DNA from: Mitsuaria sp. 7
GTDB taxonomy: Bacteria > Pseudomonadota > Gammaproteobacteria > Burkholderiales > Burkholderiaceae_C
DNA length: 64,000 nucleotides
Direction: 5' to 3'
NCBI RefSeq assembly: GCF_001653795.1
Contig: NZ_CP011514.1
Coordinates: 2,581,715 to 2,645,714 of the forward strand
Each line of letters opens with the position of its first letter. The stretch's first letter is position 1. Of this stretch, positions 1-64,000 are shown piece after piece. The notes under the pieces were generated by a model. The model ran no database searches. It was not told the origin of the DNA and saw only the letters and a program-made list of their open reading frames with translations. Made by a program: the position numbers and the translations under genes.

Positions 1-329
1 CCGCGCGCATCGAGCGTCCAACGCGCGCGGATCTGATCGCCGCGGCCGCGCTCGCTGAAGGCGTAGTCGACCAGCACCTCGTCGCCCTGGCGGCTCAGCG
101 CCTGGCGGCCGACAGTCATGCCGTGGATCTGGACCTGCGACAGCAGCGCTTTCGCGCCCGGCAGCACCTGCGGCGCGGGCAAGGCGACCTGGGCCGCCTG
201 CGCATCGGCGGCCGTCGGCGCCCATTGGCGCTCGTGATCGTCGTGCGCGCGGGCGGTCGGCGCCCAGAGCGCCGCGCACAGGGTCGCGCACAGGGCCGCC
301 AGCAGCGTGAATCGGTAGGTCGTCTTCAT
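1..329 (-). CDS. Secreted hypothetical protein, amino-terminal part only
   Basis: The gene starts at 329 and runs off the left edge, so about 109 residues are visible. Residues 1 to about 28 form a Sec-type signal peptide: a basic start (MKTTYR), a hydrophobic Ala/Leu core and an ARA cleavage site before HDDHER. The mature part shows no motif I recognise, so its role is unknown beyond export to the periplasm or cell surface. Its ATG overlaps the stop of the upstream dipeptidase gene (ATGA, 326-329), which suggests translational coupling and a shared transcript. Confidence 0.6.
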   Translation of the reverse strand, partial: MKTTYRFTLLAALCATLCAALWAPTARAHDDHERQWAPTAADAQAAQVALPAPQVLPGAKALLSQVQIHGMTVGRQALSRQGDEVLVDYAFSERGRGDQIRARWTLDAR

Positions 330-1456
330 TCCCAGGTCTCCGTCATCAGCCGGCGGAAGTTGCCGTGCAGGATCTTCTCGATGCGCGCCGCGCGGTGGCC
401 GCGCGCCGACAGCAACCGCGCCAGCCGCTGGTACTGGTCCGGTCCGCACAGGTCCGGCAGGAACAGCCACACGTCCGCCGTCTCGCCCGGCGCGCCTATG
501 CCCAGGCTGCGGCGCAGCGCGATCTCTTCCTCGAGGTGCCTGCGATAGGCGGCCATGTCGTCGTAGTGCGTGCTGCCGCCGTCGGATCCCAGACCGACAT
601 GATCCTCGCCGCAGATGTCGATCGCGTGCTCCAGATGCGCGATCAGATCGTCGGCATGCGGCTGGCCGCTCAGGCGCAGGTAGGGCATGAAGTAGAGCCC
701 GACCACACCGCCCCGCTCGGCGAGCAGCCGCAGCTCGGTATCGCTCTTGTTGCGCGGATGATCGGCGATCGCGCGGCAGCCGGTGTGCGTGATCGCGACC
801 GGACGCGTGGCCAGACCCAGCGCGTCCAGGCAGGTGCGCTCGCTGCTGTGGCTCAGGTCGACCAGCACGCGCCGCTGCTGCAGCCGCTCGACGACCTCGG
901 CGCCGAAGGCGCTGAGGCCCTCGTCGTCCGGCACCGTCGCGCCGCAGCCGACCGCGTTGCGACCGTTGTAGGTCAGCTGGATCACCCGCACGCCCAGGTC
1001 GGCGAAGTGGTCCACGGCCGCCACGTCGGCGCCCAGCATCTCCGTGTTCTGGAAACCGTAGATGACGCCGATGCGGCCGTCCCGGCGCGCGGTGGCGAGG
1101 TCCTCTCCGGTGCCTACCTTCAGAAGTTGCGGATGCGTGCCGATGAAGGCGTCCCAGCCGGCGATGTCGCGCTCCGTGGCGGCGCGCGGATCGTCGCTGC
1201 CGGCGACATGTCCCAGCGTCACGTTGACCGCATAGAGCCCCGACGCCAGCGCGTCGTCCAGCGAGCGCTCATCGACGTCCTGCGCGCTGCTGGCGTAGGC
1301 CATCGCGCGACGGTCGCCGGGAGCCGGCTGCGAGCCTGGCTGCGAATGCGATTGCGAACTCGGCTGCGAACTCGGCTGCGAACTCGGCTGCAGTTGCCGG
1401 TTTGGGTTGTCCAGGACACCCAGCGCATTCAGGACGGGCAGCAACGAGGGCTTCAT
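326..1456 (-). CDS. M19 family membrane-dipeptidase-like protein
   Basis: 376 residues of the renal/membrane dipeptidase (M19) fold, a zinc-dependent TIM barrel that hydrolyses dipeptides. Visible family motifs are GFQNTEML, VDLSHSS, ITHTG and GLGSDGG; the two His residues in the second and third are the expected metal ligands. The amino-terminal H-x-D metal motif of classical members is not seen. In its place is a short ALGVLDNPN segment followed by a low-complexity Ser-Gln-Pro stretch (residues about 24-46) encoded by a 12-bp tandem repeat. There is no signal peptide, so it is probably cytoplasmic. It is divergent from the TetR gene at 1575 and coupled to the secreted protein downstream. 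Fold assignment is good; catalytic activity is uncertain. Confidence 0.8.
   Translation of the reverse strand: MKPSLLPVLNALGVLDNPNRQLQPSSQPSSQPSSQSHSQPGSQPAPGDRRAMAYASSAQDVDERSLDDALASGLYAVNVTLGHVAGSDDPRAATERDIAGWDAFIGTHPQLLKVGTGEDLATARRDGRIGVIYGFQNTEMLGADVAAVDHFADLGVRVIQLTYNGRNAVGCGATVPDDEGLSAFGAEVVERLQQRRVLVDLSHSSERTCLDALGLATRPVAITHTGCRAIADHPRNKSDTELRLLAERGGVVGLYFMPYLRLSGQPHADDLIAHLEHAIDICGEDHVGLGSDGGSTHYDDMAAYRRHLEEEIALRRSLGIGAPGETADVWLFLPDLCGPDQYQRLARLLSARGHRAARIEKILHGNFRRLMTETWE
1329..1394. repeat. 12-bp tandem repeat inside the M19 gene
   Basis: Near-identical 12-bp units (core GCGAACTCGGCT on the plus strand) repeat three to four times, with degenerate copies to the left. They encode the Ser-Gln-Pro repeats of the M19 protein. 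Multiples of three keep the frame when copy number changes, so this is a likely length-variable linker. Confidence 0.7.
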
Positions 1457-1556
1457 GGGTGCGTGGACGGCAGGTGCTTTGAGGGATGATCGCGCTTATT
1501 GCCCCGCGGTCTCCGACGCCCTGGACGAGATTCCCGGACGGGACCGCCGACAACTC

Positions 1557-1571
1557 TAGAAGATTATTCTA
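1557..1571. promoter_or_regulatory. Candidate TetR operator (TAGAA-N5-TTCTA)
   Basis: A 15-bp inverted repeat, TAGAA GATTA TTCTA, ends three bases before the TetR-family start codon, in the only AT-rich patch of the M19/TetR divergent gap. TetR regulators often bind such palindromes in their own control region, so self-regulation and control of the divergent dipeptidase are inferred. The site also covers where a ribosome binding site would lie. Confidence 0.4.
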
Positions 1572-1574
1572 ATC

Positions 1575-2222
1575 ATGCCCACGAAGACCGCCAAGGCCGT
1601 CGCGAGGACCGAGCAAGTACTGAAGGTCGCCTACCCGGACGACCGCGCCGAGACCAAGCGGCTGATCCTGGCGCAGGCCCTGTCCGCGTTCAACGCCCGC
1701 GGCATCGAGGCCACGACGATCGACGACCTGCGCGCCGCCAGCGGCCAGAGTGTGGGCACGATCTATCACCACTTCAAGAACAAGGAAGGCGTGGTCGCGG
1801 CGCTGCTGTTCGCGGCGGTCGACGACCAGAGCCGCGCCATCGCGGCGCGCATCGGCGGGCTGGAGGACAGCCATGCGGTGGTCGACGCCCTGATCACCGC
1901 CTATGTGGAGTGGATCACCGAGCATCCGGACCTCGCGCGCTTCTATTTCATCGCCCGCGAAGTCGTCGCGGGCGGGCCGTTCGGCGACGAGCTCCGCGCG
2001 CGGATGGCGACCCGTTACGGGCCGATCGACGCGTGTTTCGCGCGCGACGTGAAGTACGGGCGGGTGATGCCGCTGCCGGAGGAGCTGATCCCGGCGCTCG
2101 TGCTGGGTGCGGCGGAGTGGTACAGCCGTTCGTGGCTGGCGGGACGCCGGCTGGCGAGCCCGGCGGATCGCGGGGCGATCCTGGCCGAGGCCGCCTGGCG
2201 GTCGATCGCCCGGCACATCTGA
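1575..2222 (+). CDS. TetR/AcrR family transcriptional regulator
   Basis: 215 residues. The amino-terminal TetR DNA-binding domain spans residues about 25-75, with the recognition helix region SGQSVGTIYHHFKNKEG, followed by an all-helical ligand-binding domain. A Lys/Arg-rich leader of about 24 residues precedes the domain. The gene is divergent from the M19 dipeptidase and convergent with the HD hydrolase. A palindrome sits just before its start. The ligand cannot be read from the sequence; the dipeptidase operon is the natural candidate target. Confidence 0.9.
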   Translation: MPTKTAKAVARTEQVLKVAYPDDRAETKRLILAQALSAFNARGIEATTIDDLRAASGQSVGTIYHHFKNKEGVVAALLFAAVDDQSRAIAARIGGLEDSHAVVDALITAYVEWITEHPDLARFYFIAREVVAGGPFGDELRARMATRYGPIDACFARDVKYGRVMPLPEELIPALVLGAAEWYSRSWLAGRRLASPADRGAILAEAAWRSIARHI

Positions 2223-2267
2223 GCGGCGCCGCGACTGCTGCCTCAGCTCACCGCACATCGCCTGGGG

Positions 2268-2891
2268 TCAGGTATTGAGCCGGCGCAGTGCTTCCAGGAA
2301 CCGACCGGCTGCGATATCCGACGGCCACGGCTCCCACGGCGTTCCGCCATACGCGGCCTGCAAGGGATCCACGTCCAGCACCGGGTGGGTGATGCCCAGC
2401 ACCTCGCGCACCTCGCGCTCGGACCAGCCCGTGCAGCGCACGGCTTCGGTCGCGGCGGCGGTGCTGTCGGCGCGCTTGTGCGTCGCGTGCGTTTCCGGCG
2501 TCCACGCAGGCAATTGATACCGGATGGCGATCGCCATCAGCAGCCTGTCGCCGACGACTCGGAACGGCTCGCCCAGCACGCGCTTGAGCGGCGAGATGCA
2601 GTCGAAACCGAGGAAGCCTTCCTCCGCGTCGTGCAGGAGCTCGGCGCGCTGGAGCGCGGGGGACAGCGGTTCGCCGTCCTCTTCCGCCCATTGGCGGCGC
2701 AGCGCGAGCACCAGCAGCGAATGCTGCGCGACCGACAAGGGCCAGGGCCAGACGGATTCACCGCCCCAGCGGTAGGTGCGAGCCAGGCGCAGCGCGAGGT
2801 CCTCGTCGGTCCACGCGTCGGGAGACGGATTGATCAGGTCGAGCGCGGCCCCGGAGGGCAGGCGGATCCAGGCGCGGGGGCTGTCGGTCAT
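2268..2891 (-). CDS. HD-domain phosphohydrolase
   Basis: 207 residues of the HD superfamily, resembling the YfbR 5'-nucleotidase branch. The metal-binding set is visible in order: His57 (VAQHS), His87-Asp88 (LLHDAEE) and Asp142 (HKRADST). Such proteins hydrolyse phosphate monoesters of nucleotides with divalent metal; the substrate here is inferred only at family level. I chose the ATG at 2891 because the fold begins directly after it; the reading frame stays open further upstream without homologous-looking sequence. Cytoplasmic, stand-alone, convergent with the TetR gene. Confidence 0.8.
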   Translation of the reverse strand: MTDSPRAWIRLPSGAALDLINPSPDAWTDEDLALRLARTYRWGGESVWPWPLSVAQHSLLVLALRRQWAEEDGEPLSPALQRAELLHDAEEGFLGFDCISPLKRVLGEPFRVVGDRLLMAIAIRYQLPAWTPETHATHKRADSTAAATEAVRCTGWSEREVREVLGITHPVLDVDPLQAAYGGTPWEPWPSDIAAGRFLEALRRLNT

Positions 2892-3001
2892 GCGATCGAC
2901 TGTAGCGAGCGCCGGAGCGCCCGCTGTCAGCATGGAATGCATCCGGGACGGCCGAACGAATCGCCACCCGGAGGGCGCAGCGGCACCGGGCCGCCGCGCG
3001 C

Positions 3002-3469
3002 TCAGTCCATCTGCTCGCGCAGGGCCTTGGCCTTGGCGCGGTAGAACTTCGCCGAGGCGGCGTTGCCGGCCTTCTCGAAGCGGTCGGCGACGGCGGTCGC
3101 GGCCTTCGCGCCTTCCTCGAAGGCCTGGATGAACACCTGGCGGTCTTCGCTCGGGACGAGCTTGCCCTGCTCGAAGCGGCCGGCCATGAAGCCCTGGTCG
3201 GGGATGTCGACGACGCCCAGCGCGAGTTCCCCCTTGGCCACGCGGCCGAGGAACATGCGCTTCACGGCGGCGCCCTGCTGCTCCTTGAGCACGCCCAGGC
3301 CGTCGGCCTTGTCGGCGGCGCAGGCGCCGTCCCAGCGCGCCGAGCCCGCGGCCCAGCCGTCGGGCGGCGTGCTCACGTTGCAGGCGGCCAGCGAGGGCTG
3401 GCAGGCGGCGGTCATCACCAGGCCCGACAGGGCCAGCACGCGGAAGACGGAGATCAGACTGGGCTTCAT
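3002..3469 (-). CDS. Small secreted protein or lipoprotein of unknown function
   Basis: 155 residues with an amino-terminal export signal of about 29 residues. SLAAC at residues 26-30 fits a lipobox, so it may be a lipoprotein; signal peptidase I cleavage nearby is the alternative. The mature part has MORN-like short turns (FLGRVAKGELALG, FMAGRFEQGKL) and a carboxy-terminal helical segment rich in Ala/Lys. The role is unknown. It is a single gene with about 110 bp to each neighbour. Confidence 0.65.
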   Translation of the reverse strand: MKPSLISVFRVLALSGLVMTAACQPSLAACNVSTPPDGWAAGSARWDGACAADKADGLGVLKEQQGAAVKRMFLGRVAKGELALGVVDIPDQGFMAGRFEQGKLVPSEDRQVFIQAFEEGAKAATAVADRFEKAGNAASAKFYRAKAKALREQMD

Positions 3470-3626
3470 GACGACGAGTATCCACGCAGCGACGCACCCC
3501 GGTGGGAGCGCGTCGCGGAGATTGAAACAACGGGTGTCGCGGCAAGCGGCACCCCAGGGGGCCGGAACCTGCGGTCGACACCGGCGATCGCAGCCGCCGG
3601 CGGACCGGCGGTCGGACGTCGATCGC

Positions 3627-4667
3627 TCAGGTCAGGCGCGGCGCCCACTGGGAGACCAGCGAGCGGCTGGCCTCGAAGTGCATCGCGTCCTCGGTGCGGA
3701 ACGCGGCGCCCCAGTACCAGCCGTGGCGGTTGAAGATGGGCGCGATCAGCGTCAGGCCGACCTGCACCTTGCTGTCGCCGCGCTTGTCCAGCACGCCGTT
3801 GAGGGTCAGGTCGATCGCCGTGCCCCAGGAGTGGTTGGAGATGCCGGTCGTCGAGCCGCGGATGTTGCGGCAGCAGAGCATGCCGGCGGTGCCCAGCGCC
3901 GCGTACACGGCGGGCTGTTCCTTGCGGATGTCTTCCATCACGGCGGCCAGGCTGTCGACGGCCAGGTCCAGGCCGGTCGCGCGGAAGGGGCCGACCGACT
4001 TCGACACGATGTGCTTCTTCAGCTTCTCGTTGGTCAGCGGCTGGCAGTCCTGCGAGTACGAGTGACGCGGCTGGCCCAGCGACTGGACCATGTAGGTCGA
4101 CGACACGGCCACCAGGCCGGGATTCATCGTGTGCGCGTCGGGACGCGGCACCAGCGTGGTCAGCAGCGCGCGGGCGCTGCCGGCATCGCCGCTGGCCGCG
4201 ACGTGCTGCGGCGTCGCGGCGGAGGTGCTGCCGGCGCTGGTGGCCGGTGCCGAGGTGGCCGTGTGGGTGGCCGCGGGACGCGACGCGGCCGCGTTGGCCG
4301 GGCGGGAGGCCGCAGCGGGCGCCACGCGGGCGGCCGGCGACGCGGCGTGCGTGCTGGTGGCCGGGGCGGCGGCGCTCAGGCGCTTCAGCGTGCTGCCGTT
4401 GGGATCGACGCGGCCATCGGGCTTGCTCATGAAACCGCGCTGGAAGCGCAGGATGCCGTCGACCGTCAGCGGGCCGCACAGGCCGTCGACGCGGCCGCGG
4501 TAGAGCTGACGGGCCGTCAGCAGACGCTGTACGGATTCGACGTCGGCCTTGCGGTTCTTGCCGGCGGCGCCGACGGATTCGATGAGATGAGCTTGCACGC
4601 GAGGATCCCCTTGCTGTCGAAATCTGATGGCCAGCGCATTCTGGGCATCGGCCTCCGATCGCGACAT
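3627..4667 (-). CDS. Peptidoglycan-binding, M15-type D,D-carboxypeptidase-like protein
   Basis: 346 residues in three parts. Residues about 41-98 are a peptidoglycan-binding domain (DVESVQRLL, LCGPLTVDGILRFQ). Residues about 99-165 are an Ala/Thr/Ser/Pro linker. The carboxy-terminal half is an M15 (VanY-like) zinc peptidase with His279 and Asp286 in SNHSWGTAIDL and His330 in DAMHFE. It would cleave peptidoglycan stem peptides. Unusually, no signal peptide or membrane segment precedes the binding domain, which is more like a phage endolysin or a specially exported toxin than a Sec-exported carboxypeptidase. No phage genes flank it. Confidence 0.8.
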   Translation of the reverse strand: MSRSEADAQNALAIRFRQQGDPRVQAHLIESVGAAGKNRKADVESVQRLLTARQLYRGRVDGLCGPLTVDGILRFQRGFMSKPDGRVDPNGSTLKRLSAAAPATSTHAASPAARVAPAAASRPANAAASRPAATHTATSAPATSAGSTSAATPQHVAASGDAGSARALLTTLVPRPDAHTMNPGLVAVSSTYMVQSLGQPRHSYSQDCQPLTNEKLKKHIVSKSVGPFRATGLDLAVDSLAAVMEDIRKEQPAVYAALGTAGMLCCRNIRGSTTGISNHSWGTAIDLTLNGVLDKRGDSKVQVGLTLIAPIFNRHGWYWGAAFRTEDAMHFEASRSLVSQWAPRLT

Positions 4668-4753
4668 TGACCAAGGTCACCCCGACCGTCCGGCGTCCCT
4701 CGCAGCTGTGACGGGCCGTAACGCGGAGCGCCCGAAAGGCGCGGGGCGCCCGC

Positions 4754-5758
4754 TCAAGCCGCGGCTGCGGCGCCCACCAGTTCGCAGAAGCGCGCCATGT
4801 CGACGTTGCCGCCGCTGATCACGATGCCGACGCGCTGGCCCTTCAACTGGTCCTTCATCGCCTTCGCGGCGGCGAAGCCCAGGCAGCCGGTCGGCTCGAC
4901 CAACATCTTCATCCGCGACGCGAAGAAGCCCATGGCGTCGACCAGTTCCGCGTCGGTGGCGGTGAGGACGTCGTCGACATGCTGGCGGATCAGCGCGAAG
5001 GTGATGTCGCCGAGGTGCGGCGTCTGCGCGCCGTCGGCGATGGTGCGCGGCGTATCGATGGTGACGATGGTCCCGCTGCGGAACGACTGCTGGCCGTCGT
5101 TGCCCGCCTCGGGCTCGACGCCGTACAGCTTCGCCTTCGGCGACAGCGCGCGGGTCGACAACGCGGTCCCCGACAGCAGGCCGCCGCCGCCCAGCGGCGT
5201 GAAGACGGCGTCGAGCGCGCCGACCTCGTCGAACAGCTCCTTCGCGGCGGTGCCCTGCCCCGTCAGCACGTCGGGGTGGTCGAACGGCGGGATGAGGGTC
5301 AGGCCGTGCTTCTCGGCCAGGTCGCGGCCGATCTGCAGGCGGTCCTCGGTGTAGCGGTCGTAGAGGACGATCTGGCCGCCGTAGCCGCGCGTCGCGGCGA
5401 TCTTGGCCGCGGGCGCGTCCTTGGGCATGACGATGGTGGACGGCATCCCGAGGATGCGCGCCGACAGCGCGATCGCCTGCGCGTGGTTGCCCGACGAGAA
5501 CGCGACCACGCCGAAGCGGCGCTGCTCCGGCGTGAAGCGCGACAGCGCGTTGAACGCGCCGCGGAACTTGAAGGCGCCCATGCGCTGGAAGTTCTCGCAC
5601 TTGAAGAACACCTGCGCGCCGAACAGCTCGTCGACGGTGCGCGAGGTCAGCACCGGCGTGCGATGCGCGTGGCCTTCGATGCGACGGGCGGCGGCCTCGA
5701 CGTCGGCGTAGGTCGGAAGGGCCACCGGCGTGGCGGCGGTGTGGGACGTGGCGCTCAT
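4754..5758 (-). CDS. PLP-dependent threonine/serine or threo-3-hydroxyaspartate ammonia-lyase
   Basis: 334 residues of the fold-type II pyridoxal-phosphate family. The Schiff-base lysine lies in MGAFKFRGA, followed by SSGNHAQ and the phosphate-binding loop GGGGLLSG. It deaminates a beta-hydroxy amino acid to a 2-oxo acid and ammonia. The single-domain length without an ACT domain and the KFRGAFNAL signature fit catabolic serine/threonine dehydratases and threo-3-hydroxyaspartate ammonia-lyases; I cannot separate these from sequence alone. It stands alone between the M15 gene and the GIY-YIG-like gene. Confidence 0.85.
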   Translation of the reverse strand: MSATSHTAATPVALPTYADVEAAARRIEGHAHRTPVLTSRTVDELFGAQVFFKCENFQRMGAFKFRGAFNALSRFTPEQRRFGVVAFSSGNHAQAIALSARILGMPSTIVMPKDAPAAKIAATRGYGGQIVLYDRYTEDRLQIGRDLAEKHGLTLIPPFDHPDVLTGQGTAAKELFDEVGALDAVFTPLGGGGLLSGTALSTRALSPKAKLYGVEPEAGNDGQQSFRSGTIVTIDTPRTIADGAQTPHLGDITFALIRQHVDDVLTATDAELVDAMGFFASRMKMLVEPTGCLGFAAAKAMKDQLKGQRVGIVISGGNVDMARFCELVGAAAAA

Positions 5759-5815
5759 CTCTGCTCCTGAACGAAGGGCCGGGCCATCATGCCGCAGCGC
5801 TGTATCGAAACAGTT

Positions 5816-6265
5816 TCAGGCCTGCCATACACCGTAGCCCGCCTCGCGCAGACCGATGGCCAGCTCGACCTCCATCTCCCGCGCCGCCTCATAGGGCATC
5901 GGGTTGTAGACCTCGTACAGCTGCGGCAGCAGGCGCAGGCCGTAGTCGAAGACGTAGCGGTTGGACTGGATGCCGGCCTTGTGCTTGTCGAAGCGCAGGT
6001 CGGGATCGAGCCCCGTCATGCCGACGTACACGAAGGGCATGCCGAGCCGGTAATCCGGATTCGCCTTGCGGAAGCGCGGCTCGTTCCAGACCTGGTCGGC
6101 GAGCTCGACGACGTAGACGTAATGGTGATGGCGCTTCTCGCGCGGCGCCTTGACGGCGGGTTTCGCAGCCGGCTCCCTGGGCGTCTTGGCAGCAGGCTTC
6201 GCGACGGTCTTCTTCGACGCCGCGACAATGGTCTTCTTCTTCCGCTGCCCGCCCTCGCCCGCCAT
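5816..6265 (-). CDS. GIY-YIG-like domain protein with Lys/Ala-rich tail
   Basis: 149 residues. The first 45 or so are Lys/Ala/Pro-rich and resemble histone-like DNA-binding tails. The rest starts HHHYVYVVEL and continues MPFVYVGMTGLDP...RFDKHKAG, which is the pattern of a GIY-YIG nuclease core: two short beta strands with the paired Y-V-Y and Y-V-G motifs, then an Arg-containing helix. Nuclease activity is not certain because the family includes inactive members. Its ATG overlaps the divergent carbonic anhydrase ATG, so each promoter must lie inside the other gene or the pair is leaderless. Confidence 0.6.
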   Translation of the reverse strand: MAGEGGQRKKKTIVAASKKTVAKPAAKTPREPAAKPAVKAPREKRHHHYVYVVELADQVWNEPRFRKANPDYRLGMPFVYVGMTGLDPDLRFDKHKAGIQSNRYVFDYGLRLLPQLYEVYNPMPYEAAREMEVELAIGLREAGYGVWQA

Positions 6266-6794
6266 GCCGCTGTCCCCTTACCTCGATACCGCCCCGGTGC
6301 TCGCCGAGCGCGTCTTCGTCCATGAATCCGCCCAGGTGATCGGCGACGTCACCCTCGGTCCCGACAGTTCGGTCTGGTGCAACGCGGTGCTGCGGGGCGA
6401 CGTGAACCGCATTGTGATCGGCACCGGCACCAACGTGCAGGACCTGACGATGGGGCATGTCTCGCACAAGCACCCGAAGAAGCCGGAAGGCTCACCGCTG
6501 ATCATCGGCGACCACGTGACGATCGGCCATTCCGTCATCCTGCACGGCTGCCGCATCGGCAACGAGTGCCTCATCGGCATGGGCAGCATCGTGATGGACG
6601 ACGTCGTCATCGAGGACCGCGTGATGCTGGGCGCCGGCAGCCTGGTGTCGCCGGGCAAGGTGCTCAAGAGCGGCCACCTCTACATGGGCCGGCCCGCGAT
6701 GCCCGTGCGCGAACTCACCGCCGACGAGATCGCCTACCTGAAGTACTCCGCCGAGCATTACATCCGGGTGAAGGACAACTACCTGGGCGCCTGA
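6264..6794 (+). CDS. Gamma-class carbonic anhydrase family protein (YrdA-like)
   Basis: 176 residues of left-handed beta-helix hexapeptide repeats (VIGDVTLGPDSSVW and later turns). The metal-ligand histidines expected for gamma-carbonic anhydrases are in MGHVSH and GHSVILHGC. The family is trimeric and binds zinc or iron at subunit interfaces; many bacterial members have weak or untested hydratase activity. The start at 6264 gives the normal family length; upstream residues in frame look unrelated. It is followed 10 bp later by alkB-like DNA repair, probably one transcript. Confidence 0.85.
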   Translation: MPLSPYLDTAPVLAERVFVHESAQVIGDVTLGPDSSVWCNAVLRGDVNRIVIGTGTNVQDLTMGHVSHKHPKKPEGSPLIIGDHVTIGHSVILHGCRIGNECLIGMGSIVMDDVVIEDRVMLGAGSLVSPGKVLKSGHLYMGRPAMPVRELTADEIAYLKYSAEHYIRVKDNYLGA

Positions 6795-6804
6795 ACGGCT
6801 TCTC

Positions 6805-7407
6805 ATGGACCAGTCCAGCCTCTTCGACGACCTCGACCCGCCCGCCGACGCGCTGCCCGAAGGCATGGCGTATCGCTCGGGCTTCCTGTCGCCGGACGAG
6901 GAAGGCGCGCTGATCGCGTTGATCCGCTCGCTGCCGCTGGAAGCTGCGCAGTACAAGGAATACACCGCGCGACGCCGCGTCGTCAGCTACGGCGGCAGCT
7001 TCGACTACGACACCAACCGGCTGCGCCCGGCGCAGTCGCTCATCGAGGAACTGCAGCCGCTGCGACAGCGCGTCGCGGAATGGGCAGGCATCGCACCGGA
7101 GGCGCTCGTGCATGCGCTGGTGGCCGAGTACTCGCCCGGCACGCCGCTGGGCTGGCACCGCGACGTGCCGGACTTCGAAGAGATCTTCGGCGTCTCGCTG
7201 GGCGCGTCCGCGATGCTGCGCTTCCGTCCCTATCCGCCCAATGCGCCAAATGGGCCCAAGCGCGCCGACGTCATCAAGGTGAGCGTCGAGCCGCGGTCGA
7301 TCTATGCGCTGCGAGGACCGTCTCGATGGGCGTGGCAGCACAGCGTCGCGCCGGTGGAGCGGCTGCGTCGGTCGATCACGTTCCGCACCGCGCGGCGGGA
7401 TCGATGA
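6805..7407 (+). CDS. Alpha-ketoglutarate-dependent dioxygenase AlkB family
   Basis: 200 residues, AlkB/ALKBH2-3 type. Iron ligands His118 and Asp120 are in GWHRDVP and the distal His179 in WQHSV. The 2-oxoglutarate-binding arginines follow in RLRRSITFRT. The enzyme removes alkyl groups from DNA or RNA bases by oxidation, using O2 and 2-oxoglutarate. It lies 10 bp downstream of the carbonic anhydrase gene. No Ada-type regulatory gene is next to it. Confidence 0.9.
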   Translation: MDQSSLFDDLDPPADALPEGMAYRSGFLSPDEEGALIALIRSLPLEAAQYKEYTARRRVVSYGGSFDYDTNRLRPAQSLIEELQPLRQRVAEWAGIAPEALVHALVAEYSPGTPLGWHRDVPDFEEIFGVSLGASAMLRFRPYPPNAPNGPKRADVIKVSVEPRSIYALRGPSRWAWQHSVAPVERLRRSITFRTARRDR

Positions 7408-7458
7408 AGGCGCCCATCCGCTGATCGCACGACGATCGGCGCCTCGGCATCGCCGCGC

Positions 7459-7488
7459 TTGACCGTGTTCGCGCGACGCCACTACGAT
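7459..7488 (+). promoter_or_regulatory. Candidate sigma-70 promoter for the VOC gene
   Basis: TTGACC (7459-7464) and TACGAT (7483-7488) are separated by 18 bp in the 211-bp gap before the VOC gene at 7619. This is one of the better -35/-10 matches seen in the window. It is a sequence match only. Confidence 0.35.
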
Positions 7489-7618
7489 GACAACCGCTCC
7501 GCAGTCGTTTCGTTCCGAACTGATCTGCACCGGGCCGTAAGCGTTTACGTCAGCCAACGCGCAACCCCACTGGCACTCCGACGCCTCAGCGTCGTGCCGG
7601 CTTGCGCACAGGCATACC

Positions 7619-8038
7619 ATGACCACGCTTGCTACGACCGTCCGTTCCACGCTCAACCATCTGAGCTTCCCCTCCCACGACGTCCCCGCGACCGCTGCCT
7701 TCTTCGAGCAGTTCCTCGGCTTTGCCGTGCTCGCCATGGGCAGCAGCCGCGTCGTGAAGAAGGACGCCCTCGACATCGTCCTCGAGGACGCCCGCGATCG
7801 CGACGTCACCTGGCCCGGCAACTTCCACATCGGCGTCGAAGTCTCGACGCTGACGGACCTCGAACGCATCCACGCCGACATGCTCGTCGCGGGTGTGCCG
7901 ATGGAAACGAAGCTGATCTCGCATGCGCGAGGATCGCGCTTCTTCTGCTGGATGCCGGGGCGGCTGATGCTCGAGGTCAACACCCGCGAGGACGCGGCAC
8001 CGGAATTCCGCCGGACCTTCGCGAGCCAGCAGGGCTGA
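7619..8038 (+). CDS. VOC (glyoxalase/bleomycin-resistance) family protein
   Basis: 139 residues with the paired beta-alpha-beta-beta-beta modules of vicinal-oxygen-chelate proteins: LNHLSFPSHDVPATAAFFEQFLGF at the start and a Glu metal ligand in RLMLEVN near the end. Members are metal-dependent lyases, dioxygenases or drug-binding proteins; no substrate can be assigned. It has its own upstream gap and candidate promoter and ends at a palindrome shared with the converging DUF1801 gene. Confidence 0.8.
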   Translation: MTTLATTVRSTLNHLSFPSHDVPATAAFFEQFLGFAVLAMGSSRVVKKDALDIVLEDARDRDVTWPGNFHIGVEVSTLTDLERIHADMLVAGVPMETKLISHARGSRFFCWMPGRLMLEVNTREDAAPEFRRTFASQQG

Positions 8039-8047
8039 GGCTCGACG

Positions 8048-8065
8048 ACCCGCCTGCAGGCGGGT
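8048..8065. terminator. Perfect 18-bp palindrome between convergent genes
   Basis: ACCCGCCTG followed by CAGGCGGGT is a perfect palindrome in the 57-bp gap between the VOC gene (plus) and the DUF1801 gene (minus). A strong GC hairpin here could stop both transcripts. There is no T-run, so rho-independent termination is not certain. Confidence 0.4.
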
Positions 8066-8095
8066 GACCGAAGGCGGAGGACCAGGCAGGCGGCC

Positions 8096-8644
8096 TCAAG
8101 CCGCCGGCTTGGCCTTCTTCGGCTTGGCGGCCGCGTCGTTCAGCGCCGCGGCCGCCTGGAACAGCGCCTTCAGCGCCGTCTCATCGATCTTCTCGCCCTT
8201 GCGGATGTCGATGGCGCGGCGCGCATTGCCGTCCAGGCTCGAATTGAAGAGCTTGCCCGGGTCCGGCAGCTTCGCCCCCTTCGCGAAGGTCATCTTCACG
8301 ACCTCCTTGTAGGTCTCGCCGGTGCAGATCTGGCCGTTGCGCTCGAACACCGGCGTGCCTCGCCACTTCCACGTCTCCTCGACACCCGGCACCGCCTCCT
8401 TCATCAGCTTGCGCAGGCGCGCGAGCATCTCGCCGCGCCAGTCGCCGAGCTCGGCGATGCGGGCATCGATCATCTTGGAAGCGTTCACGCCGGGGACGTT
8501 GTCGTCGCTGGGCGCGGCGCCTCCGAAGGTGCTCTTGGCGACCGGCTTGACCGCCTTCTTCGCCACATACGTCGCGGCGTGCTTGGCGGAGAGCTTGGCG
8601 GCGCCCGTCGCGGGCTTCTTCTTCGGAACGGTGGTGCTGGGCAT
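8096..8644 (-). CDS. DUF1801 domain-containing protein
   Basis: 182 residues. A Lys/Ala-rich amino-terminal tail of about 45 residues is followed by a DUF1801 (YdhG-like) domain: LRKLMKEAVPGVEETWKWRGTPVFE and VKMTFAKGAKL...LFNSSL. Domain function is unknown; it is often found beside VOC proteins, as here. It is the last gene of a minus-strand set AraC, VOC, DUF1801, with 14 bp after the VOC stop. A short Lys/Ala-rich tail ends the protein too. Confidence 0.8.
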   Translation of the reverse strand: MPSTTVPKKKPATGAAKLSAKHAATYVAKKAVKPVAKSTFGGAAPSDDNVPGVNASKMIDARIAELGDWRGEMLARLRKLMKEAVPGVEETWKWRGTPVFERNGQICTGETYKEVVKMTFAKGAKLPDPGKLFNSSLDGNARRAIDIRKGEKIDETALKALFQAAAALNDAAAKPKKAKPAA

Positions 8645-8658
8645 TCGAGTCTCCGGGG

Positions 8659-9072
8659 TCAGTTCTTGAGCTGCTGGATACGGATCATGTTGCCGGCCGG
8701 GTCGCGCACGCCGAAGTCGCGCACGCCGTAGGGCTGGTCGATCGGCTCCTGCACGATCTCCGCGTCCCGCGACTGCAGGCGCTGGAAGGTCTCGTCCAGG
8801 TCCTTCGCCCCCAGCAGCAGCATCGCGTAGGTGCCCTTGGCCATCATCTCGGCGATGGTGCGCTTCTCCTCGTCGGTGAGGCCGGGCGTGGCGTTCGGCG
8901 GGAACAGGACGATGGAGGTGTCCGGCCTGCCCTTGGGCCCGATCGTGATCCAGCGGTTGCCGCCGAAGGCGACGTCCTTGCGGATCTCGAAGTCCAGTCC
9001 ATCGCGGTAGAAGGCCAGCGATTCCTCGGGGTCGGTGTGCGGCAGGAAGGTCGAGTGGATGGTGATGTCCAT
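8659..9072 (-). CDS. VOC family protein
   Basis: 137 residues of the vicinal-oxygen-chelate fold: a starting strand MDITIHSTFL, the ESLAFYRDGLDFEIRKDV helix, and a carboxy-terminal GVRDPAGNMIRIQQ strand with a polar position where a metal ligand is expected. The substrate is unknown. It lies between an AraC-type regulator gene and a DUF1801 gene on the same strand, a combination that suggests one regulated unit. Confidence 0.85.
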   Translation of the reverse strand: MDITIHSTFLPHTDPEESLAFYRDGLDFEIRKDVAFGGNRWITIGPKGRPDTSIVLFPPNATPGLTDEEKRTIAEMMAKGTYAMLLLGAKDLDETFQRLQSRDAEIVQEPIDQPYGVRDFGVRDPAGNMIRIQQLKN

Positions 9073-9159
9073 GTCTGTCTCCAGATGAATGATTCCAGGG
9101 GCTGATGTCAGCGGGGTTGGCGGCCGTCGCCGCCCAGGTCCGAACCCTTGGAACGCAGT

Positions 9160-9609
9160 CTAGGGGGACGATTTCTCCGGCGCTTCTCGATTCCTGATCG
9201 GACGCGTCACCTGCTTGGCGACGCAGGACGGCAGGCCTTCGGTGTCGGCCGCGGCGTCGCGGCGGTAGACGCTGGGCGGCACGCCCACCAGCTCGGTGAA
9301 CCGGGTGCTGAAGGTGCCCAGCGAGGAGCAGCCGACCTCGAAGCAGATCTCGGTGACGCTGAGGTCGCCGCGGCGCAGCAGCGCCATGGCGCGCTCGATG
9401 CGGCGGGTCATCAGGTAGGCGTAGACGGACTCGCCGTAGGCCAGGCGGAACTGCCGGCTCAGGTGGCCGGCCGACATGCCGATGCCCTGCGCCAGCGCCT
9501 CGACGTCCAGCGGCTGGGCGTACTCGCGGTCGATGCGGTCACGGACGCGCCGCAGGCGAGCAAGGTCGCGCAGCCGGGTGCTTGGAGGATCGTCGGGCGC
9601 AGCGTGCAT
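9160..9609 (-). CDS. AraC family regulator, DNA-binding domain only
   Basis: 149 residues, essentially a stand-alone AraC/XylS DNA-binding domain with two helix-turn-helix units (LAQGIGMSAGHLSRQFRLAYGE; ICFEVGCSSLGTFSTRFTELVGVPP). There is no ligand-binding domain, so it resembles SoxS/MarA-sized regulators. I chose the ATG at 9609: the frame extends 21 codons further upstream, but those codons lie in a 45-bp dispersed repeat and are not gene-specific. It probably controls the VOC-DUF1801 genes that follow on the same strand. Confidence 0.85.
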   Translation of the reverse strand: MHAAPDDPPSTRLRDLARLRRVRDRIDREYAQPLDVEALAQGIGMSAGHLSRQFRLAYGESVYAYLMTRRIERAMALLRRGDLSVTEICFEVGCSSLGTFSTRFTELVGVPPSVYRRDAAADTEGLPSCVAKQVTRPIRNREAPEKSSP

Positions 9610-9640
9610 CCGGACATCGTACTCAGCTCTACTGCCACCA

Positions 9641-9685
9641 CCGCTGGCCCTCACCCCCACCCTCTCCCGCAAGCGGGAGAGGGAG
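9641..9685. repeat. 45-bp dispersed palindromic repeat, copy 1
   Basis: This copy contains an 11-bp-arm hairpin (CCTCTCCCGC-AA-GCGGGAGAGG core) plus a 20-bp flank. It is inverted relative to copy 2 at 9731-9775 with a single mismatch, and matches copy 3 at 46920-46963. Together copies 1 and 2 can also form one long cruciform between the AraC and STM4015 genes. Confidence 0.85.
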
Positions 9686-9730
9686 TCCGGCCGGATCGAC
9701 TCGCGGCGCCTGATCCTCTTGCTCCTCTTG

Positions 9731-9775
9731 CTCCCTCTCCCGCTTGCGGGAGAGGGCGGGGGTGAGGGCCAGCGG
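9731..9775. repeat. 45-bp dispersed palindromic repeat, copy 2
   Basis: Inverted copy of the element at 9641-9685. As it lies 104 bp before the STM4015 start, it could act as a terminator or insulator between the AraC unit and the six-gene cluster. It also supplies an in-frame but unrelated upstream extension for the STM4015 gene. Confidence 0.85.
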
Positions 9776-9878
9776 TCTCGCCACTCCGCCGTCGTCCGGA
9801 CCCCGGTTCCCGTGCATCAAACCGTCGCTTCGTTCCGCTATCCTTCGCGGCTCAATCGAACACCCAGTGGAGGGGGTC

Positions 9879-10796
9879 ATGACCATCTCGGAGCGCACGG
9901 AAACCTTTTTCGGCAAGACCGTCCAGGACTACGAGGGCGGTGCCGTCACCGGCGGCCCCGGCGTGGTCCACCGGCTGGTGCTGGACTACGACGACGACCG
10001 CAGCCTCGTGGCCCTGCTCGACGAGTACCTCGCGCAGGTCGATCCCGGCCAGCTCGAAGCCCTGATCCTCGGTCGCTGGAATGAACCGCACGACGACGGT
10101 CCCGACCCCGTCCTGGACCGCCTCGCCGAACTCGCGCCGCAACTCCCCAGGCTCAAGGCGCTGTTCGTCGGCGACATGACCTACGAGGAGTGCGAGATCT
10201 CCTGGATCATCCAGGGCACGCGCTACGGCCATCTGCTGCAGGCCTTCCCCCAACTGGAAGTGCTGCGCATCCGCGGCGCCACCTCGCTGGAATGGCAGCC
10301 CCTGACCCACGCCAACCTGCGCGAACTCACCATCGAGAGCGGCGGCCTGCCGTCGGAGATCGCCAAGGCGCTCGCCGAATCCTCGTTCCCGGCGCTGACC
10401 CACCTCGAGCTGTGGCTGGGCACTGACGGCTACGGCTTCGACGGCGACGTCGCGCTGTACCGCCAGGTGCTGGCGACACTGCGCACGCCGACGCTGCGCG
10501 TGCTCGGCCTGCGCGACTCGGAGATCGCCGACGACCTGGCCGTCTGGCTGGCCGGTGAATCCTGGGTCGCCTCGCTGTACACGCTGGACCTGTCCCTCGG
10601 CACGATCGGCGACGCCGGCGCCAAGGCGCTCCTTGCCAGCCCGCACGTCGCCTCGCTGAAGCGGCTGGACCTGTCGCACCACTACATCTCCGAGCCGCTG
10701 CAGGCGCAGCTGCGCGCGGCGATCCCCGGCGTGGTGCTCGACGATGCGCAGGACAGCGGCGACGACGACGACCGCTACGTCGCCGTCGGCGAGTGA
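9879..10796 (+). CDS. STM4015 family protein (leucine-rich-repeat-like)
   Basis: 305 residues. This family is named after a Salmonella locus and has no known function. The sequence shows repeated Leu-rich units (LEVLRIRGATSL, LRELTIESGGLP, LTHLELWLG, LYTLDLSLGTIGDAGAKAL, LKRLDLSHHYIS), i.e. a leucine-rich-repeat-like solenoid that may bind a protein partner. The ATG at 9879 has a strong ribosome binding site (GGAGGGGG) and is preferred over upstream in-frame codons inside a dispersed repeat. It is the first gene of six; its TGA overlaps the next GTG. No signal peptide, so cytoplasmic. Confidence 0.85.
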   Translation: MTISERTETFFGKTVQDYEGGAVTGGPGVVHRLVLDYDDDRSLVALLDEYLAQVDPGQLEALILGRWNEPHDDGPDPVLDRLAELAPQLPRLKALFVGDMTYEECEISWIIQGTRYGHLLQAFPQLEVLRIRGATSLEWQPLTHANLRELTIESGGLPSEIAKALAESSFPALTHLELWLGTDGYGFDGDVALYRQVLATLRTPTLRVLGLRDSEIADDLAVWLAGESWVASLYTLDLSLGTIGDAGAKALLASPHVASLKRLDLSHHYISEPLQAQLRAAIPGVVLDDAQDSGDDDDRYVAVGE

Positions 10797-11878
10797 GCCG
10801 GAGCGTCCGCATGACCCGATGGGTGGTGCTGGGCGTGGGCGACGGCAAACGCGCGCGCGGCCTGCAGGCCGCCGCCGCGACCGCCGGCGTGCCAGTGCAG
10901 GTCGTCGAATGGCGGGACTGGCTCGCCGGCTCCCCCGCCCTGCCCGATGCGTTGCGGACGCCGTGCCGCTTCAAGGTCGAGCCGCCGGGCGACGATCCCC
11001 AGGCTCACCTCGCGCTGCTGCACCTGGGCTGCGAGCGCCTCGGCCGGGCGCCCTGCCCCGCCCCCGAGCGCGGTGAGCTGGTGGGCGCCGATGCCTGGTT
11101 CGCCGGCTTCGAAGCCGCAATGCAGCGTCTGACGGCGCTGCTCGCGGAGCGACCGTTGGCCGAGCCCGTGAACGCCCCCGACGAGATCGTCGCCATGACC
11201 GACAAGCTGCTCTGCCAGCAGCGCCTGCGCGAACACGGCATCGCCACCGCCCCGCTGCTGGGCGCGGTGGACGGCTACGACCACCTCGTCGCGATGCTCG
11301 ATCGCGAGGACCTCGATCGCGTGTTCGTCAAATCGCGCTACGGCTCCTCGGCCGCCGGCGTGATCGCCTACCGCCGCGGCGCCGGCCGCCAGCAGGCCAC
11401 CACCTCGGCGCTGCTGCACGACGACGGCCAGCGCCTGTTCAACGTCAAGCGGCTGCGCGCCTACCAGCGCCCCGACGAGATCCGGCGCGTCATCGACCTC
11501 GTGGCCGCCCAGGGCGCCTACGTCGAGGCCTGGCTCCCGAAGCCGCGCGCCGGCAGCGGCCATTTCGACCTGCGCGTCGTCACCTTCGCCGCGCGGGCCG
11601 CGCACCGGGTGGCGCGGGTGGGACAACGGCCGATGACCAACCTGCACCTGGACAGCGAGCGCGCCGATCCCGCCCGGCTGATGCCGTCGCACGACCTGTC
11701 CGCCATGGAAGCGACGGCCGAACAGGCCGCCCGCGTGTTCCCGCGCGCCGGCATCGTCGGCTTCGACCTGGTGGTGCGCCGCGGCGAGGCGCGCGTCCTG
11801 GAAGCCAATGCCTTCGGCGATCTGCTGCCTGGTCTGCTCTGGCAAGGGCGCGACACCTACGCCACCGCGCTGACCTGA
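10793..11878 (+). CDS. STM4014 family protein (ATP-grasp-like)
   Basis: 361 residues. The central region (KLLCQQRLREHGIATAPLL, RVFVKSRYGSSAAGVIAY) and the carboxy-terminal GIVGFDLVVRRGEARVLEANAFGD look like an ATP-grasp ligase: a lysine-bearing ATP-binding strand and a terminal E-x-N metal site. Such enzymes join a carboxylate to an amine or thiol through an acyl-phosphate. The GTG at 10793 overlaps the STM4015 stop (GTGA); an ATG at 10811 is the alternative start. The real substrate is unknown. Confidence 0.85.
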   Translation: MSRSVRMTRWVVLGVGDGKRARGLQAAAATAGVPVQVVEWRDWLAGSPALPDALRTPCRFKVEPPGDDPQAHLALLHLGCERLGRAPCPAPERGELVGADAWFAGFEAAMQRLTALLAERPLAEPVNAPDEIVAMTDKLLCQQRLREHGIATAPLLGAVDGYDHLVAMLDREDLDRVFVKSRYGSSAAGVIAYRRGAGRQQATTSALLHDDGQRLFNVKRLRAYQRPDEIRRVIDLVAAQGAYVEAWLPKPRAGSGHFDLRVVTFAARAAHRVARVGQRPMTNLHLDSERADPARLMPSHDLSAMEATAEQAARVFPRAGIVGFDLVVRRGEARVLEANAFGDLLPGLLWQGRDTYATALT

Positions 11879-11879
11879 T

Positions 11880-11940
11880 CCGATGAGCCATCCGCAGAGT
11901 CCTCCGATGAGCCCTCCGATGAGCGATCCGATGAGCCAGG
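11880..11940. repeat. Degenerate 12-bp repeat with multiple start codons
   Basis: The unit TCCGATGAGC recurs four times around positions 11880-11936 and gives ATG codons at 11883, 11907, 11919 and 11931, all in the frame of the STM4013-type gene. It encodes a Met-Ser-x-Pro repeat ahead of the conserved fold. Confidence 0.75.
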
Positions 11941-12743
11941 ACCTCGACATGAACCGCGTGGTCGGCACCCACGACCTGGTGCTGATCACCTTGGACACGC
12001 TGCGCTTCGACGTCGCGCAGGACCTGTTCGAGCGCGGCGAGCTGCCGACGCTCGCGCGGCATCTGCCGGCCGGCGGCTGGGAACGCCGCCATTCGCCGGG
12101 CAGCTTCACCTACGCGGCCCACCACGCCTTCTTCGCCGGTTATCTGCCCACGCCGGCGGCGCCCGGTCGTCATGCCCGGCTGTTCGCGAGCGCCTTCCGC
12201 GGCAGCGAGACCACCGGGCGGCGCACCTTCGCCTTCGAGGAGGCGTCGCTGCCCGAAGCGCTGGCGGCGCGCGGCTATCACACGATGTGCATAGGCGGCG
12301 TCGGCTTCTTCAACAAGCAGAACGCGCTGGGCCGGGTGCTGCCGGGGCTGTTCGCCGAGAGCCACTGGAATCCCTCGCTCGGCGTGGGTCGGCGCGACTC
12401 GGCCCGGCGGCAGGTCGCGCTGGCCGTGGAACGCTTGAACGCCGTCGAGGGTCGGGTCTTGCTGTTCATCAACGTGTCGGCGCTCCATGCGCCCAACCGC
12501 GTGCACCTGCCCGGCCGCGACGAGGACTCGATCGAGACCCACGCCGCCGCGCTGCGCAGCGTCGATGCGGCGCTGGCCCCGCTGTTCGAGGCCTGCGCCG
12601 CGCGCGCGCCGACCTTCGTCATCGCCTGTTCCGATCACGGGACCGCCTACGGCGAGGACGGCCACCACGGCCATCGCGTCGCGCACGACGTCGTGTGGAC
12701 CGTGCCCTACGCGCAATTCTTCCTCGGGAGTTCCCAGTGCTGA
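11883..12743 (+). CDS. STM4013/SEN3800 family sulfatase-fold hydrolase
   Basis: 286 residues of the alkaline phosphatase/sulfatase superfamily: LVLITLDTLRFD at the start of the fold holds the metal Asp, and CSDHGTAYGEDGHHGHR holds the second metal site (D-H-G and H-x-x-H). The nucleophile region is near SPGSFTYAAHHAFFAGYLP. It lacks a signal peptide, unlike exported sulfatases. Five in-frame ATG codons (11883, 11907, 11919, 11931, 11949) are created by a 12-bp repeat; the conserved fold starts after the last one, so the true start is open. Confidence 0.85.
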   Translation: MSHPQSPPMSPPMSDPMSQDLDMNRVVGTHDLVLITLDTLRFDVAQDLFERGELPTLARHLPAGGWERRHSPGSFTYAAHHAFFAGYLPTPAAPGRHARLFASAFRGSETTGRRTFAFEEASLPEALAARGYHTMCIGGVGFFNKQNALGRVLPGLFAESHWNPSLGVGRRDSARRQVALAVERLNAVEGRVLLFINVSALHAPNRVHLPGRDEDSIETHAAALRSVDAALAPLFEACAARAPTFVIACSDHGTAYGEDGHHGHRVAHDVVWTVPYAQFFLGSSQC

Positions 12744-14146
12744 AGACGCTGTCCCTGGCCGATGCGATGCGTCGCGGGGCCTACCAGACCTACTCCTACA
12801 GCTATCCGCACAAGAGCGCCTACCGGGCGCTGGCGGCGCCGCGCGCGCTGGACGCGCTGTGGGCCGCGGAGGACCGCTCGGCGCTCTTCGCCTATGTGCA
12901 CCTGCCCTTCTGCACGATGCGCTGCGGCTTCTGCAATCTCTTCGCGATGGCGCAGCCGGACGACGCGCTGGTCGACGCCTACGTCGACGCGGTGGTGCGG
13001 CAGATGCAGGTGATGGATCGCGTCCTCGGCGAGCGGCGCTTCGCGCGTCTTGCGCTGGGCGGCGGGACGCCGACCTTCCTCTCGGCGGGTCAGCTCGAGC
13101 GGATCTACGCGGGCGCCGGGCGCTGGCTGGGCATCGATCTCGCGGCCACGCCGTCGGGCATCGAGGTCTCGCCGGAGACCGTCACGCGCGAGCGCCTGCA
13201 GGTCTGCCGCGCCATGGGCGTGCGGCGCGTCAGCATGGGCATCCAGAGCTTCGCCGAGGCGGAGATGCGGGCGCTGGCGCGACCGCAGCAGAACCGCGTC
13301 GTCGCCGAGGCGATCGCGGAGATCCGCCACGCCGGCTTCGAGGTGATGAACCTGGACCTGATCTACGGCATCGCCGGCCAGACGCCGGCGAGCTGGCTGG
13401 CGTCGCTCGACAGCGCGCTGGCCTTCGCGCCGGAGGAGCTCTACCTGTACCCGCTCTACGTGCGCGCGCCCACCGGCTTGGGCAAGCTGGCGATCCGGCG
13501 GGCCGATCAGCTCGGAGCAGGCGGCGGAATCAGCAGCGGAATCAGCGGGGAGGTAGCCGGCGGAATGGGCGACGGCAAGGGCGGCGAGGATCTGCGCCAG
13601 ACGCTCTACCTGCTCGCGCGTGATCGCCTGCGCGCGGCCGGCTACCGCCAGGTCTCGATGCGCATGTTCCGCGCGCCGCATGCGCCGCAGGACGACGGCC
13701 CGGTGTACTGCTGCCAGGACGACGGCATGGTGGGGCTGGGCGCGGGCGCGCGCTCCTACACACGCACGCTGCACTGGTCCACCCACTACGCGGTCGAGCG
13801 CGCCGCCACGCGCGACATCGTGCAGGACTTCATCGCGCACGACGACGGACAGTTCGCGCACGCACGCTACGGCTTCGAGCTGGACGGCGAGGAGCAGCGG
13901 CGACGCCACGTCATCCAGTCATTGCTGACCGAGCCGGGCCTGTCGCACGCGGCCTATGCGCAGCGCTTCGGCGCCGATGTCCTGGACGAGCTGCCGCAGC
14001 TGCGTGAACTGGTCGCCCTGGAGCTGGCGGACGACGATGGGACGCTGCTCGCGCTGAACGAGCGCGGCATCGCCTACGCCGACACCATCGGGCCGTGGCT
14101 CGCCTCGACGCGGGTGCGCGGGATGAGTGCCGGCGACACATGCTGA
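12737..14146 (+). CDS. STM4012 family radical SAM protein
   Basis: 469 residues, related to the HemN/HemW branch of radical SAM enzymes. The [4Fe-4S] motif is Cys59-x3-Cys63-x2-Cys66 (CTMRCGFC), followed by a GGGTPTFL glycine motif for SAM binding and the MGIQSF and LDLIYGIAGQT strands. The usual HemW-like carboxy-terminal region is present. A Gly/Ser/Met-rich insertion of about 20 residues sits near residue 258. The likely start is GTG 12737, overlapping the previous gene by 7 bp. The reaction is unknown. Confidence 0.9.
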   Translation: MLKTLSLADAMRRGAYQTYSYSYPHKSAYRALAAPRALDALWAAEDRSALFAYVHLPFCTMRCGFCNLFAMAQPDDALVDAYVDAVVRQMQVMDRVLGERRFARLALGGGTPTFLSAGQLERIYAGAGRWLGIDLAATPSGIEVSPETVTRERLQVCRAMGVRRVSMGIQSFAEAEMRALARPQQNRVVAEAIAEIRHAGFEVMNLDLIYGIAGQTPASWLASLDSALAFAPEELYLYPLYVRAPTGLGKLAIRRADQLGAGGGISSGISGEVAGGMGDGKGGEDLRQTLYLLARDRLRAAGYRQVSMRMFRAPHAPQDDGPVYCCQDDGMVGLGAGARSYTRTLHWSTHYAVERAATRDIVQDFIAHDDGQFAHARYGFELDGEEQRRRHVIQSLLTEPGLSHAAYAQRFGADVLDELPQLRELVALELADDDGTLLALNERGIAYADTIGPWLASTRVRGMSAGDTC

Positions 14147-15024
14147 CCCTGCCCCTGCAGACCCCGCCCCTGCTGACCCTGCTCTACCGGGGCAGTCTGG
14201 AGAGCTGCAACTACACCTGCGGCTACTGCCCGTTCGCCAAACGGCGCGACTCGCGGGCCACGCTGGCGCGCGACGCGGCCGAAGTGGCCCGGTTCGTCGC
14301 CTGGGCGGCCGGCCAGACACGGCCGCTGCGCGTGCTGTTCACGCCCTGGGGCGAGGCGCTCGTGCGGCGGCACTACCGCGAGGCGATGCTCGCGCTGGCC
14401 GCGATGCCGCACGTGTCCCAGGTCGCTCTCCAGACCAACCTGTCCGGACCGCTCGCCTGGCTGGCCGACGCGCCGGCGGGCAAGTTGTCGCTGTGGTGCA
14501 CCTATCACCCCGGCCAGACGACGCTGGCGCGCTTCGTCGAACGCACGCAGCGGCTGGATGCGATGGGCGTGCGCCATTCGGTGGGCGTGGTCGCTCGGCG
14601 CGAGCATTACGACGACATCCATGCGCTGCGCGCGGCGCTGCCGTCGGGCAGCAGCGTCTGGCTCAACGCGTACGACCGGCGCGGGCCGGGGTACTACACC
14701 GCGGACGACCTCGCCTGGATGGAGGCCATCGATCCGTGGTTCGGACTGCAGCACGCACCGCCGCCGTCGCGCGGCGCGGCATGCCGTGCCGGGTCCGAGG
14801 TGCTGTCGGTCGACGGCGACGGCGAACTGACCCGCTGCCACTTCATCCCGCAGCGCCTGGGCAACCTTTACGCGGATGCCCTCGACGAGGTGCTGAAGGA
14901 GCGCCGTTGCAGCCGCCTGCGCTGCGATTGCTTCATCGGCTACGCGCATCGGCGCGACCTGCCCTTGCACGAGCAGTTCGGCGACGGGCTGCTGGCGCGC
15001 ATCCCGATCGCGGCGACACCATGA
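14140..15024 (+). CDS. STM4011 family radical SAM protein
   Basis: 294 residues. The canonical Cys23-x3-Cys27-x2-Cys30 motif (CNYTCGYC) binds the radical SAM cluster. Additional cysteines in ACRAGSEVLSVDGDGELTRCHF and CSRLRCDCF near the end resemble a SPASM/twitch auxiliary iron-sulfur region, as in enzymes that modify peptides. ATG 14140 overlaps the STM4012 stop (ATGCTGA). It is probably cytoplasmic and acts in the same pathway as its five neighbours; the substrate is unknown. Confidence 0.9.
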   Translation: MLTLPLQTPPLLTLLYRGSLESCNYTCGYCPFAKRRDSRATLARDAAEVARFVAWAAGQTRPLRVLFTPWGEALVRRHYREAMLALAAMPHVSQVALQTNLSGPLAWLADAPAGKLSLWCTYHPGQTTLARFVERTQRLDAMGVRHSVGVVARREHYDDIHALRAALPSGSSVWLNAYDRRGPGYYTADDLAWMEAIDPWFGLQHAPPPSRGAACRAGSEVLSVDGDGELTRCHFIPQRLGNLYADALDEVLKERRCSRLRCDCFIGYAHRRDLPLHEQFGDGLLARIPIAATP

Positions 15025-15524
15025 TCGTGTGGTTCACTGGCCGCCCGGCCGCCGGCAAGACGACGGTCGCGACCGCGGTGGTCGAGCGTCTGCAGGCGCA
15101 GGGACGATCCGCGCAGTTGCTCGACGGCGACGTGCTGCGCCGAGAGATCAGCCAGGACCTGGGCTTCTCGCGGGCCGACCGCGACGAGCAGGTTCGCCGC
15201 GCGGCCATGGCGGCGCGCGCGCTGGCCGACACGGGGGTCGTCGCGGTGGTGGCGCTGGTGTCGCCGTTCCGCGAGGCGCGTGCGCACGCACGAGCGTTGT
15301 GTGCCCCGCACGCGTTCCTCGAGGTGTACGTCGACGCGCCGCTCGACGTCGCCGAGGCGCGCGATCCGAAGGGCCTGTACCGACGCGCCCGCCGCGGCGA
15401 GATCGCCGAATTCACCGGCATCGATTCGCCGTACGAGACGCCGGAGTCACCGGACCTGCGACTGGATGCCGCGGCGCTGCCGCCGGCATCGCTGACGGAC
15501 GAGGTCATGCAGCGACTGCGCTGA
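15021..15524 (+). CDS. Adenylyl-sulfate kinase-like P-loop kinase
   Basis: 167 residues, close in layout to CysC: Walker A GRPAAGKTT (residues 7-15), LLDGDVLRREISQDLGFSRADRD, VSPFREAR, and the lid segment DPKGLYRRARRGEIAEFTGIDSPYE. CysC phosphorylates adenosine 5'-phosphosulfate at the 3' position with ATP to make PAPS, the sulfate donor. It overlaps the STM4011 gene by ATGA, and no ATP sulfurylase or PAPS reductase gene is nearby. A role within the cluster is therefore more likely than bulk sulfur assimilation. Confidence 0.8.
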   Translation: MIVWFTGRPAAGKTTVATAVVERLQAQGRSAQLLDGDVLRREISQDLGFSRADRDEQVRRAAMAARALADTGVVAVVALVSPFREARAHARALCAPHAFLEVYVDAPLDVAEARDPKGLYRRARRGEIAEFTGIDSPYETPESPDLRLDAAALPPASLTDEVMQRLR

Positions 15525-15529
15525 GCGCT

Positions 15530-15594
15530 CGATTCGAGGGTTCGATTCAAGGAGTCGATTCAAGGGGTCGATCCGAGCGGTCGATCCGAGCCGG
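15530..15594. repeat. 13-bp tandem repeat, five copies
   Basis: Units of the form TCGATYCRAGGRG follow one another after the APS-kinase-like gene, drifting from TCGATTCGAGG to TCGATCCGAGCGG. They fill most of the first 70 bp of the 178-bp gap before the OsmC-YcaO gene. No protein or RNA gene is seen in the gap. Confidence 0.8.
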
Positions 15595-15702
15595 CGACAA
15601 TGGAGGGATTCCCGCGGGCAAGGATCGTCCCCTGCCCGCCTGGTTGTCGCTGGCCGTCGCCGCCCGCCGCAGCCGCCCCCCTTTTCGTTTCAGAGCAGTC
15701 CC

Positions 15703-17901
15703 ATGGAAATCAAGGTCAACTTTCTCGACAAGCTTCGCCTGGAAGCCAAGTTCGATGATTTCACGGTCATCGCCGACCAGCCCATCCGCTACAAGGGCGA
15801 CGGCTCGGCGCCGGGTCCGTTCGACTATTTCCTGGCCTCCTCGGCCCTGTGCGCGGCCTACTTCGTCAAGCTGTACTGCGTCACGCGCGACATCCCGACC
15901 GAGAACATCCGCCTCTCGCAGAACAACATCGTCGACCCGGAGAACCGCTACCAGCAGATCTTCAAGATCCAGGTCGAGCTGCCGGCGGACATCTCCGAGA
16001 AGGACCGCCTGGGCATCCTGCGCTCCATCGACCGCTGCACGGTCAAGAAGGTGGTGCAGGCCGGGCCGGAGTTCGTGATCGAGGAGGTCGAGAACCTCGA
16101 CGCCGACGCGCAGGCGCTGCTGACGCTGAATCCGGATTCGACGGCGGCGACCTACATCCCGGGCAAGGACCTGCCGCTGGAGCAGACCATCGCCAACATG
16201 ACGGCGATCCTGGCGAACCTGGGCATCAAGATCGAGATCGCCTCCTGGCGCAACCTGGTGCCCAACGTGTGGTCGCTGCACATCCGCGACGCGCACTCAC
16301 CGATGTGCTTCACCAACGGCAAGGGCGCCACCAAGGAAAGCGCCCTGGCCTCGGCCCTGGGCGAGTACATCGAGCGCCTGAACAACAACCACTTCTACGC
16401 GGGCGTGTTCTGGGGCGAGGACATCGCCAACGCCGCCTTCGTGCATTACCCCGATGAGCGCTGGTTCAAGCCCGGCCCCGACGATGCGATTCCTGAAGGG
16501 CTGCTCGACGAGCGCTGCCTCGCCTGGTTCGACCCCGACGGCGAACTGCGCGCCTCGCACCTGATCGACACCAACTCCGGCAATGTGGAGCGCGGCATCT
16601 GCGCGCTGCCCTATGTGCGGCGCTCCGACGGCGAGGTGGTCTGGTTCCCGTCCAATCTCGTCGAGAACCTGTACGTCAGCAACGGCATGAGCGCCGGCAA
16701 TACGCTGGCGGAAGCGCAGGTGCAATGCCTGTCAGAGATCTTCGAGCGTGCCGTCAAGCGCGAGATCCTGGAAGGCGAGATCGCCCTCCCCGACGTGCCG
16801 CAGGACGTGCTGGACAAATACCCCGGCATCGTGGCCGGCATCCGCAGCCTGGAGGAACAAGGCTTCCCGGTGCTGGTGAAGGACGCGTCGCTGGGCGGCG
16901 TCTATCCGGTGATGTGCGTGACGCTGATGAACCCGCGCACGGGCGGCGTGTTCGCCTCCTTCGGCGCGCATCCCAGCCTGCAGGTCGCGCTGGAACGCAG
17001 CCTGACGGAACTGCTGCAGGGCCGCAGCTTCGAAGGCCTGAACGACCTGCCCCGGCCCACCTTCGCGAGCAACGCCGTCACCGAGCCCAACAACTTCGTC
17101 GAGCATTTCATCGATTCCAGCGGCATCGTGTCGTGGCGCTTCTTCAGCGCCAAGGCCGATCACGAGTTCGTCGAGTGGGACTTCTCCGGCGAAGGCGCCG
17201 ACTCGAACGCCGAGGAAGCCGCGACGCTGTTCGGCATCCTCGACGACATGGGCAAGGAGTCCTACATGGCCGTGTACGACCAGCTGGGCGCGACGGCCTG
17301 CCGCATCCTGGTGCCGGACTACTCGGAGATCTATCCGGTCGAGGACCTGATCTGGGACAACACCAACAAGGCCCTGTCGTTCCGCGAGGACGTGCTCAAC
17401 CTGCACCGGCTGGACGACGAGCAACTGGAAGCGCTGCTGGAACGCCTCGAGGACAGCGAGCTCGACGACTACACCGACATCGCCACGATGATCGGCATCG
17501 AGTTCGACGAGAACACGGTGTGGGGTCAGTTGACCATCCAGGAACTGAAGCTGCTGATTCATCTGGCCTTGCAGCAGCTCGAAGAGGCGCAGGAACTGGT
17601 CGGCGCCTTCCTGCAATACAACGAGAACACGGTCGAGCGCGGCCTGTTCTATCAGGCCGTGAACGTGGTGCTGGAAGTGCTGCTGGACGACGAGCTGGCG
17701 CTCGACGACTACGTCGTCAACTTCCGCCGGATGTTCGGCGACGAACGCATGGATGCGGTCCTCGGGTCCGTGGACGGCAGCGTGCGCTTCTACGGCCTGA
17801 CGCCGACCAGCATGAAGCTGGAAGGCCTCGACCGGCATCACCGCCTGATCGACAGCTACCGCAAGCTGCACGCGGCGCGGGCAGCCGCGGCGGCTCGCTG
17901 A
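15703..17901 (+). CDS. ycaO: OsmC domain/YcaO domain fusion protein
   Basis: 732 residues: an OsmC-like domain (about 1-140; includes SSALCAAYFVKLYC), a YcaO ATP-binding cyclodehydratase-type domain (about 150-560; TNGKGATKESALASALGEYIER carries the ATP-binding Glu residues), and an acidic helical carboxy-terminal region. E. coli YcaO lacks the fused OsmC part and takes part with RimO in methylthiolation of ribosomal protein S12. Other YcaO proteins activate peptide amides with ATP. This fusion is a stand-alone gene 178 bp downstream of the radical SAM cluster. Confidence 0.9.
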   Translation: MEIKVNFLDKLRLEAKFDDFTVIADQPIRYKGDGSAPGPFDYFLASSALCAAYFVKLYCVTRDIPTENIRLSQNNIVDPENRYQQIFKIQVELPADISEKDRLGILRSIDRCTVKKVVQAGPEFVIEEVENLDADAQALLTLNPDSTAATYIPGKDLPLEQTIANMTAILANLGIKIEIASWRNLVPNVWSLHIRDAHSPMCFTNGKGATKESALASALGEYIERLNNNHFYAGVFWGEDIANAAFVHYPDERWFKPGPDDAIPEGLLDERCLAWFDPDGELRASHLIDTNSGNVERGICALPYVRRSDGEVVWFPSNLVENLYVSNGMSAGNTLAEAQVQCLSEIFERAVKREILEGEIALPDVPQDVLDKYPGIVAGIRSLEEQGFPVLVKDASLGGVYPVMCVTLMNPRTGGVFASFGAHPSLQVALERSLTELLQGRSFEGLNDLPRPTFASNAVTEPNNFVEHFIDSSGIVSWRFFSAKADHEFVEWDFSGEGADSNAEEAATLFGILDDMGKESYMAVYDQLGATACRILVPDYSEIYPVEDLIWDNTNKALSFREDVLNLHRLDDEQLEALLERLEDSELDDYTDIATMIGIEFDENTVWGQLTIQELKLLIHLALQQLEEAQELVGAFLQYNENTVERGLFYQAVNVVLEVLLDDELALDDYVVNFRRMFGDERMDAVLGSVDGSVRFYGLTPTSMKLEGLDRHHRLIDSYRKLHAARAAAAAR

Positions 17902-17905
17902 GGCT

Positions 17906-17926
17906 CGGAGCGCTTCGGGCGCTCCG
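17906..17926. terminator. Hairpin terminator between ycaO and the lactonase-like gene
   Basis: CGGAGCGC TTCGG GCGCTCCG: 8-bp stem with a TTCGG loop in the 35-bp convergent gap. The position and stability suit a bidirectional terminator, but no T-run follows. Confidence 0.55.
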
Positions 17927-17936
17927 TCGTCGAGCG

Positions 17937-18743
17937 CTACTTCGCCGCCGCCGGGAAGGCCGGCAGCTTGCCGATGTCGCGCGGGTCGTGCTGGATGATG
18001 ACCGTAGCCTTGAGGTTCTTCTCGATCTGCTTCACGCGCTGGATCGAGGCGAGCGTCTGGGCGCGGTCGTCGTTGAAGCCCGGCACGCCGTCGTGCTCGT
18101 AGTTCTCGTGGAAGTGGACGGAGTCGCCGCTGAGGATCACCGGTCCCATGTCCTTCAGGCGGACCAGCAGGATGCTGTGGCCCGGCGTATGGCCCGGGGC
18201 GCGCAGGACCATCACGGTGCCGTCGCCGAAGACATCCTTGTCCGCAGTCAGCGCGTCGACCTTGCGCTTCTCGGCGATCCACTCGGCGAAGCCCTTCGCG
18301 TTCGCGCCGGCCACCGGTGGTGTCGCGTTGATCGCCTCCCAGTCGGCCTTGCCGATCAGCAGCGTCGCGTTCTTGAACAGGCTCACCTGGCCGGTGTGAT
18401 CGGCGTGGTAGTGGCTGATGCCGACGAACTTCACGTCGGCGGGATCGACCTTGATCTGCTTGAGCAGATCGCCCAGCGGCTTGTTGGTCGCGTTGGGCGC
18501 GGAGCCCGGCAGGTAGCCGGTGTCCCAGACCATCACGTCCGAGCCGTGCCGGATCACGTAGCAGCTGAAGGTGAAGGGCTTGGTCGTCTCGGTGTAGGCG
18601 AAGGTGTCGCTGAAGCGCCGGGGGTCGTTGGTGCCGTTGCCGCAATCGAGCCGCGTCAACGTGACCTCCTGGGCCGCCGCCGACAGGGACGTCAGGGACA
18701 AGAGCGCGCCCGCCGCGAGCGCCATCCAGAAGCGTGTCTTCAT
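17937..18743 (-). CDS. Secreted metallo-beta-lactamase-fold hydrolase (N-acyl homoserine lactonase-like)
   Basis: 268 residues. A signal peptide (residues 1 to about 24, cleavage after SAAA) precedes a metallo-beta-lactamase domain with His111-x-His113-x-Asp115-His116 (SHYHADHTG), APGHTPGHS and LSGDSVHF, and a terminal QHDP. The layout matches the AiiA/AttM lactonase branch that opens lactone rings such as acyl-homoserine lactones. Periplasmic location and quorum quenching are inference; many relatives act on other esters. It is a single gene. Confidence 0.8.
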   Translation of the reverse strand: MKTRFWMALAAGALLSLTSLSAAAQEVTLTRLDCGNGTNDPRRFSDTFAYTETTKPFTFSCYVIRHGSDVMVWDTGYLPGSAPNATNKPLGDLLKQIKVDPADVKFVGISHYHADHTGQVSLFKNATLLIGKADWEAINATPPVAGANAKGFAEWIAEKRKVDALTADKDVFGDGTVMVLRAPGHTPGHSILLVRLKDMGPVILSGDSVHFHENYEHDGVPGFNDDRAQTLASIQRVKQIEKNLKATVIIQHDPRDIGKLPAFPAAAK

Positions 18744-18825
18744 GTCGTTGTCTCCTTGATCGCGGGGATGATAGCCACGAAGCGGCCCGGTGGGAGCCGG
18801 GTCAGCCCCGGACGAGACGACGGCG

Positions 18826-19170
18826 TCAGCTGCGCGCGTCTGGCAACGGACAGGCGCCGGCGTTCTTGAGCGACGTCGCCACCGACCATCCCGTCGATCC
18901 GTCCGGTGCCTTGACCTGCACCGCGCCGGCGTCGCAGGTCCGGCGTCCGATCACGATCAGGTCCGACTCACGGACGATCATCCGGGGCACGGCACCTGGA
19001 TGGCCTGTGGCCACAGAGGTGGCGTCCTGCTCAGTGCTGAACACGGAGATCGCCTCGGTCGTGGGCACCCAGTCGTCCTCAGGCTGCAGGCTCTGGCAAG
19101 CAGTCAGGCAGAGAAGGAGCGCAATGCCTGTCGCGCTTCGGACGACGATGGATCGGTGACGGGGCTGCAT
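18826..19170 (-). CDS. Small lipoprotein of unknown function
   Basis: 114 residues with a lipoprotein signal: positively charged start, Leu-rich core and lipobox LTAC (lipidated Cys25). The mature part is short and has two cysteines (RRTCDAG, AGACPLP) that could form a disulfide. No domain is recognised. Its first 67 bp overlap the 3' end of the upstream histidine kinase gene on the same strand, so it is probably the last gene of that operon. Confidence 0.65.
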   Translation of the reverse strand: MQPRHRSIVVRSATGIALLLCLTACQSLQPEDDWVPTTEAISVFSTEQDATSVATGHPGAVPRMIVRESDLIVIGRRTCDAGAVQVKAPDGSTGWSVATSLKNAGACPLPDARS

Positions 19171-20573
19171 GTCACCAGAATAGCGGCTGCCGTGCCTTCG
19201 GTCGCCATCGCCATGTCACACCGCACCTCCAGCCCCGGCCCCGGCGCCCGCCGATGCGCGCTCAAGCGCCAACCATGCGCCGACGCGATCTCCGTGCAGA
19301 TCGCCAGCCCCAGTCCTGCCCCCTGCTCCCGCCGGTCCGCGCCGCGCCAGAAGCGCTCGAAGATGCGCGGCAGGTCCTTCTCCGCCACGCCCTTGCCCTG
19401 GTCCGCGACCGTGAAGCCCTCCGGCCCCGCCATCAGCGTGACCACGCTCTCCGGCGGGCTGTGCTGGATCGCGTTCTCCAGCAGGTTCTTCAGCAGCGTG
19501 AACAGCGCCCCGCGGTCCGCCCGCCAGGAGCGCAGCGACGGGCTCACGTGCAGGCCCAGGGTCACGTCGTGCCTCGCGGCCACGCGTTCCATGAACTCGA
19601 AGACCTCGCGCAGCGCCGGCGTCGGATCGATGGCCTCGACACGGTAGTTGCGCTGCTCGCTGGCCTCCGCCAGCAGCAGCAACTGCTGCACCTGCCGCGC
19701 GACGCGGTCGACATCGTCCAGCACCTGGTCGCGCCACGGGCCTTCGTCCGCCAGCTCCACCTGCGCGCGGATCAGCGCCAGCGGCGTCTTCAGCTCGTGC
19801 GCGGCATTCGACAGGAACTCCTGCTGCGTCTTGAATCCCCCCTGCAACCGGTCCAGCGCCGCGTTGAAGGCCTCGACCAGCGGGCGCAACTCGCGCGGCT
19901 GGTCCGTGGTCGGCAGGCGCTCGGCCAGCGTCCGCGGCGCGATGCGCCGCGCGGCGCTCGAGGCCGCGCGCACCGGCAGCAGGGCCTGCCGCAGCGCCAC
20001 GTGGATGGTGATCAGGAAGATCAGCACGAAGGTCGCCCCGAGCGCGATCAGGCCCTGGCGGAAGACGTCGAAGCCGATCGACTCCCGCATCTGCAGCACC
20101 ATGCGGTCGGTGACGGCGAACTGCACGTACCAGCGGCGTCCGGCGTGATCGAAAGGCACGGTCGCGCCGTGCATCGCGATGCCCTGGCGATTGAAGACGA
20201 AGGACTGCCGTCGCGGCTCGAACTCCCTGCCCTCCGGCGCGATCGTGGTCTTGATGCCGTCCGACGCATAGGCCACGTAGCCCTCCCTGTCCGCCACGCG
20301 CAGCATGACCTCGTGGCGCAGGCTGTCGAACAGCCAGGGCTCGATCGCCTTTTCATCGATGCCGACGGGCCACCCTTGCGCGTCGTAGCGCAGGTGCCGC
20401 GCGATCGCCTCGCCGTTGTCCTCGATCTGGTCGCGCAACACCCAGCGCGAGAACGGCTCCCACAGCACCATGGACGCCACGCTCACCACCACGCCGCTGA
20501 GCAGCATGCTGGCACCGAGCACCGCCAGCACGCGGTTGCGCAGGCTATTCGGCCACCGGATCCTGGAGCGCAT
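19104..20573 (-). CDS. Sensor histidine kinase
   Basis: 489 residues. Two membrane segments (about 14-37 and 174-194) flank a periplasmic sensor region. A HAMP-like segment follows, then the HisKA domain with His259 (SNAAHELKTPL) and an HATPase domain (NLLENAIQHS, VADQGKGV, GAGLGLAI). It autophosphorylates and passes phosphate to the response regulator gene it overlaps by 29 bp. The final 30 or so residues after the ATPase core extend into the lipoprotein gene and look non-conserved. The signal is unknown. Confidence 0.9.
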   Translation of the reverse strand: MRSRIRWPNSLRNRVLAVLGASMLLSGVVVSVASMVLWEPFSRWVLRDQIEDNGEAIARHLRYDAQGWPVGIDEKAIEPWLFDSLRHEVMLRVADREGYVAYASDGIKTTIAPEGREFEPRRQSFVFNRQGIAMHGATVPFDHAGRRWYVQFAVTDRMVLQMRESIGFDVFRQGLIALGATFVLIFLITIHVALRQALLPVRAASSAARRIAPRTLAERLPTTDQPRELRPLVEAFNAALDRLQGGFKTQQEFLSNAAHELKTPLALIRAQVELADEGPWRDQVLDDVDRVARQVQQLLLLAEASEQRNYRVEAIDPTPALREVFEFMERVAARHDVTLGLHVSPSLRSWRADRGALFTLLKNLLENAIQHSPPESVVTLMAGPEGFTVADQGKGVAEKDLPRIFERFWRGADRREQGAGLGLAICTEIASAHGWRLSAHRRAPGPGLEVRCDMAMATEGTAAAILVTCSPVTDPSSSEARQALRSFSA

Positions 20574-21228
20574 AACCGTGGTTCCTGAGGTTGACGATGC
20601 GCAGCCCGGAGCCGAGCGAGTTCAGCTTCTTGCGCAGGCGATGCAGCGCGACATCGAGCGCGTTCGGGGTCACGGCCTCGGACAAGCCCCAGGCCGCGGC
20701 CTCCAGCGCCGCCCGTCGCACCGTGCGTCCCTGCTGCTGCACCAGCGCGATGGCGATCTGCAGCTCCGCCGGCGCCAGCGCCACCGACACCTCGCCGCGC
20801 ACCAGCAGCGCTTCCTCGATCACGACCTCGATGTCGCCGAAGACGGCACGCGCCGGCCGCACCGCCACGGACCGGCGCATCAGCGCCCGCACGCGCGCCA
20901 CCAGTTCCTCCATCGGGAAAGGCTTGGCGAGGTAGTCGTCCGCCCCGGATTCCAGCCCGTCGATGCGGTCGTGCAGCGCGTCGCGCGCGGTGAGCATCAG
21001 GCACGGCGTGCCCTGATGCGCGGCGCGCAGGCGCTTGACCAGCGACAGGCCGTCGCCGTCGGGCAACCCCCGGTCGATGACCAGCGCCGCGTAGCCGACG
21101 TCGCGATGCGCCACCCAGGCGGCCTCCATCGCGTGGAAGACGTCCGTGGGAATGCCGGCGGCTTGCAGGGCCTGACGGATCAGGCCAGCCAGCCGGACGT
21201 GATCCTCGACCAGGGCAATTCGGTTCAT
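20545..21228 (-). CDS. OmpR family response regulator
   Basis: 227 residues. Receiver domain with phospho-acceptor Asp52 (YAALVIDRGLPDGDG), conserved Thr/Lys in MLTARD and DYLAKPF, followed by a winged-helix DNA-binding domain ending in RIVNLRNHGYAL. It is QseB/TctD-like in layout. The start at 21228 places the receiver domain directly at the amino terminus. It is transcribed with the histidine kinase that follows; targets may include its own promoter in the 113-bp upstream gap. Confidence 0.92.
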   Translation of the reverse strand: MNRIALVEDHVRLAGLIRQALQAAGIPTDVFHAMEAAWVAHRDVGYAALVIDRGLPDGDGLSLVKRLRAAHQGTPCLMLTARDALHDRIDGLESGADDYLAKPFPMEELVARVRALMRRSVAVRPARAVFGDIEVVIEEALLVRGEVSVALAPAELQIAIALVQQQGRTVRRAALEAAAWGLSEAVTPNALDVALHRLRKKLNSLGSGLRIVNLRNHGYALQDPVAE

Positions 21229-21341
21229 GGGCAGTGGAAAGGCGGATGCGCCGATGTTAAGGGCGCATCCTCCACTCCCCCGACTTACCCGCGGCTTACC
21301 GGGCCGCGACGGGCAGTGCCCGCCCGGCGCTTCACGCCGCT

Positions 21342-22010
21342 TCACGCCGCTTCGTTCACCGGCTCGTGCACCGGCTCGTGGTACTGCACCACCGGCACGC
21401 CGTCGCGGATCGCCTGCTCGTAGACGCCGAGCATGCCCAGGGCCTCGCGCAGGTCGTCGCGGATGGCCGCGGTCGCGACCACGGCCTCGTCGTCGTTGCA
21501 CAGCGCGCCCTCCTCGTCGTCGTCGCGCTTGAGGCGGCAGACCAGCTCGGCGATCACCGCGGCGTGCTCGATGCGCTCGCGCAGCGTCTTCATCGCCAGG
21601 CCGACCGTGATGTCGCGACGCGGCACGCAGTACTCGACGTTGCCCGGCGCGAAGCGGCTCAGCGTCGGGTACATGCGCGACTGGTAGAGGAAGGCTTCGA
21701 ACGCCTCGTTGTTCAGGCGCAGCAGCGGGCGGAGTTCCAGCAGACGGCGCTGCATGAACAGCGTCTTCGCGGGACGCGGGGCCGGCGCCGCAGCAGCGGT
21801 CATCGGCGGCGGCGGCGCGGGCGGCACACCGCCGCCGCCGTCCGCGTCGAGGGCCATCGCGGCGAACGCGGCACCGGGGTTATCGTCGAGCTCGTCGTCA
21901 AGGCTGGCGTGGAAGGCCGCCGGACCGTGGAAGCGGGCGGAGGCGGAAGCAGCGGAAGCAGCGGAAGAGGCGCCGGACGCGCCGGCTTGAGAGAAGGACA
22001 TCGGGGACAT
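21342..22010 (-). CDS. Hypothetical protein with low-complexity amino terminus
   Basis: 222 residues. The first 80 are rich in Ala, Ser, Gly and Pro (including a PPAPPPP run); the rest is a helical domain with many charged residues (LRPLLRLNNEAFEAFLYQSRMYPTLSRF, LAMKTLRERIEHAAVIAELVCRLKRDDDEE). No signal peptide and no recognised family. The helical half looks like a real folded domain, so I regard it as a gene of unknown function. The 411-bp gap upstream could hold its promoter. Confidence 0.6.
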   Translation of the reverse strand: MSPMSFSQAGASGASSAASAASASARFHGPAAFHASLDDELDDNPGAAFAAMALDADGGGGVPPAPPPPMTAAAAPAPRPAKTLFMQRRLLELRPLLRLNNEAFEAFLYQSRMYPTLSRFAPGNVEYCVPRRDITVGLAMKTLRERIEHAAVIAELVCRLKRDDDEEGALCNDDEAVVATAAIRDDLREALGMLGVYEQAIRDGVPVVQYHEPVHEPVNEAA

Positions 22011-22421
22011 GGACAGCTCCAGTCTGATCGGATCAATTCATAAACATCACCTTCGTCGGGATGACATGGACCGCGCCTGACGACGCGGGAGATGCATCTT
22101 CCCCGCGACACCCGCAAGACTTGGCACGAAAAGATCAATGAAATCGATTCGATGAAATCGATGGCATCGGCGCCACACAGGTTCTCGTTGGGAGACCGAC
22201 TCGTCTCGGTAGGCGGATCGCCAGAGGCCACTCGCATGAGTCGGTCGGCCGTCGTCGCCAGCCGTCGGTTGTCATCACGAGCCGTCACGAGCCGTCGTCA
22301 GCAGTCGCCGTCCGCGGTCGGACGCGGTCAGGCGCAGCCCGCATCCCCACATTGAAGGTGAAGTCCGGACCGGCGTGCACCACACTTCAGCATTCGACGC
22401 GGCGCGCCGAGGAGAACCGAC
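22011..22421. other. 411-bp divergent intergenic region
   Basis: The region separates the hypothetical gene (minus) from the S8 protease (plus). It holds an 11-bp direct repeat ATGAAATCGAT (22138-22148 and 22152-22162, 14-bp period) in a locally AT-rich patch, and a stretch around 22255-22330 of short CCGTC/GTCAC-type repeats. An open frame of 87 codons here has no protein-like features. I see no RNA gene. Promoters for both neighbours are expected but not clearly readable. Confidence 0.5.
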
Positions 22422-24689
22422 ATGACGATGCTGAAAATCTTCGCGACGCCCGCCGACGTCGCCGCGGTCGCGCCCGAGGCGCGCGTGATCGAGCGCTATC
22501 CCGCGTTCGTGCTCGTCGACGCCGGGGACGACGACGCGGCGCGGCTCGTGCGCCAGTTCCCCGTCGAGGACATGTCCGAGCACTACCAGCTCGAGCTCGG
22601 CGGCGGCACGACCGATCCGGCGGCGCGCACCGCCAAGTCGCGCTCGCTCGCGAGCAAGGCCGCCGCGCTGCTGCCGGGCGCCCATCACTACGTCGTCCAG
22701 TTCATCGGGCCGGTCAAGCGGCCGTGGCTGGCGAAGCTGAGCGCGGCCGGCGCCACCCTGCGCCAGCCGATGAGCGGCTTCGCCTATGTGGTCAAGGCCG
22801 ACGAGGCCGCGATCCGCGCCATCGAGGCCCTGCCGATGGTGCGCTGGGCCGGACATCTGCCCCATGCCGACCGCGTGGCGCCCGCGCTCGCCGCGCCGGG
22901 CGGCGCGCAGGAACTGCCGCGTCGCCGCGTGGTGCCGGACCTTCTGGTCGTCGAGGTCTTCGACGCCGCCGACCTCGGTGCGATCGAACGCGCCGCGCGC
23001 CAGCTGGGTTTCTCCGTCGTGTCCTCGAACCCGCGCGCCCGCGTGCTCAAGGTCCGCTTCGAGGCCGACGGCACGGCCAAGCAGCAGCGCGACCAGGTGC
23101 GCGCGCTGTCCGCGGTGCACGGCGTGCGCTACATCCGCGAGCGCGTGGTGCCGCGGACCTCCAACAACGTGGCCACGACGCTGATGGGCAATGCCCACGC
23201 GGCCCTCCAGGCCAGCGGGTTCAAGCTGACCGGCAAGGGCGAGACCGTCGCCGTCTGCGACACCGGCCTGGACACCGGCGATCCCGCGACCATCCATCCC
23301 GACTTCGCCGGCCGCATCGCCGCGATCAAGAGTTATCCGGTCACGCCGGACTGGCAGGTCTACGTCACCAACGCCGGTGCCGACGACGGGCCGGCGGATC
23401 TCGACTCCGGCCATGGGACGCACGTCGCGGGCTCGGTGCTCGGCAACGGCAGCGCATCGGCCACGCTCGCCAAGCCGATCAGCGGCCACGCACCGCAGGC
23501 GAAGCTGGTCTTCCAGGCGATCGAGCAGCAGATGCGCTGGAAGGCGAGCGCGCCCGCCCGGCTCAAGGGCGAGCGCTTCGTGCTGGCCGGACTGCCGTCG
23601 GACCTCTCCGGCCTGTTCCAGTTCGCCTACGACCAGGGCGCGCGCATCCATTCCAACTCGTGGGGCGGCGGCGACCCCGGCGACTACGACGAGCAATGCA
23701 GCCAGTTCGACGCCTTCGTCTGGAAGCGCAAGGACATGTGCTTCGTGATCGCGGCCGGAAACGACGGCACCGATTCGGACGGCGACGGCCAGATCAACGC
23801 GGGCAGCGTGACCTCGCCCGGCACGGCGAAGAACTGCATCACCGTCGGCGCGAGCGAGAACCTGCGGCCCGAGTTCGACGCCGACCGCTACGGCGCGTGG
23901 TGGCCGGACGACTTCCCGGTCGCGCCCTACAAGGCCGATCCGATGGCCAACAGCGCCGACCAGGTAGCGGCGTTCTCCAGCCGCGGCCCGACACTGGACG
24001 GGCGCATCAAGCCCGACGTCGTGGCGCCGGGGACCTTCATCCTGTCGACGCGTTCGACGCAGCTGGCGGCCAACAACTTCGCGTGGGCCGCGTTCCCGAA
24101 GAGCAAGCTCTACTTCCACATGGGCGGGACCAGCATGGCCACGCCGCTGACCTCGGGCGCGCTGGCGCTGCTGCGCGAGTTCCTGCGCACCCGGCGCAAG
24201 ATCGCCGCCCCGACGGCCGCGCTGCTGAAGGCGCTGCTGATCGCCGGCGCACGCCGGCTGCCGAAGACGGCGCCCGCCGGCACGCTGCTGGACAACCACC
24301 AGGGCCACGGCGCGGTGAACCTCGACCGGTCGACGAAGTCCGTCCTGCTCACCCTCGACGGCAAGGGCCTGAGCAGCGGCCAGCTCGTGAACCAGGCGCT
24401 GAAGGTGACCCGCGCCAGCCGCACGCTGCGGGTGGTGATGGCCTACTCGGACTTCCCCGGCAAGGGGCTGATCAACAACCTGAACCTGGTGGTCACCGCA
24501 CCGGACGGCGCGCGCCACGTCGGCAACCTCGCGAGCACCGCGGGCGGCGCGATGGCGATGGACACGCGCAACAACGTCGAGGTCGTGCAGGTGGCCAAGG
24601 CCGCCAAGGGCGCGTGGACGATAACGGTGATCGCCTCCAACGTCGTGCAGGGGCCGCAGGACTACGCGATCGCGGCCGTGCTGGTCTGA
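22422..24689 (+). CDS. S8 family serine peptidase (subtilase)
   Basis: 755 residues. The catalytic triad is complete: Asp280 (VAVCDTGLD), His331 (SGHGTHVAG) and Ser571 (GGTSMATP), with the oxyanion Asn446 (AAGNDG). The first 250 residues form a prodomain-like region of inhibitor-type repeats, and a beta-sandwich of about 120 residues follows the protease, as in KP-43-type subtilases. No signal peptide is visible at the start, which is unusual for this group. It is a single gene, and its target proteins are unknown. Confidence 0.9.
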   Translation: MTMLKIFATPADVAAVAPEARVIERYPAFVLVDAGDDDAARLVRQFPVEDMSEHYQLELGGGTTDPAARTAKSRSLASKAAALLPGAHHYVVQFIGPVKRPWLAKLSAAGATLRQPMSGFAYVVKADEAAIRAIEALPMVRWAGHLPHADRVAPALAAPGGAQELPRRRVVPDLLVVEVFDAADLGAIERAARQLGFSVVSSNPRARVLKVRFEADGTAKQQRDQVRALSAVHGVRYIRERVVPRTSNNVATTLMGNAHAALQASGFKLTGKGETVAVCDTGLDTGDPATIHPDFAGRIAAIKSYPVTPDWQVYVTNAGADDGPADLDSGHGTHVAGSVLGNGSASATLAKPISGHAPQAKLVFQAIEQQMRWKASAPARLKGERFVLAGLPSDLSGLFQFAYDQGARIHSNSWGGGDPGDYDEQCSQFDAFVWKRKDMCFVIAAGNDGTDSDGDGQINAGSVTSPGTAKNCITVGASENLRPEFDADRYGAWWPDDFPVAPYKADPMANSADQVAAFSSRGPTLDGRIKPDVVAPGTFILSTRSTQLAANNFAWAAFPKSKLYFHMGGTSMATPLTSGALALLREFLRTRRKIAAPTAALLKALLIAGARRLPKTAPAGTLLDNHQGHGAVNLDRSTKSVLLTLDGKGLSSGQLVNQALKVTRASRTLRVVMAYSDFPGKGLINNLNLVVTAPDGARHVGNLASTAGGAMAMDTRNNVEVVQVAKAAKGAWTITVIASNVVQGPQDYAIAAVLV

Positions 24690-24741
24690 GACCGCAGGTC
24701 AGGGAGTCTCCTGCGCACCTCGGAAGCACTGCGGGAAAGCC

Positions 24742-25908
24742 TCACGGGAACCTGACCACGGCCTCGAACCCCGGCTGCACGTTGCGCAGCGCCAGCCGGC
24801 TGCCATGCGCCTCGGCGACGAGCCGGCACAGCGACAGGCCCAGGCCCACGCCGCCCTCGCTGCGCGCGCGGGCCTCGTCGGGTCTGAAGAACGGCTGGCC
24901 GAGCTGCGGCAGCGCTTCGGGCGGCACGCCCGGTCCGTGATCGCGCACGGTGAGCTTCACGCCCTCGCCGTCGCGCTCGACGGACACCATCACCGGTCCG
25001 GCGTCCGGATCGTTGTGCCGCAACGCGTTGTGGACGAGGTTCCTCAGCAGCAGCTGCACCCGCATGCGATCGAGCTTCAGCACCGGCAGGTCCCGGTCGA
25101 CGCGCAGCGCGACACCCCGCTGGTCCTGCTCCCGCGCCAGCGCGCCGAGGTCGCAGTCGCTCACCTGCAGCGCGCGGTGCCCGCTGCCCAGGCGCTCGCT
25201 CTCCAGCAGCGCGGAGATCAGCTCGCGCATCTGGCCGAGCTCGTCCAGCAGCGACGCTTTCGACGCGCTCTCATCGACCAGCTCCGCATGCAGCCGCGCC
25301 CGCGTCAGCGGGCTTCTCAGCTCGTGGCTGATCGCCAGCAGCAGCGCGCGCTTGCCGTCGAGCATCGCCTGGATGTCCTCGGCCATCTGGTTGAAGCGGT
25401 GCGCCAGGTCGCCGATCTCGTCGCGGTGATAAATGGGGACGCGATGCTCGAGATCGCCCCGCCCGAAGGCCTCCGCGCCGGCCGCAAGTTCCCGCAGCGG
25501 TCCTACCAGATGACGGATCCCGCCATAGGCAAGACCTGTCACCAACAGCAGCAGAGGCACCGCCCACAGCAGGCCGTATTCGAACTGCATCGCCGCCCAC
25601 AGGATCCCGATCCCGGCGCAGGCCAGCACCACGAAGATCGCGATCAGCCGCGCGCCCAGCGAATGCTTGAACTGCGCGTGATGCCGGTGCCAGCGCTGGT
25701 GCCAGCGGTTGCGCGCCCGCATGTGCCAGCGCCAGCCGCGCTCGCGCGGGAAGGGGATGCCCTTGGCTTCCATCTCCGCCCAGCGGCGCATCTTCTCCAG
25801 CTTGTGAACGCGCCGCATCTGCCGCGCGCGGCGCCGCCATTCCTCGCGGTGCGCGTGGCGCTGGCGCGGGTCGTTCCAGTGGTCGTAGGGGTGGCGCGGA
25901 TCGTTCAT
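24742..25908 (-). CDS. Sensor histidine kinase with W/R/H-rich cytoplasmic leader
   Basis: 388 residues. The first 85 residues are unusually rich in Arg, His and Trp. Two membrane segments (about 87-105 and 112-130) are separated by only a few residues, so there is no periplasmic sensor domain. A HAMP domain, HisKA with His195 (LAISHELRSPL) and an HATPase domain (NLVHNALRHN, VRDHGPGV, GLGLSLC) follow. Signal sensing must be within the membrane, through partners or through the cytoplasmic leader. It overlaps the response regulator gene by ATGA and closes a four-gene operon. Confidence 0.9.
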   Translation of the reverse strand: MNDPRHPYDHWNDPRQRHAHREEWRRRARQMRRVHKLEKMRRWAEMEAKGIPFPRERGWRWHMRARNRWHQRWHRHHAQFKHSLGARLIAIFVVLACAGIGILWAAMQFEYGLLWAVPLLLLVTGLAYGGIRHLVGPLRELAAGAEAFGRGDLEHRVPIYHRDEIGDLAHRFNQMAEDIQAMLDGKRALLLAISHELRSPLTRARLHAELVDESASKASLLDELGQMRELISALLESERLGSGHRALQVSDCDLGALAREQDQRGVALRVDRDLPVLKLDRMRVQLLLRNLVHNALRHNDPDAGPVMVSVERDGEGVKLTVRDHGPGVPPEALPQLGQPFFRPDEARARSEGGVGLGLSLCRLVAEAHGSRLALRNVQPGFEAVVRFP

Positions 25909-26636
25909 GCGTCCCCCTCGCCCGCCGCGCCCGCCGCCGGCAGCGCGAAGCAGTAGCCCGCGTTGCGCAGCGTCTTGAGCGCTTCCAGGGGTTCGAGCTT
26001 GCGGCGCATCCGGCTGACGAGGATGTCCACGGCCCGCGTGAAGATGTCCGCCTCCTGTCCGCGCAGCTGGTTCAGGATCTCGTCGCGCGAGAACACCCGG
26101 CCCGGCTCGCGCGCCAGCATCACCAGCAGCTCGTATTCGGTGCTGGTGAGCTCGACCGGGCCCGTCGCCACCGTCACGACACGGCGTGCCGTGTCGATGT
26201 CCAGGCCCGCGAAGCGCAGCGTCGTCGCCGGCACGGCCGCGGCCGGCGCCAGGCGCGTGCGGCGCAGGATGGTCTGCAGCCGCGCCGCCAGTTCGCGCGG
26301 CTCGAAGGGCTTGGACAGGTAGTCGTCCGCGCCCAGCTCCAGGCCGACCACCCGATCGGTCAGATCGCCGCGCGCGGTCAGCATCAGGATGGGGATCTCG
26401 CGCCACGGCTCCGTGCCGCCGCGCACGCGCTTGCAGAACGCGAAGCCGTCCATCTCCGGCAGCATGCCGTCCAGGATCAGCGCGTCGAAACGCTCCTCGG
26501 CCAGGCGCGCGAGCGCGGCGCTGGGCCGCGTCACCGCGCTCAGCGCGAAGTCGAAGCGCGCCAGGTAGCTCGCCAGCGGCGCGGCCAGCGCCTCGTCGTC
26601 GTCAATCAGCAGCAATCGATGCATCGTGGCGTCCAT
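25905..26636 (-). CDS. OmpR family response regulator
   Basis: 243 residues. Receiver domain with Asp56 (FDALILDGMLPEMDG), MLTARGD and DYLSKPF motifs, then a winged-helix output domain (TSTEYELLVMLAREPGRVFSRDEILNQLRG). The layout is like CpxR/RstA. A start at 26624 (MHRLLLIDDD) is equally likely and gives a more typical beginning. Either start overlaps the ferredoxin gene, so translation is coupled. It is the cognate regulator of the kinase encoded next. Confidence 0.92.
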   Translation of the reverse strand: MDATMHRLLLIDDDEALAAPLASYLARFDFALSAVTRPSAALARLAEERFDALILDGMLPEMDGFAFCKRVRGGTEPWREIPILMLTARGDLTDRVVGLELGADDYLSKPFEPRELAARLQTILRRTRLAPAAAVPATTLRFAGLDIDTARRVVTVATGPVELTSTEYELLVMLAREPGRVFSRDEILNQLRGQEADIFTRAVDILVSRMRRKLEPLEALKTLRNAGYCFALPAAGAAGEGDA

Positions 26637-26925
26637 TGTGGCCGTGCCGGACCAGCGTGATCGCCCGTTCGGGACAGGCCTTGACGCAATGGCCGCAGGC
26701 GCGGCACACGTCGGCGTTCGGCGTGAAGGCCTGCTGCCAGCCGTGCGCGTAGCCGCGCAGCTTGCCGAACAGGTTCAGCTCCTTGCGCCTGTCCACCGGC
26801 AGCGTGCCGACCGAGAAGACACCGTACGGGCAGACCTCGACGCAATCGCCCTTGCCTTCGCAGCGGTTGCGGTCGATGACCGGCCGCAGCAGCCCCGGGG
26901 GCTGCCGGCAGTCGCGGCTGTCCAT
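26602..26925 (-). CDS. Two-cluster ferredoxin, possibly of the 7Fe type
   Basis: 107 residues with two iron-sulfur motifs. The second is complete: Cys74-x2-Cys77-x2-Cys80-x3-Cys84-Pro. The first reads Cys22-x5-Cys28-x3-Cys32-Pro, with Lys25 where a fourth cysteine would be expected, so that site may hold a 3Fe-4S cluster. It is a small soluble electron carrier. Its position between a Spy-like gene and a two-component system suggests a redox role in that regulatory unit. Its ATG overlaps the stop of the Spy-like gene (TGATG). Confidence 0.85.
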   Translation of the reverse strand: MDSRDCRQPPGLLRPVIDRNRCEGKGDCVEVCPYGVFSVGTLPVDRRKELNLFGKLRGYAHGWQQAFTPNADVCRACGHCVKACPERAITLVRHGHNGRHDASIAAD

Positions 26926-27692
26926 CAGAGGCTCCGGTCGTCGGTACCGTCGCGCCCATCATGGCGCTCCCGGCCTCCAGCCCGGCCTTCACCCCGGCCC
27001 TCCCCTCGACCCGCGCGGCGGCGCAGCCGGCGCAGCATGAAACGCAGCATCTGCTGCTGGTCGAAGTCCAGGGCGTCGAAGAAATCGCCGAAGGCGGCCA
27101 CCAGCGCCGGGCCCGTTGCGCGCAGCGCCTCGATCTGGCCGTCGAAGAGTTCCTGCGCCTCCTCGCGGCGGAAGTTCTCGCTCTCCACGAGCCGGGCGAC
27201 CTCCGGGCCGCGCGCCAGTGCCTTGACCGCGCGCCGCGCCGTGGCGAGCTGGCCGACCAGCCGCTCCAGCAGTTCGGACTGGCTGTCGCTCAGGTCCAGA
27301 AAGGCGCGGGCCCGGGCTTGCAGCCTCTCGCCGCGGCCGGCGTGGTGGGCATCGGATCCCAAGCCCCCGCCGAGGCCGTGCCACCCATCACCGCCGTGGT
27401 GACCAGGGCGACCGTGGTGGCCGTGGCGGCCGTGTCCGGATCCATGTTCGGATCCATGCCAGGGTCCATGCCCGCGTCCATGACCATGCCGCCCGCCATG
27501 CCCGTGTCCAAGGCCGCCCCACCCCCAGGGGAAGCCGCCGAAACCGCCGAAGCGGTACCAGGGGCCGGTGACAGGCAGCGGGCCGTAGTAGCCGTCGTCA
27601 CACACAGGGCCGAAAGGACCGAGACGACCAGGGTGGTCGAAGTGAGCGTGCTGACGTTCATGGTGATGGCTCCAGCGTCGAAACAGATGCAT
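26925..27692 (-). CDS. His/Gly-rich Spy/CpxP-like protein
   Basis: 255 residues. Residues about 45-115 are packed with His-Gly pairs, a likely binding region for Ni, Zn or Cu. The carboxy-terminal 120 residues are helical, with DLSDSQSELLERLVGQL and DFFDALDFDQQQMLRFMLRRL resembling the LTxxQ helices of Spy/CpxP and CnrX-type sensors. The ATG at 27692 has a good ribosome binding site (GAGGAA, 9 bp before). No signal peptide is seen in this frame, though family members are usually periplasmic. It is the first gene of the operon with ferredoxin, response regulator and kinase. Confidence 0.7.
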   Translation of the reverse strand: MHLFRRWSHHHERQHAHFDHPGRLGPFGPVCDDGYYGPLPVTGPWYRFGGFGGFPWGWGGLGHGHGGRHGHGRGHGPWHGSEHGSGHGRHGHHGRPGHHGGDGWHGLGGGLGSDAHHAGRGERLQARARAFLDLSDSQSELLERLVGQLATARRAVKALARGPEVARLVESENFRREEAQELFDGQIEALRATGPALVAAFGDFFDALDFDQQQMLRFMLRRLRRRAGRGEGRGEGRAGGRERHDGRDGTDDRSL

Positions 27693-28080
27693 GTTGCAAT
27701 TCCTCGGTAAAGCCCGGGTGTCCGGGCGGTGAATCCATGTCGCCATGATTCCCATGCCCCCTCGCCAGGGCATCTCACCGTGGTATCGCTGTTTTTCGTT
27801 TTGTATCGCCGTTGCCCTGTCCGAGGGAATGCCTCCAAGGGGGGTACTGGGCGAAACGCGGCAGAAACGCGGCGGTGGCAGCGTCTCTCCTGACACGACG
27901 CGTCAGGGAGTCGGGATTCGACATCCCCTCCCCGGTGGGAGCGCTTCCCCCTCTGGGGTGTCCCCCGTCTCCGGGCGCCCGGACAGGGCGTCGCGGGGTC
28001 CCGCCGCCCTACAATCGCCGGCTCACCTTGTCCCTCGCCCAGATGACACCGCTCTACCCCGCTGAAAGGCGGCGCGCCCC
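27693..28080. promoter_or_regulatory. 388-bp divergent control region (Spy-like operon / valS)
   Basis: The region contains no gene I can support. An AT-rich patch at 27783-27809 carries two direct copies of GTATCGC exactly 20 bp apart, i.e. two helical turns, as expected for a response-regulator dimer site upstream of the Spy-like operon. On the valS side, TACAAT (28010-28015) is a good -10 candidate 66 bp before the start, but no clear -35 is seen. Confidence 0.4.
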
Positions 28081-30939
28081 ATGACCGAACTCGCCAAGTC
28101 CTTCGAACCCGCATCCCTCGAAGCCCACTGGGGCCCGCTGTGGGAGTCCAAGGGCCTCTATGAGCCGACGCTCGACACGGCCAAGCCGTCGTTCAGCATC
28201 CAGCTGCCCCCGCCCAACGTGACGGGCACGCTGCACATGGGCCACGCGTTCAACCAGACCATCATGGACTCGTTGACGCGCTACCACCGCATGCGCGGAC
28301 ACAACACGCTGTGGGTCCCCGGCACGGACCACGCCGGCATCGCCACGCAGATCGTGGTCGAGCGCCAGCTGCAGGGCCAGGGCCAGAGCCGCCACGACCT
28401 GGGCCGCAAGAACTTCGTCGCCCGGGTCTGGGAGTGGAAGCAGCAGTCCGGCTCGACCATCACGCAGCAGATGCGCCGCATGGGCGACTCGGTGTCCTGG
28501 GGCCACGAGTACTTCACGATGGACGAGAAGCTGTCGCCCGTCGTGGTCGACACCTTCGTCAAGCTCTTCGACGAAGGCCTGATCTACCGCGGCAAGCGCC
28601 TGGTCAGCTGGGACCCGATCCTGAAGTCCGCCGTCTCCGACCTCGAGGTCGAGAGCGAGGAGGAAGACGGTTCGCTGTGGCACATCCGCTATCCGATGGC
28701 CGAGGGCGATGAGTCGCTGGTCGTCGCGACCACGCGCCCCGAGACCATGCTGGGCGACACCGCCGTCATGGTCCACCCCGAGGACGAGCGCTACAAGCAT
28801 CTCATCGGCCGCCAGGTGAAGCTGCCCATCACGGGCCGCCTGGTGCCGGTGATCGCCGACGACTACGTCGACAAGGAATTCGGCACCGGCGTCGTCAAGG
28901 TCACGCCGGCGCACGACACCAACGACTACCAGGTCGGCCAGCGCCACCAGTTGCCGATGCTGACGATCTTCACGCTGGACGCGGCCGTCGTGGACACGAT
29001 GGAAGAGATCCCGGCCGAGTACCGCGGCCTGGACCGCTTCGCCGCGCGCAAGCTGATCGTCAAGGCGCTGGAGGACCAGGGCCTGCTGGTCGAGGTCAAG
29101 AAGCACCGGCTGATGGTGCCGCGCTGCACCCGCACCGGCCAGATCGTCGAGCCGATGCTGACGGACCAGTGGTTCGTGGCCACGCGCAAGCCGGGCAAGG
29201 ACGGCAAGTCCATCTCGCAGAAGGCGATCGACGTCGTCGCCAGCGGCGAGGTGAAGTTCGTGCCCGAGAACTGGGTCAACACCTACAACCAGTGGATGAA
29301 CAACATCCAGGACTGGTGCATCTCGCGCCAGCTCTGGTGGGGCCATCAGATCCCCGCCTGGTACGGCACCGGCGGCGAGATCTTCGTCGCGCATGACGAG
29401 GCCGAAGCCCAGGCCAAGGCCGCCGCGGCCGGCTACACCGGCGCGCTCAAGCGCGACGAGGACGTGCTGGACACCTGGTACTCGTCGGCGCTGGTGCCCT
29501 TCTCGACGCTGGGCTGGCCCGCGAAGACGGTCGAGCAGGACCTCTTCCTGCCGTCGTCCGTGCTCGTCACCGGCTACGACATCATCTTCTTCTGGGTCGC
29601 CCGGATGATCATGATGACGACGCACTTCACCGGCCAGGTGCCCTTCAAGCACGTGTACATCCACGGCCTGGTGCTCGATGCGCAGGGCAAGAAGATGAGC
29701 AAGTCCGAGGGCAACGTGCTCGACCCGGTCGACCTGATCGACGGCATCGAGCTGGCCCCGCTGCTGGACAAGCGCACGCAGGGCCTGCGCAAGCCCGAGA
29801 CCGCGCCCAAGGTGCGCAAGGCCACGGAGAAGGAATTCCCCGAAGGCATCCCCGGCTACGGCGCCGACGCGCTGCGCTTCACCTTCGCCGCGATGGCGAC
29901 GCTGGGCCGCAGCGTCAACTTCGACAGCAAGCGCTGCGAGGGCTACCGGAACTTCTGCAACAAGCTGTGGAACGCCACGCGCTTCGTGCTGATGAACACG
30001 CAAGGCCAGGACTGCGGCCTGGTGGAGCACACGAAGGAGCAATGCGCGCCTGGCGGCAGCGCCCACGGCTACCTGCAGTTCTCGCAGGCCGACCGCTGGA
30101 TCGTCAGCGAGCTGCAGAAGGTCGAGCAGGCCGTCGCCCAGGGCTTCGCGGACTACCGCTTGGACCAGGTGGCCAACGCGATCTATTCGTTCGTGTGGGA
30201 CGAGTACTGCGACTGGTACCTGGAGCTGGCCAAGGTGCAGCTGCAGACCGCGCAGGCCGAAGGCAACGAGGCTGCGCAACGGGCGACGCGCCGCACGCTG
30301 ATCCGCGTGCTGGAGACCATCCTGCGTCTGCTGCACCCGATCGCCCCGTTCATCACCGAGGAACTCTGGCAGACCGTCGCCCCGATCGCGGGCCGCAAGT
30401 CCACCGAGTACCTGGTGACGGCCGCCTACCCGGTCGCCCAGCCCGAGCGCATCGATCCGCAGGCCGTCGCCTGGGTCGAGCAGCTGAAGTCGGTCGTCGG
30501 CACCTGCCGCAGCCTGCGGGGCGAGATGGGCCTGAGCCCGTCGGACCGCGTGCCGCTGCTGGCCGGCGGCGACCTGTCCTTCCTGCGTGAAGCGGCGCCC
30601 GCGCTGAAGGTGCTGGCCAAGCTGCAGAGCGTCGAGCTGATCGAGGACGAGGCCGCCTTCAACGCGCAGAGCGCGATGTCGCCGGTGCTGGTGCACGGTG
30701 CGGCGCGCCTGGCGCTGAAGGTGGAGATCGACGTCGCCGCCGAGCACGCGCGCATCGCCAAGGAGATCGCCCGTCTGGAAGGCGAGGTCACCAAGGCCAA
30801 GGCCAAGCTGGACAACGAGGGTTTCGTGGCGCGCGCGCCGGCGGCCGTCGTGGAGCAGGAGCGTCAGCGCATCGCCGACTTCAGCGCCACCGTGGTTCGG
30901 CTAAAAGATCAGGCAGCGCGCCTGGGTGGGTCGGCCTGA
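28081..30939 (+). CDS. valS: Valine--tRNA ligase
   Basis: 952 residues, the normal size of bacterial ValRS. It attaches valine to tRNA-Val with ATP in the cytoplasm. Class I signatures are present: HMGH (residues 52-55) and KMSKS near residue 538. The editing domain ([13 protein letters not shown]), the anticodon-binding region and the carboxy-terminal coiled coil (residues about 885-945) are all present. The last 59 bp overlap the converging dehydrogenase gene. Confidence 0.98.
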
Positions 30940-31855
30940 ACTCAGGCTGAACGGCGGGCGTGGCCAGGATCTCCGAGATCCGCCGCGCCACGCTCCACGC
31001 GGCGCGCATGCGTGACTCGCGCGTCGTCGCCGCGATGCGCGGCGTGACCTGCAATCCGGGCACGCCGTGCAGCGGCCGCCCCATCTCCATCAGGCCGGGC
31101 TCCATCAGATCCAGCCACGCGGCCAGCAGCCGGCCGCCCTGCAGCGCATCGGCCAAGGCCTGTTCATCGAACAGCGCCGAGTGCGAGGTCGACACCAGCA
31201 CCTGCGACGGCTTGCAGAAGTTCAGCACCCGCTCGCCGATCAGGCCGCGATAGCGCGGAAAGTAGGCCAGCTGCACGCTGACCGCGTCGGCGGCCTGCAT
31301 CAGTTCGCGCAATCCGTAAGGCTCGATGCCCCACTGACCCCAGAGCGGGTCGGCATGGTGCAGGCTCGGGTCATAACCGATCACGCGCGCACCAAAGGCC
31401 GGCAGCAGCGTCGCGAGTTGGCGCGCCGACGGCGTGAGGCCGACCAGGCCGACCGTCGCGCAGCCGAGTTCCCTGCCCACCCAGTTGCCGTCCGCGCCCT
31501 GCACCGGCACGCGGCGCAGTAGCGCCAGCAACGCGCCGATGACGAACTCGGCTTCCGCCGATGCCGCCGCGGTCGGCGCACGCACGACCTCGATGTTGGC
31601 GGCGCGGCAGGCTTCGAGATCGATGTTCTCCGCGCCGGCGCCGATGCGGCCCACGGCACGCAGCCGGGGAGCTCTGCGGACCATCTCCGCATCCAGCGCG
31701 ATCGAGGCGGGCAAGAAAATTGCCTGGGCCTGCGCAACATGCTCTCTCAGGGCGTGCGGCGCCTCCGCCAGATCGGGTGCGACCTGGATGACATGGCGCT
31801 CCGCCAGCCATTCCATGACGTCAGCCTCCAGCGGTTCCAGGACAAGCACAGCCAT
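30881..31855 (-). CDS. D-2-hydroxyacid dehydrogenase family protein with degenerate active site
   Basis: 324 residues with the two-lobed fold of D-isomer 2-hydroxyacid dehydrogenases ([34 protein letters not shown]). Three hallmark sites differ. The nucleotide loop G-x-G-x-x-G reads GLTPSA, the catalytic Arg region reads [10 protein letters not shown], and the catalytic His of TPHIA is Arg (TPRIAATT). Activity as a normal dehydrogenase is doubtful; a regulatory or different NAD-binding role is possible. The 3' end overlaps valS on the other strand, and it is divergent from galU with an 84-bp gap. Confidence 0.75.
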
Positions 31856-31939
31856 GAGCGGTTTGGAGAGGTTTGTTTGATTTTCTTTCAGCTGCGCCGT
31901 GCAAGAATGCCGGCGCAATTACCGTCGGAGTGTACGTAA

Positions 31940-32809
31940 ATGGCCCTCATCAACAAGGCAATCTTCCCGGTTGCTGGACTCGGCACACGCTTTCTGCCTG
32001 CCACCAAGGCGCAGCCCAAGGAGATGCTGCCCGTGGTCGACAAGCCGCTGATCCAGTACGCGGTGGAAGAAGCCTACGCGGCGGGCATCCGTCAGATGAT
32101 CTTCGTGAACGGCCGTAACAAGCGCGCCATTCCCGATCACTTCGACACCGCCTTCGAACTCGAGACCGAACTCGAAGCCGCCGGCAAGAAGGAACTGCTG
32201 GCGATGGTGCATTCCATCAAGCCGGACGACATGGAGTGCATCTACATCCGCCAGCCCAAGGCCCTGGGCCTGGGTCACGCGGTGCTGTGCGCGCAATGCG
32301 TGGTCGTCAACGAGCCCTTCGCCGTGCTGCTGGCCGACGACCTGATGGTCGGCAAGCCGCCGGTGCTCAAGCAGATGGTGGACCAGTTCTCCGAATGGCA
32401 GGCCTCCATCCTGGCCGTCCAGGAAGTGCCGGCCGAGCACACCAAGCGCTACGGCATCGTGGCCGGCGCGCCCATCAGCGACCGCCTGATGGACCTCACC
32501 CACATGGTCGAGAAGCCGGCGCCCGAAGACGCGCCCTCGCGCCTGGGCGTGGCCGGCCGCTACATCCTGACGCCGGGCGTGTTCCGCGAGATCGCCACGC
32601 AGCCGCGCGGTGTGGGCGGCGAGATCCAGCTGACCGACGGCATCGCCGCGCTGATGCGTCGCGAGAAGGTCTTCGCCTTCCGCTATGAAGGCAAGCGCTA
32701 CGACTGCGGCAGCAAGGAAGGTTTCCTGCAGGCCAACGTCGAGCTCGCGCTGGCCCACCCGGAACTCGGCGCCAGCTTCCGCGAGTACCTCAAGGCCCTG
32801 GAAATCTGA
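31940..32809 (+). CDS. galU: UTP--glucose-1-phosphate uridylyltransferase
   Basis: 289 residues, typical GalU size. The nucleotide-binding signature is [19 protein letters not shown] near the start, and [19 protein letters not shown] and the DCGSKEGFL motif follow. It makes UDP-glucose from UTP and glucose-1-phosphate, feeding exopolysaccharide, LPS and trehalose synthesis. A clear hairpin-plus-T-run terminator follows at 32864. Confidence 0.97.
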
Positions 32810-32863
32810 CCGCGCTGAACTTCTGACGGCAGGACTTCCCGTCACTGCCGCGTCATGAAGCAC

Positions 32864-32895
32864 GAAGGCCACGCATCGCGTGGCCTTCTTCGTTT
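32864..32895. terminator. Rho-independent terminator of galU
   Basis: GAAGGCCACGC-ATC-GCGTGGCCTTC: perfect 11-bp stem with a 3-base loop, followed by TTCGTTT. It lies in the convergent gap between galU and the TusA-like gene. The minus-strand side has fewer T residues but could also terminate. Confidence 0.85.
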
Positions 32896-32912
32896 CCGGG
32901 CGACTCCGCGAG

Positions 32913-33140
32913 TCAGCGTCGCTTGAGCACGTGGATGTATTCGTCGCCCGCCGAGCTCTGCTCGACCAGCTCATTGCCGGTCTGCCGCGCGAAGGCCTGG
33001 AAGTCCCGCGTCGAGCCGGGGTCCGTCGCGACGACCTTCAGCAACTGGCCGCTCTCCATCTCCGCCAGGGCCTTCTTGGCCTTGAGGATGGGCAGCGGGC
33101 AGTTGAGGCCGCGGGTGTCGAGTTCCTTGTGAATGTCCAT
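32913..33140 (-). CDS. TusA-family sulfurtransferase
   Basis: 75 residues: the complete SirA/TusA fold with the active Cys14 in LNCPLPIL, where a persulfide forms. TusA passes sulfur to the tRNA 2-thiouridine pathway or, in some bacteria, to other sulfur metabolism; tusBCDE are not nearby, so the exact branch is not known. It is a stand-alone small cytoplasmic protein convergent with galU. Confidence 0.9.
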   Translation of the reverse strand: MDIHKELDTRGLNCPLPILKAKKALAEMESGQLLKVVATDPGSTRDFQAFARQTGNELVEQSSAGDEYIHVLKRR

Positions 33141-33220
33141 GAGAGCGTCCTAACCGCCGATGACCGGCGGCGATGAGCGGGATTCTAGTCAGCCGGTCGA
33201 TGTCGGCCGGCGCCGGTGGT

Positions 33221-33748
33221 TCAGGGGCGCGGCGCCATCCACTTCGGTTCAATGCCGCGTCCGCGCAGCCAGTCCGCCAGGGCCTGGCCCGTGCCGGCGG
33301 GCCAGCACTCGAGCTGCTCCGGCGGCGTCAGCGTGTACTCGACCAGCTCCGGCGACAGCGTGACCTCGCCGCGCGCGGGCACGTGGTAGGCGATGAGGAC
33401 CTGGTTCTTCTTCTGGAAGTCGTAGACGCCGATCAGCGTCGCGCCCAGCGCCTCCAGCGAGGTCTCTTCCAGCACCTCGCGCCGGATGCCCTCTTCCGGC
33501 GACTCGCCGGCTTCCATGAACCCGGTGATCAGGCCGAAGAACGGTCCCGGCCACGCCGCGTTGCGCGCGAGCAAGACCTGGCCCTCGCGGTCGACGCATT
33601 CGACGACAGCGGCCAGCACCGGCGTCGGGTTGTTCCAGTGGGTGAAGTCGCAGTTCGGGCAACGCAGCCGGGTCTTCGGACCGCCGTCTTCCGGCAGCTC
33701 GATCCAAGCCAGTTCACTGGCGCATTGCGGGCAGAAGCGGAAGCTCAT
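33221..33748 (-). CDS. NUDIX hydrolase with amino-terminal zinc ribbon
   Basis: 175 residues. A zinc ribbon (Cys6, Cys9, Cys30, Cys33) precedes a NUDIX domain whose box reads GFMEAGESPEEGIRREVLEET, with the usual Gly, Glu and REVLEE residues. This arrangement is like a short NADH pyrophosphatase (NudC) relative. It cleaves a nucleoside diphosphate linked to another group; the substrate is not readable. It is a single gene between tusA-like and cysM. Confidence 0.9.
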   Translation of the reverse strand: MSFRFCPQCASELAWIELPEDGGPKTRLRCPNCDFTHWNNPTPVLAAVVECVDREGQVLLARNAAWPGPFFGLITGFMEAGESPEEGIRREVLEETSLEALGATLIGVYDFQKKNQVLIAYHVPARGEVTLSPELVEYTLTPPEQLECWPAGTGQALADWLRGRGIEPKWMAPRP

Positions 33749-33814
33749 GAGGCGTGGGCGCGAAAGCGCCTGCGTGTCGCGATGCGGCCATCATCCCTGA
33801 TTGGCCGCGCGGCG

Positions 33815-34744
33815 TCAGGCGGGGAACACACCGGTCGACAAGTAGCGGTCGCCGCGGTCGCAGACGACGAACACGATGGTCGCGTTCGAGACCTGACGCG
33901 CGATCTGCATCGCGACCCAGCAGGCTCCGGCGGCGGAGATGCCGCCGAACAGGCCCTCCTCGCGCGCCAGGCGGCGGGCCATGTCCTCCGCGTCGGACTG
34001 GCCGACCAGCACCAGTTCGTCGACGGTCTCGGGACGGTAGATCTTGGGCAGATACGCGGCAGGCCACTTGCGGATGCCGGGAATGCGCGAGCCTTCGGCC
34101 GGCTGCGCACCGACGATGCGCACTTCCGGGTTCTTTTCCTTCAGGAAGCGCGAGACCCCGGTGATCGTGCCGGTCGTCCCCATCGCGCTGACGAAGTGCG
34201 TGATGCGCCCGCCCGTGTCGCGCCAGATCTCCGGCCCGGTGGTCTCGTAGTGGATGCGCGGGTTGTCGTTGTTGGCGAACTGGTCGAGCACCCGACCCTT
34301 GCCATCGCGCTGCATCTGCTCGGCCAGATCGCGGGCGTACTCCATGCCGCCGGAGCGCGGCGTCAGGATCAGCTCGGCACCGAAGGCCTTCATCGTCTGG
34401 GCGCGTTCGACCGACAGGTCCTCCGGCATGATCAGCACCATGCGGTAGCCGCGGATCGCCGCGGCCATCGCCAGCGCGATGCCGGTATTGCCGGAGGTCG
34501 CCTCGATCAGCGTGTCGCCGGGCTTGATCTCGCCGCGCTCTTCGGCGCGCCGGATCATGCTGATGGCCGGGCGGTCCTTCACCGACCCCGCGGGGTTGTT
34601 CCCTTCCAGCTTGGCCAGCAGCACGTTGCCGCGCGCGGCCAGCTCCGGTCCCAGCATGCGCTGCAGCCGCACCAGCGGCGTGTTGCCGATGACGTCTTCC
34701 AACGTCGGATAGCTCGTGGGGTCGAAGGCGCTTGCGTCACTCAT
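33815..34744 (-). CDS. cysM: Cysteine synthase B (O-acetylserine sulfhydrylase)
   Basis: 309 residues. The PLP lysine is Lys56 in NPAGSVKDRPA, the phosphate loop is TSGNTG (83-88), and GTTGTITG completes the cofactor site. It makes cysteine from O-acetylserine and sulfide or thiosulfate. The loop sequence EGNNPAGSVKDR and the length fit CysM rather than CysK. The start at 34744 is where conserved sequence begins; upstream in-frame codons look non-coding. Confidence 0.93.
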   Translation of the reverse strand: MSDASAFDPTSYPTLEDVIGNTPLVRLQRMLGPELAARGNVLLAKLEGNNPAGSVKDRPAISMIRRAEERGEIKPGDTLIEATSGNTGIALAMAAAIRGYRMVLIMPEDLSVERAQTMKAFGAELILTPRSGGMEYARDLAEQMQRDGKGRVLDQFANNDNPRIHYETTGPEIWRDTGGRITHFVSAMGTTGTITGVSRFLKEKNPEVRIVGAQPAEGSRIPGIRKWPAAYLPKIYRPETVDELVLVGQSDAEDMARRLAREEGLFGGISAAGACWVAMQIARQVSNATIVFVVCDRGDRYLSTGVFPA

Positions 34745-34810
34745 AGCCGCGCATTCTCTCAGGAGGCATCTTCCCGCGTGGCATAATGGCTTTCTCATTT
34801 CGCGGCTCAC

Positions 34811-34829
34811 CGTTGCCTCCGCGGCAACG
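34811..34829. repeat. Short inverted repeat upstream of tRNA-Leu
   Basis: CGTTGCC-TCCGC-GGCAACG, 7-bp arms with a 5-base loop, in the 155-bp gap between cysM and tRNA-Leu. Could be a regulatory site or a small hairpin; no other evidence. Confidence 0.35.
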
Positions 34830-34899
34830 CTCCAGAGCCGCACCGCAGACCGTCGATGGCCCGTCCATGGCGGTCTCGCACGCAGCAGGTTGCCGTGAC

Positions 34900-34984
34900 G
34901 CCCGGATGGCGAAATCGGTAGACGCAGGGGACTCAAAATCCCCCGCCGCAAGGTGTGCCGGTTCGAGTCCGGCTCCGGGCACCA
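34900..34984 (+). tRNA. tRNA-Leu (anticodon CAA)
   Basis: 85 bases with the CCA end encoded. The acceptor stem pairs GCCCGGA with TCCGGGC, and the T-arm GGTTCGAGTCC is canonical. The anticodon stem GGGGA/TCCCC closes the loop CTCAAAA with anticodon CAA (reads UUG). The long variable arm typical of leucine tRNAs is present. A short hairpin ACCACT-CTCGA-AGTGGT overlaps the CCA end and may help 3' processing or termination. Confidence 0.97.
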
Positions 34985-35220
34985 CTCTCGAAGTGGTCAG
35001 GTCTTGGCAACTGCAACGCGTCCTTCCCCCTCACTTCATTCCGCTTTTTTTCCGCGTGCTTTCCGCTTCCTGCGGTCACGCTGAAGGGAAAGCCGTGCGC
35101 GGCCCGGGTCGGGTCTTGCGCACGGCGCGGCTACACTGGCCTGAACGCATTGGCTTGATCCCAGGTCCATTGCGCCTTCCCAACGCGCCGTCCGCGGTGC
35201 CTTCAGAAGACGCCCGCTCC

Positions 35221-35808
35221 ATGCCCTTCATTCCTCCGGTGACCAAGGCCTTCATGCTGATCTGCGTGGGCCTGTTCTGTCTCCCGATCGTCGTGCCGCC
35301 GCTGGCCTCGATGAACGTCCTGATGGCCCTGTGGCCGCTGAACTCCGGAAGATTCGAGTTCTGGCAGCCGATCAGCTACGCCTTCCTGCACGGCAGCATC
35401 GCGCACCTGTTCTTCAACATGTTCGGGCTCTGGATGTTCGGCTCCGAGCTGGAGACGATCTGGGGCGGCAAGCGCTACGCGCAGCTGCTTGTGGCGAGCG
35501 CACTGACCGCCGCCGCGGCGCAACTGGTGTTCACGCTGCTGATGGGATCGTTCGCGCCCACCGTCGGCGCCTCCGGCGCGCTGTTCGGGCTGCTGCTGTC
35601 CTACGGGCTGCTGTTCCCGGACCGGGTCATCATGCCGCTGTTCCCCCCGATCCCGATGAAGGCCAAGTACTTCGTCGCCATCTTCGGCGCGCTCGAACTG
35701 TTCCTGGGCATCAGCGGCGGCAGCGGCATCGCCCACTTCGCCCACCTGGGCGGCATGCTCGGCGCCTGGCTGATGATCAACTACTGGCGCGGCAGCCGCC
35801 GGCGCTGA
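35221..35808 (+). CDS. Rhomboid family intramembrane serine protease
   Basis: 195 residues with six hydrophobic segments. The catalytic serine is Ser118 in GASGALFG and the catalytic histidine His175 in HFAHLGG; Asn66 in HLFFNM stabilises the oxyanion, as in rhomboids. It cuts transmembrane segments of other membrane proteins. The ATG at 35221 gives a compact six-helix core; the frame is open upstream, but that stretch covers the tRNA and is not coding. Confidence 0.9.
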   Translation: MPFIPPVTKAFMLICVGLFCLPIVVPPLASMNVLMALWPLNSGRFEFWQPISYAFLHGSIAHLFFNMFGLWMFGSELETIWGGKRYAQLLVASALTAAAAQLVFTLLMGSFAPTVGASGALFGLLLSYGLLFPDRVIMPLFPPIPMKAKYFVAIFGALELFLGISGGSGIAHFAHLGGMLGAWLMINYWRGSRRR

Positions 35809-35848
35809 GCAGCCCTCCGACCTCAGCCCTCGACGTCGGCCGCCCCGT

Positions 35849-36772
35849 TCACTCCTCGACGGCGAGCAGCCCCTCGCGCGGCGTCGGGTAGCGCAGCCGC
35901 AGGCGCAGCTCGCGCTTGAGGCGCCGGTTGTCCATCCGGCGCGATTCGTTCATGAAGCTCATCTGCATCGGCGAGAACACGCCGGGTGCCTCGGCGCGCG
36001 TGACGCGCGCCGGCGCCGGCAGGCCGCACATCGTGGCGGCCAGTTCGAAGTAGTCGCCCATCAGCAGTTCGCTGTCGTCGCTCGCGTGCAGGATCCGCTG
36101 CGCCGGGCCGCGCATCAGCGCGAGCAGGCAGGCGCGCGCCAGGTCGTCGGCCTGGATGTGGTTGGTGTAGACGTCGTCCTCGCGCGCCAGCACCGGCAGC
36201 CCCTTGCCGAGCCGCTCACGCGGATGCCCGCCGTCGCGGTCGAACGCGTAGATGCCCGGCACGCGCAGGACCGTCACCGGCACGCCCGTCACGCGGCCCC
36301 ACTGCCTCAACTGCTCCTCGGCATCGACGCGACGCCACGCGCGGTCGTTGGAGGGATTCGCGCGGCGTGTCTCGTCGATGCGCGCGCCGCCGCAATCGCC
36401 GTAGACGCCGCTGGTGCTCGCGTAGACCAGATGCGCCGGGACCGCGGAGCGCGACAGCGCCTGCAACAGCCGCCGGGTGCGCTCGTCGGTCCGGCCTTGC
36501 GCGGCCGGCGGCGCCAGATGCAGCACGCGGTCCGCGAGTCCCGCCAGCCGCCCCAGCGACACGGCGTCGTCCAGGTTGCCGATCAGCGGGATCGCGCCCG
36601 CGGCACGCAGTTCATCGACCCGCGCGGCGCTGCTCGTCAGCGCGAACACCGTCCAGCGCCCGGCGAGTTGCCGCAGCACGCGCATCCCCACATCGCCGCA
36701 GCCGACGATCAGCAGACGGCCTCGGCGGCGGCGGCGATTGACGGAAGGCGAAGCGGGATTGGCACCGGGCAT
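35849..36772 (-). CDS. NAD-dependent epimerase/dehydratase-like protein
   Basis: 307 residues of the extended short-chain dehydrogenase family. A Rossmann motif LLIVGCGDVGMRV (about 20-32) is followed by YASTSGVYGDCGG and a substrate region with RVPGIYAFDRDGG. The usual Y-x3-K pair is not in its standard place, as in YeeZ-type members. The role is unassigned. It is divergent from the ferredoxin reductase gene with a 56-bp gap. Confidence 0.8.
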   Translation of the reverse strand: MPGANPASPSVNRRRRRGRLLIVGCGDVGMRVLRQLAGRWTVFALTSSAARVDELRAAGAIPLIGNLDDAVSLGRLAGLADRVLHLAPPAAQGRTDERTRRLLQALSRSAVPAHLVYASTSGVYGDCGGARIDETRRANPSNDRAWRRVDAEEQLRQWGRVTGVPVTVLRVPGIYAFDRDGGHPRERLGKGLPVLAREDDVYTNHIQADDLARACLLALMRGPAQRILHASDDSELLMGDYFELAATMCGLPAPARVTRAEAPGVFSPMQMSFMNESRRMDNRRLKRELRLRLRYPTPREGLLAVEE

Positions 36773-36828
36773 GAGGGACTCGACAGGGCTGGGGCAAAAT
36801 GGCGGGCTAGTTTAGTCACCTCCCCATC

Positions 36829-37866
36829 ATGAGCTTCCAGGTCACCGTCCTGCCCGCCGGCCGCAACTTCACCGTCGACGACGACGAAACCGTGCTGGCC
36901 GCGGCCATCCGCCAGGGCATCGGCCTGCCCTACGGCTGCAAGGACGGCGCCTGCGGCTCCTGCAAGAGCAGGCTGATGGAGGGTCAGGTCGTGCACGGCG
37001 AGCACCAGACCAAGGCGCTGCCGCCCGAGGACGAAGCCGCCGGCTTCATCCTCACCTGCTGCTCGAAGCCGCTGACGGATTGCACCGTCGAAGCCCGCAC
37101 CGTACCCGGCGCCGGCGAGTTCCCCGTGCTGAAGCTGCCCAGTCGCGTAATCACCGTCGAGAAGCCGGCGGGCGACGTGGCGGTGGTCAAGCTCCAACTG
37201 CCGGCCACGCAGAACCTGCAGTACCGCGCCGGCCAGTACGTCGAATTCATCCTGCGCGACGGCGCGCGGCGCAGCTACTCGATGGCCAACGCGCCCAGCC
37301 GCCTGGGCACGCCGCCGGCGATCGAGCTGCACATCCGCCACATGCCCGGCGGCAAGTTCACCGACCACGTCTTCGGTGCGCTCAAGGAGAAGGACATCCT
37401 GCGCATGGAAGGCCCGTTCGGCAGCTTCTTCCTGCGCGAGGACAGCGACAAGCCGATCGTGCTGCTGGCCTCGGGCACCGGCTTCGCGCCGATCAAGGCG
37501 ATCCTGGAACGCATCCAGGACGAAGGCATCACGCGGCCCGTGACGCTGTACTGGGGCTGCCGCTCCAAGGCCGACCTCTACCTGCACGAGTGGGCCGAGG
37601 CGACCGCGGCCGCGATGCCCACGTTCACCTACGTGCCGGTGCTGTCCGAGCCCAAGGCCGAGGACGGCTGGACCGGCCGCACCGGCTTCGTCCACCAGGT
37701 GCTGATGGGCGACCTGCCGGACCTCTCGAAGCACCAGGTCTACGCCTGCGGCGCGCCCATCATGGTGGAGTCCGCGCAGCGCGACTTCGTCGCGTCCTGC
37801 GGACTGCCCGCCGAAGAGTTCTACGCCGACGCGTTCACGTCCGAAGCGGACAAGCACGCCGGCTGA
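36829..37866 (+). CDS. 2Fe-2S ferredoxin/flavin reductase (CDP-6-deoxy-glucoseen reductase type)
   Basis: 345 residues. A plant-type 2Fe-2S domain comes first: Cys37-x4-Cys42-x2-Cys45 and Cys77. Then an FAD-binding domain (RSYSMANAPS) and an NAD domain (LASGTGFAPIKAIL; YACGAPIMV) follow. It transfers electrons from NAD(P)H through FAD to the cluster and on to a partner. The CDP-6-deoxy-delta-3,4-glucoseen reductase name is the usual label for this branch; no deoxysugar genes are nearby, so a general reductase role is more likely. Confidence 0.9.
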   Translation: MSFQVTVLPAGRNFTVDDDETVLAAAIRQGIGLPYGCKDGACGSCKSRLMEGQVVHGEHQTKALPPEDEAAGFILTCCSKPLTDCTVEARTVPGAGEFPVLKLPSRVITVEKPAGDVAVVKLQLPATQNLQYRAGQYVEFILRDGARRSYSMANAPSRLGTPPAIELHIRHMPGGKFTDHVFGALKEKDILRMEGPFGSFFLREDSDKPIVLLASGTGFAPIKAILERIQDEGITRPVTLYWGCRSKADLYLHEWAEATAAAMPTFTYVPVLSEPKAEDGWTGRTGFVHQVLMGDLPDLSKHQVYACGAPIMVESAQRDFVASCGLPAEEFYADAFTSEADKHAG

Positions 37867-37949
37867 GCCCGTCCATCCAGCGCCCGCTCAATCCCGCGTT
37901 CGCGGCGTGACATGCGCCATCCCGGTCGCGGCGATCCATACTTTCGCGC

Positions 37950-38696
37950 ATGAAGCATTTCCCGCCGCCGTACTCCAGCGCCGCGCAGTTCGAACAGCAA
38001 CTGCAGAACCTCGGCCACACCGTCATCGCCCCCGAGAGCCTGACGCACTGGCTGCATTGCCAGGCCGGTGATCTGCGCACGCTGCAGACCTACTGGAACG
38101 ACCTGCCCCCCGACGCCTACCTGCGCGACGGCGGCCGCTACCGCTTCCGGCGGCACGCGAGCTTCGTCGTGGACTCGCAGGCCGATCCGTCGGTGCGCCT
38201 GGCGCCGCATCGGGCGCACTGGCAGCCGGTGGACTACAACGCACTGCACGGCGGCATCGAGCGCTGGTTCGAACCCATGGATCCCGCCGCGGTCGACCTG
38301 CCGATCTGGCCGCGCCTGCTGCTGGGCCTGGCCTCGGTCGCGGACCGGCTCAAGGGCGCGAGGCCCTGGTTCATCGAGGCGCACCAGTTCCGCATCGACA
38401 CCGCGGGCGGCATCGGCCGGCCCACGCCCGAGGGCGCGCACCGCGACGGCGTGGACCTGGTGGCGGTGTTCATGCTGGGACGTCACGGCATCAAGGGCGG
38501 CGAGTCGCGCGTCTTCGAAGCGGACGGTCCGCGCGGCCAGCGCTTCACGATGATGGAGCCGTGGACGCTGCTGCTGCTCGACGACGAACGCGTCATCCAC
38601 GAGACCACGCCCATCCAGCCCATCGATCCCGCGCATGCCGGCCACCGCGACACGCTGGTCGTGACGCTGCGCTCGGACGCCTTCATGGGGCGCTGA
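37950..38696 (+). CDS. 2OG-Fe(II) dioxygenase family protein (PF10014 type)
   Basis: 248 residues. Iron ligands are visible as His164 and Asp166 in EGAHRDGVD and His217 in RVIHETTPIQP, with a carboxy-terminal Arg in RDTLVVTLRSD. Relatives include amino-acid hydroxylases such as isoleucine dioxygenase and a biofilm-related E. coli protein. The substrate may be a free amino acid, but this is inference. It is a single cytoplasmic protein 83 bp after the reductase gene. Confidence 0.85.
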   Translation: MKHFPPPYSSAAQFEQQLQNLGHTVIAPESLTHWLHCQAGDLRTLQTYWNDLPPDAYLRDGGRYRFRRHASFVVDSQADPSVRLAPHRAHWQPVDYNALHGGIERWFEPMDPAAVDLPIWPRLLLGLASVADRLKGARPWFIEAHQFRIDTAGGIGRPTPEGAHRDGVDLVAVFMLGRHGIKGGESRVFEADGPRGQRFTMMEPWTLLLLDDERVIHETTPIQPIDPAHAGHRDTLVVTLRSDAFMGR

Positions 38697-38728
38697 CACA
38701 CTGACCGGCTGACGCGCGGAGACGGCCG

Positions 38729-38744
38729 CGCGCCGGCCGGCGCG
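38729..38744. terminator. Perfect 16-bp GC palindrome in a convergent gap
   Basis: CGCGCCGG followed by CCGGCGCG in the 65-bp gap between the dioxygenase gene and the converging hypothetical gene. A likely hairpin terminator for both strands, with no T-run. Confidence 0.4.
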
Positions 38745-38761
38745 GGCCTCCCCGGGGTCCG

Positions 38762-39889
38762 TCAGGGCTTCGCGGGCGACGGATCCGCGTTGACGGCGGC
38801 CGTGGTGGCTGCCGGAGCGGGAGCCGCCGCCAAGGTCGGCGCCGGCGCCACGCAGGCGTCGCCCGGGACCGTGGTCGGTGCAGGCGATTGGCCGTCGACC
38901 AGCGCCACCGACATCAGATCCCCGCGCAGATTGCGCACCAGCGCCCAGCCGCAGTCCTGGCGGCGCAGCACGGTGCCGCGCTCGAAGCGCTTGTTGAGCC
39001 CTTCCCAGTAGCGCAGCGTGCGCTCGGGTTCGGTGCCGGCCGCATACGGATCGCCGTCCTGCGCCGCGCCTTCCGTGGCCAGGCGCAAGACCTGGCCCAG
39101 CAGCGCCGTGGTGGCGTCGCGCAGGCGGATGCCTTCGGCGTCCGCCCAGGCTTGCTGGGGCGACAGCGTGGAGGGGGCCGGCGGCGCGTGCAGCCACACG
39201 TGGCGCTGCCAGACCGGATCCGTGTCGCCCCGCTTGACGATCGCGACGTCGGCTTCCAGCAGCAGGCCGCGATGGTCCTGCGTCATCCAGAACAGCGGCG
39301 CGAAGCGCAGCGTCATGTCCTCGTCCGCGACCTCGTCGGCACCGACCACGCGCACGCGGTGAGAGATCCGCGAGGCCTCGACCGCCTGCGGCAGCAGGTC
39401 CGCGAAACGCAGGCCGTTCATGGCCGGCCGGTAGGGCTCCAGCACCCGGTTGGCCGCGGCTTCCTCGCGTTCCCGCGCGGCGGTGCGCACGCCGTCGTTG
39501 ATGGCGGCGTGCGTGGCCAGCGCCACGAAGAAGCCCGCCAGCCCCGGTCCGTACATCATGGCGCCGGCCTCGCCCCGCGCCGAGTCGTTGGCCGTCATGG
39601 CGCGGAAACGCGGCGCCGGCTCGGCCGGCAGCCGCACGGCCAGTGAGCGCCGGGGGACGACAGGCACCGGCACGGTCACGGGGACCGACGCCGGAGCGGA
39701 AGCGGCTTCCGAGGCCAGGGGCGCAGCGCCCGGCGTGGATGACTGCAGCTGCAGTGACTGGGGCGTTTGCGGTGATTCGAGGGACGGGCCGTCGACCGGC
39801 GCGGCGACGGCGCGCGCGGCCAGCAGCAGCGCGACGAGTCCCGCCGCGCACGCCCCACGGCGTGCGCGGCGAGCGGGGACGGCGGTCAT
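38762..39889 (-). CDS. Secreted hypothetical protein
   Basis: 375 residues with a signal peptide (residues 1 to about 29, Arg-rich start, Ala/Leu core, AVA cleavage). A Pro/Ser/Val linker follows, then a central domain (GLRFADLLPQAVEASRISHRVRVVGADE; TLRFAPLFWMTQDHRGLLLEADVAI; FERGTVLRRQDCGWALVRN) and an Ala/Pro-rich end. No known family. Its start overlaps the stop of a lipoprotein gene (ATGA), so the two probably act together in the envelope. Confidence 0.65.
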   Translation of the reverse strand: MTAVPARRARRGACAAGLVALLLAARAVAAPVDGPSLESPQTPQSLQLQSSTPGAAPLASEAASAPASVPVTVPVPVVPRRSLAVRLPAEPAPRFRAMTANDSARGEAGAMMYGPGLAGFFVALATHAAINDGVRTAAREREEAAANRVLEPYRPAMNGLRFADLLPQAVEASRISHRVRVVGADEVADEDMTLRFAPLFWMTQDHRGLLLEADVAIVKRGDTDPVWQRHVWLHAPPAPSTLSPQQAWADAEGIRLRDATTALLGQVLRLATEGAAQDGDPYAAGTEPERTLRYWEGLNKRFERGTVLRRQDCGWALVRNLRGDLMSVALVDGQSPAPTTVPGDACVAPAPTLAAAPAPAATTAAVNADPSPAKP

Positions 39890-40578
39890 TGCTGCTTCTG
39901 CAGCGGCTGCAGCAGCTGCTCCTTGGCCATCTCGATGGCTTCGTAATAGGCGTTGGTCAGGCCCGGGAACTTCGGCGGCTCATCCCACTTGCCGGAGGAC
40001 GGCTTGCGGATCTCCACCGGCTTGAGCCAGTCGTAGGCGCCGCTGCGCAGATCGACGACCGAGCCGGTGGCCTTGACCCAGGCGAGCGGATCGCTGGTCG
40101 GGAAGTAGGACGAATAGGTGCGCTGGAAGCCCACGCCTTCGACGGTCACCAGCAGCAGCCGGTCGATCTGGTACTGGTCGCGCAGACGGGCGAAGTCGCG
40201 ATCGGCCTGGCCGGGCTGGCGGGTGCGCTCGGGGAACTTGGCGACGTCGAAGTCGCCGTCGATGGCCACGGCCTCGACGCCGCGCTTCTTCAGCGTCTCG
40301 ACGATCTGGGCCTTGACGGCCGCGAGGTCGTCCGACGGCAGCGTCTTCGCATGCGCGGTCAGCGACGAGTTGGCGACCGAGGCGGCGGCCAGGCACAGCA
40401 GGCAGCCGGCGCCCGGCAGGTAGGTGTCGGCCTTGGGCACGGCGGTCAGCGCGACGCCGACGCGGGCTTGAGGCGCAATGGCCTCGGCCTTCATCTGGAC
40501 CGGCAGTTGGGGCTTGGTGGCGCAGCCCGTCAGGGCGGCCACAGCCATCACCCAGGTGATGGTGACGATACGGATCAT
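39886..40578 (-). CDS. Lipoprotein of unknown function
   Basis: 230 residues. The signal ends in the lipobox LTGC (lipid-anchored Cys19). The mature part has a beta-alpha pattern (KAQIVETLKKRGVEAVAIDGDFDVAKF; YQIDRLLLVTVEGVGFQRTYSSYFP) that could resemble the TolB amino-terminal or LptE-like folds, but I cannot assign a family. It is the first gene of a two-gene envelope operon with the secreted protein downstream. The 299-bp upstream gap carries a CCCCCC-TGAAC-GGGGGG inverted repeat at 40740-40756. Confidence 0.7.
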   Translation of the reverse strand: MIRIVTITWVMAVAALTGCATKPQLPVQMKAEAIAPQARVGVALTAVPKADTYLPGAGCLLCLAAASVANSSLTAHAKTLPSDDLAAVKAQIVETLKKRGVEAVAIDGDFDVAKFPERTRQPGQADRDFARLRDQYQIDRLLLVTVEGVGFQRTYSSYFPTSDPLAWVKATGSVVDLRSGAYDWLKPVEIRKPSSGKWDEPPKFPGLTNAYYEAIEMAKEQLLQPLQKQQ

Positions 40579-40739
40579 GAAAGGTTCTCCCTCGTGGCCC
40601 GGGGGACCGCCCGCATCGACATGTGCAGATCGTGTCACCTCCGGCAAAGCCGCCTCCGCGGCGCTGCGGATTCTAAGAAGCGGAACCGGTCCCCGGACGG
40701 GTGCTTTCACGCAATCGATCCCCTGGCGGCCCCGGAACG

Positions 40740-40756
40740 CCCCCCTGAACGGGGGG
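40740..40756. repeat. CCCCCC-N5-GGGGGG inverted repeat
   Basis: Six-base C and G arms around TGAAC in the 299-bp gap before leucine dehydrogenase. TACACT at 40773-40778, just downstream, is a plausible -10 element for that gene, so the repeat may be an operator or attenuator stem. Nothing else is seen in the gap. Confidence 0.35.
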
Positions 40757-40877
40757 AAGAAAGCCTGACGAACTACACTCACGGCTTCGCGTGCCACAAG
40801 CGCGCGTCATTGCCGGCGCCATGCCGCCGGTCGTCCGCGGACCCGGTCCGCATCAAGCATCACAAGTGCAGGTTCCC

Positions 40878-41984
40878 ATGAACGCCATCACCGACATCGC
40901 CCGCGCGCTCGCCGCCGGCTCGACCGACGCCATCCCCTCCTCCCTCTTCGGCCTGCCCGACCAGGCGCCGCACGAACGCGTGCTGCTGGCCGCCGATCCG
41001 GTGACGGGTCTGAAGGCGATCCTGGCGGTGCACAGCACCGCGCGCGGCCCGGCCTTCGGCGGCTGCCGCTTCTGGGGCTACGACAACGAGCTGGCCGCGC
41101 TGAACGACGCGCTGCGCCTGTCGCAGGGCATGAGCCTGAAGAACGCGCTGGCCAACCTGCCCTTCGGCGGCGGCAAGGCCGTGATCATCAAGCCGCAGGG
41201 CGACTTCGACCGCGCCGCGCTGTTCGCGGCCTTCGGTCGCGCCGTGCAGTCGCTGCAAGGCGCCTACATCACCGCCGAGGACGTCGGCACCACCACCGCC
41301 GACATGCTGGGCATGACGGCGCACACGCAGTTCGTGTCGGGCATCCCGCGCGACGGCGCCTTCGGCGGCGACCCCAGCCCCAAGACCGCCTACGGCGTGT
41401 TCGTGTCCATCGACGAAGGCGTCAAGCGCGTGCTGCGCCGCGAGTCGCTGGAAGGCGTGCGCGTCGCGCTGCAAGGCCTGGGCGCGGTGGGCTGGCACCT
41501 GGCCGAGTACCTGCACCGCGCCGGCGCGAAGCTGGTCGTCGCCGACGTGAACGCCGAGAAGGTGGCGCGCGCGCAGACCGAGCTCGGCGCCAAAGCCGTC
41601 GGCATCCACGAGATCCTGGCCGCGGACGTCGACGTCGTCGCGCCGTGCGCGCTGGGCGCGACGCTGAATGCGCAGTCCATCCCCGCGCTGAAGGCCGCAT
41701 TGATCGCCGGCGCCGCCAACAACCAGCTGGCCACCGCCGCCGACGGCGACGCGCTGCAGGCCCGCGGCATCACCTACCTGCCGGACTACCTGGTGAATGC
41801 CGGCGGCATCATCAGCGTCGCGCGCGAGTTCCGCAACGAAGGCGAAGAGAACGCCGTGATGGCCGAGGTCGGCCAGATCCGCGGCCGTGTCGCCGAGCTG
41901 CTGGACCGCATCCAGGTCAGCGGCCAGACGCCGGCCCGCGAAGCGGACGCCTGGGCGCGTTCGCTGCTGGTGAAGCCGGCCTGA
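40878..41984 (+). CDS. Leucine dehydrogenase / Glu-Leu-Phe-Val dehydrogenase
   Basis: 368 residues. Substrate-side lysines Lys88 (MSLKNALAN) and Lys100 (LPFGGGKAV) match the catalytic pair of leucine/phenylalanine dehydrogenases, and the NAD domain has GLGAVG. It reversibly deaminates branched-chain amino acids to 2-oxo acids and ammonia, using NAD. The start at 40878 is chosen because conserved sequence begins there; the frame extends 29 codons upstream. A strong terminator follows directly. Confidence 0.92.
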   Translation: MNAITDIARALAAGSTDAIPSSLFGLPDQAPHERVLLAADPVTGLKAILAVHSTARGPAFGGCRFWGYDNELAALNDALRLSQGMSLKNALANLPFGGGKAVIIKPQGDFDRAALFAAFGRAVQSLQGAYITAEDVGTTTADMLGMTAHTQFVSGIPRDGAFGGDPSPKTAYGVFVSIDEGVKRVLRRESLEGVRVALQGLGAVGWHLAEYLHRAGAKLVVADVNAEKVARAQTELGAKAVGIHEILAADVDVVAPCALGATLNAQSIPALKAALIAGAANNQLATAADGDALQARGITYLPDYLVNAGGIISVAREFRNEGEENAVMAEVGQIRGRVAELLDRIQVSGQTPAREADAWARSLLVKPA

Positions 41985-42005
41985 GCGACGTCCGCTCCGA
42001 CGAAG

Positions 42006-42033
42006 ACGGCGCCCGCGTGGCGCCGTTTTCTTT
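42006..42033 (+). terminator. Rho-independent terminator of leucine dehydrogenase
   Basis: ACGGCGCC-CGCGT-GGCGCCGT: 8-bp perfect stem with a 5-base loop, followed by TTTCTTT. It lies 22 bp after the stop codon. A textbook intrinsic terminator. Confidence 0.9.
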
Positions 42034-42226
42034 GTGCGCTGGCGTACAAACACCCGCTTCATCCACCCCTGTACCGGATTCCCGCCATCCGGTTGCCTCC
42101 CGTCCCCGGGAGCGACTTCAAGCCCCTTCGCCGCGGCACCGATCGCGCACAAGGCCGATGCCATCGACGTATACCGCCGCCTGAGTTCCGCGCAGCCCGT
42201 TGCGGAGCCGAACCCAGGAGACCTCC

Positions 42227-42844
42227 ATGACGTCCATGAGTTTGAAGTCCTTGCCCCTCGCGGCCGTGGTGCTCGCGACGGCGAGCCTCGCGATGCCGGC
42301 CCTCGCGCACGACATCGTGTACACCGCGCCGCTGAGCGGCGGCGCCGAGTTCCCGCCGAACGCCTCCGCCGGCACCGGGCTGGCGCGGGTGACCTTCAAC
42401 GACGATGACTTCACGATGCGCGTGCAGGTCACCTTCGCGGGTCTGACCGGCACGACGACGGCCTCGCACATCCACTGCTGCACGGCGGCGGCGGGCGCCG
42501 GCAACGCGGGGGTCGCGACGACCACGCCGACCTTCCCCAACTTCCCGCTCGGCGTGACCTCGGGCAGCTACGACCAGACCTTCGACCTGACGCAGACCGG
42601 CAGCTGGAACGCGGCCTTCATCAACGCCAACGGCGGCACGATCGCGAGCGCCTTCGCGGCCTTGTCGACGGGGCTGGCGGGCGGCAACGCCTACCTCAAC
42701 GTGCACTCGACCTTCGCGCCGGGCGGCGAGATCCGCGGCTTCCTGACGGCCGCGGCCGTGCCCGAGCCGTCGACCTACGCGCTGATGGTCGCGGGCCTGC
42801 TGACGGTCGGCGGGCTGGCGCGGCGGCGCACGCGCCAGGGCTGA
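42227..42844 (+). CDS. CHRD domain protein with PEP-CTERM sorting signal
   Basis: 205 residues. Signal peptide at 1 to about 27 (cleavage after ALA), then a CHRD (chordin-like) beta domain (YTAPLSGGAEFPPNASAGTG; NAYLNVHSTFAPGGEIRG). It ends in a PEP-CTERM tail: PEPSTYAL, a hydrophobic helix and RRR. PEP-CTERM tails are cut by exosortase and are linked to exopolysaccharide-producing bacteria; no exosortase gene is in this window. The ATG at 42227 has AGGAG six bases upstream. Function of the CHRD domain is unknown. Confidence 0.9.
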   Translation: MTSMSLKSLPLAAVVLATASLAMPALAHDIVYTAPLSGGAEFPPNASAGTGLARVTFNDDDFTMRVQVTFAGLTGTTTASHIHCCTAAAGAGNAGVATTTPTFPNFPLGVTSGSYDQTFDLTQTGSWNAAFINANGGTIASAFAALSTGLAGGNAYLNVHSTFAPGGEIRGFLTAAAVPEPSTYALMVAGLLTVGGLARRRTRQG

Positions 42845-42980
42845 ACCTCACCCGACCGCCGCCCGGCCACCACGCGGCCGACCGCAACGCCCTGTCATCG
42901 CTCGACACACGTTGGGGACACGCGCGGCGGTCTCTCCCCTCCCTGCCTCGGTATGCTCACCCCATAAACGTACCGCACGA

Positions 42981-43109
42981 CTCCCCCGTGCTGGCGCGGC
43001 TCCGATTCGGGATGCCTCGCTAGGCGCAAACCGGAGCCATAGCGGTGCTATGGCGAGGATTTGCAACGACGCGAGGCGCCCGAATCGGAGCTGCGCCAGC
43101 ATGGGGGAG
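42981..43109. repeat. Nested ~129-nt palindromic element over the histidine kinase leader
   Basis: Outer arms 42981-43020 and 43071-43109 are almost fully complementary (about 39 bp with few mismatches). Inside are GCAAA/TTTGC (43026-43030 and 43060-43064) and a perfect 8-bp stem GCCATAGC/GCTATGGC with a GGT loop (43036-43054). The right arm contains GGGGGAG, most of the ribosome binding site of the kinase at 43119. It could be a mobile palindromic unit or a structured mRNA leader that hides the translation start. Confidence 0.85.
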
Positions 43110-43112
43110 GAG
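43103..43112 (+). promoter_or_regulatory. Ribosome binding site deciding the hybrid kinase start
   Basis: GGGGGAGGAG ends six bases before the ATG at 43119, which is why that start is preferred to the ATG at 43101. The first seven bases pair with CTCCCCC at 42981-42987 in the palindromic element, so access may depend on RNA folding. Confidence 0.7.
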
Positions 43113-43118
43113 CAGCGG

Positions 43119-45329
43119 ATGGTCATCGAGAGGTTCTGGTTGCGTTGGCCTGCGGCGGTGCTCGTCTTCGTCGCCGCGACCTGGCTCAACCTGTTCCTGC
43201 AACCGGCACTCAACAGCCGCGAACCGCTGCTGCCCTACTTCCCCTCGCTGGTGATCGTCGGCCTGGTCTGCGGCCTCGCGCCCGCGCTGACCTTCCTGGT
43301 GGCGGCGAGCCTGGCGATCCTCTATTTCTGGATCGACCCCGTCGGGCAGATCTTCCCGGTCAACTCGATCGCGGACGCGGCGCTGGTCGTGCTGTTCCTG
43401 CTGACGGGGTCGCTGGTCGCGTCGGTGTCGGCGTGGGCGGGCCGTCTGATGCAGAAGGAGCGCAACAGCCGGCGGCGGCTCAACCTCGCGCTGGCGGCGG
43501 GCCGCATGATCACCTGGGACTGGGACGCGGTGACCGGCTTCGCCACCACCGGCGGCGGCGCGAAGCAGCTGTTCGGGCGGACCTGGGCGTCGATGGACGA
43601 CATGCTCGCCGGCATGTCCGCGCAGGACGCCGCGCGCTTCCGCGACCGCTACCGCTACGCCACGGAAAGCGGCGGCCGCTTCAGCCTGGCCTGCCCGATC
43701 ACGCGCGCGGACAACGACGAGGTCGTCTGGACGCAGTTCGACGGCTACGTGAGCCTGGACGCGAAAGGCCGCGCGGTGCATGCCTACGGCGTCGCGGTGG
43801 ACGTCACCACGCAGCAGGAAGCGCTGCGCGCGAGCCAGGCGGCCGAGGAGCGTTTCCACCTCGCGCTGCAGAGCGGCAAGGTGATGGCCTGGGAATGCGA
43901 CGTGATGGGCCGCTACACCTGGGCGTTCAACACGCCGATGGGATTCACGCGCGAGGCGCTGATCGGCGCGGAAGTCGGCAGCCTGGTCGGCGAACCCGAG
44001 TTCGCCGGCATCGTGCGCGAGGCGGTGATCACCGGCCAATCGATGAACCTCGCGCAGCGCACGACGCACGGCGGAAGGACCTACCAGTTGCTCACCTCGC
44101 TGCGGCCGATCACGGCGCACGACGGGCAGGTGCAGCGGGTGATCGGCGCGACGGTGGACGTCACCGAGCTGTCGGCGGCGCAGGAGGAACTGCGCCGCGA
44201 GAGCGAGCGCAAGGACTCCTTCCTGGCCACGCTCGCGCATGAGCTGCGCAACCCGATGGCGCCCATCCGCTATGCGGTGGCGATGCTGCGGCAGTCTTCC
44301 TCGGACGACACCCGCGCGCAGGCCACGGACATCATCGCGCGCCAGTCGGCGCACATGGCGCGGCTGCTGGACGACCTGCTCGACATGAGCCGCATCACGC
44401 GCAACGTGGTCGAGCTCAAGCGCCAGGTCATCGACCTGCGCACGGTGGTGAAGCAGGCGCTGGAGGCGATCGAGCCGCTGTACGTCGAGATGAAGCACCG
44501 CGTCACGCTGTCGCTGCCGCCGACGCCGGTGCCGGTGGACGGCGATCCGACGCGGCTGCAGCAGGTGCTGGGCAACCTGCTCGACAACGCGGCCAAGTAC
44601 AGCCCGGAGCCGGGCGAGGTGCGCGTGCATGTCGAGGTGGTCGGGCATCGGGCGCAGATCACGGTGACGGACCGGGGCGTCGGCATCGCGCCGGCGATGC
44701 AGCCGCGGGTCTTCGAGCTCTTCACGCGGATCGACGCGCGCGGCGCGTCGCCGTCGGGGCTGGGCATCGGCCTGGCGGTGTCCAGGCAGCTCGTGCAGCT
44801 GCATGACGGCACGATCACCGCGCAGAGCGACGGCATCGGACAGGGCAGCCGCTTCACGGTCAGCCTGCCGCTGGCGGATCACGACCTGACCCCGCTGACG
44901 GACGCGCCGGGGACCGGCGGCGATGGCACGCGCGCCACGATGGCGCAGGCACAGTCACGGGCCCTGGTGCTGGTGGTCGACGACAACGTGGACGCCGCCA
45001 ACACGCTCGCCGAGGTGCTGCGCGGCGTGGGCTATCGCGCGACGGTCGCGTACAGCGGCGAGGAGGCGCTCGCCGTGTTCGAGCGCACGCAGCCCCGCGT
45101 GGTGCTGCTGGACATCGGGCTGCCGGGCCTCTCGGGAACCGACGTCGCACGACAACTGAGATCGACGCGCGGCGCCGAGCCGCTCGCGCTGATCGCGATC
45201 ACCGGCTGGGGCCAGCGCTCCGATCGCGAGGCCACGGCGGCGGCGGGTTTCGACGCCCACCTGGTGAAGCCGGTGGAGTTCAACGAGCTGGAGCAGGTGA
45301 TGCAGGAGCTGCTGGACGCAGGGGGCTAG
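43119..45329 (+). CDS. Hybrid sensor histidine kinase/response regulator
   Basis: 736 residues. Three or four membrane helices in the first 110 residues (MASE/DUF4118-like) are followed by two PAS-like domains (about 125-225 and 235-350). The HisKA domain has its His in LATLAHELRNPMAPI near residue 370, and the HATPase domain has NLLDNAAKYSP, VTDRGVGI and GLGIGLAVSRQL. A carboxy-terminal receiver domain has its Asp in RVVLLDIGLPGLSG. It is an orphan gene with no separate regulator next to it; phosphorelay targets are unknown. Confidence 0.92.
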   Translation: MVIERFWLRWPAAVLVFVAATWLNLFLQPALNSREPLLPYFPSLVIVGLVCGLAPALTFLVAASLAILYFWIDPVGQIFPVNSIADAALVVLFLLTGSLVASVSAWAGRLMQKERNSRRRLNLALAAGRMITWDWDAVTGFATTGGGAKQLFGRTWASMDDMLAGMSAQDAARFRDRYRYATESGGRFSLACPITRADNDEVVWTQFDGYVSLDAKGRAVHAYGVAVDVTTQQEALRASQAAEERFHLALQSGKVMAWECDVMGRYTWAFNTPMGFTREALIGAEVGSLVGEPEFAGIVREAVITGQSMNLAQRTTHGGRTYQLLTSLRPITAHDGQVQRVIGATVDVTELSAAQEELRRESERKDSFLATLAHELRNPMAPIRYAVAMLRQSSSDDTRAQATDIIARQSAHMARLLDDLLDMSRITRNVVELKRQVIDLRTVVKQALEAIEPLYVEMKHRVTLSLPPTPVPVDGDPTRLQQVLGNLLDNAAKYSPEPGEVRVHVEVVGHRAQITVTDRGVGIAPAMQPRVFELFTRIDARGASPSGLGIGLAVSRQLVQLHDGTITAQSDGIGQGSRFTVSLPLADHDLTPLTDAPGTGGDGTRATMAQAQSRALVLVVDDNVDAANTLAEVLRGVGYRATVAYSGEEALAVFERTQPRVVLLDIGLPGLSGTDVARQLRSTRGAEPLALIAITGWGQRSDREATAAAGFDAHLVKPVEFNELEQVMQELLDAGG

Positions 45330-45353
45330 CGGGTCGCTCGCCCGACCCTTCGC

Positions 45354-46181
45354 TCAACCGAGCAGCGCCGCGCCGACCACCAGGCCGACGACACCCACGA
45401 GCAGCAGCGGCAGATAGAGCGCCGCGAGCACCCCGCCGCGCCAGACGCTGCCCCACCAGCTCGTGCCGTAGACGGTCCTCAACGCGATGAAGCCATGCAG
45501 CAGGACCAGCGCGGCGATGACCGACGATGCGGCCGGCACCACGATCGCCAGCAGATAGGCCGCGAACCAGCAGGCGTGCAGATGCAGTGAGAAGACGAAG
45601 TGCTCGGCATACTTCATCCGTCGCCGCAGGAACATCAGCGCCAGCAGCCCGGCGAAAACCGGCTGCATCAGCAGCATTGCGTAGGGAGCGAGCTTGTCCA
45701 TGCGCTTCTGCACCTGCGCGACGGACCCGCTGGCCAGACGCTCGCCGACGCGGTCGAGGCGGCTCTCCCACCAGTTGCAGGTGCTGCCCAGGGTTGAGCA
45801 ACTGCCCTGCCGGGCCTGCGCGATGGCGCGGTCGTCGCGCTGCACCGTGAGGTGCTCGCCCGGCAGCAGATGCACGGCGATGAAGAACACGAAGCTGAGG
45901 CTCAGGTACAGGCGAAGCGGCTGGACATAGCGCCGACGCCGGCCGATGAAGTACTCGCGCGTCAGACGACCGGGCAGGAACAGCATCGCCCACAGCGTCC
46001 GCCACAAGGGCCCTTCGAGCGCGACGTAGTGGCCGATGAACTCATGGATGAACTCCCGCATCGAGGCCGGATGCAGGTGCGCTTCCTGGCCGCAGTGGGG
46101 ACAGAAGTGCCCGCCGGGCTGCAGTGCCTGATCGCAGTTGTGGCAGGTCACGGCGGCGTGGGACGGAGAGAGAGGCGTCAT
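45354..46181 (-). CDS. DUF3667 domain membrane protein with zinc ribbon
   Basis: 275 residues. It opens with a zinc ribbon (CHNCDQ...CPHCGQ, residues about 12-31), then an amphipathic part (EFIHEFIGHYVALEGPLWRTLWAM) and about four to five membrane helices (LYLSLSFVFFIAVHLLPG; LLMQPVFAGLLALMFL; HACWFAAYLLAIVV; LLLVGVVGLVVG). DUF3667 has no known function. The start at 46181 puts the ribbon at the amino terminus. Convergent with the hybrid kinase. Confidence 0.85.
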   Translation of the reverse strand: MTPLSPSHAAVTCHNCDQALQPGGHFCPHCGQEAHLHPASMREFIHEFIGHYVALEGPLWRTLWAMLFLPGRLTREYFIGRRRRYVQPLRLYLSLSFVFFIAVHLLPGEHLTVQRDDRAIAQARQGSCSTLGSTCNWWESRLDRVGERLASGSVAQVQKRMDKLAPYAMLLMQPVFAGLLALMFLRRRMKYAEHFVFSLHLHACWFAAYLLAIVVPAASSVIAALVLLHGFIALRTVYGTSWWGSVWRGGVLAALYLPLLLVGVVGLVVGAALLG

Positions 46182-46349
46182 GGCGGGGGCTCGGAAGTCG
46201 TCATGGGCGCGCCGGCCCTTCACTCCCTGCCGGTCACGCGCCGAGGATGATAGGTCGCGACGGCGCGAGCGCCTGATCGGGTTCATCCGGGTCCGCGGGG
46301 GGAGTTCGCGAGGGACTTCGCGCCTGGGCACTGGCATCGCGGGCACCAC

Positions 46350-46364
46350 TGGCATGCCGGTTGC
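46350..46364 (+). promoter_or_regulatory. Candidate sigma-54 promoter
   Basis: TGGCATG-N4-TTGC has the exact GG/GC spacing of a -24/-12 promoter, with one mismatch to TGGCACG. It lies 53 bp before the ATG at 46418 and a good ribosome binding site. No sigma-54 activator gene is in the neighbourhood. Confidence 0.4.
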
Positions 46365-46417
46365 CTGTTGTCGGCGAGGGCCTCAGGAGGAGGCCGACAT
46401 CACAACAGGAGCTCGTC

Positions 46418-46882
46418 ATGACCATTCGCCACCTCGCAGCCGTCGTCCTGGGCACCGCTGCCCTGCTCACCGGCATCGGTGCCACTGCCCAGTCCGTCGG
46501 CAAGGCCTCCGATCCCGAACGGGACCTGGGCCGCGCCGCGCCGGGGCAGGACAACTCCTACTTCAACGTGACGGCCAAGAACCGCATCCCCGCGCCGCTG
46601 CTGCCGCTCAAGAAGGGCCAGTGCGTGATCTGGTATCCCGAGAAGGGCATCGCGGAACACACCGGCCCGCTGCCGTGCTCGCCGCTGCCCAAGGTCGAAC
46701 CGGGCGGCTGGCTGATCGCGCCGTCGAAGGATCCGGTGATCCTCGAAGCGGCCGTGTATCACGCGGAGAACCCCGGCGTCGTCATCGCGCGCGGGTCCTT
46801 CGACGCCCGCACGCGCTACCTCGTGCGCACGCTGGACCCGGACAGCAAGATGGACGTGGAGAAGGCCAAGGCGAAGCGCTGA
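46418..46882 (+). CDS. Secreted hypothetical protein
   Basis: 154 residues. Signal peptide of about 24 residues (Ala/Leu core, cleavage after ATA or TAQ). The mature part has NRIPAPLLPLKKGQCVIWYPEKGIAEHTGPLPCS, with two cysteines that may form a disulfide, and a Lys-rich end. No family recognised. The ATG at 46418 has AGGAG six bases upstream. A 45-bp dispersed repeat follows the stop codon. Confidence 0.7.
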   Translation: MTIRHLAAVVLGTAALLTGIGATAQSVGKASDPERDLGRAAPGQDNSYFNVTAKNRIPAPLLPLKKGQCVIWYPEKGIAEHTGPLPCSPLPKVEPGGWLIAPSKDPVILEAAVYHAENPGVVIARGSFDARTRYLVRTLDPDSKMDVEKAKAKR

Positions 46883-46919
46883 GCGCTCGGCCGCTCCGGA
46901 CGCGCGCAGGTGCTTCTTG

Positions 46920-46963
46920 CTCCCTCTCCCGCTTGCGGGAGAGGGCGGGGGTGAGGGCCAGCG
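46920..46963. repeat. 45-bp dispersed palindromic repeat, copy 3
   Basis: Matches copy 2 (9731-9775) over 44 bases, same orientation. The hairpin CCTCTCCCGC-TT-GCGGGAGAGG lies 40 bp after the end of a gene, so this copy may serve as a terminator between the secreted protein and the acyl-CoA dehydrogenase. Confidence 0.85.
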
Positions 46964-47034
46964 TCCTCAAGTCCTACGCCCAAGTGCGTTCCACGCTGAC
47001 CTCGTCGACGGGCACGCGGATCTAGTCTGGAGCC

Positions 47035-49341
47035 ATGGGATTTCACCGACTCCTCGGGCGCCTGGCGATGACGCCCTTCTCCAAGGCCTTGCCCTCGATG
47101 GGCGACACGGAGCGGGCTGCGCTCGAAGCCGGCACCGTCGGCTTCGAGGGCCAGCTCTTCGCCGGTCAGCCCGACTTCGACGCGCTGATCGCGCAAGGCC
47201 CGAATCGTCTCACCGATGAGGAGCGTCGTTTCCTCGACCACGAGGTGACGACGCTCATCGCGATGCTCGACGATCACGCCATCGACGAGGCCGGCGACCT
47301 GCCGCCCGAGGTCTGGCAGTACCTGCGCGAGCACCGCTTCTTCGGGATGATCATTCCCAAGGAATATGGCGGCCTGGGCTTCGGCCACTACGCGCATGCC
47401 GAGGTGGTGACCCGCATCGCCACCGTCAACACCGCCTGCGCGGTGACGGTGATGGTGCCCAACTCGCTGGGCCCGGCCGAACTGCTGCTGCGCTACGGCA
47501 CCCCGGATCAGCAACAGCATTACCTGCCGCGCCTGGCTGATGGCCGCGAACTGCCCTGCTTCGGCCTCACCTCCCCCTACGCCGGCTCGGACGCCGCATC
47601 CATTCCCGACCGCGGCGTGCTCACCGAACGCGTCATCGACGGCCGCACGGTGCGCGGCTTCAGCGTGCGTTTCGACAAGCGCTACATCACGCTCGCGCCG
47701 GTGGCCAGCGTGGTGGGCCTGGCCTTCCAGGCCGTGGACCCTTCCCGGCCCGAAGGCGAGCAGGCGCTCGGCATCACCTGCGCACTGCTGCCCGTGCCCA
47801 CGCCCGGCATGGAGATCGGTCATCGCCACCGGCCGATGGACTCGGCATTCATGAACGGCCCGATCCGCGGCGAGGATGTCTTCGTGCCCATGGACTGGGT
47901 GATCGGCGGTGAAGAACGTGTCGGTCAGGGCTGGCGCATGCTGATGGAATGCCTGGCCGCCGGCCGCGCCATCTCGCTGCCGGCGCTGGGCGCGGCGATG
48001 CAGCAGACGGCGCTGTTCGTGGTCAACGGCTACGGCCAGGTGCGCGAGCAGTTCGGCCTGCCCATCGGACGTTTCCACGCGATCGCGGGCATCACCGCGC
48101 AGATGGCCGCGCGGCTCTACGCAACAGACGCCGCGCGACGCTACACGGCCGCGGCGCTCGATGCCGGCGAGCAGCCCAGCGTCGCCAGCGCGATCCTCAA
48201 GGTGCAGCTCACCGAAGCGGGTCGTCGCGCGGTCAACGACGGCATGGACGTGCTCGGGGGCAAGGGCATCATCTCCGGGCCGCGCAACCTGCTGGGCGTG
48301 GCCTACCGCCATGCGCCCATCGCGATCACGGTGGAAGGAGCCAACCTGCTGTCGCGCGCGCTGATCATCTTCGGCCAGGGCGCGACGCGCTGCCACCCGT
48401 TCGTGCTGGAGGAGATGAAGGCGGTGCAGACCAAGGACGAGGAGCGACTGGGTCGCGCCCTCGCCGGCCACGTCGGCCACGTGATGCGCAACCTCTGGCG
48501 CAGCCTGGCGCACGCGCCGCTGCGCGGGAAGCCGCCAGCCGACCTGCGCGCCGAGGCCACGCTCATCGCCTCGCTGTCGGCCCGCTACGCGCTCACCGCC
48601 GATCTCGCCATGGGTCTGCTGGGCGGCAAGCTCAAGCGCATGGAGCTGCTGTCCGCGCGGCTGGGCGACGTGCTGTCGGCGCTCTACCTCGCCGCGGCCT
48701 GCGTGTGGCGCTACCAGGTGGAGAACGACCCGGCGACGCTGCCGGTGGCGCGCGCGGCGATCCGCCTGCAGCTGCACGAGGCCGCGACGCTGCTGCGGGA
48801 GCTGTACGCGAACCTGCCTTCAGGCTTCCTGCGCGCGGTGGCGCCGATGCTGCTGCACGGCACCGGGCACCTCGCCCCCTTGCGCGACCGCGAGGCCATC
48901 GCGCTGGCCGACGCGCTGCGCACGCAGCCGGAGCTGGTGCGCCGCCTGTGCCCCGACGTCTCGCGCCCGAAGCGCGGCGGCCTGCTCGACCTGATGCACG
49001 CGCTCGAAGCGGCGCACAAGCTGGGCGACGAGGTCCCTGAACTCAACAAGGCGCTGCGCCGTTCGGGCTCGCTGGAGGAAGTGGCGCGGAGCTCGCGGGA
49101 TCCGGAGGCGGCACTGGCCTATCTGCGAGCCGCCGAGCAGGTGATCGCAGTGGACGAGGACAAGCCCGCAAGCGCAGGCGACACTGGGCAGACTCAAACG
49201 CCTCTGCCCACCACCGAGCCGCCGCCATGCCAAAGCTCAATACCGCCCTCTGGACCGACCACCCCGGCGTCGTCAATCGCTTCTCCGGACAGAACGATGG
49301 CCCGTACGCCGAGCTCGTCCTCGGTGATCAGGCAGGCCTGA
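47035..49341 (+). CDS. fadE: Acyl-CoA dehydrogenase, FadE type (with DUF1974)
   Basis: 768 residues. An acyl-CoA dehydrogenase core (IIPKEYGGLGFG; LTSPYAGSDAASIPD; GGKGIISGPRNLLG) is followed by the FadE-specific carboxy-terminal DUF1974 region. It makes the first oxidation of fatty-acyl-CoA in beta-oxidation. The last 50 or so residues after DEDKPAS are low in hydrophobics and run 115 bp into the cupin gene in another frame, so the original stop was probably lost or is not conserved. Two hydrophobic segments typical of membrane association are not clear here. Confidence 0.9.
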   Translation: MGFHRLLGRLAMTPFSKALPSMGDTERAALEAGTVGFEGQLFAGQPDFDALIAQGPNRLTDEERRFLDHEVTTLIAMLDDHAIDEAGDLPPEVWQYLREHRFFGMIIPKEYGGLGFGHYAHAEVVTRIATVNTACAVTVMVPNSLGPAELLLRYGTPDQQQHYLPRLADGRELPCFGLTSPYAGSDAASIPDRGVLTERVIDGRTVRGFSVRFDKRYITLAPVASVVGLAFQAVDPSRPEGEQALGITCALLPVPTPGMEIGHRHRPMDSAFMNGPIRGEDVFVPMDWVIGGEERVGQGWRMLMECLAAGRAISLPALGAAMQQTALFVVNGYGQVREQFGLPIGRFHAIAGITAQMAARLYATDAARRYTAAALDAGEQPSVASAILKVQLTEAGRRAVNDGMDVLGGKGIISGPRNLLGVAYRHAPIAITVEGANLLSRALIIFGQGATRCHPFVLEEMKAVQTKDEERLGRALAGHVGHVMRNLWRSLAHAPLRGKPPADLRAEATLIASLSARYALTADLAMGLLGGKLKRMELLSARLGDVLSALYLAAACVWRYQVENDPATLPVARAAIRLQLHEAATLLRELYANLPSGFLRAVAPMLLHGTGHLAPLRDREAIALADALRTQPELVRRLCPDVSRPKRGGLLDLMHALEAAHKLGDEVPELNKALRRSGSLEEVARSSRDPEAALAYLRAAEQVIAVDEDKPASAGDTGQTQTPLPTTEPPPCQSSIPPSGPTTPASSIASPDRTMARTPSSSSVIRQA

Positions 49342-49688
49342 CGCAGTTCGGCGCGCGGCTGGAACGTCTCCCGCCGGGCTCCCGTTCCTCGCATCGACAC
49401 TGGCACGAGACGGAAGACGAATTCGTGTACGTGCTCTCCGGCGAGCTGGTGCTCGTCGAGAACGACGAATCCGTCCTGCAAGCCGGCGAGTCGGCCGCCT
49501 GGGCCGCCGGCGCACCGGTGGCTCACTGCCTGGAGAACCGCTCCGCCTCGGAGGTCGTGTACCTCGTCGTGGGCACCCGTGTGTCGAAGGGGACCGTCCA
49601 CTACCCGGACCACGACGTGGTCCTGCATCACGACGGCGACGAGCGCCGTTTCACCAGAAGCGATGGGTCGCCCATCGAGCGGGGGTAG
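49227..49688 (+). CDS. Cupin domain protein
   Basis: 153 residues of a single-domain cupin: the first motif carries SSHRHWHETEDEFVYVLSGE with the usual two His and a Glu, the second SAAWAAGAPVAHCLENRS with a His. Such proteins bind a divalent metal and act as isomerases, dioxygenases or sugar-binding units. The first 115 bp overlap the FadE gene in a different frame. It converges with the SDR gene. Confidence 0.85.
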   Translation: MPKLNTALWTDHPGVVNRFSGQNDGPYAELVLGDQAGLTQFGARLERLPPGSRSSHRHWHETEDEFVYVLSGELVLVENDESVLQAGESAAWAAGAPVAHCLENRSASEVVYLVVGTRVSKGTVHYPDHDVVLHHDGDERRFTRSDGSPIERG

Positions 49689-49745
49689 AGACAAGGTGCA
49701 TGGACAGGCGCGGGCGCCATGCCCCGCGCCAAGGACCAGGAGTTG

Positions 49746-50756
49746 TCAGCCCGGCTGACCAACGCCGCCGGTGGCCGCGAAGATCTGCCCGGTCGAGAAG
49801 CCGAGCGCGGGATCCGCGGCCGCGACGAACAAGGGCGCGATCTCGGCGGGTTGTCCCGGCCGTCCGAGCGGCAACGCGCCGCCCAGTGCGACCTGGTTCT
49901 CCGGCGTCGAGCCCCCCGTCACGTGCAGCGGCGTCCAGACCTGCGCAGGGGTCACCGCATTGACGCGGATCCCGCGCGGCGCGAGCTGCTTGGCCAGCGA
50001 CTTGACGAAGTTGATCCCCGCCGCCTTGCTCATGCCGTAGTCGATGAGATTGCCCTGCGGATCGCCCGCCAGTCGCGACGAGGTGACGACGATCGCCGAA
50101 CCGGGCTGCATCAAGGGGATGACCGCCTTGCTCAGCCAGAACAGCGCGTAGACGTTGGTCTTCAAGGTGTCGTCCAGGTCCTGGGTGCTCAGGTCGGCGA
50201 TCGTCGCCCGCACCTGCTGGCGCCCGGCGTTGCTGACGAGGATGTCGATGCCGCCAAGTTCCCGGGCAGCGTCCCGCACAAGCTTCTGGCAGAAGGCCTC
50301 GTCCCGGAGGTCGCCGGGCAGGCCGACCGCGCGGCGACCCTCGGCCCGGATCAGCCGGAGGATCTCCCGCGCATCGGGCTCTTCGACCGGGAGATAGTTG
50401 ATGGCGACATCGGCCCCCTCACGGGCGAAGGCGATCGCCGCGGCGGCACCGAGGCCGCTGTCGCCGCCGGTGATCAACGCGCGCATGCCAGCGAGCCGGC
50501 CGGACCCGCGGTACGTGGACTCGCCCAGATCGGGCGGCGGCGACATGTCGCGCGACAGGCCCGGCCAGGCCTGGTGCTGGGCCTTGAACGGCGGACGAGG
50601 ACGGGTGACAGGCGGAAGGACCGCCGACGGGGCGTTGGACATGCGCGATTCCTGTGAGAAGGCGGGCGTCGTGCCGGCGAGCGCGACGGCACTCGTGGCG
50701 GCGACCTTGACGAAGTTGCGACGGCTGTTCGAGCCGGAAGTCGAATCGTTGGACAT
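49746..50756 (-). CDS. SDR family oxidoreductase with Tat signal
   Basis: 336 residues. The start has a twin-arginine signal (NSRRNFVKVAA and a hydrophobic run, residues about 10-32), then a classic SDR domain: TGGDSGLG for NAD(P) binding, VSNAGRQQ, and the Y-x3-K pair in DYGMSKAAG. A periplasmic SDR would have to be exported folded with its cofactor, which Tat permits. It belongs to the glucose/ribitol-dehydrogenase-like YghA group. It is the third gene of an MFS-GntR-SDR set on the same strand. Confidence 0.85.
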   Translation of the reverse strand: MSNDSTSGSNSRRNFVKVAATSAVALAGTTPAFSQESRMSNAPSAVLPPVTRPRPPFKAQHQAWPGLSRDMSPPPDLGESTYRGSGRLAGMRALITGGDSGLGAAAAIAFAREGADVAINYLPVEEPDAREILRLIRAEGRRAVGLPGDLRDEAFCQKLVRDAARELGGIDILVSNAGRQQVRATIADLSTQDLDDTLKTNVYALFWLSKAVIPLMQPGSAIVVTSSRLAGDPQGNLIDYGMSKAAGINFVKSLAKQLAPRGIRVNAVTPAQVWTPLHVTGGSTPENQVALGGALPLGRPGQPAEIAPLFVAAADPALGFSTGQIFAATGGVGQPG

Positions 50757-50796
50757 GGATCTCCGCAGGGGTGGTTGAAGTGAAGGACATCCGGCC

Positions 50797-51543
50797 CTAG
50801 CCGGACAGGGATTCAAGGACGTGATGAAGGTGCGCACCGGCCATCCGGGTGGCGCGCGCGAGATCGCGCGCCATCAACGCCTCCACCAGCATCCGGTGTT
50901 CTCGCTCACAGGCGGCGCGTCGTTCCCGCGTCAGCCCGCGGCGCTTCAGCGCGCCCCACCGGCCTTGCGCACGGACGTGATTCATGAGGCGGTACACGCT
51001 CGAGAAGAACCGGTTGTGCGTCGCGTCGGCGATGACCTCGTGCAGGCGCCCGTCCCACTGCTCGAAGTCGTCGACCGTCGTGGCCGACTCCGCCTCGCGG
51101 CAGCAATGGACCATGCGCTCGAAGTCCGCGGGCGTCGCCCGACGGATCACCAGCGCCATGAGCGCCGGTTCGAAGGCGATGCGGGCCTCCATCAGCTCGG
51201 CCGGCGTCGTCGACGCGGCAGGACGATCGGCGGCCAGGGCTGCCAGGACCATCGTCGCCCGCTCGGCCACGTAGGTGCCGCTGCCGACCCGCTGCGTGAT
51301 CAGGGCCAGGTCCTTGAGCTCGCCGAGAACGCGCCGGACCGTGGTCCGCCCGATCGCGAACGTTTCGGACAACGCGCGCTCCGTCGGCAGGCGGTCGCCG
51401 GGTCGCCAGTCGCCGCGATGCAGGCCGGTCAGCAAGGCGTCCTTGCATCGGCGGGCCGCACCGGTCGACTCGACGCGCGCGGTCGGTGCCTGCAATGGGG
51501 ATTCGGAAGTCATGTCGGTCTGCGGCAGTGGCGCCAAGGGCAC
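50797..51543 (-). CDS. GntR family regulator (FadR/FCD type)
   Basis: 248 residues. Winged-helix GntR domain (RPGDRLPTERALSETFAIGRTTVRRVLGEL; VGSGTYV) followed by an all-helical FCD ligand domain with metal-type His/Asp positions (DGRLHEVIADATHNRF; EHRMLVEAL). It senses a small carboxylate or lactone. An ATG at 51513 is an alternative start. It lies 6 bp after the MFS gene and 40 bp before the SDR gene, so it probably controls this three-gene unit. Confidence 0.9.
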   Translation of the reverse strand: MPLAPLPQTDMTSESPLQAPTARVESTGAARRCKDALLTGLHRGDWRPGDRLPTERALSETFAIGRTTVRRVLGELKDLALITQRVGSGTYVAERATMVLAALAADRPAASTTPAELMEARIAFEPALMALVIRRATPADFERMVHCCREAESATTVDDFEQWDGRLHEVIADATHNRFFSSVYRLMNHVRAQGRWGALKRRGLTRERRAACEREHRMLVEALMARDLARATRMAGAHLHHVLESLSG

Positions 51544-51549
51544 GAGCGC

Positions 51550-52851
51550 TCAGCGACCGAGGCGGATCAGCAGGGCGCCGCCGCTCGCGATGGCCCCCAG
51601 CACGGCCACGCCGGTCCAGCCCGCCATCGCGAATACCGCGCTGCCCAGGGCGGCGCCGGCGGCCATGCCGAGGAACATCGTGGTGAAGAGCAGCGCGTTG
51701 AGCCGGCTGCGCGCGGCGGGATCCAGGCCGTAGACGATGGTCTGGTGAGCCACGAGCACCGCCTGCACGCCGAAGTCGAACACCACCGCGGTGATCACGA
51801 GCACGGCCAGCGCCATCGGCGTGCTCAGCCATGGCATCGCGGTCATCGCCACGAAGGCCAGTGCGGTCAGGGCGGCGCCGACCTTCGTGACGAGCGCCGG
51901 ACCGCGCCGGTCCGACACGATGCCCGCGAGCGGCGCTGCGAGCGCGCCGGCGGCACCGACGAGACCGAAGGCCCCCGCACCGAACGTCCCCATCGCGAAG
52001 CGCTCGTGCAGCATGATCGCCAGCGTCGACCAGAAGGCGCTGAAGGCGACCGCCAGCAGGGCCTGGGCCGAGGCGGCGCGACGCAGCGCCGGCTGGTGCC
52101 GCCACAGGTCCGCCAGCGAGCGGATCAGTGCGCCATAGGTGGTGCGACGGGCCGGCGGCACCGACGGCAGCCAGCGCCAGCTGGCGGCGAAGGCCAGCGC
52201 GAGCGCCCCCGCGGCCATCCCGTAGACCCAGCGCCAGTTCAGGGTCTGCGCCACCAGGCCGCTGGCCACCCGCGACAGCAGGATGCCCAGCAGCAGCCCC
52301 GTCATGACCTTGCCGACGACCCGCCCGCGCTGCGCGACGCCGCTGAGCGCCGCCGCCATCGGCACCACGTCCTGCGCGAGCGTGGCGGTCAGACCCAGCA
52401 CCGCGCTCGCCACGAGGAACGGGCCGTAGCCCGTGATCAGCGGGAAGACCAGCAGCGTGAGGATCAGCGCAGCGAACTTGGCCAGGATCACCCGGCGGCG
52501 ATCGAATCGATCACCCAGCGGCGTCAGCAGGAGCAGGCCCAGCGCATAACCCAGCTGCGTCAGCATCGGCACCATCCCGATCTGGTGGGCGGTCGCGCCG
52601 AGATCGCTGGCGAGCTCGACCAGGATCGGCTGGCTGAAGTACAGGCACGACACGCCGAGGCCGGTCGAGACGGCGAGTAGCAGGATCATCGCGGCGGAGG
52701 GCGCGACGCCTTCAGGCGACGGGCCGACCACGGGGTCCGGCGCGGAGCGACTGTTCGGTGAAGGCGTCGACGCGTTCATCGAGGCGCGGGAACCCGATGG
52801 GATGACAGGGACGTCGGGGACGACGGGGGCGATGGCTGGCGTGCTGGTCAT
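51550..52851 (-). CDS. MFS transporter
   Basis: 433 residues, twelve hydrophobic segments. The loop motif GDRFDRRRV after helix 2 is the major-facilitator signature. It resembles the YnfM/NepI proton-driven efflux branch. The cytoplasmic amino-terminal 55 residues are Pro/Ser-rich. The start at 52851 has GGAAG 8 bases upstream. It is the first gene of the unit with GntR and SDR genes; substrate unknown. Confidence 0.9.
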   Translation of the reverse strand: MTSTPAIAPVVPDVPVIPSGSRASMNASTPSPNSRSAPDPVVGPSPEGVAPSAAMILLLAVSTGLGVSCLYFSQPILVELASDLGATAHQIGMVPMLTQLGYALGLLLLTPLGDRFDRRRVILAKFAALILTLLVFPLITGYGPFLVASAVLGLTATLAQDVVPMAAALSGVAQRGRVVGKVMTGLLLGILLSRVASGLVAQTLNWRWVYGMAAGALALAFAASWRWLPSVPPARRTTYGALIRSLADLWRHQPALRRAASAQALLAVAFSAFWSTLAIMLHERFAMGTFGAGAFGLVGAAGALAAPLAGIVSDRRGPALVTKVGAALTALAFVAMTAMPWLSTPMALAVLVITAVVFDFGVQAVLVAHQTIVYGLDPAARSRLNALLFTTMFLGMAAGAALGSAVFAMAGWTGVAVLGAIASGGALLIRLGR

Positions 52852-53037
52852 GGGGAACTTCCACAAGGCGGTCCGGTCGAAGTCGCGGCGGACCGTGCGG
52901 GACCTTGTCCTGCTCGGCGCGCCGTGAAGCGGTGACGGCAATGTAGAAATTCCGCGGACCGGCCAGTAGCTACCGGTCGGTGATTTGAGTAGCAACTCCC
53001 AGTTGAAACTGCCTGCCAGTCCGCGCTGGCGTCGTGC

Positions 53038-53988
53038 CTACGGCAGCGCTGCCTGACCGCAGGCGCGGAGCTCGGCTGCGGACAGATGGAAGGCCGTGCC
53101 GCCGCGCAGTTGCCCGGCGACGAAATCGATGAAGCGCCGGACGCGGACCGGCATGTCGGTGCGCTGCGCGTAGTACAGGTAGAAGCCCATGCGCTCGCTG
53201 ACATGGCGGACCAGCAGCGGCACGAGCACACCGTCGCGGATGAACGCCGCCGCGTTGATGCCGTCGATCTGGCCGACGCCCATGCCGGCCAGCACCGCAT
53301 GCATCTCCGCCTCCGGATCGCTGCAGCAGACCACGGGCTTCATCCCGCGATAGACCGTCTCGCCCTTGACCTGGAATTCCCAGGGCAGCGGCCGTCCCGT
53401 CCCCGGCTGCCGATAGCCGACGCTGTCGTGCTGCGCGAGGTCGTCCAGCGTCGATGGCGCGCCGTGGGCGGCCAGGTACTCCGGCGTGGCGCAGAGGATC
53501 AGCTGGATCGGAAAGAGCCGGCGGGACACCACCTGGTGGGTGGGCGCGTTGCCCGCCTTGAACCCGAGATCGATCCGCTCCCGGACCGCGTCCGTCGCGG
53601 CATCCTCCAGGATCAGGTCGAAGGTGATCCGGGGATGCGTCTTCCTGAACGCGGCGACCAGCGGCAGCACCACCTTGCGGCCGGTCGACCCGCCCGCGCT
53701 GATCCGGATCAGGCCCTCGTCCTCACGCGCCGCGCTCCGGATGCCCTCCAGCGCGGACGTGAGACCCTCCATGCTCGCCCGCACCGAGTCGAGCAGGCGC
53801 TGGCCCTCCTCCGTCAGCGAGTTCTTCCGCGTCGTGCGATGGAACAGCCGGACGCCGAGATGCTGCTCCAGCTGATGCACGCTCTTGCTCACCGCCTGCG
53901 CGGTCGTTCCCTGCGCCTGCGCGGCGCGGTTGAAGCTGCCGAGCTCGGCGGACCGGATGAAGGTCGAGATGGCGCGAAGTTCGTCCAT
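53038..53988 (-). CDS. LysR family transcriptional regulator
   Basis: 316 residues. The LysR helix-turn-helix (residues about 15-60: GSFNRAAQAQGTTAQAVSKSVHQLE) is followed by a periplasmic-binding-protein-like effector domain. It is divergent from the FAH hydrolase gene with a 188-bp gap, the usual LysR arrangement, so it probably controls the FAH-TctC pair and itself. The gap contains three copies of a CGCTGTCT-like 8-mer around 54050. Confidence 0.92.
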   Translation of the reverse strand: MDELRAISTFIRSAELGSFNRAAQAQGTTAQAVSKSVHQLEQHLGVRLFHRTTRKNSLTEEGQRLLDSVRASMEGLTSALEGIRSAAREDEGLIRISAGGSTGRKVVLPLVAAFRKTHPRITFDLILEDAATDAVRERIDLGFKAGNAPTHQVVSRRLFPIQLILCATPEYLAAHGAPSTLDDLAQHDSVGYRQPGTGRPLPWEFQVKGETVYRGMKPVVCCSDPEAEMHAVLAGMGVGQIDGINAAAFIRDGVLVPLLVRHVSERMGFYLYYAQRTDMPVRVRRFIDFVAGQLRGGTAFHLSAAELRACGQAALP

Positions 53989-54176
53989 GGAGCGAGCCGT
54001 TGGTGGGATCGCCCAGCATAGAACACCGCCTTCGCTACGCGCCTGTGCGCCTCGCTGTCTCGCTGTCTCGCTATTCGCGGATCGTGGCCTCGCCGGATTG
54101 GTCCGGATTGGTGCTTCCCGCGATGCCATCGCACTCCTAGCATGCGATTCCCTTTCACCGCCATGAGATCGAAGTC

Positions 54177-55049
54177 ATGCGAATCGCATCGTTTGCCGCC
54201 GACGGCCGGCGTCACGTCGGCCTGGTCACCGACGACCTCCAGTCGATCACGCCCTTCGTGCTGAACGAGGCGGAGGCGGCGCTCGGCGCGCTGCCCATCA
54301 TCGAGCGCGAGGCCGCCGGCCTGCCGCTGCCGCCGTTGGCCGCGTTCGTCGTGGCCATCGACGCGGTGCGGCTGCTGGCGCCACTCCCCAAGCCCCGCCG
54401 CAACCTGTTCTGCGTGGGTCGCAACTATCGCGCCCATGCGGCGGAGCTGAAGGACTCGGTGTTCCTGGACAGCGGCGCCGTGGTCGACCAGTGGCCGATC
54501 GTCTTCACCAAGGTGCCCGACTGCGTGGTGGGCCCGCACGCCGATATCCGGCTCCCTGGCGCGCACATCTCCGAACAGATCGACTACGAGGCGGAACTCG
54601 CCGTGGTCATCGGCAAGGGCGGCAAGAACATCGCGCGCGATGCGGCACTCGAGCACGTGTTCGGCTACACGATCGTCAACGACGTCACCGCCCGGGATGT
54701 GCAGGTGCGCCACTCGCAATGGGACCTCGGCAAGTCCTTCGACACCTTCTGCCCGATGGGCCCCTGGATCGTCACCGCCGACGGCTTCGACGTCGTGCGC
54801 AAGCGCGTGAAGTGCTGGGTGAACGGCGAGCTCCGACAGGACGGTCCGACGTCGCAGATGATCTTCGACATCCCGACCCTGATCGAGACCATCTCGCGCG
54901 GCATCACGCTCTTCCCCGGCGACGTGATCGCCACGGGGACGCCGGCCGGCGTCGGCATGGGGTTGTCCCCGCCGGTGTGGCTCCAGCGCGGCGACGAGAT
55001 CCGCATCGAGGTGGACGGACTCGGCGCGCTCCACAACCGCGTGGTCTGA
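54177..55049 (+). CDS. Fumarylacetoacetate hydrolase family protein
   Basis: 290 residues. FAH fold with CVGRNYRAHAAEL, metal-binding DYEAELAVVIGKG and VNDVTARDVQ, and the terminal GDVIATGTPAGVG. Members hydrolyse or decarboxylate 2-oxo or 2,4-dioxo acids from aromatic or sugar-acid breakdown. Its neighbour, a TctC-type binding protein gene 27 bp downstream, suggests uptake and cleavage of a carboxylic acid under the control of the divergent LysR protein. Confidence 0.92.
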   Translation: MRIASFAADGRRHVGLVTDDLQSITPFVLNEAEAALGALPIIEREAAGLPLPPLAAFVVAIDAVRLLAPLPKPRRNLFCVGRNYRAHAAELKDSVFLDSGAVVDQWPIVFTKVPDCVVGPHADIRLPGAHISEQIDYEAELAVVIGKGGKNIARDAALEHVFGYTIVNDVTARDVQVRHSQWDLGKSFDTFCPMGPWIVTADGFDVVRKRVKCWVNGELRQDGPTSQMIFDIPTLIETISRGITLFPGDVIATGTPAGVGMGLSPPVWLQRGDEIRIEVDGLGALHNRVV

Positions 55050-55076
55050 ACCGCTCGACCGTACAAGGGGTCTCCC

Positions 55077-56063
55077 ATGACAAGCATCGTGCGTCGGACA
55101 TCGGGCATGGTTCTCGCCGCCCTCTCGCTGGGGCTTGCCGCGATCGCGTCCGCGGCGCCCCGTCCCTATCCGGACAAGGTCGTCACCCTGATCGTCCCCT
55201 TCCCTCCGGGCGGCGTGGCGGACACGCTCGCCAGGCCGCTGGCGGACGCCCTGCGGCGCGAGCTCTCCCAGACGGTCATCGTCGAGAACCGCGGCGGCGC
55301 GGGCGGCGCCCTGGGCATCGGCGTCGCGGCCCGGGCGCCTGCCGACGGGTACACCCTGCTGTTCAGCCTCAGCTCGTTCTCGATCCTCCCGGTCGCGGAC
55401 CAGATCCTGGCGCGCAAGCCGCATTTCCAGCCCTCGCAATTCCAGCCACTGGCGCGCATCACCGCGGACCCGACGGTGCTCGTCGTGAGGTCCGACGCGC
55501 CCTGGCGCACGGTCGGAGAATTCGTCGCGGACGCGCGGCGGCGGCCCGGCAAGTTGAACTACGGCAGCTCGGGCAACTACGGCACGATGCATGTGCCCAT
55601 GGAAATGTTCAAGGCCGCGGCGGGCTTCCAGATGACCCACGTGCCGTTCACCGGCGCGGGGCCGGCGGTGACGGGCCTGCTCGGCGGACAGGTGGACGCG
55701 ATCGCGGCGGGCACCTCGTCCGTGCTTCCCTACCTCCAGGCCGGCCGGCTGCGCGCATTGGCCCACTGGGGCGACAAGCCGCTGGCCGCACTGCCCGACG
55801 TGCCCAGCCTCCAGCAGCGAGGCTGGGAGGTCCGGTTCTCGCAATGGTCCGGTGTCTTCGTTCCCGCCGGTACGCCCGAGCCGATCCAGGCGACCCTGCG
55901 CGAGGCGCTTCGCAAGGTCGCGGCGAGCCCGTCGCTCCAGCGGACGCTGCTGCAGATGGGCTCATCGATGGCCTACCTGGACGCGCCCGCTTTCTCTTCC
56001 TACATCCAACAGGACGCGCGGGTCGTGACCAGCACGGTCCGGCAGATGGGTCGATTGGAGTGA
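55077..56063 (+). CDS. Tripartite tricarboxylate transporter binding protein (TctC/Bug)
   Basis: 328 residues. Signal peptide (1 to about 26, cleavage after ASA), then the Bug fold: VTLIVPFPPGGVADTLAR, VENRGGAGG, the ligand-contact loop YGSSGNYGTMHVPMEMFK, and VPFTGAGPAVTGLLGGQVD. It binds a carboxylate in the periplasm. No tctA/tctB membrane genes are next to it, so it may work with a distant transporter or act as a sensor. Probably transcribed with the FAH gene. Confidence 0.92.
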   Translation: MTSIVRRTSGMVLAALSLGLAAIASAAPRPYPDKVVTLIVPFPPGGVADTLARPLADALRRELSQTVIVENRGGAGGALGIGVAARAPADGYTLLFSLSSFSILPVADQILARKPHFQPSQFQPLARITADPTVLVVRSDAPWRTVGEFVADARRRPGKLNYGSSGNYGTMHVPMEMFKAAAGFQMTHVPFTGAGPAVTGLLGGQVDAIAAGTSSVLPYLQAGRLRALAHWGDKPLAALPDVPSLQQRGWEVRFSQWSGVFVPAGTPEPIQATLREALRKVAASPSLQRTLLQMGSSMAYLDAPAFSSYIQQDARVVTSTVRQMGRLE

Positions 56064-56152
56064 ATGGCCCACGCGCTGCGGACGTGTTGGCGTCGGATCG
56101 TGCGCTCGCTGCTCCGCCAGCCAGGGTCGATCAGCGCCTGGCGCTTATCGAC

Positions 56153-56416
56153 TCACTCGCAATTGCCCAACTCGATGATCGCGAAACCTTCGCGCGCAAT
56201 CTCTTCAACGACAGGCTCCGGCGCAATTTCCATGTGGCAGAAGCGGCACTCCTCGGCCGACAGCTGATGCGCCGGCAGGCCCTTCGCGGCGAGGTACCTG
56301 CGGCCGAAGGCAAGCACCTGCTCCTGCGCGCGGGACGCGTCCGGCACGAGGATGTCGAAATGCATCAGGCGGCCGTCGGGACGGGTGACGTAGGTGTCGA
56401 ACACGGCGATCTTCAT
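56153..56416 (-). CDS. DUF2024 family protein
   Basis: 87 residues: MKIAVFDTYV at the start and the paired CRFCHMEIAP segment, the core of DUF2024. Function unknown. The short length is normal for this family. It lies between the TctC gene and an AraC gene as a single minus-strand gene. Confidence 0.85.
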   Translation of the reverse strand: MKIAVFDTYVTRPDGRLMHFDILVPDASRAQEQVLAFGRRYLAAKGLPAHQLSAEECRFCHMEIAPEPVVEEIAREGFAIIELGNCE

Positions 56417-56542
56417 GGGGTCCACATCGGGGAAGTTGTCGATGGCCCAGTGTGGAAGGCCGTGGCGCGACGAACGCCACTGAACGTCCAGCGCCCGCAT
56501 CAGTTCGTCCGATGCGACATGCGGTCGACGTCACTGCCACTC

Positions 56543-57451
56543 TCACGCAGCGCTCGACTCGTCCTGCTGCACCAACCCCTGCCGCCACTCCCTCGGCGAC
56601 TTCCCCACGCGCTGCGTGAAGACCCGCGACAGCGCTGATGCATTCGCATAGCCGAGCTGATCGCCGATCTGCTTGATCGAGCGGCCCAGCCGCAGCTGCT
56701 CCTGCGCGAGGCTCAGTCGCCAGTCGGCGAGATACGCCGCCGGCGCTTGTCCCACCAGTTCGCGAAAGCGCGCCGCGAACGCGCTGCGCGACATGCCCGC
56801 GCGTTCCGCCATGCGCTCCAGCGACCACGCCTCGCCCGGTGCCTCGTGCACCGCCGCCAGCGCGAGCGCGACGCGCGGATCGGACAGGCCCGTCACGAGC
56901 CCTGGCTGTACGCCCGCTTCTGCCGGGTGATCAATGAGCCACCGCAGCAGCTGGATCAGCACGACCTCGAACAGCCGGTCCGCCAGCACGCGTTGACCGC
57001 AGCGCAGTCGCTCCGTCTCCGAGAACAGCAGCTGCAGGGACATCTCCAGCCCCTCGACGCGCGCCAGCGGCAGCAGCACCAGCGGCGGCAGCGCGCGCGC
57101 CAGCGGATTGAGCGGACCGCCGTCGAACTCCAGCTCCGCGCAGGTGAAGTCGGAACCCTCGCGCGGCGGGTTGCGGAACTCGTGTGCAACCGGGCGCGGA
57201 TAGAAGAGCAGCGAGGGCTCGTTCACGCGCAGCTTGCGCGGCAGGCCGACGCTCGCCGGATGGCGGAGCTCCATCTCTCCACGCTTCATCACATGAAGGA
57301 AGCCTCGCCCCGGCACCGGATCAAAGGGGTTCACGCCGCACAGCGGCCCGACGTGGAACAGCCGCGCGCGAACACGGAAGTGCTCCAGCAACGAGGACAA
57401 GCGGTCGATCGGCGGCAGCGACGCGGTCGATGAGGAGGATGCGGCAGCCAT
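56543..57451 (-). CDS. AraC family regulator with cupin sensor domain
   Basis: 302 residues. An amino-terminal cupin-like domain (about 15-190) is followed by the two AraC helix-turn-helix units (LERMAERAGMSRSAFAARFRELVGQAP; IKQIGDQLGYANASALSRVFTQRVGKSP). It is divergent from the AhpD-like gene; direct and inverted repeats just after its start are likely binding sites. This regulator/CMD pairing is common for oxidative or electrophile responses; the effector is unknown. Confidence 0.92.
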   Translation of the reverse strand: MAAASSSSTASLPPIDRLSSLLEHFRVRARLFHVGPLCGVNPFDPVPGRGFLHVMKRGEMELRHPASVGLPRKLRVNEPSLLFYPRPVAHEFRNPPREGSDFTCAELEFDGGPLNPLARALPPLVLLPLARVEGLEMSLQLLFSETERLRCGQRVLADRLFEVVLIQLLRWLIDHPAEAGVQPGLVTGLSDPRVALALAAVHEAPGEAWSLERMAERAGMSRSAFAARFRELVGQAPAAYLADWRLSLAQEQLRLGRSIKQIGDQLGYANASALSRVFTQRVGKSPREWRQGLVQQDESSAA

Positions 57452-57454
57452 GGA

Positions 57455-57483
57455 CGTTTGGATGCGTTTGATGGATTAAACGC
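57455..57483. promoter_or_regulatory. Candidate AraC binding site
   Basis: Two CGTTTG copies exactly 10 bp apart (57455 and 57465) form the direct-repeat half-sites typical of AraC proteins. The second copy also belongs to the inverted repeat GCGTTT-N8-AAACGC (57464-57483). The site is 4 bp from the regulator start and about 105 bp from the AhpD-like start. Confidence 0.45.
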
Positions 57484-57587
57484 GGCCAATGGTACTCCCG
57501 CGACGACCACACTGACGTCCGGCGGCCAACACAAGCAACACGCTGCTCGACACAGCCAACCGTCCCACACCATCGAAAGGAACCCTC

Positions 57588-58139
57588 ATGTCCACCACTT
57601 CCCGCGTCGCCCTCGTCGATCCCAAGCAAGCCCAGGGCGACGCCAAGATCGCGCTCGACCAGATCCAGGGCGCCTTCGGCGCCACGCCGGCGATGTTCCG
57701 CGCCGTGGCCAACTCGCCCGCCGCCATCAAGAGCCTGTGGGGCAGCTTCGGCGCCCTCGGCGGCGGCGTGATCCCCGCGAAGCTGGGCGAGCAGATCGCC
57801 GTCGCCATCGCGGATCGCAACGCCTGCGAGTACTGCCTGGCCGCGCATACCGCGCTGGGTCGCAAGGCCGGCGCGAGCTCCGATGAAATGGCCGCCGCCC
57901 AGATGGGCGAGTCCGGCGACCCGAAGACCGCCGCCGCACTGCGCTTCGCGTTGAAGGTCGTCAACGACCGCGCCCAGGTCGACGACGCCGACGTGCAATC
58001 GCTGCGCGACGTCGGCTTCGACGACGGCGCCATCGTCGAGATCCTGGCGCACGTCGCGCTCAACCTCTTCACGAACTACGTGAACGTCGCGCTCGCGGTG
58101 CCGGTCGACTTCCCATCGGTGAAGCTCCGCCGCGCTTGA
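57588..58139 (+). CDS. Carboxymuconolactone decarboxylase/AhpD-like protein
   Basis: 183 residues. The peroxidase-type active site is present as Cys80-Glu-Tyr-Cys83 with His87 (CEYCLAAHT), the AhpD CxxC. AhpD-like proteins are helical trimers or hexamers that reduce peroxides or process electrophiles. A second conserved stretch is NLFTNYVNVALAVPVDFP. It is divergent from the AraC-family gene that probably controls it. Confidence 0.9.
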   Translation: MSTTSRVALVDPKQAQGDAKIALDQIQGAFGATPAMFRAVANSPAAIKSLWGSFGALGGGVIPAKLGEQIAVAIADRNACEYCLAAHTALGRKAGASSDEMAAAQMGESGDPKTAAALRFALKVVNDRAQVDDADVQSLRDVGFDDGAIVEILAHVALNLFTNYVNVALAVPVDFPSVKLRRA

Positions 58140-58187
58140 GCCCGCATGGCGGCCGGGCATGGCACATCCCTTGCACACCCGCGGGGC

Positions 58188-59393
58188 ATGTCCGCGTCGA
58201 CCGCCCTGCCCGCTCCCGCCGTTTCGACTGAAGTCCTCGATCAGGCCTCGCCTGACGAGGCCGCGCGCCGGCTCGCCTTGCTGCTCGCGAGCACCGGCGA
58301 GGGCATCTTCGGCATCGACATGGACGGCCGATGCACCTTCGTGAATCGCGCCGCCTGCGACACGCTGGGCTGGCGCACCGACGAGGTGCTCGGGCGCAAC
58401 ATGCATGCGCTGATCCACCACTCGCATGGCGACGGCAGCGGGTACCGGGAGTGCGACTGCCCGATCTTCAACGCCTTCCGCCGCGGCGATCCCTGCCGCA
58501 TCGACGACGAGGTCCTCTGGCGCGCCGACGGCAGCGCCTTCCCGGCCGAGTACTCCAGTTACCCGCTCTTCGAGCACGGCGAGGTCCAGGGCGCCGTGGT
58601 CACCTTCGTCGACATCTCCAAGCGCAAGCATGCCGAGGAGCTGCTGCGGACCAGCCACGACCAGCTCGAACGCCGCGTCGCCGAGCGGACCTCGCAGCTG
58701 CGCGAACTCGCGCATCACCTCGAGGCCGTCCGCGAAACCGAACGCAAGCGCATCGCACGCGAGATCCATGATGAACTCGGCTCGCTCCTGGTCGCGCTGA
58801 AGATGGACGTCAACTGGCTGGAGCGCCGTGTCGGCGACGAAACCCAGCGCACCGCGATGGTCGCGAAGTGCCACCGCATGGGCGGTCTCGTCGACACCGC
58901 CGTCGACGCGGTCGGCCGCATCATCACGGACCTGCGTCCGAGCATCCTCGACCACCAGGGCCTGTGGGCCGCGCTGGAGTGGCAGGCGCAGGAGTTCCAG
59001 CTCGCCGGCAGCGACGAGCGCGAGGTGCGCTTCCGCATCTTCGTCGCCGCTGACGTCGTCCCGCCCGAAGGCGGCCTGGCGATCGCGGTATTCCGGATCT
59101 TCCAGGAGGTGCTGTCGAACGTGGCACGCCATGCGAAGGCCTCGCGCGTGGACATCCGCATCGACGTCGACGCGCCGCCGCATCCGGTGCTTTACCTGCA
59201 GGTCAGCGACGACGGCATCGGCGCGCGTGACGAGGCGCTCAACGATGCACGCAGCTACGGCGTGCTCGGCATGCGCGAACGCGCGGCGCAATTCGGTGGG
59301 AGGCTGGGCATCGCCAGCGCGCCCGGGCGCGGCACGACCGTGCGTCTGGTCATGCCGCTTGAAGGCGCATCGCCGGAAGGAAGTGCCTCATGA
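58188..59393 (+). CDS. Soluble PAS-domain histidine kinase (NarX/DegS-type HisKA_3)
   Basis: 401 residues. There are no membrane segments. A PAS domain (about 25-145, with CDCPIFNAFRRGDPCRI) precedes the HisKA_3 dimerisation domain with its phosphorylated His in RIAREIHDELGS near residue 190. An HATPase domain (FQEVLSNVARHAKA, VSDDGIGA, GVLGMRERAAQFGG) completes it. It senses a cytoplasmic signal and phosphorylates the overlapping LuxR-type regulator. An ATG at 58146 is an alternative start. The cyanate genes follow directly. Confidence 0.88.
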   Translation: MSASTALPAPAVSTEVLDQASPDEAARRLALLLASTGEGIFGIDMDGRCTFVNRAACDTLGWRTDEVLGRNMHALIHHSHGDGSGYRECDCPIFNAFRRGDPCRIDDEVLWRADGSAFPAEYSSYPLFEHGEVQGAVVTFVDISKRKHAEELLRTSHDQLERRVAERTSQLRELAHHLEAVRETERKRIAREIHDELGSLLVALKMDVNWLERRVGDETQRTAMVAKCHRMGGLVDTAVDAVGRIITDLRPSILDHQGLWAALEWQAQEFQLAGSDEREVRFRIFVAADVVPPEGGLAIAVFRIFQEVLSNVARHAKASRVDIRIDVDAPPHPVLYLQVSDDGIGARDEALNDARSYGVLGMRERAAQFGGRLGIASAPGRGTTVRLVMPLEGASPEGSAS

Positions 59394-60055
59394 CCATCCG
59401 CGTGCTGATCTGCGACGACCACCGCATCGTGCGCGAAGGGATCAAGCAGATCCTCGCCGAGGCCAGCGACCTGCGCGTGATGGGCGAAGCCGCGAATGGC
59501 CCCGAGGCCATCCAGCAGGTGCGCGCAGGCGCCGCGGCGGGCGCGGGGCCGGACGTCGTGCTGCTCGATATCGCGATGCCGCAGCGCGACGGACTCGACA
59601 TCCTCAAGGCGCTGCGCAGCGAGTTCCCGAAACTTCCCGTGCTGATGCTCTCCACCTATCCGGACCGGCAGTACGCGGTGCGCAGCCTCAAGCTCGGCGC
59701 GGCCGGCTACCTCAACAAGAGCGCCGACAGCGAGCAGATGATCGACGCCGTGCGCACCGTCGCGCGCGGGCGCCGCTTCATCACGCCCAGCGTTGCCGAG
59801 CACCTGGCTGCCGCGATCGGCGACGGTGTCGCAGCAGACGACGGCGTGCCGTTGCACGAGGTGCTGTCGCACCGCGAGCATCAGGTCTTCCAGATGCTGG
59901 TGGCAGGACGCAGCGTCGGCGAGATCGCGGAGCAGCTCGTCCTGTCCTCCAACACCGTGTCGACCTACCGTGCGCGCATCCTCGAGAAGACGGGCGTGCG
60001 CAACGACGTGGAGCTGACGCTTTTCGCCGTGAGGCGCGAGCTCCTCGCGCCTTGA
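59390..60055 (+). CDS. LuxR/NarL family response regulator
   Basis: 221 residues. Receiver domain with phospho-acceptor Asp60 (VVLLDIAMPQRDG) and conserved Lys in GYLNKSAD, then a LuxR helix-turn-helix (LSHREHQVFQMLVAGRSVGEIAEQLVLSSNTVSTYRARI). It overlaps the kinase gene by ATGA. The inverted repeat 9 bp after its stop, before the cyanate transporter, is a likely target. Regulation of cyanate use by this pair is inferred from position. Confidence 0.92.
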   Translation: MTIRVLICDDHRIVREGIKQILAEASDLRVMGEAANGPEAIQQVRAGAAAGAGPDVVLLDIAMPQRDGLDILKALRSEFPKLPVLMLSTYPDRQYAVRSLKLGAAGYLNKSADSEQMIDAVRTVARGRRFITPSVAEHLAAAIGDGVAADDGVPLHEVLSHREHQVFQMLVAGRSVGEIAEQLVLSSNTVSTYRARILEKTGVRNDVELTLFAVRRELLAP

Positions 60056-60063
60056 GGCCCGCC

Positions 60064-60083
60064 GTGTAGTTCCAGCCCTACAC
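60064..60083. promoter_or_regulatory. Inverted repeat GTGTAG-N8-CTACAC upstream of the cyanate operon
   Basis: Perfect 6-bp arms spaced by 8, 83 bp before the transporter start in a 110-bp gap. Dimeric LuxR/NarL-type regulators bind such symmetric sites, and this is the only strong palindrome in the gap. Confidence 0.5.
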
Positions 60084-60165
60084 AAGAACCACGGCACGCA
60101 CGATGCCGCGATAGCCCGCGCTTTCCTAGAGTGGAGACATCCGTCCACCGACCTGGAAAGCAGCG

Positions 60166-61578
60166 ATGAGCGACCTCCGCCACGACCCTTACGACGCCGA
60201 CAGACCGCTGCTGATGCGCTGCGCGTGCGGACGCCACGGCAGCGATGCGGAGCATGCGCGCGACGTGGCGCGCGAGCAGGCCGCGACGACCTTGCGCCGG
60301 CGCGCTGATGCGATGGATACGGCGGACATTGAAGCCGAGTCCAACCAGTTCGTCGAAGCCGCGCTGGTGAAGGCGCTGTTCCCGCAGGATGCGCTGCGGC
60401 GCCGTTTCCTGCGCGCGGTCGGCCGCGGCAGCGCGATGGCGGCGATCAGCAGCGTGCTGCCGATCGCGCCGCTGCAGGCGATGGCGCAGGAGCGCGGTGC
60501 GCTGGAGAAGAAGGACCTCAAGATCGGCTTCATCCCCATCACCTGCGCGACGCCGCTGATCATGGCGCACCCGCTGGGCTTCTATGCGAAGCAGGGACTG
60601 AACGTCGAGGTCGTGAAGACGGCCGGCTGGGCGCTGATCCGCGACAAGATGATCAACAAGGAGTACGACGCCACGCACTTCCTCAGCCCGATGCCGCTGG
60701 CGATCAGCCTGGGCCTGGGCGCGACGGCCACGCCGATGAACGTGGCGACGATCCAGAACACCAACGGCCAGGCGATCACGCTGGCGATGAAGCACAAGGA
60801 CAAGCGCGATCCGAAGTCGTGGAAGGGCTTCAAGTTCGCCGTGCCCTTCGAGTATTCGATGCACAACTTCCTGCTGCGCTACTACGTGGCGGAAGCGGGC
60901 CTCGATCCGGATCGCGACATCCAGATCCGCGTCGTGCCGCCGCCGGAGATGGTGGCCAACCTGCGCGCCGGCAACATCGATGGGTTCCTCGGTCCGGATC
61001 CCTTCAACCAGCGGGCGGTGTTCGAGGAAGTCGGGTTCATCCACATCCTGTCCAAGGAGCTGTGGAACGGCCATCCCTGCTGCGCCTTCGGCACCAGCAC
61101 CGAATTCATCCAGAAGAATCCCAACACCTTCGCCGCGCTGTACCGCGCGGTGCTCACCTCCGCCGCGATGGCGCGCGAGGCGCGCAATCGCGAGCTGATC
61201 GCCAAGGTCATCGCCCCACAGGCCTACCTGAACCAGCCGGAGACCGTGATCGCGCAGGTGCTCACCGGCAAGTTCGCCGACGGCCTGGGCAACGTGCGCG
61301 TCGTTCCGGACCGCGCGGACTTCGATCCGATCCCGTGGCAGAGCATGGCCGTGTGGATGCTCACGCAGATGAAGCGCTGGGGCTACCTGAAGGGCGACGT
61401 GAACTACCGGCAGATCGCGGAGAAGGTCTTCCTGCTCACCGACGCGAAGAAGCAGATGAAGGCGCTCGACCAGGCGGTTCCGGACGGCGCGTATCCGAAG
61501 TTCAGCGTCATGGGCAAGACCTTCGATCCCGCGCAGCCCGATGCCTACGTGGCCGGCTTCGCGATCAAGCGCGCGTGA
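60166..61578 (+). CDS. Cyanate/nitrate-type ABC transporter substrate-binding protein
   Basis: 470 residues of the NrtA/CmpA/CynA group. A twin-arginine signal (RRRFLRAVGRG then an Ala-rich helix) begins only near residue 77; before it is an unusual hydrophilic extension with CACGRHGSD near residues 18-26. The binding domain starts DLKIGFIPITCATPLIMA. With the permease, ATPase and cyanase downstream it most likely captures cyanate. Whether the extension is kept, removed, or metal-binding is unknown. Confidence 0.88.
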   Translation: MSDLRHDPYDADRPLLMRCACGRHGSDAEHARDVAREQAATTLRRRADAMDTADIEAESNQFVEAALVKALFPQDALRRRFLRAVGRGSAMAAISSVLPIAPLQAMAQERGALEKKDLKIGFIPITCATPLIMAHPLGFYAKQGLNVEVVKTAGWALIRDKMINKEYDATHFLSPMPLAISLGLGATATPMNVATIQNTNGQAITLAMKHKDKRDPKSWKGFKFAVPFEYSMHNFLLRYYVAEAGLDPDRDIQIRVVPPPEMVANLRAGNIDGFLGPDPFNQRAVFEEVGFIHILSKELWNGHPCCAFGTSTEFIQKNPNTFAALYRAVLTSAAMAREARNRELIAKVIAPQAYLNQPETVIAQVLTGKFADGLGNVRVVPDRADFDPIPWQSMAVWMLTQMKRWGYLKGDVNYRQIAEKVFLLTDAKKQMKALDQAVPDGAYPKFSVMGKTFDPAQPDAYVAGFAIKRA

Positions 61579-61591
61579 GCGGGAAGCGCCG

Positions 61592-62533
61592 ATGAACCCG
61601 CCGACATCGCTGAACGCGCGCGCCGCCCTGCTCTCGCTGCTGCTGCTCGGCCTGCTGCTGGGCATCTGGTTCCTGGCGACGATGAGCACCGGCACAGTCT
61701 CCTCCGCAGCTTCCGGGACGTCTGCCGCTGCGCCAGCGATGACGCCCGAGCAGATCGAATACGCCAGGCTGATGGGCAAGCCCGTGCCCGCCGACGCTGG
61801 TGGTGGTGGTGGTGGCGGCGGCGGTGGCGACGCCTCGCCGGTGACGGCGAAAAGCGGCTTCCCGACCCTGGCCCAGATGGGCACGACGATCGTCCACCAC
61901 CTCGCCGATCCGTTCTACGACAAGGGGCCCAACGACAAGGGCATCGGCCTGCAGCTGGCGTACTCGCTGGGTCGCGTTGCGCTCGGGTATCTGCTCGCCG
62001 CGCTGGTCGCGATCCCGCTGGGCTTCGCGATCGGGATGAGCCCGCTGGTCCATCGCGCGCTCGATCCCTTCATCCAGGTGCTCAAGCCGATCTCGCCGCT
62101 GGCGTGGATGCCGCTGGCGCTCTACACGATCAAGGACTCGGCGGCGAGCGGCATCTTCGTGATCTTCATCTGCAGCGTCTGGCCGATGCTGATCAACACG
62201 GCCTTCGGCGTCGCCGGCGTGCGCAAGGAGTGGCTCAACGTCGCCCGCACGCTGGAGGTCCGCCCGCTGCGCCGCGCCTTCGAAGTGATCCTGCCCGCCG
62301 CCGCGCCGACCATCCTCACCGGCATGCGCATCAGCATGGGCATCGCCTGGCTCGTCATCGTCGCCGCGGAGATGCTGGTCGGCGGCACCGGCATCGGCTA
62401 CTTCGTCTGGAACGAGTGGAACAACCTCAGCCTGCCCAACGTGATCTTCGCGATCCTCGTGATCGGCCTCGTGGGCATGGCGCTGGACGGGCTCTTCGCC
62501 CGCGCGCAGAAGGCGGTGACGTATGCGGATTGA
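61592..62533 (+). CDS. ABC transporter permease (cyanate/nitrate type)
   Basis: 313 residues. One membrane helix at the start (about 10-30), then a periplasmic Ala/Gly-rich stretch with ten Gly residues in a row (about 70-79) encoded by a GGT/GGC repeat. The permease domain that follows has five helices and the coupling loop EVILPAAAPTILTGMRISMGIAW. It sits 13 bp after the binding-protein gene. Same group as NrtB/CynB. It forms the membrane channel with the ATPase gene downstream. Confidence 0.9.
   Translation: MNPPTSLNARAALLSLLLLGLLLGIWFLATMSTGTVSSAASGTSAAAPAMTPEQIEYARLMGKPVPADAGGGGGGGGGGDASPVTAKSGFPTLAQMGTTIVHHLADPFYDKGPNDKGIGLQLAYSLGRVALGYLLAALVAIPLGFAIGMSPLVHRALDPFIQVLKPISPLAWMPLALYTIKDSAASGIFVIFICSVWPMLINTAFGVAGVRKEWLNVARTLEVRPLRRAFEVILPAAAPTILTGMRISMGIAWLVIVAAEMLVGGTGIGYFVWNEWNNLSLPNVIFAILVIGLVGMALDGLFARAQKAVTYAD
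61799..61828. repeat. Poly-glycine GGT/GGC microsatellite
   Basis: Six GGT units followed by GGC/GGT units encode ten glycines in the permease. Trinucleotide repeats can change length without shifting frame, so loop length may vary between strains. Confidence 0.8.
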
Positions 62534-63362
62534 TCCGATGGAACACGGCGCCGCGGCGGCCGTCGATGCGGCACTGGTGCTGGTCCGCGTCGAGGGTCTG
62601 GCCAAGCGCTACGGCGACACCACCATTTTCGAGGACGTGAACTTCACGCTGCGCCAGGGCGAATTCGTCTGCATCGTGGGGCACAGCGGCTGTGGCAAGA
62701 CGACGATCCTCAACGCGCTGGCGGGTCTGGAGCAGGCCAGCGAGGGCCACGTGATCGTCGACGGCCGCGAGGTCGTCGGACCGGGCCTCGATCGCGGCGT
62801 CGTCTTCCAGGGTCATGCGCTGATGCCCTGGCTGACGGTGCGGCAGAACATCGCCTTCGCGGTGCGCAGCAAGTGGCCGGACTGGTCGAAGGTGCAGGTC
62901 GATGAGCAGGTCTGCAAATACGTCGCGCTGGTCAGCCTGACGCCGGCGCTCGACAAGAAGCCGAGCCAGCTCTCAGGCGGCATGAAGCAGCGCGTAGGCA
63001 TCGCGCGCGCCTTCGCGATCGAGCCGCGGATGCTGCTGCTCGACGAGCCTTTCGGCGCGCTGGATGCGCTCACGCGCGGCACCATCCAGGACGAGCTGCT
63101 GAAGATCTGCGCCGCGACGCGGCAGACGGTCTTCATGATCACGCACGACGTCGACGAGGCCATCCTGCTCGCCGACCGCGTGATGCTGATGTCGAACGGT
63201 CCGCGTGCGCGCGTGGCCGAGATCGTCGTGAACACGATGCCCCGCTCGCGCCAGCGCGCCACGCTGCACCACGATCCCCAGTACTACCCCATGCGCAACC
63301 ACCTGATGGACTTCCTGGTGGAGCGCAGCCATCCCGTCACCACGCCAAGGAGCATTGCATGA
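62523..63362 (+). CDS. ABC transporter ATP-binding protein (cyanate/nitrate type)
   Basis: 279 residues. Walker A GHSGCGKTT, Q-loop VFQGHALMPW, signature LSGGMKQRVGIARA, Walker B MLLLDEPFGALD and switch His in ITHDVDEA. It powers import through the preceding permease (NrtD/CynD group). The gene overlaps the permease by 11 bp and cynS by ATGA. An ATG at 62538 is an alternative start. Confidence 0.93.
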   Translation: MRIDPMEHGAAAAVDAALVLVRVEGLAKRYGDTTIFEDVNFTLRQGEFVCIVGHSGCGKTTILNALAGLEQASEGHVIVDGREVVGPGLDRGVVFQGHALMPWLTVRQNIAFAVRSKWPDWSKVQVDEQVCKYVALVSLTPALDKKPSQLSGGMKQRVGIARAFAIEPRMLLLDEPFGALDALTRGTIQDELLKICAATRQTVFMITHDVDEAILLADRVMLMSNGPRARVAEIVVNTMPRSRQRATLHHDPQYYPMRNHLMDFLVERSHPVTTPRSIA

Positions 63363-63802
63363 GCCGACTCGACGTCACCGAAAAGATCATCGCCACCAAG
63401 GTGGCCAAGGGCCTGAAGTGGTCCGACGTGGCCGAGCAGGTCGGCCTCAGCAAGGAGTGGGTCACGGCCGGCTGCCTCGGCCAGATGACCTTCGACGACG
63501 CGCAGGCCGCGACGCTCGCGGCGATATTCGATCTCACCGAGGCGGAGACGCAGTGGCTCAAGGTGGTCCCGTACAAGGGCAGCCTGCCGACGTCGGTGCC
63601 GACGGATCCGCTGATCTACCGCTTCTACGAGTTGATCAGCGTGTACGGCACGACGTTCAAGGAACTGATCCACGAGGAGTTCGGCGACGGCATCATGAGC
63701 GCGATCGACTTCCGCATGGACCTGCAGCGCGAGCCCGATCCGAAGGGCGACCGCGTCAGCATCGTGATGAGCGGGAAGTTCCTGCCGTACAAGACGTATT
63801 GA
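63359..63802 (+). CDS. cynS: Cyanate hydratase (cyanase)
   Basis: 147 residues. An amino-terminal helical DNA-binding-like domain is followed by the catalytic part with Arg88, Glu91 (YRFYELISVYG) and Ser114 (GIMSAIDF), matching the E. coli triad Arg96-Glu99-Ser122. It converts cyanate and bicarbonate to carbamate, which breaks down to ammonia and CO2. It is the last gene of the transporter operon; translation is coupled to the ATPase gene. Confidence 0.97.
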   Translation: MSRLDVTEKIIATKVAKGLKWSDVAEQVGLSKEWVTAGCLGQMTFDDAQAATLAAIFDLTEAETQWLKVVPYKGSLPTSVPTDPLIYRFYELISVYGTTFKELIHEEFGDGIMSAIDFRMDLQREPDPKGDRVSIVMSGKFLPYKTY

Positions 63803-64000
63803 GGGCTTCATCCGCCGTCTGGGCTTCGAACTGGCGAAGCGCCTTCTCAAAGGCCACGGTGGGACGATCTGCTCCACCCTCCTCGGCATGCCAGATCGTG
63901 GCGCCGGGAGCCCGACGATGGATCTGGGCGAGGAAGGCCAGAAACGCGGTGATGGTGGCCTCTGTCCATGCGGGCCCCTTCCTGTAATCAAAGGAAATGC
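63756..64000 (-). CDS. Carboxy-terminal end of an unrecognised gene (partial)
   Basis: An open frame enters from the right edge on the minus strand (codons in phase with 63998) and stops at 63756, giving about 80 residues such as FDYRKGPAWTEATITAFLAFL and IWHAEEGGADRPTVAFEKAL. The helical, charged pattern looks like protein, but the codons end in A or T more often than in neighbouring genes, pointing to a different origin. The last 47 bp overlap cynS on the other strand. No family recognised; the start is outside the window. Confidence 0.45.
   Translation of the reverse strand, partial: ISFDYRKGPAWTEATITAFLAFLAQIHRRAPGATIWHAEEGGADRPTVAFEKALRQFEAQTADEALNTSCTAGTSRSSRC

Follow-up and report, generated by a model that had tools for sequence, protein, structure and literature searches.

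A candidate C-terminal-tail modification system encoded by the STM4011–STM4015 gene cluster of Mitsuaria sp. 7, with an APS kinase as accessory sixth gene

The window analyzed here is the whole stretch of 64,000 nucleotides from Mitsuaria sp. 7 (contig NZ_CP011514.1, positions 2,581,715 to 2,645,714). Between positions 9879 and 15,524, it contains six plus-strand genes that are all open and intact, as described in the first-pass annotation. Five of the encoded proteins score above the curated NCBIfam cut-offs, by which family membership is defined here, so that the family names STM4011 to STM4015 given earlier stand. The gene junctions are, in order, a 4-bp overlap, a 4-bp gap, two 7-bp overlaps, and a 4-bp overlap, which comes close to the range of 4 to 12 bp reported before for the overlaps. 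The kinase gene, previously called fused, is a separate gene that overlaps the STM4011 gene by 4 bp. The features of the locus are as follows.

9879..10796, plus strand: STM4015 family protein of 305 amino acids with an LRR body and the C-terminal tail GDDDDRYVAVGE (NF038076, 311.1 bits; cut-off 275)
10755..10793, plus strand: final 13 codons of STM4015, encoding the acidic linker and the conserved tail that ends in RYVAVGE, the proposed modification site (stop codon at 10794–10796)
10793..11878, plus strand: STM4014 family ATP-grasp ligase, ArgX/LysX/RimK-like (NF038074, 319.2 bits; cut-off 175)
11883..12743, plus strand: STM4013/SEN3800 family hydrolase of the alkaline-phosphatase superfamily, probable Thr nucleophile T76 (NF038075, 397.4 bits; cut-off 250)
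12737..14146, plus strand: STM4012 family radical SAM protein, HemN-like, GTG start (NF006067, 544.4 bits; cut-off 380)
14140..15024, plus strand: STM4011 family radical SAM protein with SPASM/twitch-like C-terminal cysteines (NF038073, 361.5 bits; cut-off 200)
15021..15524, plus strand: APS kinase, CysC-like, accessory sixth gene (PF01583, 195.5 bits; TIGR00455 apsK, 198.9 bits, cut-off 138.7)
9581..15698, no strand: segment missing from two genomes of the genus in which both flanks are retained (discrete insertion or loss)

Related loci were retrieved by the hydrolase STM4013 alone, which gave at least 593 stretches with 575 relatives, and the best 80 were kept; hence, these 80 loci are the closest ones and no random sample. 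All five STM4011–STM4015 families occur together in 63 of the 80 named loci (best 80 of 575 relatives) from several phyla, with Janthinobacterium contributing 11 of the 63; the genus labels follow the record titles, and several are MAG labels. Most of the 17 loci without the full set lie on cut contigs, and six (L045, L046, L047, L052, L057, and L066) have enough flanking sequence to reveal that some of the five genes are missing from the neighborhood. The co-occurrence elsewhere, which the earlier reading presupposed, is far beyond chance, and the five genes are, as suggested there, a genuine recurrent system with only placeholder family names. Its carriers range from Salmonella and Deinococcus to Streptomyces, Myxococcus, and cyanobacteria, and the open-licence literature searched yielded no function for the cluster. 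Within the bacterial family, the hydrolase is sporadic (2 of 299 genomes). Window positions 9580/9581 and 15,699 lie ∼125 bp apart in two genomes of the same genus (G009 and G005), and the cluster in this genus is a discrete insertion or loss. Some clusters contain several STM4015 copies in paralogue arrays.

The AF2 model of STM4015 has a mean pLDDT of 94.6, and its nearest solved fold is 2ra8 (TM 0.80 of the query). This structural genomics entry (Bacteroides fragilis Q64V53) is a solved STM4015 homologue (profile E 1e-79) that is listed as "uncharacterized" in the PDB; its chain is longer than STM4015 by an extra N-terminal part, and the alignment reaches the last profile position, as ...YSYPMITE. 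The tail of STM4015 consists of an acidic linker that is typically followed by RYVAVxE, and it is conserved across phyla, whereas the LRR body varies. Besides a conserved Tyr, the tail exhibits Glu as the very last residue, its most conserved position, in 97 of 99 proteins, a count that comprises matches of at least 150 bits, includes L019 as the sole Janthinobacterium locus, and omits L016, which is cut at its ends. In a second, tail-biased sample, the terminal Glu is present in 120 of 120 among the matches listed. DWGE, the signature of an EDWGE-type tail, is found in 0 of 58 STM4015 sequences, and, with respect to LysW-like zinc-binding cysteines, CxxC occurs in 1 of 58 and the best Cys column reaches 48%. 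From its sequence, STM4015 is, with a little more than even probability, a carrier or target protein whose tail is the putative modification site.

The gene of STM4014 is paired with that of STM4015 and starts with GTG (an alternative ATG lies at 10,811); the ligase is the more basic partner of the acidic STM4015. Its closest solved folds and profile neighbors are ArgX, LysX, and RimK, with other ATP-grasp enzymes scoring nearly as well; glutathione synthetase, D-Ala-D-Ala ligases, and DcsG are also among the neighbors. ArgX, LysX, and RimK join amino acids to the C-terminal Glu of a protein, and STM4014 may belong to this narrower class. Residues K132, K174, D319, E331, and N333 are conserved in 60 of 60 sequences and, by ATP-grasp enzymes in general, are presumably the metal and ATP residues. 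The GSWGR motif for EDWGE recognition, restricted to LysX and ArgX, is absent (0 of 60), which sets STM4014 apart from both. RimK may differ as well: its Pfam model (PF08443) matches just 3 of 33 STM4014 members at E 0.01, the window protein not being among them, whereas ATPgrasp_ST matches 21 of 33, and both ATPgrasp_ST and YheCD outnumber the RimK matches.

STM4013 had been annotated as a sulfatase-fold hydrolase. It matches the Sulfatase and Phosphodiest Pfam models, and an arylsulfatase is its best PDB profile match (E 1.5e-6), but the sulfatase nucleophile motif is lacking, and the probable nucleophile is a Thr: T76, D38, D228, D251, and H252 are conserved in 32 of 32 sequences. The fold alignments omit every plasmid locus, the majority of the Janthinobacterium loci, and some of the paralogues. 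A regular expression search for the formylglycine motif [CS]x[PA]xR hits 2 of 32, at positions 220 and 265 of those proteins, both distant from the nucleophile. STM4013 is probably a Thr-type phosphatase/sulfatase-fold hydrolase that acts on a phosphoryl group. On a Streptomyces plasmid, the gene of a divergent STM4013 has that of a lasso-peptide B2 protein in its vicinity. As for the radical SAM pair, CxxxCxxC is conserved in 25 of 25 STM4012 sequences, and CxxxCxxC plus five further cysteines in 27 of 27 STM4011 sequences (C23, C27, and C30; C215-x12-G228-x4-C233; C257, C262, and C264). STM4011 thus matches the auxiliary CX9-15GX4C, which we take to be the SPASM/twitch motif, and among PDB profiles it matches SkfB best (E 7e-4).

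We lean toward the core STM4011–STM4015 cluster being a C-terminal-tail modification system, at slightly better than even chances. Herein, STM4015, the acidic LRR protein, would offer its Glu-ending tail as substrate, and STM4014 would activate a carboxylate of the terminal Glu with ATP and attach an amine, either an amino acid or a small amine, thereby loading the protein covalently. STM4011 (SPASM/twitch-type) and STM4012 (HemN-like) would perform radical reactions on either the tail or the group tethered to it, STM4013 would remove or transfer a phosphoryl group, and in a few Comamonadaceae-type clusters the APS kinase could add PAPS supply or a phosphorylation step; the steps are given in their presumed order. 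Release of the product, as with amino-group carriers, and its retention on the protein, as with RimK, are about equally probable. The data agree well with the earlier proposal of a peptide tag edited by ATP-grasp ligation and radical chemistry, and this tag may be STM4015's own conserved tail. More tentatively, and at well below even probability, the cluster could represent a new phylum-spanning carrier-protein biosynthesis, in which the Glu of an LRR protein is loaded by a LysX-like ligase, the radical SAM pair rebuilds the tethered block, and the phosphatase-fold hydrolase finishes it to a new metabolite or protein-bound cofactor. The prediction of a single residue, the last Glu of STM4015, as the ligation site of STM4014 makes this cluster of unknowns testable on one protein.

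If true, an LRR-based branch of C-terminus biosynthesis and modification, joined with radical SAM chemistry, would stand beside LysW-type carriers, pearlins, and RimK. Amino-group carrier systems (LysW with LysX/ArgX; Vzb22 for DADH) likewise combine an acidic, Glu-ended carrier with an ATP-grasp ligase encoded beside it, and LysX and ArgX are among the best structural neighbors of STM4014. However, LysW is a small zinc protein with an EDWGE tail, as opposed to a 300-aa LRR protein with an RYVAVxE tail. In place of LysZ, LysY, LysJ, and LysK, named as LysW-pathway enzymes in passages of PMC10433800, the STM cluster has the radical SAM pair and an alkaline-phosphatase-fold hydrolase. The C-terminal glutamate ligase RimK targets ribosomal protein S6, whereas the proposed target of STM4014 is the LRR protein of the adjacent gene, with two radical SAM enzymes in addition. 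Pearlins (PEARL-dependent 3-thiaGlu, 3-thiahomoleucine, and ammosamide) are, according to an excerpt of PMC9303977, built on a protein C terminus, with radical SAM tailoring for 3-thiahomoleucine, and both traits resemble the logic proposed here. Their assembly relies on a carrier peptide, a ligase that depends on tRNA, and a protease; the STM cluster has an ATP-grasp enzyme and a large LRR protein instead, and no protease is recognized across genera.

A look for a short precursor-peptide gene nearby had been suggested. Among the 12 groups listed from a comparison of 1509 small ORFs (30–110 aa; gaps and flanks of 70 loci), no separate precursor conserved across phyla is recognized apart from a DUF6745-linked protein. 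The DUF6745-linked protein (∼100 aa, HEEH/QREY) is the sole phylum-crossing group among the 12; the others resemble lineage synteny or shadow ORFs. Clusters of recurrent neighbors (ORFs of at least 60 aa; groups of at least four genera listed) mainly reflect synteny within Janthinobacterium and Lysobacter as well as shadow ORFs. Among the groups listed, three extend across genera: the DUF6745 pair; an ABC ATPase family, present in six genera at a median distance of 1.6 kb; and an MFS family, present in four at 3.0 kb. The latter two, with one member identified each, are taken as unrelated. No PEARL ligase or protease is recognized among the recurrent neighbors listed, some representatives of which were run against Pfam, and no peptidase across genera. 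In Janthinobacterium, the single genus in which a peptidase was seen, 11 loci carry a prolyl-oligopeptidase gene immediately downstream, on the opposite strand; the one member tested matches Peptidase_S9.

A different arrangement of the same enzymes is a small-molecule pathway, in which two free metabolites are joined by STM4014 and tailored by the radical SAM enzymes, and STM4015 is a non-covalent scaffold whose tail, as docking or assembly signal, holds the enzymes on the LRR protein. LRR proteins often serve as binding scaffolds, and C-terminal peptides often act as docking signals; the metabolite ligases among the neighbors of STM4014, as well as the excess of ATPgrasp_ST and YheCD over RimK matches, are consistent with it. 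Such a pathway is nevertheless unlikely, since the most conserved tail position is the terminal acid and the best-ranked folds of STM4014 act on a protein C-terminal Glu. The tail could also be the core peptide of a RiPP-like system: the radical SAM enzymes would modify its Tyr, Val, and Glu, its cleavage would yield a small product, and the LRR body would be an outsized leader; PqqA and mycofactocin are the comparison cases. The SPASM/twitch-like cysteines of STM4011 and its match to the RiPP enzyme SkfB, the conserved Tyr and Glu, the multiple STM4015 copies, the lasso-peptide neighbor on the Streptomyces plasmid, and the Janthinobacterium peptidase all point this way. That peptidase was seen in a single genus, however, an ArgX/LysX/RimK-type ATP-grasp enzyme would not be needed, and the "core" is conserved and the "leader" variable, which is, to our knowledge, the reverse of most RiPP families, making this reading rather improbable.

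Sporadic occurrence, discrete insertion or loss, and STM4015 paralogue arrays would suit an anti-phage defense or other conflict system, but PADLOC gives no match for five of the six proteins and a partial match only for STM4012, and this role is highly improbable. The first-pass annotation had placed the kinase at the center: CysC would make PAPS, the product would be sulfated, and STM4013 would remove sulfate or phosphate. The arylsulfatase match of STM4013, the retained contact residues of the kinase, its standing as the sole PF01583 match in the genome, and its linkage to the cluster in four genomes (two of the loci counted next, the window, and family member G634) speak for it. It directly adjoins STM4011 on the 3' side, however, in just 2 of 66 named loci in which 700 bp or more can be seen beyond that gene (among the best 80 of 575 relatives), STM4013 has Thr-76 and no formylglycine motif at this position, and no sulfotransferase partner was matched in the genome by PF00685 or PF13469, the two families searched. 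Sulfation or phosphorylation as the theme of the cluster is thus very unlikely.

The APS kinase is a minor accessory of the cluster and, being linked in four genomes rather than one, a genuine lineage-specific addition. In the Variovorax strain, the cluster's kinase is likewise the sole strong PF01583 match. Sulfate assimilation in the genus of the window does not depend on the kinase, since 9 of 16 of its genomes are without an APS-kinase match and the genome's own CysH is presumably of the APS-reductase type. The kinase resembles CysC in scoring above the TIGR00455 cut-off and in keeping K13, D35, D37, R40, F49, R54, R114, K117, and F131, the counterparts by alignment of residues reported to act in Mycobacterium CysC in passages of PMC4373884; as these APS- and ATP-contact residues are kept, it may still make PAPS. 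The earlier caveat, a kinase next to the cluster only in this genome and behaving as normal CysC, is therefore contradicted in its first half by the four linkages, and agrees in its second with the retained residues. The kinase differs from CysC by its location in a cluster, in a genus without assimilation need, and by its ENIRR motif, whose Asn has given way to Q, Q, G, and S in the four linked copies. These fall in two clades, each well supported (0.994 and 0.997). A changed substrate was considered and dropped, since the Asn is missing in 37 of 125 kinase sequences, a comparison that left out five of the seven native APS kinase loci (L104–L108), and is not among the contacts given in those passages of PMC4373884; no new substrate is claimed. 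At the position of Mycobacterium Cys556, the kinase has Ala, like 90 of the 125 aligned sequences.

All six plus-strand genes that the first-pass annotation had placed at 9879-15524 of the window are open and intact. Their successive junctions are a 4-bp overlap, a 4-bp gap, two 7-bp overlaps, and a 4-bp overlap. Genes 1 to 5 exceed the NCBIfam cut-offs of STM4015, STM4014, the STM4013/SEN3800 hydrolase, STM4012, and STM4011, as that annotation had named them, and the sixth gene exceeds the cut-off of the apsK model. Pfam domains in the cluster proteins are LRR, Sulfatase/Phosphodiest, Radical_SAM with HemN_C, and APS_kinase. Among the open-licence PubMed Central papers searched, the STM4011-4015 names are mentioned only in tables and without a function, and work elsewhere is possible; no function was found in that literature for the cluster, SEN3800, or DUF6745.

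Distribution was searched with the STM4013/SEN3800 hydrolase family alone as the query. The hydrolase scores above cut-off in one of 16 same-genus genomes, at family level in two of 299 (the window genome and G634), and in a phylum-wide draw of 398 genomes only in the window genome. G009 and G005, two genomes of the genus without the hydrolase, keep both flanks at 88.8 to 94.8% identity, and in them a stretch of only about 125 bp separates window position 9580/9581 from 15699; all of 9581-15698 was therefore gained or lost as one discrete unit. Two further features lie at its edges:
9658-9755, just 5' of the cluster: the palindrome CCCTCTCCCGC...GCGGGAGAGGG, present twice, seen by eye, within the segment absent from relatives
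15703-17901, downstream of the insertion: OsmC-YcaO protein (Pfam OsmC, YcaO, YcaO_C), with a match in only 3 of 16 same-genus genomes (E 1e-50)

Among named genomes, the best 80 of 575 hydrolase relatives hold the full five-gene set together in 63 loci, 11 of them from Janthinobacterium. The 17 incomplete loci of this sample are mostly on cut contigs; in six (L045, L046, L047, L052, L057, and L066) the flank is long enough, and part of the set is absent nearby. Plasmid records extend the cluster to Salmonella, Deinococcus, Methylobacterium, Paenibacillus, and Streptomyces, with all five genes on five of the six stretches examined (from 15 plasmid matches). A Streptomyces albidoflavus plasmid (L101, 7726-9889) carries a divergent STM4013 hydrolase near a lasso-peptide B2 protein, a NUDIX hydrolase, and an 81-aa orphan; the annotation of this stretch shows none of the other four core genes. 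L061 (BNCN01000003.1), titled Comamonas sp. KCTC 72670, has a Myxococcus-type cluster layout in which two long STM4015 genes run on the opposite strand, and its record title may be wrong.

STM4015 occurs once in 45 of the 63 complete loci (among the best 80 of 575 relatives), twice in 12, three times in three, four times in two, and six times in one. Its N-terminal additions vary as well, with a WGR domain in the Myxococcus protein tested and a DAVLGGQ-PPP-VVLGG module in cyanobacteria. The C terminus is far less variable. After an acidic stretch (40% Asp/Glu versus 15.6% overall) follows a tail that typically reads R-Y-V-A-V-x-E; the window protein ends in DDDDRYVAVGE. The final residue is Glu in 97 of 99 proteins, position -6 Tyr or Phe in 98, position -7 Arg in 87, and position -3 Val, Ile, or Leu in 94; the middle is variable, so that the strict pattern RY[VIT][AESD]Vx[EDQ] fits 43 of 99. 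Final residues are mixed in the other four core proteins. Terminal Glu is also found in all of the best 120 of 3298 protein-search matches, a weak independent test since this sample overlaps the first and the profile included the tail, and in seven of seven STM4015 proteins from the five complete plasmid clusters; the Salmonella tail differs except for this residue. In the solved homologue 2ra8 (Bacteroides fragilis Q64V53, from structural genomics and listed as uncharacterized), the alignment reaches the last profile position, Glu (...YSYPMITE). Top-residue frequencies in alignment A4 are 0.55 for the body, 0.22 for the linker, and 0.73 for the tail. Because a gappy, weakly conserved linker separates conserved body and tail, the tail looks to be under selection of its own. 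The AF2 model of the window protein has a confident LRR body and a tail of lower confidence.

The cyanobacterial N-terminal module, extended as DAVLGGQ-PPP-VVLGG-EGV/I, occurs in STM4015 and also in further proteins encoded nearby, among those tested a WD40 protein and a GUN4_N-like protein:
L034, L037, L038, L048, L056, L060, L069: cyanobacterial loci with the module

The enzyme superfamilies and the conservation of the cluster proteins are observations. In the mechanism proposed, STM4014 would load STM4015 at its terminal Glu, and the two radical SAM enzymes STM4011 and STM4012, together with STM4013, would edit the load or the tail; a covalent bond, the choice of amine, the order of steps, and release are presumed. 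STM4015 may work like a LysW-type carrier. Unlike these carriers it has neither the EDWGE tail nor the zinc cysteines, and it is therefore not classed among them. No peptidase shared across genera was recognised near the cluster, so a lasting modification like that by RimK, the ribosomal protein S6 C-terminal glutamate ligase, is as likely as a carrier role. In 11 loci, all of the single genus Janthinobacterium, the opposite strand carries a prolyl oligopeptidase gene immediately downstream.

STM4011 has CxxxCxxC and five more Cys in 27 of 27 sequences, with a C-x12-G-x4-C spacing that we take to be that of SPASM/twitch domains; SkfB heads its PDB profile matches (E 7e-4). STM4012 is HemN-like and keeps CxxxCxxC in 25 of 25. 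PDB profile matches of STM4013 are mostly sulfatases and nucleotide pyrophosphatases, with an arylsulfatase at the top. Thr76 is kept in all 32 aligned sequences and the formylglycine motif is absent at this position, which makes phosphate chemistry more likely than sulfate chemistry. HAD hydrolase genes, after STM4011 in Salmonella and within the operon in a Planctomycetales locus (L062), hint at phosphorylated groups.

STM4011 was found in 69 of the 80 loci (best 80 of 575 relatives), with at least 700 bp visible beyond it in 66. A same-strand APS kinase follows directly in two of these 66, Acidovorax Leaf78 and Variovorax MEDvA23, as it does in the window and G634; in a Myxococcales MAG (L084), one is encoded some 2 kb away from the hydrolase, on the opposite strand. 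The window genome has no PF01583 match besides the cluster kinase, and the Variovorax genome no other strong one; in the Acidovorax genome, a second match scores higher than the cluster kinase. Nine of 16 same-genus genomes gave no APS kinase match. CysH of the window genome has KACCGVRKLEPL and GCAPCTR, presumably the cysteine pattern of APS reductases, and hence PAPS should not be needed there for sulfate assimilation. Sulfotransferases of PF00685 or PF13469 were not found. The Asn of ENIRR is substituted in all four linked kinases and in further relatives. The window kinase retains the counterparts of the Mycobacterium CysC residues described in PMC4373884 as acting on APS and ATP. At the position of the essential Cys556 of Mycobacterium CysC it has Ala, as do 90 of 125 aligned sequences. 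From its sequence, the sixth gene is read as encoding a predicted functional APS kinase that joined the cluster as an accessory.

A two-gene unit, DUF6745 plus a protein of ~100 aa with GHxH and HEEH motifs, accompanies the cluster in Deinococcus, Methylobacterium, Streptomyces, Chloroflexota, and Planctomycetota:
L098, 9979-11276
L099, 3489-4814
L102, 2162-3626
L049, 5223-6625
L063, 8193-9659
L078 and L080

PF20530 was matched by three of three DUF6745 members tested. The DUF6745-like and ~100-aa proteins are perhaps further tail substrates. The ~100-aa protein has Asp as its last residue in all 17 cases; all 19 DUF6745-like proteins of the genome loci terminate in ET or QT, the Deinococcus one in EA.
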